DNA of 13,735 nt from Clostridia bacterium. GTDB lineage: Bacteria > Bacillota_A > Clostridia > Christensenellales > Aristaeellaceae. Made by a program: the position numbers and the translations under genes. How positions within the stretch are numbered: position 1 is the first letter of the stretch; every line of letters begins with the position of its first letter. Below, in pieces: positions 1 to 13,735 of the stretch. Where the stretch lies: the NCBI GenBank assembly GCA_025997215.1, contig BNUH01000075.1, forward strand, positions 1 to 13,735, written 5' to 3'. A model generated the notes under the pieces. That model made no database searches. It saw only the letters and a program-made list of their open reading frames with translations, and was not told the DNA's origin.

Positions 1-1
1 G

Positions 2-26
2 CAACGTCCTATTCGCATGGACGTTG
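2..26. other. Short hairpin at the left edge
   Basis: CAACGTCC (2-9) and GGACGTTG (19-26) form a perfect 8-bp inverted repeat around a 9-nt loop. It has no T-tract on either side that would make it a terminator. It lies inside the stretch that may belong to an IS end (68-127), so it could be part of that element or the tail of a gene left of the window. Nothing more can be said from the sequence. Confidence 0.3.
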
Positions 27-67
27 TCCATATATCCACAGCTGCTCTTTTCGCACCTTCCCAGGGC

Positions 68-127
68 TGACATTTTCACGTGTGAATTAACTCGCTTGAG
101 GGGTGACATAATCACTTGTTATTGACA
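68..127. mobile_element. Possible end of an IS21-like element (two transposase-site-like repeats)
   Basis: Two related direct repeats start at 68 and 104. Both begin TGACAT, then differ by TT/AA, then share TCAC, one variable base and TGT; 13 of the first 16 positions agree. The second ends in TTGACA at 127. Read from the other strand, the block begins TGTCA and holds two TGTCA-ended repeats. From family knowledge, IS21-type elements have TG...CA tips and several internal transposase-binding repeats near their ends, so this may be one end of an element lying mostly to the left. No transposase gene is in the window, so the family assignment is inference. If correct, the insertion junction is at about 127/128, only 45 bp before the ogg promoter. 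Confidence 0.35.
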
Positions 128-172
128 GCACGATTTTTGGTGGTAATTTCAATGTGGAACGGTTTGCGAATC

Positions 173-201
173 TTGACGAATCCACGGCCTTACTGTATAC
201 T
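173..201 (+). promoter_or_regulatory. Sigma-A-type promoter of ogg
   Basis: TTGACG (173-178), a 17-nt spacer and TATACT (196-201) make a near-consensus vegetative promoter. Transcription would start near 208. A GGAGGG ribosome site at 223-228 follows, so the promoter fixes the coding start downstream of it and excludes the ATG at 154, which lies upstream of the -35 box. Confidence 0.75.
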
Positions 202-234
202 GTCCTCACAAGAATTAGTAATGGAGGGAACGCT

Positions 235-1020
235 CTGGTAACCATCGAATCCAACTGGCTTGATCTAGCCAAGATCGCGCGCAGCGGGCAGACCTTCCGC
301 TGGCGTGCGGTCGGTGTTGAATCATTATACGTCATACCTGCCCTAGGCCGCGAACTCCGCGCGACTCAGGTTTCACCTGGACGCGTGGAGTTTGCTTGTG
401 ATGAGGATGAATGGTCGAACATCTGGTGGAAATACCTCGACATGGATACCGATTATGAATCCATAGCCGCCGCTGTCGATCCCGACGACGCGTATCTGAC
501 AGCCGCGTGTGAAGCCGCGCGCGGTCTGCGCATGCTCCGACAGGATTTTTGGGAGACGACCGCAAGTTTTATCTGCAGCCAGAATAATAATATCCCGCGT
601 ATCACGGGCATGCTCAGCCGCATCTGCGGCGTGTGCGGAGGCTTCCCCGATCCGGCGAGGCTCGTCAGCGTCGGCCGCGAACCGCTAGCTGCGTGCGGCC
701 TGGGTTATCGGCTGGATTATCTGATCCGCGCCGCTGAACAGTTCGTCGCCGATCAGCCGGAACAGTTCATCCGACAGTATAATTATGATGACGCACGCAA
801 GTATCTGCTGACCTTCTACGGCATAGGACCGAAGGTGGCAGACTGTATCTGCCTGTATGGTCTGGGATTGACCGGGGCGTTCCCGCGCGATGTGTGGGTC
901 AAGCGGATCGAGCGGGAGCAATACGGCGGTGCGTTCCCGGTTGAACGTTACCCTGAAACGGCAGGGATTTTGCAATTATTCATGTTTTGGCATGAACGGA
1001 TGCGGGTTAAAGATTCTTGA
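235..1020 (+). CDS. ogg: 8-oxoguanine DNA glycosylase/AP lyase (OGG1 type)
   Basis: Bifunctional base-excision repair enzyme that removes 8-oxoguanine opposite C and cleaves the AP site through a lysine Schiff base. Visible: an OGG N-terminal segment with GQTFRW, a helix with SQNNNIPRI, then the HhH-GPD hairpin YGIGPKVADCICLYGLG and PRDVWV. The lysine at 832-834 (residue 200 from this start) and aspartate at 889-891 (residue 219) match the catalytic Lys/Asp pair of human OGG1 (K249/D268), with the same spacing of 19. The frame is open back to an ATG at 154, but that ATG precedes the promoter (173-201). The only well-placed start after the promoter is CTG at 235, six nt after GGAGGG (223-228); it gives 261 residues, and residues before it look unlike the family. 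The start codon is therefore unusual and needs proof; the gene identity is secure. It is monocistronic and convergent with the aldolase gene. Confidence 0.88.
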   Translation: MVTIESNWLDLAKIARSGQTFRWRAVGVESLYVIPALGRELRATQVSPGRVEFACDEDEWSNIWWKYLDMDTDYESIAAAVDPDDAYLTAACEAARGLRMLRQDFWETTASFICSQNNNIPRITGMLSRICGVCGGFPDPARLVSVGREPLAACGLGYRLDYLIRAAEQFVADQPEQFIRQYNYDDARKYLLTFYGIGPKVADCICLYGLGLTGAFPRDVWVKRIEREQYGGAFPVERYPETAGILQLFMFWHERMRVKDS

Positions 1021-1041
1021 GTTGAGTGATTCAAATCACTG

Positions 1042-1176
1042 CCTCTGCGGAGGGATTGCCCCAACTGCGGTTGGGGTATGTTACTTTTCCCGTCCGTGGG
1101 AAAAGTAACCAAAAGGACGGCCAAGGAGGGAGGGCAGCTGTGCCCTCCCTCCCTGGACCCTCCCTCCTCAATATTG
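1042..1176 (+). repeat. Multi-hairpin repeat, copy 1 (3' of ogg)
   Basis: About 131-135 bp that recurs in inverted orientation at 1479-1613. Internal order: hairpin A, CCCCAAC (1059-1065)/GTTGGGG (1070-1076), loop TGCG; hairpin B, a perfect 12-bp stem GTTACTTTTCCC (1080-1091)/GGGAAAAGTAAC (1098-1109), loop GTCCGT; a linker with GGACGG (1115-1120) able to pair with loop B; hairpin C, GGAGGGAGGGCA (1125-1136)/TGCCCTCCCTCC (1141-1152), which extends outward to CCA/TGG with one A-C mismatch; and a tail with CCCTCCCTCC (1158-1167) ending CTCAAT. No T-tract follows any stem, so it is not a classic intrinsic terminator. It starts 21 nt after the ogg stop. Short reading frames across it are almost certainly not genes. 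Just before it lies a separate hairpin, AGTGATT (1025-1031)/AATCACT (1034-1040). Confidence 0.85.
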
Positions 1177-1247
1177 CACCTGCTGCATGAGGCCAAACAT
1201 GCGCCATCCAGAGTAGCACAGTATTGCAGAGTTTTGTCATCATATTG

Positions 1248-1369
1248 TTTACATGAAATCCTAGATGATCTAAAGCTGGCGGCGGGAGACTGTTATGATT
1301 TCGTATTATTTACATACGTGCTTAGAAGATCCGGAGTTGGTAGCAGAGGTGTGTTATGATTATATAATG
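1248..1369. repeat. Degenerate 61-bp tandem duplication between the two hairpin repeats
   Basis: Two adjacent 61-nt units (1248-1308 and 1309-1369) both begin TTTACAT, share GATC near position 20 and TGTTATGATT near the end, and agree at roughly 60 percent of positions by eye. The region is AT-richer than its surroundings. Read in frame with each unit, both give similar peptides (LDDLKLAAGDCYDF and LEDPELVAEVCYDY). The 61-nt period would shift the frame between units, so no intact gene spans both. The rest of 1177-1478 shows no gene, only a small hairpin TTGGTC/GACCAA at 1454-1468. It may be a relic of a repeated coding sequence or a noncoding repeat. Confidence 0.5.
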
Positions 1370-1478
1370 ATAATGACAAGCCTCGCCAATACGACTACCT
1401 CGCCGCGAAGCCTCGATAACCTTACAAGGCTGTGCCTGTAACTCAATTGAACGTTGGTCATAGACCAATGAGCGGAGC

Positions 1479-1613
1479 CAACATTGAGGAGGGAGAGTCC
1501 AGAGAGGGAGGGCACAGTGCCCTCCCTCTCTGGCCGTCCTTTTGGTTACTTTTCCCACGGACGGGAAAAGTAACAAGTCCCCAACCGCAGTTGGGGCAGT
1601 CCGCCCGCAGAGG
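1479..1613 (-). repeat. Multi-hairpin repeat, copy 2 (3' of the aldolase gene)
   Basis: Reverse-complement copy of 1042-1176, same length and same order of parts when read on the minus strand. Hairpin A is at 1579-1596, hairpin B at 1545-1574 (identical 12-bp stem and loop), and hairpin C at 1499-1533 with a perfect 16-bp stem. The block from hairpin B through GGACGGCCA is identical to copy 1; differences cluster in the A-B spacer and hairpin C. It begins 28 nt beyond the stop codon of the minus-strand aldolase gene, so it has the same orientation relative to its gene as copy 1 has to ogg. Confidence 0.85.
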
Positions 1614-1641
1614 ACAAACCAAGCCCTCGCAGGCAATCAGA

Positions 1642-2583
1642 TCACTTCTGCAGCAAATGCACGGCGAACCCGCCAATCTCTTCCTCTAAATACGCCGCCT
1701 TGCTGCCAGGAATCGCCGGAACGAACACGCACCCCAATCCTTCCAAATAAGCCTTGCCGCGCGCCAGATTGTTGACGCCCACGCTGATGTGGCCGTGAGT
1801 GCCGCGCCCGCCGCCCTTCATGACCTCGATGCCCGTGCCGGCGAACGCTCCGGCGCTGCCATCCTTGATCGGCCATCCGAATAGCGCGCTGAAACGCTGC
1901 GCCACCTTGGTCCCCTCCGGCCCGTCCGCACAATTCACGCCCACGTGCGTGACTTCGAAGCCCAGCGTAATTTCAACTGCCGTGCGCGCTGTGGCCTCGA
2001 CCTTCGCCCAATCCTTCGCGGCGATCCACTCTTCCTTCGTGAACCAGCTGCCGCCGCACGCCAGCACCTTTGGATTCGCCAGGTATTCAGCCAGGTTTTT
2101 CTCGTTCACGCCGCCCGTAGGCACAAACTTCATATCGCCATAAGGCCCGCTCAACGCCTTGATCGCCGCAAGCCCGCCCAACTGTTCCGCTGGAAAGAAT
2201 TTGACCGCCTTCAGTCCAAACTCCAACGCCTGCTCGATGTCGCTGGGCGAGGCGCATCCCGGCAACACCGTGATGCCATGCTCGATGCACCAGCCTACCA
2301 CCTTGGGGTTGAATCCCGGCGCGACGATGTACTTCGCGCCAGCCTTGACCGCGCGCTCGGCCTGCTCGATTGTCAGCACCGTGCCCGCGCCTAGTATCAT
2401 ATCCGGCAACGCCTCCGCCGTGAGCCTGATCGCTTCCTCGGCCGCCGGAGTTCTGAACGTGAACTCCACGACGGGCAGCCCGCCGCGCGTCAGCGCCTGT
2501 GCGATAGGCACCGCGTCAGCCGCGTTTGACACCTTGACAGCGGGGATTAAACCATAACGTTCCAATACAGGTAATAAATCCAC
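1642..2583 (-). CDS. eda: KDPG/KHG aldolase fused to a VOC (glyoxalase-fold) domain
   Basis: Class I aldolase that splits 2-keto-3-deoxy-6-phosphogluconate (and/or 4-hydroxy-2-oxoglutarate) to pyruvate plus an aldehyde, as in the Entner-Doudoroff and hexuronate routes. Residues 1-205 are the TIM-barrel aldolase: catalytic E40 in VVEFTFRTP, GAGTVL at 65-70, and Schiff-base K128 in VKFFPAE (Glu45 and Lys133 in E. coli Eda), then PTGGV at 155-159. Residues 208-313 form a second domain starting FEVTHVGVN with a VOC look (H213 is a possible metal ligand; HISVGVNN and VHLLQK later). E. coli Eda is about 213 residues, so the extra domain adds about 100; such longer forms occur in Clostridia. The start is GTG at 2583-2581, eight nt after AGGAGG, and that ribosome site overlaps the stop of the upstream gene, so the two are probably cotranscribed. 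No sugar kinase or uronate gene is next to it, so the sugar served is unknown. Confidence 0.9.
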   Translation of the reverse strand: MDLLPVLERYGLIPAVKVSNAADAVPIAQALTRGGLPVVEFTFRTPAAEEAIRLTAEALPDMILGAGTVLTIEQAERAVKAGAKYIVAPGFNPKVVGWCIEHGITVLPGCASPSDIEQALEFGLKAVKFFPAEQLGGLAAIKALSGPYGDMKFVPTGGVNEKNLAEYLANPKVLACGGSWFTKEEWIAAKDWAKVEATARTAVEITLGFEVTHVGVNCADGPEGTKVAQRFSALFGWPIKDGSAGAFAGTGIEVMKGGGRGTHGHISVGVNNLARGKAYLEGLGCVFVPAIPGSKAAYLEEEIGGFAVHLLQK

Positions 2584-2595
2584 TTTGATAACCTC

Positions 2596-3582
2596 CTAAC
2601 GTAATCGTCGAGCGTCCGCTCCCCTGAAGGATAGCACAACCGTGAGTCTTTTGTCGAACAGTCGCGAATACACCCGTTCGGTGTAGCGGGATAGCAGCTC
2701 CGATGGCAGCAGATTCGTTGAAACGACCGTGTGCATCCGGCGGGCGTTGCGCTCGTTAAGCAGCGAGAATATTTGTGTTATTGTAATATTCTCCTGCATC
2801 GGCTCTGTGCCCAGATCGTCAACCATCAGCAGCGGCGTCTCGCGCAGCAGCCGCGCGCGCTCCGGATCGCCGCGCTCGAAGTATGCGTCGCGCAGTATGG
2901 CCATCATTTGGGATGCCGTGAGCTTCCATGGCGTGAACCCCCGGCTGAGCACCCGCTCCGCGACGCAGTTGAGCATGTAGGTCTTGCCCACGCCGGACGC
3001 GCCGCTGAACAGCAGGTTGGGCTTCTCATTTTCAGGAAATGAATCGGCGTAAACCTGACAAACATCGCGCAGTCGGAGCATATCCGCGCGCTGACCGTTG
3101 GGCTGCTTCTCTGTGGGCGTTGGATCGTACACGCCCGCATCCCACGCCGAAAAGTTTTCCTCCGTTTGAATGCCCAGGTTCTCATCCCGGCACAACCGCG
3201 CGTATACCCGCTGCTTCATGCACTCGCACATCTCGCGGATCGGTTCGCCTATATAACCTTGATCCCGGCATATCGAACAGCGGTACACGGGTTGCAGCCA
3301 ATCCTCCGGCAGACCGTTAGCAGCCAGCCGCCGCCGCAGTTCCGCCGCGACTGCCGCCAGCTCACCAGTTAGCGCGGTGGCAATCCCCATCGCCTGATCC
3401 GGCGTGTCGAACGCCGCCCGTACCTGGCGATGGAATATCCCTATGCGCCGCTCGGTCAGCTCCGCAATCTTCGGGTCGCGCTGGGATGCCGTGTCAAGCC
3501 GCCGCCGTTCCTCGTCGCGGTTCGCAGCGCGCTGGGCTTCATACTCGGTCGACAGCTCCCGGAGCACCTGTTCTTTCATCAT
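2596..3582 (-). CDS. dnaI: DnaI/DnaC-like replicative helicase loader (AAA+ ATPase)
   Basis: An AAA+ ATPase that would load the replicative DnaB-type helicase onto DNA. The N-terminal half is helical and charged (1-90), followed by a probable zinc site, C102/C105 and C119/C121 in CSICRDQGYI and MCECM. The ATPase part has Walker A GASGVGKT (194-201), Walker B LLMVDDLG (251-258), sensor-1 STN (288-290) and arginines in RVYSRLFD near the C-terminus. At 328 residues it matches clostridial loaders; IS21 IstB helpers are shorter and lack the N-terminal Cys segment, so IstB is less likely even though an IS21-like end may lie at the window's left edge. Two ATGs are adjacent (3582 and 3579). No Shine-Dalgarno precedes them, and the likely -10 box ends only 3 nt upstream, suggesting leaderless translation. 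It forms a pair with the aldolase gene and is divergent from the serine hydrolase gene. Confidence 0.85.
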   Translation of the reverse strand: MMKEQVLRELSTEYEAQRAANRDEERRRLDTASQRDPKIAELTERRIGIFHRQVRAAFDTPDQAMGIATALTGELAAVAAELRRRLAANGLPEDWLQPVYRCSICRDQGYIGEPIREMCECMKQRVYARLCRDENLGIQTEENFSAWDAGVYDPTPTEKQPNGQRADMLRLRDVCQVYADSFPENEKPNLLFSGASGVGKTYMLNCVAERVLSRGFTPWKLTASQMMAILRDAYFERGDPERARLLRETPLLMVDDLGTEPMQENITITQIFSLLNERNARRMHTVVSTNLLPSELLSRYTERVYSRLFDKRLTVVLSFRGADARRLR

Positions 3583-3585
3583 GAA

Positions 3586-3615
3586 AGTGTATCATAACAG
3601 GCTCGTTCGCGTCAA
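3586..3615 (-). promoter_or_regulatory. Probable promoter of the helicase-loader/aldolase pair
   Basis: On the minus strand, TTGACG (3615-3610), an 18-nt spacer and TACACT (3591-3586). A start 7 nt beyond the -10 box falls on the second ATG of the loader gene (3579), implying little or no 5' leader. The -35 is good; the -10 matches 4 of 6. On the plus strand, the rest of 3616-3708 shows no convincing promoter for the serine hydrolase operon. Confidence 0.5.
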
Positions 3616-3708
3616 TTGTTGCGGAATCTGAATTTTATGCCGATTAATGGGATGGGTTTGTATGACCTCAACCGTTGTTTATTATGTAGATTAATCTGGG
3701 AGGTAATG

Positions 3709-4974
3709 ATGCTGTCACGCGAGAGATTCCGCCGCGCGATATGCGCTTTAGTTATATTGATGCTTGCATTCATCGGCGCGGATAGTTTCCGCGCGCCGAT
3801 GGATGCCGCCGCATCTGCCGAGGATTCGCCATATGTTGCACACCTGCGCGGCTACGATCTGCCCTGGAACGCCACCGCCGCACACGCCGCCAATCAATCT
3901 ACATTCGAGCGGATCCTGCGCGAGTATGAAACTATCGGCGCTTCGATCGTACTGATCAAGGGCGGCCAAATCGTGGACGTTTACAACTTCGGCCGCGCGA
4001 ATCGAAGCGAGAATACTCCCATCACCGACGACACGCTGTTCCGCGTCGCCTCGATCACCAAGATGGTCACGATGGTCGGGTTCATGCGGCTGTGGGAGAT
4101 GGGGAATTTTAACCTGGACGACGACATAGGCAAGCATTACGACTTCCCGATACGCAATCCATATTACCCGAATGATCCCGTCACATTCAGGCAAGTGATG
4201 ACGCACACCGCTTCGTTGTTGGACGGCGGGCATTATTACCGCGCGCTGAACGGCGACGTCGTGAGTCTGCGCAGCGTATTCACGGGGGATTACGCGACGA
4301 CCGACTTCCAGCCGCGCAGACCGGGGACGTATTACGCCTACTCGAATTTCGGCGGCAGCCTGATCGGATCCATGATCGAACTGTTCACGGGCATGACCGC
4401 CGACGAATGGATGGCGGAATCCGTTTATACTAAGATGAATATTACAGCATCATACTTTACGCCGAACCTGCCCGAAGGCACCCAGATCGCGCGCATCTAC
4501 AACGGGCCGGACATGACGATGGACAGCATGTCGCTGACCAACGGCGACATGGTGGACGATCCGGAGTATCATTACACGATCACGGCGGGTTCGCTATCCA
4601 TCCGCTCGATCGATTTGGCCAAGGTGCTGTGCGTGCTGATGGGTGACGGCACCTATGAGGGTGTTAGGATCATATCGCAAACGGCGGTGGAAACGGTTCG
4701 CACGCCGCAGAATTCGATAGGCTCGGTATCCATCGACACCAACCGGGGGTTGGAACTCAACATCATCACCGATGCGCTGGTCAAGGGCCGCACGCTGTAC
4801 GGACACCAGGGCAAGGCTTACGGTGCGATCAGCGCGGCGTACTTCGACCCGACGGATCAGTCGGGCGTGGTGCTGCTGACGAATGGATGCGACGACTCGA
4901 CGTTCAACTCGGTGGCGCGGATAGCGCGGGCGGTGATGACGGCTGCATACCAAATGCTGGAAAAGAATCCATGA
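3709..4974 (+). CDS. Secreted serine hydrolase, beta-lactamase/PBP4* family
   Basis: Serine hydrolase of the class C beta-lactamase/D-Ala-D-Ala peptidase/esterase fold (Pfam Beta-lactamase type). It has SxxK as S115-I-T-K118 in RVASITKM, Y211-S-N213, and H366-Q-G368 in place of KTG, the set typical of PBP4*/EstB-like members. The N-terminus RERFRRAICALVILMLAFIGA (residues 4-24, charged then hydrophobic) is a signal peptide or anchor, so it acts outside the membrane. The start is the second of two ATGs, five nt after GGGAGG (3698-3703); the ATG at 3706 is too close, and the frame extending back to 3616 lacks a ribosome site. Length is 421 residues. Its stop overlaps the start of the next gene (ATGA, 4971-4974), so translation is probably coupled. 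Substrate (peptidoglycan peptide, ester or beta-lactam) cannot be told from sequence; a resistance role is not implied. Confidence 0.88.
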   Translation: MLSRERFRRAICALVILMLAFIGADSFRAPMDAAASAEDSPYVAHLRGYDLPWNATAAHAANQSTFERILREYETIGASIVLIKGGQIVDVYNFGRANRSENTPITDDTLFRVASITKMVTMVGFMRLWEMGNFNLDDDIGKHYDFPIRNPYYPNDPVTFRQVMTHTASLLDGGHYYRALNGDVVSLRSVFTGDYATTDFQPRRPGTYYAYSNFGGSLIGSMIELFTGMTADEWMAESVYTKMNITASYFTPNLPEGTQIARIYNGPDMTMDSMSLTNGDMVDDPEYHYTITAGSLSIRSIDLAKVLCVLMGDGTYEGVRIISQTAVETVRTPQNSIGSVSIDTNRGLELNIITDALVKGRTLYGHQGKAYGAISAAYFDPTDQSGVVLLTNGCDDSTFNSVARIARAVMTAAYQMLEKNP

Positions 4975-6032
4975 ACAACGCGCCGATGTCGGAACTGGCT
5001 GAATCGCACCGGGGCCGCGTAAGATTCCACATGCCCGGGCATAAGGGTAAACCGCTGCCGTATGCATTTTCTATCGACGCCGACCTTACGGAACTGCCCG
5101 GCACCGACGACCTATATCAACCGATGGGTGTAATCGCCCAGGCGCAAGCGGCCGCCGCACGAAGCGCGCATGCCGCGAACACTATCTTGCTGACTAATGG
5201 TTCGACGGCCGGTCTGCTGACGATGATACTGCACAGCGTCCCTAGGGGCGAAAGCCTGATCACCTCGCGCAATGCCCACCGCGCTGTGTTCAACGCTTGC
5301 GAACTGGGCGGCATCACGCCGATATTTGTCGAATTATCGGAAAGCGCTGACGGATTGATCATTCCGGACGCCGACGTTTGGATCAAGGCAATGCGCAGGA
5401 ATCCTAAAGCTCGTGCCGTAATCGTTACAACGCCGGACTATTATGGATTAGTAACGCCATTGGATGATATCGCTGCGGAAGCTCACCGCCTCGGCATGCG
5501 TCTGCTGGTGGATCAAGCCCACGGCGCGCACTGGAATTGGTGGGATGCGCCCGTTTGCGCCGGGCTTTCCGGCGCAGATATGTGGGTTCAAAGCGCGCAC
5601 AAGACGCTGCCCGCGCCGGGCCAGACTGCTTGGCTGCACATGTCGGATGCTTTGGATGCCGACAGAGTTCTACAAACCTTATCACGCATTCAAACGTCCA
5701 GCCCGTCGTATCTATTCATGACCGCGCTGGATTGCGTCCGCGCGTGGATGGATGAGCACGGCGGCTTTGCATTGCGCCGACTTTGTGGTATGATTCCCTT
5801 GGATTGGCCCGATGGGTTGACCGATCCGCGGCGTAACGGCGGCTGGTTGTATGATCCGACCAGGATCGTTCTGGATGTGACGGCGCGCGGATTAACAGGA
5901 TTCGAGGTTCAACGGCGGCTGGCCGCGAGGTCTGTCGATATTGAACTGGCTGACGAGCGGCGCATCGTGCTGATCGCGACCGTCGCTGACGACGAATCGG
6001 ATTTTAAGCGCTTAGCTGAAGCGTTGAAATAG
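4971..6032 (+). CDS. Orn/Lys/Arg-decarboxylase-like PLP enzyme, short form
   Basis: Fold-type I PLP enzyme of the arginine/lysine/ornithine decarboxylase group, like Bacillus YaaO. Visible: the entry motif FHMPGHKG (19-26), the phosphate-binding loop TNGSTAG, D181-Q-A-H184-G for the PLP ring, and the Schiff-base lysine K211 in SAHKTLPAPGQ. The ATG at 4971 overlaps the previous stop; an in-frame ATG at 4887 lies inside the previous gene and adds residues unlike the family. Only 353 residues are encoded versus about 480 for YaaO: the protein ends after GFEVQRR...DFKRLAEALK, and the C-terminal decarboxylase domain is absent. The reaction may therefore be polyamine synthesis, lysine decarboxylation or something changed. 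YaaO-like genes sit just before tmk in Bacillus, and the same order is kept here. Confidence 0.85.
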   Translation: MNNAPMSELAESHRGRVRFHMPGHKGKPLPYAFSIDADLTELPGTDDLYQPMGVIAQAQAAAARSAHAANTILLTNGSTAGLLTMILHSVPRGESLITSRNAHRAVFNACELGGITPIFVELSESADGLIIPDADVWIKAMRRNPKARAVIVTTPDYYGLVTPLDDIAAEAHRLGMRLLVDQAHGAHWNWWDAPVCAGLSGADMWVQSAHKTLPAPGQTAWLHMSDALDADRVLQTLSRIQTSSPSYLFMTALDCVRAWMDEHGGFALRRLCGMIPLDWPDGLTDPRRNGGWLYDPTRIVLDVTARGLTGFEVQRRLAARSVDIELADERRIVLIATVADDESDFKRLAEALK

Positions 6033-6048
6033 GAGGCATTATATCAAT

Positions 6049-7395
6049 ATGAACCCGCGATACGATACGTTGTTGTTTGACTTGGACGGCACCCTGACCG
6101 ATTCCTACCCGGGCGTGACGGGTTCCGTAATCGCGGCTATCGACGGCATGGGGTTGGAGCAGCCGGACGTCACGACGCTGCGGACGTTTATGGGTCCGCC
6201 GCTGTCGGAATCGTTCAAGCGCGTGTTCAGCCATCTCACCCAGGCGGAGGTGGATCACGCCATAGCGTTGTACCGCGATGATTTCACTGTCAACGGCATA
6301 TACAACAACCGCGTGTATCAGGGCATACCGCACCTGCTGAAACGCCTACACGCGATGGGTGTGAATTGCATCGTAGCCACATCTAAGCCGACGGTATTCG
6401 CGCGGCGCGTGTTGGAATATTTTGGAATACTGGAGTTATTCGACGCGGTGATCGGCGTCGAGCTGGATGAGCGTGAGCACGACAAGGCAGACGTAGTTCG
6501 CGCGGCGCTGCCTGCGCATTACCGCCGCGCCGCGATGGTGGGCGATCGGCATTATGACATGCGCGCGGCCAAGGCCAACAATATCGATGCGATCGGCGTG
6601 CTGTATGGCTACGGCGACCGCGTTGAATTATTGGAGACGGGCGCGGACGCTTTGGCCGAGGATGTGCCAGCACTGACACGCATGCTCTGCGGCGGGGCCG
6701 ACGTGTCGGAGGGATTGTTTATAACATTAGAAGGGATCGACGGCGCGGGCAAGACGACCCAGATGCCGCTGCTGGCCGAACGGCTGGGGCTGATGGGCTT
6801 CGAGGTGGTTACCACGCGCGAGCCGGGCGGGTGCGCGCTGGCCGAGCGAATCCGCGAAATCACCCAGGACACGTCGAATATCGGCATGACGGCCGAGGCC
6901 GAGGCGTACCTGTTCGCGGCGAGCCGGGCGCAGCACGTGCGCGAGGTGATAGCCCCGGCGCTGGCGCGCGGTGCGATCGTGATCAGCGATCGATTCGTGG
7001 ATTCGTCGGTGGCGTACCAGGGCGGCGGGCGCGAGCTGGGCTTGCGCAATGTGCAGCAGCTCAATGAGATGGCGTTGGGCGCGTGTCTGCCCGACCTGAC
7101 GCTGTTATTCATGGTGGATCCGACGACGGCCCTGCTGCGGCGCGGCATCGCGACGCGTCTGGATCGGATGGAGCGCGCGGGTGAGGCGTTCTTCCAGCGG
7201 GTGTATGACGCGCTGGTCACGATAGGCCGCGAGGAACCCGACCGCGTGAAATTCGTCGACGCCAGCAAGCCCGTCGAGGAGGTCAGCCGCAGCGTATTCG
7301 CGCTGACCGAGGCCGCCGTGCGCGCGCATCTGCAGTCGCCGCCTCACGAAACCAAAGAGCCGACGCCGACGCCGTCTCCCTTCGACGACGAATGA
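6049..7395 (+). CDS. tmk: HAD phosphatase fused to thymidylate kinase
   Basis: One 448-residue frame encodes two enzymes. Residues 1-216 are a HAD hydrolase: motif I DLDGT (D11/D13), a helical cap, motif II VATSKP, a lysine in HDKADVV and motif IV MVGDRHYD, then GVLYGYGDR; GPPLSESF and this tail recall the HAD 5'-nucleotidase/phosphoglycolate phosphatase branch. From residue 222 it reads GLFITLEGIDGAGKTTQ, the usual start of a bacterial TMK, with P-loop G229-T236 (K235), TREPGG, D314-R-F, and RLDRMERAGEAFF in the lid. TMK makes dTDP from dTMP for dTTP synthesis. The C-terminus is a Pro/Thr-rich tail (PTPTPSPFDDE). AGGAGG (6031-6036) overlaps the preceding stop and is 12 nt from ATG, rather far. 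A GTG at 6703 (residue 219) after GGGG could also start a TMK alone. The stop overlaps the mnmA start. Both halves keep their key residues, so both are probably active. Confidence 0.9.
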   Translation: MNPRYDTLLFDLDGTLTDSYPGVTGSVIAAIDGMGLEQPDVTTLRTFMGPPLSESFKRVFSHLTQAEVDHAIALYRDDFTVNGIYNNRVYQGIPHLLKRLHAMGVNCIVATSKPTVFARRVLEYFGILELFDAVIGVELDEREHDKADVVRAALPAHYRRAAMVGDRHYDMRAAKANNIDAIGVLYGYGDRVELLETGADALAEDVPALTRMLCGGADVSEGLFITLEGIDGAGKTTQMPLLAERLGLMGFEVVTTREPGGCALAERIREITQDTSNIGMTAEAEAYLFAASRAQHVREVIAPALARGAIVISDRFVDSSVAYQGGGRELGLRNVQQLNEMALGACLPDLTLLFMVDPTTALLRRGIATRLDRMERAGEAFFQRVYDALVTIGREEPDRVKFVDASKPVEEVSRSVFALTEAAVRAHLQSPPHETKEPTPTPSPFDDE

Positions 7396-8447
7396 ACCCC
7401 ATCATCGTCGGCATGTCCGGCGGTGTGGATTCGGCGGCGGCGGCGCTGCTGCTGCACCGCGAAGGCCTGCCAGTCGTCGGCGTTTTCATGAAAAATTGGG
7501 ATGAACAGGATGCCGACGGCCGCTGCACCGCCGACCAGGATTGGGCCGACGTCCGCGCGGTGTGCGACGTAATCGGTATACCTTATTATAATGTAAACTT
7601 TACTAAACAGTATTGGGATAATGTATTCTCATTATGTCTGGATGAATTCAAGCGCGGTCATACGCCGAACCCGGACGTGCTGTGCAATCGCGAGATCAAG
7701 TTCAAGGCGTTCATGAATTACGCGCTGGGCGTCGGCGCGGAAGGCATCGCGACGGGGCATTTCTGCCGCGTCAGCAAGGACGGCGACCTGCTGCGCGGGG
7801 TAGATCCGCTGAAGGATCAGAGTTACTTCCTATACATGCTCAAGCGGGAGCAGTTGAAGCGGACGCGATTCCCCGTCGGCGCTATGACAAAGGCGCGCGT
7901 ACGCGAGATCGCGCGCGAGGCCGGGCTGCCCGTATCGGAGAAGAAAGATTCTACAGGTATATGCTTTATCGGTGAGCGCAATTTCAAGGCATTCTTACAG
8001 CAATACCTGCCCGCACAGCCGGGGCCGATGCGCGACCGTGTGACAGGCGAGACGGTTGGACGTCACGACGGATTGATGTATTACACGATCGGACAGCGGC
8101 GGGGGTTAGGCATTGGCGGCAGCGGCGACGGCGGGCGTTGGTTCGTCGTTTCAAAGGAGTTAAACACAAATACGCTATGGGTTAGGCAGGGTTTCGACAC
8201 GCCGGAGTTGTATACGCGTGAAACGGTCTGCGTTAATCCGACATGGATCGCAGGCGATGCGCCGTCGGCTTCGTTCAAGTGCGCGGCGAAGTTCCGCTAT
8301 CGGCAGGATGACCAGCAGGTACGCGTGACAATTCAGAATGACAAATTATTTGTCGAATCGGACGAGCCGCAGCGCGCGCTGACTCCCGGACAATCCGTTG
8401 TATTCTACGACGGCGAGGTGTGTTTGGGCGGCGCGATCATTGAGTAG
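7392..8447 (+). CDS. mnmA: tRNA-specific 2-thiouridylase MnmA
   Basis: Installs the 2-thio group on wobble U34 of tRNA Lys, Glu and Gln, using ATP to adenylate the base and a persulfide supplied by a cysteine desulfurase relay. The PP-loop MSGGVDS lies at residues 8-14. The two catalytic cysteines are C98 in PNPDVLCNREIKF and C191 in STGICFIGERNF, matching E. coli C102 and C199. YYTIGQRRGLGIGG is the typical joining segment, and the C-terminal beta-barrel ends ALTPGQSVVFYDGEVCLGGAII. Its 351 residues are full length. ATG overlaps the stop of the HAD-TMK gene (ATGA), making it the last gene of the four-gene operon. It overlaps the end of the convergent MATE gene by 11 nt, and no T-tract terminator is seen. 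An AT-rich patch at 7570-7650 contains TATAAT (7587-7592) but no good -35. Confidence 0.96.
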   Translation: MNPIIVGMSGGVDSAAAALLLHREGLPVVGVFMKNWDEQDADGRCTADQDWADVRAVCDVIGIPYYNVNFTKQYWDNVFSLCLDEFKRGHTPNPDVLCNREIKFKAFMNYALGVGAEGIATGHFCRVSKDGDLLRGVDPLKDQSYFLYMLKREQLKRTRFPVGAMTKARVREIAREAGLPVSEKKDSTGICFIGERNFKAFLQQYLPAQPGPMRDRVTGETVGRHDGLMYYTIGQRRGLGIGGSGDGGRWFVVSKELNTNTLWVRQGFDTPELYTRETVCVNPTWIAGDAPSASFKCAAKFRYRQDDQQVRVTIQNDKLFVESDEPQRALTPGQSVVFYDGEVCLGGAIIE

Positions 8448-9867
8448 TTGAAGCCTCGCCAGCCGTTAGCGGTGGTGCTTCTCCCAGCGCTTTCCATTGA
8501 GTTAACATAAACGTTATGAAGCATGCGGCGCCGCCTATTACATCCGAGATGGGTTCGGCCAGGAATACGCCCGCCACGCCCAGGCCCAGCCTTGGCAGCA
8601 GCAGCGCTACGGGTATCACGACCACGCCCTTGCGCAGGAATGAGAAGAAGATAGCCTGCTTCGCCTTACCCATCGCGACGAAGCCATTCTGCCCCACCAT
8701 TTGTAAACTGATGACAAAGAATAGCGCAAAGTATTGTCTGGATGATACTATGCCAGCCTCGATCAAGGCGGCGTCCTGGTTGAACACGCGGATCATCAGT
8801 GCGGGAGCGGTGATCAACAGTGTCCACGCCAAGATGGAGTAAGTAATACTTATTATCGCAAAAAAACGGATGGATTGTTTCACGCGTCCATACAGTTTCG
8901 CGCCGTAGTTGAACCCGATCACGGGCGATGCGGCCTGGCCGAACCCGGACGCGGGCAGCATCACAACCTGACGTATTGAGTTGATAACCGTCATCACACC
9001 CACGTATAGGTCGCCGCCGAACAGGGCGAGGCTGCTGTTGAGCGTCACCTGCACGGCGCTCTCGGTCAGCGACATCACGAAGTTGGAAAAGCCCAGCGTC
9101 AGTATGCGCTTTATGATGGTGAAGTCCGGGATCATATTCTTCACATTCAGTTTCAGCGGCGCCTTTTTGCCCGTCAGGAATCGCAGCGCCCACACCGCGC
9201 TGACGTATTGGCTAAGCGAGCTGGCCAGCGCCGCGCCCCTAACGCCCATGTGGAATGTGAATATGAATAGCGGGTCGAGCACGGCATTCAGCAGCGCGCC
9301 GATGGCGACGGTCATCATCCCGACCTTGGCATAGCCCTGCATGTTGATAAATGGGTTCATGCCGATGGCGATCATCACGGCGGGCGTGCCTAGCAAGTAT
9401 ATAGAGATATAAGCATCAGCGTACGGCAGCGTCACGTCGCTAGCGCCGAATGTGGATAGGATTGGCCGTTTAATCATCAAGAATATAAATGTACAAATAA
9501 TACCAAAGAATAATAACAGTGAGAAGGAGTTACCCATAATCCGTTCAGATTTCCGAAGATCTCCAGCGCCGCGCGAAATCGAGGCCAGCGGCGCGCCGCC
9601 GTTCCCGGCCAGCACCGCGAACGCATTCACCAGTGTGATTATCGGGAAGCACACACCCAGCCCCGTCAGCATGTCGCGGCCCACGTCCGGTATGCTTCCG
9701 ATGTACATCCGATCGACGATGTTGTACAGGACGTTCAGCACCTGCGCGCCGATCAGCGGGAACGCCATGCGCATGATAGTGCGCGGGATGCTGCCTTGTG
9801 AAAAGTCGTTCGGGTCGACCGGAAGCGTTTCGGTAATGTCCGGCAGCTCGGATGATTCTGATTGCAT
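8437..9867 (-). CDS. MATE family multidrug/cation antiporter
   Basis: Integral membrane exporter of the multi-antimicrobial extrusion family, which couples drug or metabolite efflux to Na+ or H+ entry. About 12 hydrophobic spans in two related halves can be read. Family motifs are MAFPLIGAQVLNVLYNIVDR in the first span, GNGGAPLASISRGAGD in half one and PASGFGQAASPVIGFNYGA in half two. The start is ATG at 9867, five nt after GAGG (9876-9873) and after a strong promoter whose -10 ends at 9902; the longer frame to 9930 runs through the promoter and is rejected. This gives 476 residues, near the family norm, with a soluble acidic N-terminal leader of about 28 residues. Substrate is not predictable. 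It is divergent from the FAD oxidoreductase gene, so shared control is possible. Confidence 0.92.
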   Translation of the reverse strand: MQSESSELPDITETLPVDPNDFSQGSIPRTIMRMAFPLIGAQVLNVLYNIVDRMYIGSIPDVGRDMLTGLGVCFPIITLVNAFAVLAGNGGAPLASISRGAGDLRKSERIMGNSFSLLLFFGIICTFIFLMIKRPILSTFGASDVTLPYADAYISIYLLGTPAVMIAIGMNPFINMQGYAKVGMMTVAIGALLNAVLDPLFIFTFHMGVRGAALASSLSQYVSAVWALRFLTGKKAPLKLNVKNMIPDFTIIKRILTLGFSNFVMSLTESAVQVTLNSSLALFGGDLYVGVMTVINSIRQVVMLPASGFGQAASPVIGFNYGAKLYGRVKQSIRFFAIISITYSILAWTLLITAPALMIRVFNQDAALIEAGIVSSRQYFALFFVISLQMVGQNGFVAMGKAKQAIFFSFLRKGVVVIPVALLLPRLGLGVAGVFLAEPISDVIGGAACFITFMLTQWKALGEAPPLTAGEASTTQ

Positions 9868-9901
9868 ACTATCCTCATGGGTTGCGTGTTTTAACAGGGA
9901 C

Positions 9902-9930
9902 AGTATAACTGAAACGGCGGGATTTATCAA
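9902..9930 (-). promoter_or_regulatory. Sigma-A-type promoter of the MATE gene
   Basis: On the minus strand, TTGATA (9930-9925), a 17-nt spacer and TATACT (9907-9902), with a predicted start near 9895. This leaves a leader of about 28 nt carrying GAGG before the ATG at 9867. Confidence 0.7.
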
Positions 9931-9940
9931 TCGTTTGCGT

Positions 9941-9962
9941 TTTAACCGAAGATGTGGTTAAA
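9941..9962. promoter_or_regulatory. Dyad in the divergent MATE/oxidoreductase promoter region (possible operator)
   Basis: TTTAACC (9941-9947) and GGTTAAA (9956-9962) form a perfect 7-bp inverted repeat with an 8-bp spacer, centre-to-centre about 15 bp, a geometry fitting a dimeric repressor or activator site. It lies 11 bp upstream of the MATE -35 and just before the TATACC (9963-9968) that is the only candidate -10 for the oxidoreductase gene, whose -35 is poor. No regulator gene is adjacent. The function is inference. Confidence 0.35.
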
Positions 9963-10002
9963 TATACCTTGTCATTATAACAAATATTGGGAGGCTGCGG
10001 CG

Positions 10003-11247
10003 ATGGACTTAATCGTAATCGGCGGCGGATTAACGGGCACGGTGGCGGCTGTGGCGGCGGCGCGTCAGGGGCTTGACGTGCTGCTTGTTGAGAAGTCTGG
10101 ATTCCTGGGCGGCGCGGCCGGCAACAACCTGATCAACCCATTCATGCCCAATGAAACCACGGTGGCCGAGGACAAAGAACGGTTGTGGTTAAGCCAAGGC
10201 ATCTACCGCGAGATTCGTGAGACTCTCGAACGTATGGGCGGCGCGAAAGGCCCCTGCTTCCATGAGGAATACCTCAAGCTCGCGCTGGATCGGCTCACCC
10301 GCGAAGCGGGCGTCAACGTGCTGCTGCACGCCACGTTCGCCGACGCGCGTGTGGTGAATAACGCCGTCCGGTCGATACGCGTCGTGACCAAGTCCGGCTA
10401 TCTGGAGTTAACGGCGGATCGCTTCATCGACGCGACGGGCGACGCGGACGTGGCGGTGGCCGCTGGCTGCCCTTACCACCTGGGCCGGGAGGATAACCTA
10501 TGCCAGCCAATGACACTGTGCTTCCGCCTGGCGAATGTCGATCTGGCACAGTACCAGCGTTCGCACAAGACGATCACGCCACTGTATCAGCAATTCCAAC
10601 GCGAGGGCAGGATCAAGAATCCGCGCGAAGATGTGCTGATATTCTCCAGCATGATCGACGGCGTGCTGCACTTCAACACGACCCGCATCGTAAAGCTCAA
10701 CCCAACCGACCCGTATGATCTGACGCGCGCGGAGATGGACGCGCGGGAACAGATGTTCGAAATGTTCCACTTCCTGAAGGAGAATATCCCCGGCTTCGAG
10801 CGCAGCGAGATTATGGTATCAGCGCCGGAGATTGGCGTGCGCGAAAGCCGGATGATCGTCGGCGAGTACGTACTGACGCAGGATGATCTGGTCGGCCGCA
10901 CGGCGTTCCCCGACGCCATTGCCGCCGGGAATTATGATATCGACATCCACAATCCCGAAGGAACGGGCACCAGCCATTACTACTTTCCGGCGGGAGTATG
11001 GTACACCATTCCGTACCGCTGCCTGATACCAAAGGGTGTGGATAACCTGCTTGTCGCCGGACGATGCATTTCATCCACGCACGAGGCGCAGGCGTCCTAC
11101 CGGGTGATGCCCATCGTCACATGCCTGGGCGAGGCGGCCGGCATAGCCATGGCCGTTGCCAAGGAAACGGGAGTATCTACGCGGGATGTTGAGGTCGGCG
11201 AGGTCCAAAGGCGGCTGGTCAAGGCCGGGGCGTTCGTCGGCTTATGA
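10003..11247 (+). CDS. FAD-dependent oxidoreductase, substrate unknown
   Basis: Flavoprotein of the FAD-dependent oxidoreductase group related to fumarate reductase-like and thiazole-synthase-like Rossmann enzymes (Pfam FAD_oxidored type). The N-terminus has VIGGGLTGTVAA (GxGxxG, residues 7-12) with acidic E30 closing the ADP-ribose site in LLVEKSGFLGG. The second FAD motif is FIDATGDADVA, and the C-terminal flavin-contact region is NLLVAGRCISSTHEAQASYR then CLGEAAGIAMA. The start at 10003 lies eight nt after GGGAGG (9989-9994); the frame back to 9952 has no ribosome site. Length is 414 residues with no signal peptide, so it is probably cytosolic. It is a single-gene unit, divergent from the MATE gene. 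No partner that would name the substrate is nearby. Confidence 0.88.
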   Translation: MDLIVIGGGLTGTVAAVAAARQGLDVLLVEKSGFLGGAAGNNLINPFMPNETTVAEDKERLWLSQGIYREIRETLERMGGAKGPCFHEEYLKLALDRLTREAGVNVLLHATFADARVVNNAVRSIRVVTKSGYLELTADRFIDATGDADVAVAAGCPYHLGREDNLCQPMTLCFRLANVDLAQYQRSHKTITPLYQQFQREGRIKNPREDVLIFSSMIDGVLHFNTTRIVKLNPTDPYDLTRAEMDAREQMFEMFHFLKENIPGFERSEIMVSAPEIGVRESRMIVGEYVLTQDDLVGRTAFPDAIAAGNYDIDIHNPEGTGTSHYYFPAGVWYTIPYRCLIPKGVDNLLVAGRCISSTHEAQASYRVMPIVTCLGEAAGIAMAVAKETGVSTRDVEVGEVQRRLVKAGAFVGL

Positions 11248-11268
11248 ACATAATACCTTTTTTAGTGC

Positions 11269-11297
11269 TTGACAATCTCCCGGGATTCTGGTATATT
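11269..11297 (+). promoter_or_regulatory. Strong promoter of the 33-residue peptide gene
   Basis: A perfect TTGACA (11269-11274), a 17-nt spacer and TATATT (11292-11297). The start would be near 11304, ten nt before the GGAGG at 11314-11318. It is one of the best promoters in the window and points at no gene other than the small peptide frame and, by readthrough, the transporter. Confidence 0.8.
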
Positions 11298-11323
11298 CTC
11301 TCCAATCAATCTTGGAGGTAACT

Positions 11324-11425
11324 ATGAACAACCTGCGTGAGCGCGTGATTAGCATCCTGATTAGCGGAATTAATGCCGCTATTATTGGGCTGCTTATTAT
11401 ACGCACGGTTGTTCAGATGAGTTAG
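11324..11425 (+). CDS. 33-residue single-span membrane peptide
   Basis: An ATG five nt after GGAGG (11314-11318) opens a 33-codon frame ending in TAG. The peptide starts MNNLRERVISIL, has a hydrophobic stretch from about residue 8 to 26 rich in Ile, Leu and Gly (ISGINAAIIGLLII), and ends RTVVQMS. This reads as one transmembrane helix with basic residues (R5, R7) before it and R27 after. Promoter, ribosome site, frame and terminator are all spaced as for a real transcription unit. I do not recognise the family. Alternatives are a leader peptide governing the downstream transporter (15 of 33 residues are Ile, Leu or Val) or a small subunit or toxin-like peptide; no antisense RNA promoter is evident. 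Expression seems likely, function unknown. Confidence 0.65.
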   Translation: MNNLRERVISILISGINAAIIGLLIIRTVVQMS

Positions 11426-11445
11426 CGCCTAGGTTATTATGAGGC

Positions 11446-11492
11446 AAAAACGCATCTGTTGCAACCGTAAATGGTGCAGCGGGTGCGTTTTT
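11446..11492 (+). terminator. Rho-independent terminator after the small peptide gene
   Basis: A-tract 11446-11450, then CGCATCTGTTGCA (11451-11463) pairs throughout (with G-U pairs) with TGCAGCGGGTGCG (11475-11487), followed by TTTTT (11488-11492) and further AT-rich sequence. It lies 20 nt past the peptide stop and 12 nt before the ribosome site of the transporter gene, so it may act as a full stop or as an attenuator. Confidence 0.85.
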
Positions 11493-11518
11493 ATATTATC
11501 TTTTAGGAGGACGAAGGT

Positions 11519-12127
11519 ATGACCAACCAATCATCGAACCCCACACCAAGCCCCATGGCCGCGCCCGCATGGGCCAATCCAACAGCTGCCGGTCTCGTCG
11601 CTTTAGCTGTAGCATGCGCTTGTTTCTTCGCTCTGTTGACGGGTCGGGTAGGTACAAATGCAATGCCCCTGATTGGATGCTGGTTACTGGGCGGGTTTGT
11701 GGTGCAAATCATTGTTGCGCTGTTAGACTTAAAGGGTGGCAATCATGCTGGCGGCAACACCTTCCTGTTCTTCTGCGCATTCTTCATGCTGGTAAGCGGG
11801 CTAGAGATGATTTTTAAGTATACAGCTATAACCGCAGGCGCACCGCTCGATTCGAGGATCGATGGTTTTGCCTGGGGTATTTTGACTGTCGTTGTTTGGT
11901 TATGGACACCAGCCTTTTTTGTAAAAGTTAATCTGCTAAGTATTGTCGTAGCACTGCTCGATCTGGCGTTGCCAATCATTTCGCTAACTGACCTTACTAT
12001 CTTACCAAAGTCGTTTTCGCCAGTGACTGGTTGGATACTGTTGTTCAGCGGCATTGTAGCAGTGTATCTTTGTGCTGCGACGGTGGTTAACACGGCTTAT
12101 GGCAGAAAGGTGTACCCGTTGCCATAA
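11519..12127 (+). CDS. AceTr/SatP (GPR1/FUN34/YaaH) family membrane transporter, divergent
   Basis: Six hydrophobic spans in 202 residues, the size and layout of the acetate/succinate uptake family that includes E. coli SatP. Shared features: ANPTAAGL near the N-terminus (family NPAPLGL), LLGGFVVQIIVALLDLKGG then GGNTFLFFCAFF (family GG..Q...GL.E...GNTFG), and the C-terminal VYLCAATVVNTAYGRKVYPL, aligning with SatP's last span and GR.VLP. Several motif residues differ (Ala for Leu in NPTAAGL, Leu for Gly in GNTFL), so the substrate may differ from acetate. AGGAGG (11505-11510) lies eight nt before ATG. The only promoter-like box between terminator and gene is TATTAT (11494-11499) with no matching -35, so transcription may depend on readthrough of the upstream terminator. 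No terminator is visible after the stop. Confidence 0.75.
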   Translation: MTNQSSNPTPSPMAAPAWANPTAAGLVALAVACACFFALLTGRVGTNAMPLIGCWLLGGFVVQIIVALLDLKGGNHAGGNTFLFFCAFFMLVSGLEMIFKYTAITAGAPLDSRIDGFAWGILTVVVWLWTPAFFVKVNLLSIVVALLDLALPIISLTDLTILPKSFSPVTGWILLFSGIVAVYLCAATVVNTAYGRKVYPLP

Positions 12128-12152
12128 ATTGTAACTTATGTTTAATATATGG

Positions 12153-12181
12153 TTGACAAATCGACCTCCCGGGCATATTAT
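12153..12181 (+). promoter_or_regulatory. Promoter of the thrS T-box transcript
   Basis: TTGACA (12153-12158), a 17-nt spacer and TATTAT (12176-12181); predicted start near 12188. Between the transporter stop (12127) and this promoter there is only a short AT-rich stretch. Confidence 0.8.
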
Positions 12182-12187
12182 ATAGCA

Positions 12188-12447
12188 GTAATCTTTGGAT
12201 GAGGGGAACCGAGTACCCTGCACACCGACCAAGCGGCAGTTGCCGCGTCAGAGAGCGAGCGCCATCGGCTGGGAGCGCGCGCAGGCCGGACGGGGGAATA
12301 CCAGTCCCGGACAGAGCGTTTCGCACGCGTTACAGTGCGGTTCGAGGCTAGCGCGCGAATTATTGTCGAATTATCGCGCCGCTGGTAAAGCAGGGTGGAA
12401 CCACGGGCGGCAGCTCGTCCCCGCAGTTGGCGGGGATGGGCTTTTTT
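12188..12447 (+). promoter_or_regulatory. T-box riboswitch, threonine (ACC specifier)
   Basis: Leader RNA that senses uncharged tRNA-Thr and lets transcription continue into thrS. Stem I elements appear in order: AGTA (12212-12215) of the loop-E side, CAGAGAG followed by GGCTGGGAG of the distal region (12249-12275), and ACC (12300-12302) followed by a purine as the specifier codon, which matches threonine. The T-box core AGGGTGGAACCACGGG (12392-12407) contains UGGA in the antiterminator bulge, which would pair with a tRNA 3' end UCCA and so predicts discriminator U73 on the cognate tRNA. The terminator follows at once. Stem boundaries of the less conserved stems II and III (about 12310-12385) were not resolved. 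Specifier, T-box core and downstream gene agree with one another. Confidence 0.93.
12412..12447 (+). terminator. T-box intrinsic terminator
   Basis: AGCTCGTCCCCGC (12412-12424) pairs with GCGGGGATGGGCT (12430-12442) over 13 positions including two G-U pairs, loop AGTTG, followed by a run of six T (12442-12447). Antiterminator folding around 12392-12407 would remove part of its 5' flank when uncharged tRNA-Thr is bound. Confidence 0.9.
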
Positions 12448-12497
12448 GTTTGCCAGTCTCCGCGTCACCGAACGATTAGGACGGAGGATTGGTGCTC

Positions 12498-13735
12498 ATG
12501 AAGATCATCGTTAACGGCAATCCATTGGAGTTGGCGGACGGCAAGAACGTCCTCGACGCAGCCGAAGCCATCTCCACACAGCTAAAAAAGGACGCGCTGG
12601 CCGCGCGCGTAAACGGTACGGTTGTCGAACTATGGCGTCCACTGTCGGATGGCGACAACGTAGAGGTGTTGACATTCGAGGATGAGGACGGTCAGCGAGT
12701 ATTCCGCCACACATCCTCGCACGTGTTGGCGCAGGCCGTGCGGACCGTACGTCCAGACGCTAAGATAGCCATCGGCCCGGCCATCGACAACGGATTCTAT
12801 TATGACTTCGATGTTGAATCGCCATTCACGCCCGAGGATCTGGACGCCATCAACAAGGAGATGGCGAAGATTCTCAAGAAAAACGACAGGCTCGAGCGTT
12901 CGGAGATGCCGCGCGCCGATGCCATATCCTATTGGAAGGAACACGGCGAACCGTACAAGGTTGAGCTGATCGAGGATCTGCCGGAGGAAGCGGCGATCTC
13001 GTTCTACAAGATGGGCGGCTTCACCGACCTATGCGCGGGGCCGCACCTGCCCTCGACCGGGCGGATCAAGGCGATCCAGGTCACCCACACCTCCGGCGCG
13101 TACTGGCGCGGCAGCGAGAAAAACAAGATGCTGCAGCGCATATACGGCACCTCCTTCCCGACTAAGGAGGCGCTGGATGAATACGTCAAACAGTTGGAGG
13201 AGGCGCGCAAACGCGACCACCGGCGGTTGGGCAAGGAGCTTGATCTGTTCAGCATTGTTGAGGAAGGGCCGGGGTTCGCATTCTTTCACCCTAAGGGCAT
13301 GATCATCCGCAACGAGTTAGAGGAATACTGGCGCAGGCTGCACCGCAAGAATGGTTATCAGGAGATAAAGACGCCCATTCTCCTATCATGCGAAATGTGG
13401 AAGCGGTCGGGGCATTGGGATCACTATCGCGAGAACATGTACACCACCAAGATCGACGACCAGGATTACGCGGTCAAGCCGATGAACTGTCCCGGCGGGA
13501 TGCTGATGTTCAAGCGGCGCGTATACAGCTACCGCGATCTGCCGCTGCGCATGGGTGAGCTGGGGCTGGTGCATCGCCATGAACTGTCCGGCGCGCTGCA
13601 CGGGCTGATGCGCGTGCGCAGTTTCACCCAGGACGACGCGCATATATTTATGACGCCGGAGCAGGTGAAAAGCGAGGTCCAGGGCGTTATCCGGCTGATA
13701 TCCACGGTGTACAATGAATTCGCCTTCCCATTCCA
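12498..13735 (+). CDS. thrS: Threonyl-tRNA synthetase, 3' part beyond the window
   Basis: Charges tRNA-Thr and edits mischarged Ser-tRNA-Thr. The 412 residues present cover the TGS domain (1-61), the editing domain with HTSSH (H71, H75) and DLCAGPH (C179, H183), and most of the class II catalytic core: the zinc-site cysteine C331 in KPMNCPGG, motif 2 LMRVRSFTQDDAH, and H382 as second zinc ligand. The third ligand, motif 3 and the anticodon-binding domain lie beyond 13735; the full protein is normally about 640 residues. ATG at 12498 is ten nt after GGAGG (12483-12487); an in-frame GTG at 12492 is four nt after it, so two extra N-terminal residues are possible. Transcription is controlled by the upstream T-box. 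Confidence 0.97.
   Translation, partial: MKIIVNGNPLELADGKNVLDAAEAISTQLKKDALAARVNGTVVELWRPLSDGDNVEVLTFEDEDGQRVFRHTSSHVLAQAVRTVRPDAKIAIGPAIDNGFYYDFDVESPFTPEDLDAINKEMAKILKKNDRLERSEMPRADAISYWKEHGEPYKVELIEDLPEEAAISFYKMGGFTDLCAGPHLPSTGRIKAIQVTHTSGAYWRGSEKNKMLQRIYGTSFPTKEALDEYVKQLEEARKRDHRRLGKELDLFSIVEEGPGFAFFHPKGMIIRNELEEYWRRLHRKNGYQEIKTPILLSCEMWKRSGHWDHYRENMYTTKIDDQDYAVKPMNCPGGMLMFKRRVYSYRDLPLRMGELGLVHRHELSGALHGLMRVRSFTQDDAHIFMTPEQVKSEVQGVIRLISTVYNEFAFPF

Follow-up and report, generated by a model that had tools for sequence, protein, structure and literature searches.

The window, by which we mean the whole analyzed stretch of 13,735 nucleotides, contains a gap of ~620 bp between two genes whose stop codons face each other, one for 8-oxoguanine DNA glycosylase (ogg) and one for a KDPG/KHG aldolase. 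The element described here sits in that gap (Table 1). Its two sides form collinear inverted arms, with 91% complementarity between 1042-1076 and 1579-1613, 97% between 1079-1136 and 1518-1575, and 92% between 1138-1176 and 1479-1517. The three arm pairs combine into an inverted repeat of ~135 bp, its sides 302 bp apart, which is the longest and best-matching repeat detected in the window. The outer limits of the element are set where complementarity stops, not from an empty site. The first-pass annotation had described two copies of ~135 bp with a near-identical core and the same three-hairpin order, and the comparison of the inverted arms confirms this description. It also gave the offsets correctly (21 nt between the ogg stop at 1020 and 1042; 28 nt between 1613 and the aldolase stop at 1642), as well as the same orientation of each copy relative to its gene. 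What it missed is that the copies are mutually inverted, at a distance typical of a family with paired ends.

Table 1. Features of the element and its flanking genes in the window
Feature	Position	Strand	Description or basis
Flanking gene, 8-oxoguanine DNA glycosylase (ogg)	154..1020	+	ORF; OGG_N and HhH-GPD; context only
Whole element with inverted ends	1042..1613		~572 bp; inverted arms; inward-pair architecture as in related loci
Left end	1042..1176	+	Outer stretch, hairpin B, central hairpin with tail, hairpin D
Hairpin B CCCCAACtgcgGTTGGGG, left end	1059..1076	+	Fold
Central hairpin GTTACTTTTCCC-GTCCGT-GGGAAAAGTAAC (helix 1), left end	1080..1109	+	Inverted arms, model match, fold
CAAAA linker and tail, left end	1110..1120	+	Sequence; helix 2 covaries in relatives
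Hairpin D (CCA..GAGGGAGGGCA..TGG), left end	1121..1156	+	Then CCGTCCTTTT when read outward (minus strand); terminator-like
Interior	1177..1478		Crossed by ORFs of 60-104 aa
Right end	1479..1613	-	Left end inverted
Hairpin D, right end	1499..1533	-	Terminator-like when read outward (plus strand)
Central hairpin, linker and tail, right end	1533..1575	-	Covariance model, 48.7 bits
Hairpin B, right end	1579..1596	-	Fold
Flanking gene, KDPG/KHG aldolase	1642..2583	-	ORF, stop at 1642; context only

Both ends carry hairpin B, the central hairpin, and hairpin D in identical order, and their outermost ~17 nt are similar in sequence but fold differently. Read inward from either side, CAAAAGGACGG comes directly after the central hairpin. 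Compared with shuffled sequences, the ends fold strongly (z of -8.1 for the left and -7.8 for the right), and the exact 36-nt hairpin pattern occurs twice in the window (shuffle mean, 0.00). A covariance model scores 1079-1121 at 48.7 bits (E 5.4e-12), the window sequence being among the model's 35. Terminator-like consensus sites number four between 950 and 1700, versus 1.0 in shuffles; two lie at hairpin D and point outward, and two lie at hairpin B and point inward. The core positions of the two ends are separated by 452 bp. No contig of the species-genome collection contains the window's exact central hairpin, six-base loop included, no viral contig contains the exact 36-nt pattern, and blastn with 1035-1620 found nothing in phage or plasmid records; the 18-nt core has two matching stretches in viral contigs. 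Within the interior, 1229-1370 is an imperfect tandem of ~60 nt (..GATGATCTAAAG.. / ..GAAGATCCGGAG.., with TGTTATGATT after both) that Tandem Repeats Finder did not report and that is perhaps a coding relic. Elsewhere in the window, a T-box leader lies upstream of a threonyl-tRNA synthetase gene (12190-12425, +; 41.3 bits, E 6.1e-8, below the Rfam gathering score of 93).

The pairing of ends is best seen in relatives. A scan of the species-genome collection for the central-hairpin pattern, with a loop of 2 to 14 bases, yielded 68 related stretches, assigned by title to Oscillospiraceae, Oscillibacter, Clostridiales, or Bacillota, with two exceptions, an "uncultured bacterium" and a Cupriavidus. 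When a single mismatch in the 15-nt core is tolerated, an inward-facing pair within 1.5 kb is seen in 29 of the 68 loci, and no other close arrangement occurs; with two mismatches there are 38 such loci and 3 other arrangements. Thirty loci remain partnerless even then, which we count against a mobile element, as we do a mixed Bacillota locus set in which 13 hairpins are unpaired versus 4. The window's pair is one of 46 inward pairs, 43 of which span 396-696 bp and three 1003-1179 bp. In five copy-rich Bacillota locus sets, 85 of 89 adjacent hairpins less than 1.5 kb apart face inward (G001, 61/64; B95, 3/3; G003, 10/11; G004, 3/3; G045/G021, 8/8), a count that uses a relaxed hairpin definition and overlapping loci without de-duplication, so that double counting is possible. 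Median spacing of the inward pairs is 445-628 bp in the main Bacillota sets. Around the paired elements of G045 and G021 (L110-L129) there are longer mosaics of various GC-rich hairpins, such as GTAGAGC..GCTCTAC and GTGAGGC..GCCTCAC, which several sites have in common but in differing order.

The whole unit, both ends together with what lies between them, is found repeatedly at unrelated sites of other genomes. In one genome (B95), four pairs share 92-95% identity over 696-754 bp; their flanks cannot be aligned, and their sites are unrelated. The 21 elements compared from G001 share 61-90% identity (median, 80%) and one common modular plan. In Cupriavidus (G013), copy L262 is 91.8% identical to L263 over 645 bp and 85.7% identical to L264 over 694 bp; it matches L085 in two pieces (91% and 94%) and L265 at 84% over 275 bp only. 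Two independent insertions are rejected in view of the inward pairing in relatives and these whole-unit copies. Some copies enclose other genes between their inward ends: in L069, where the ends are 2.2 kb apart, these encode a methyltransferase and a DUF6199 protein; L068 holds an HTH protein, and the proteins of L066 and L061 lack a Pfam match. None of the five ORFs scanned between these ends is a known transposase. Blastn matched the interior of the window's element to none of 13 related elements sampled, and the movement of this element as a unit is for this reason deduced from relatives.

A known RNA family was considered and rejected, as no element match reaches the Rfam cut-off in the window or in the related loci scanned. 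Among 13 of the latter, only a purine riboswitch outside the element attained its gathering score; weaker matches are mostly to microRNA models, and one match in L113, to a Bacteroides small RNA model, scores 33 bits where the cut-off is 80. The idea that a conserved structured RNA extends over the 16 elements of G045 and G021 was likewise rejected; depending on the strand, 9-10 changes are two-sided and 59-75 one-sided, and 47-53 cells are broken. Riboswitches do occur near elements in related genomes, as context only (purine, L007:4572-4673; ZMP/ZTP, L129:1790-1867).

To assess covariation, we compared 32 distinct 41-nt ends, drawn from 34 nonwindow sequences after two of other length were left out; the window sequence, two bases longer, was also left out. 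Helix 1 joins columns 1-12 with 19-30 and is the central hairpin; helix 2 joins loop columns 15-18 with tail columns 36-39. Standard pairs make up 96.3% of cells; shuffles give 82.4%, and sliding the helices gives no more than 49.2%. Changes in the 512 cells are two-sided in 72 cases and one-sided in none. Counted against covariation are the further pair types, which number 10 and are fewer than in all 500 shuffles (12.9), and columns 18-36, which are unpaired in 16 of the 32 ends. In a larger set of 105 distinct 41-mers, G-T accounts for 12 of 1,521 paired cells; 159 of 1,680 cells do not pair (helix 2, 106/420; helix 1, 53/1,260), partly through a one-base register shift. The value of loop-tail complementarity was reached in 0 of 2,000 shuffles for 84 distinct non-Pseudomonadota and window sequences and in 19 of 2,000 for 21 Pseudomonadota sequences. 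Independent covariation events are fewer than these cell counts, because the relatedness of the sequences inflates the shuffle tests.

In the window or its relatives, the four or five bases behind the CAAAA linker are complementary to the loop of the central hairpin GTTACTTTT..AAAAGTAAC, and this tag varies together with the loop (CACG, CGCG, TTGC, TGCG, and others). In the window itself, the tail GGACG (1115-1119) can pair with the loop CGTCC (1091-1095). Helices 1 and 2 together would be an H-type pseudoknot or, alternatively, two mutually exclusive hairpins. That both are nearly pure Watson-Crick suggests selection on DNA. A covarying loop-tail helix with hardly any G-T intermediates in the ends of a mobile element offers a testable hint of recognition at the DNA level.

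We consider it probable that the repeats in the window are the inverted ends of one non-autonomous, noncoding mobile element (1042-1613), with folded ends that are read by an enzyme and copies that spread or overwrite one another. The enzyme would be supplied in trans and would act on ends folded as single-stranded or cruciform DNA, the loop-tail helix being presumably part of end recognition, and spread or overwriting would take place within genomes. In the window, the element lies in the short gap described above. Placed between two facing stop codons, it would leave the promoters of both ogg and the aldolase gene undisturbed. The window's element may also serve as a predicted two-way terminator, and such terminator-like hairpins may make intergenic insertions tolerable.

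In G001, 49 distinct elements were found, 44 of them with both neighbors called (the 5 lacking one were left out, as were 4 of 43 in an earlier context count, for which one neighboring gene lay off the locus); neighbors came from a simple ORF caller, without a check against annotation. Thirty-five of the 44 lie in co-directional gaps, 7 in convergent gaps, and 2 in divergent gaps, versus 61, 22, and 30 of 113 element-free gaps in the same loci. Co-directional gaps are thus enriched in elements (P = 0.0034) and divergent gaps depleted (P = 0.0016), and convergent gaps such as the window's are not enriched (7/44 versus 22/113; P = 0.82). These counts do not support the target preference for gene ends that had been proposed from the window. 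The central hairpin lies a median of 73 nt from a stop codon (quartiles, 61-108; n = 52) and 90 nt from a start codon (quartiles, 20-138; n = 41), and the corresponding values in the window (56 and 64 nt, measured in a similar way) are ordinary. According to the available part of one report, published REP elements are distributed comparably around genes (PMC3733652).

These data also allow an explanation at the level of the transcript, in which the element is a two-way terminator or a protector of mRNA 3' ends, selected for its RNA hairpins and spread only secondarily. The excess of terminator-like sites, the strong RNA folds of both ends, and the avoidance of divergent gaps are all in keeping with such a device, as is the orientation of the T-rich "L" end, which in G001 points to the upstream stop in 19 of the 28 co-directional elements that could be scored (7 of unclear end type were left out); this bias is not significant (P = 0.087). 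In co-directional gaps, however, one end lies upstream of a start, and termination would require no loop-tail helix and no pairing of ends. That both helices contain hardly any G-T pairs would be unusual for RNA and disfavors the purely RNA-level module of the first-pass annotation. We consider the transcript-level explanation unlikely.

Evidence on movement comes from two sister genomes (G045 and G021) that are 92-95% identical in collinear gene stretches. Copies are homogenized within genomes: mean identity is 0.903 and 0.902 inside them and 0.879 between them, a result reached in 0 of 5,000 label shuffles (four duplicate rows were dropped, and 4 of 10 fetched stretches without a pair were excluded). 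The two sets form separate groups in a tree, with the exception of one copy, and in one case the positional counterpart (0.890) is outranked by another copy. Of four compared sites, three have an element in both genomes, judging each from a single flank. The fourth is a rearrangement junction, where an element of G021 (L178:7565-8364, compared with L199 and L200) stands at the meeting point of two segments that are apart, and element free, in G045. No clean empty site with a target duplication was present at the four sites, no target duplication was noticed by eye at aligned element boundaries, and no mobilizing enzyme was found, all of which count against a mobile element. Because the compared sites are mostly filled in both genomes, elements may move only slowly, and part of the homogenization could be due to gene conversion. 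Several G021 contigs start or stop inside elements, and the family is a source of assembly contig breaks as well as of spurious small ORFs (e.g., ..FSPVGKVTKSTFKK..), of the kind that the first-pass annotation had connected with dubious small proteins in gut Clostridia.

If there were no present transposition, the family would consist of old dispersed repeats that are maintained by gene conversion or recombination and act as rearrangement hot spots. Species-specific homogenization, the junction with its element-free flanks, and the broken contigs would all follow from such a history, but it leaves unexplained the dozens of occupied sites in genomes whose scored hairpins reach at least 150 in the richest, the discrete ends of the B95 copies, and the patchy presence across groups. 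We regard it as quite unlikely.

Another way for such units to move is that of REPINs proper, REP doublets mobilized in trans by a RAYT (Y1 transposase). The family has intergenic inverted hairpin doublets, high copy number, and covarying structured ends, and two inverted hairpins form the replicative unit in relatives, judging from inward pairs and whole-unit copies. The transposase itself is less regular. Y1_Tnp (PF01797) was found in 6 of 20 carriers versus 9 of 20 genomes in which R1 (the covariance model used in the genome survey below) matched nothing, and not in the copy-rich genomes G001, G003, G012, G021, and G045, whose assemblies are fragmented and possibly incomplete; it does occur in G004, one of the three richest genomes and as rich in hairpins as G001 (E 5.5e-17, partial profile). 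Fourteen of the 20 carriers lack Y1, whereas G004 has it, and a REPIN mechanism is on balance disfavored. The fixed GTAG tag is also absent, and the spacing in the window and its relatives is mostly 400-700 bp, against commonest spacings of 71 and 110 bp for REPINs of P. fluorescens SBW25 in the accessible portion of that report (PMC3116915). We therefore think a REPIN in the strict sense distinctly improbable.

The first-pass annotation's own view, that the two copies are independent 3'-UTR modules targeting gene ends, could draw on the same offset and orientation at both genes, but it is contradicted by the paired architecture, and the whole-unit copies and the placement among genes speak against it; we hold it to be very improbable. 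Its wider idea of a widespread mobile repeat stands insofar as the family is abundant and is spread or homogenized within genomes; the modules placed separately do not, as relatives are mostly inward-facing pairs and the whole unit recurs at the four B95 sites. We infer that the matching offsets and orientation result from one symmetric element in a short convergent gap, which replaces a coincidence with simple anatomy.

The family is plentiful in various Oscillospiraceae and in some other genomes, in agreement with the widespread family that had been suspected. In the order to which G001 belongs, model R1 matched 33 of 295 genomes (single match in 9); in the class of G733, it matched 13 of 245 (single match in 7), and among Pseudomonadota 18 of 249 (single match in 6); the first and last counts include the center genome, already a known carrier, and E values are rough, so that single weak matches are possibly due to chance. 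Fifteen genomes chosen as pattern carriers have from 8 to at least 150 R1 matches each, and the three richest have at least 150, at least 150, and 148 scored hairpins. Inward pairs occur in two Pseudomonadota, the Cupriavidus genome (L262) and a genome (G1297, L273) that we call Pseudomonas-like solely because its element matches Pseudomonas plasmids; in L273, the loops match their own tails over 8 and 5 bases. Across Pseudomonadota, 20 hairpins are unpaired, 4 are in pairs, and 2 are near an end, which again counts against a mobile element. The Pseudomonas-like element also contains, at L273:1500-2016, a possible nested insertion (TGTGGGAGCTGGCTTGCCTGC..), which we take to resemble a Pseudomonas REPIN, and beside a Cupriavidus copy (L067:345-400) lies a CGTC-tagged palindrome, CGTCGTCCCCGCGCAGGCGGGGA, by eye like CGTC-type REPs.

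The close relatives of the window's own lineage (76-80% in one protein) were not reached among the sampled genomes. The window encodes, at 6049-7395 (+), an HAD-type phosphatase and a thymidylate kinase fused in one gene. At E 1e-60, this protein was matched (identity, 38-46%) in 0 of 394 genomes sampled from the order that contains G001, in 1 of 391 from its class, and in 30 of 297 in another sample; the fusion is perhaps a marker of the window's lineage, because it is so rarely matched in the sampled order and class. The 30 genomes with relatives of the gene had no R1 match, which counts against the mobile-element reading, as does the absence of the window's exact hairpin from the contigs of the species-genome collection.

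More tentatively, and with somewhat less confidence than in the element itself, we think it possible that the family represents a RAYT-independent class of mobile DNA in two phyla, with ends that would be read as a pseudoknotted single strand by a mover enzyme not yet known, and with a stem and loop-matching tag that would diversify as a lineage- or end-specific lock and key. The analysis ties a repeat present in great numbers in some Oscillospiraceae to Pseudomonadota repeats whose ends have the same structure. Among titles and abstract openings, with most subscription literature outside the coverage, no name or description of the motif was found.

As for known systems, we file the element as a variant of REPIN/MITE-like elements, a kind that is already known. 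MITEs are non-autonomous units with inverted ends, and BIMEs and BOX elements are modular mosaics of hairpins. Terminal inverted repeats like those of MITEs are present in the window and in relatives, but compared with all three the present family has long modular ends and occurs in two phyla. No autonomous partner was found among the five ORFs scanned between ends, and no target duplication at the boundaries and sites compared. With REPINs, as the portion of the source at hand describes them, it shares two inverted hairpins that bound a short noncoding intergenic unit of high copy number with no transposase gene inside (PMC3116915). It differs in its several hairpins per end, its loop-tail helix, its wider spacing, and its many carriers without Y1. 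The Pseudomonas repeats R200 (320 bp) and R178, compared by description only and from part of the source, are of the same size class and host group as the Pseudomonas-like copies (PMC2718517). Another related system is that of the GTAG- and CGTC-tagged REP dimers, described in a paper whose main text contains no word beginning with Firmicutes or Clostridi (PMC3733652). In the part of that paper available, these too are inverted dimers of a palindrome tagged at one end, and they likewise lie between unidirectional and convergent ORFs, near 3' ends (PMC3733652). Unlike them, the present family has a 12-bp stem and, in place of a fixed GTAG or CGTC, a tag that covaries with its loop.
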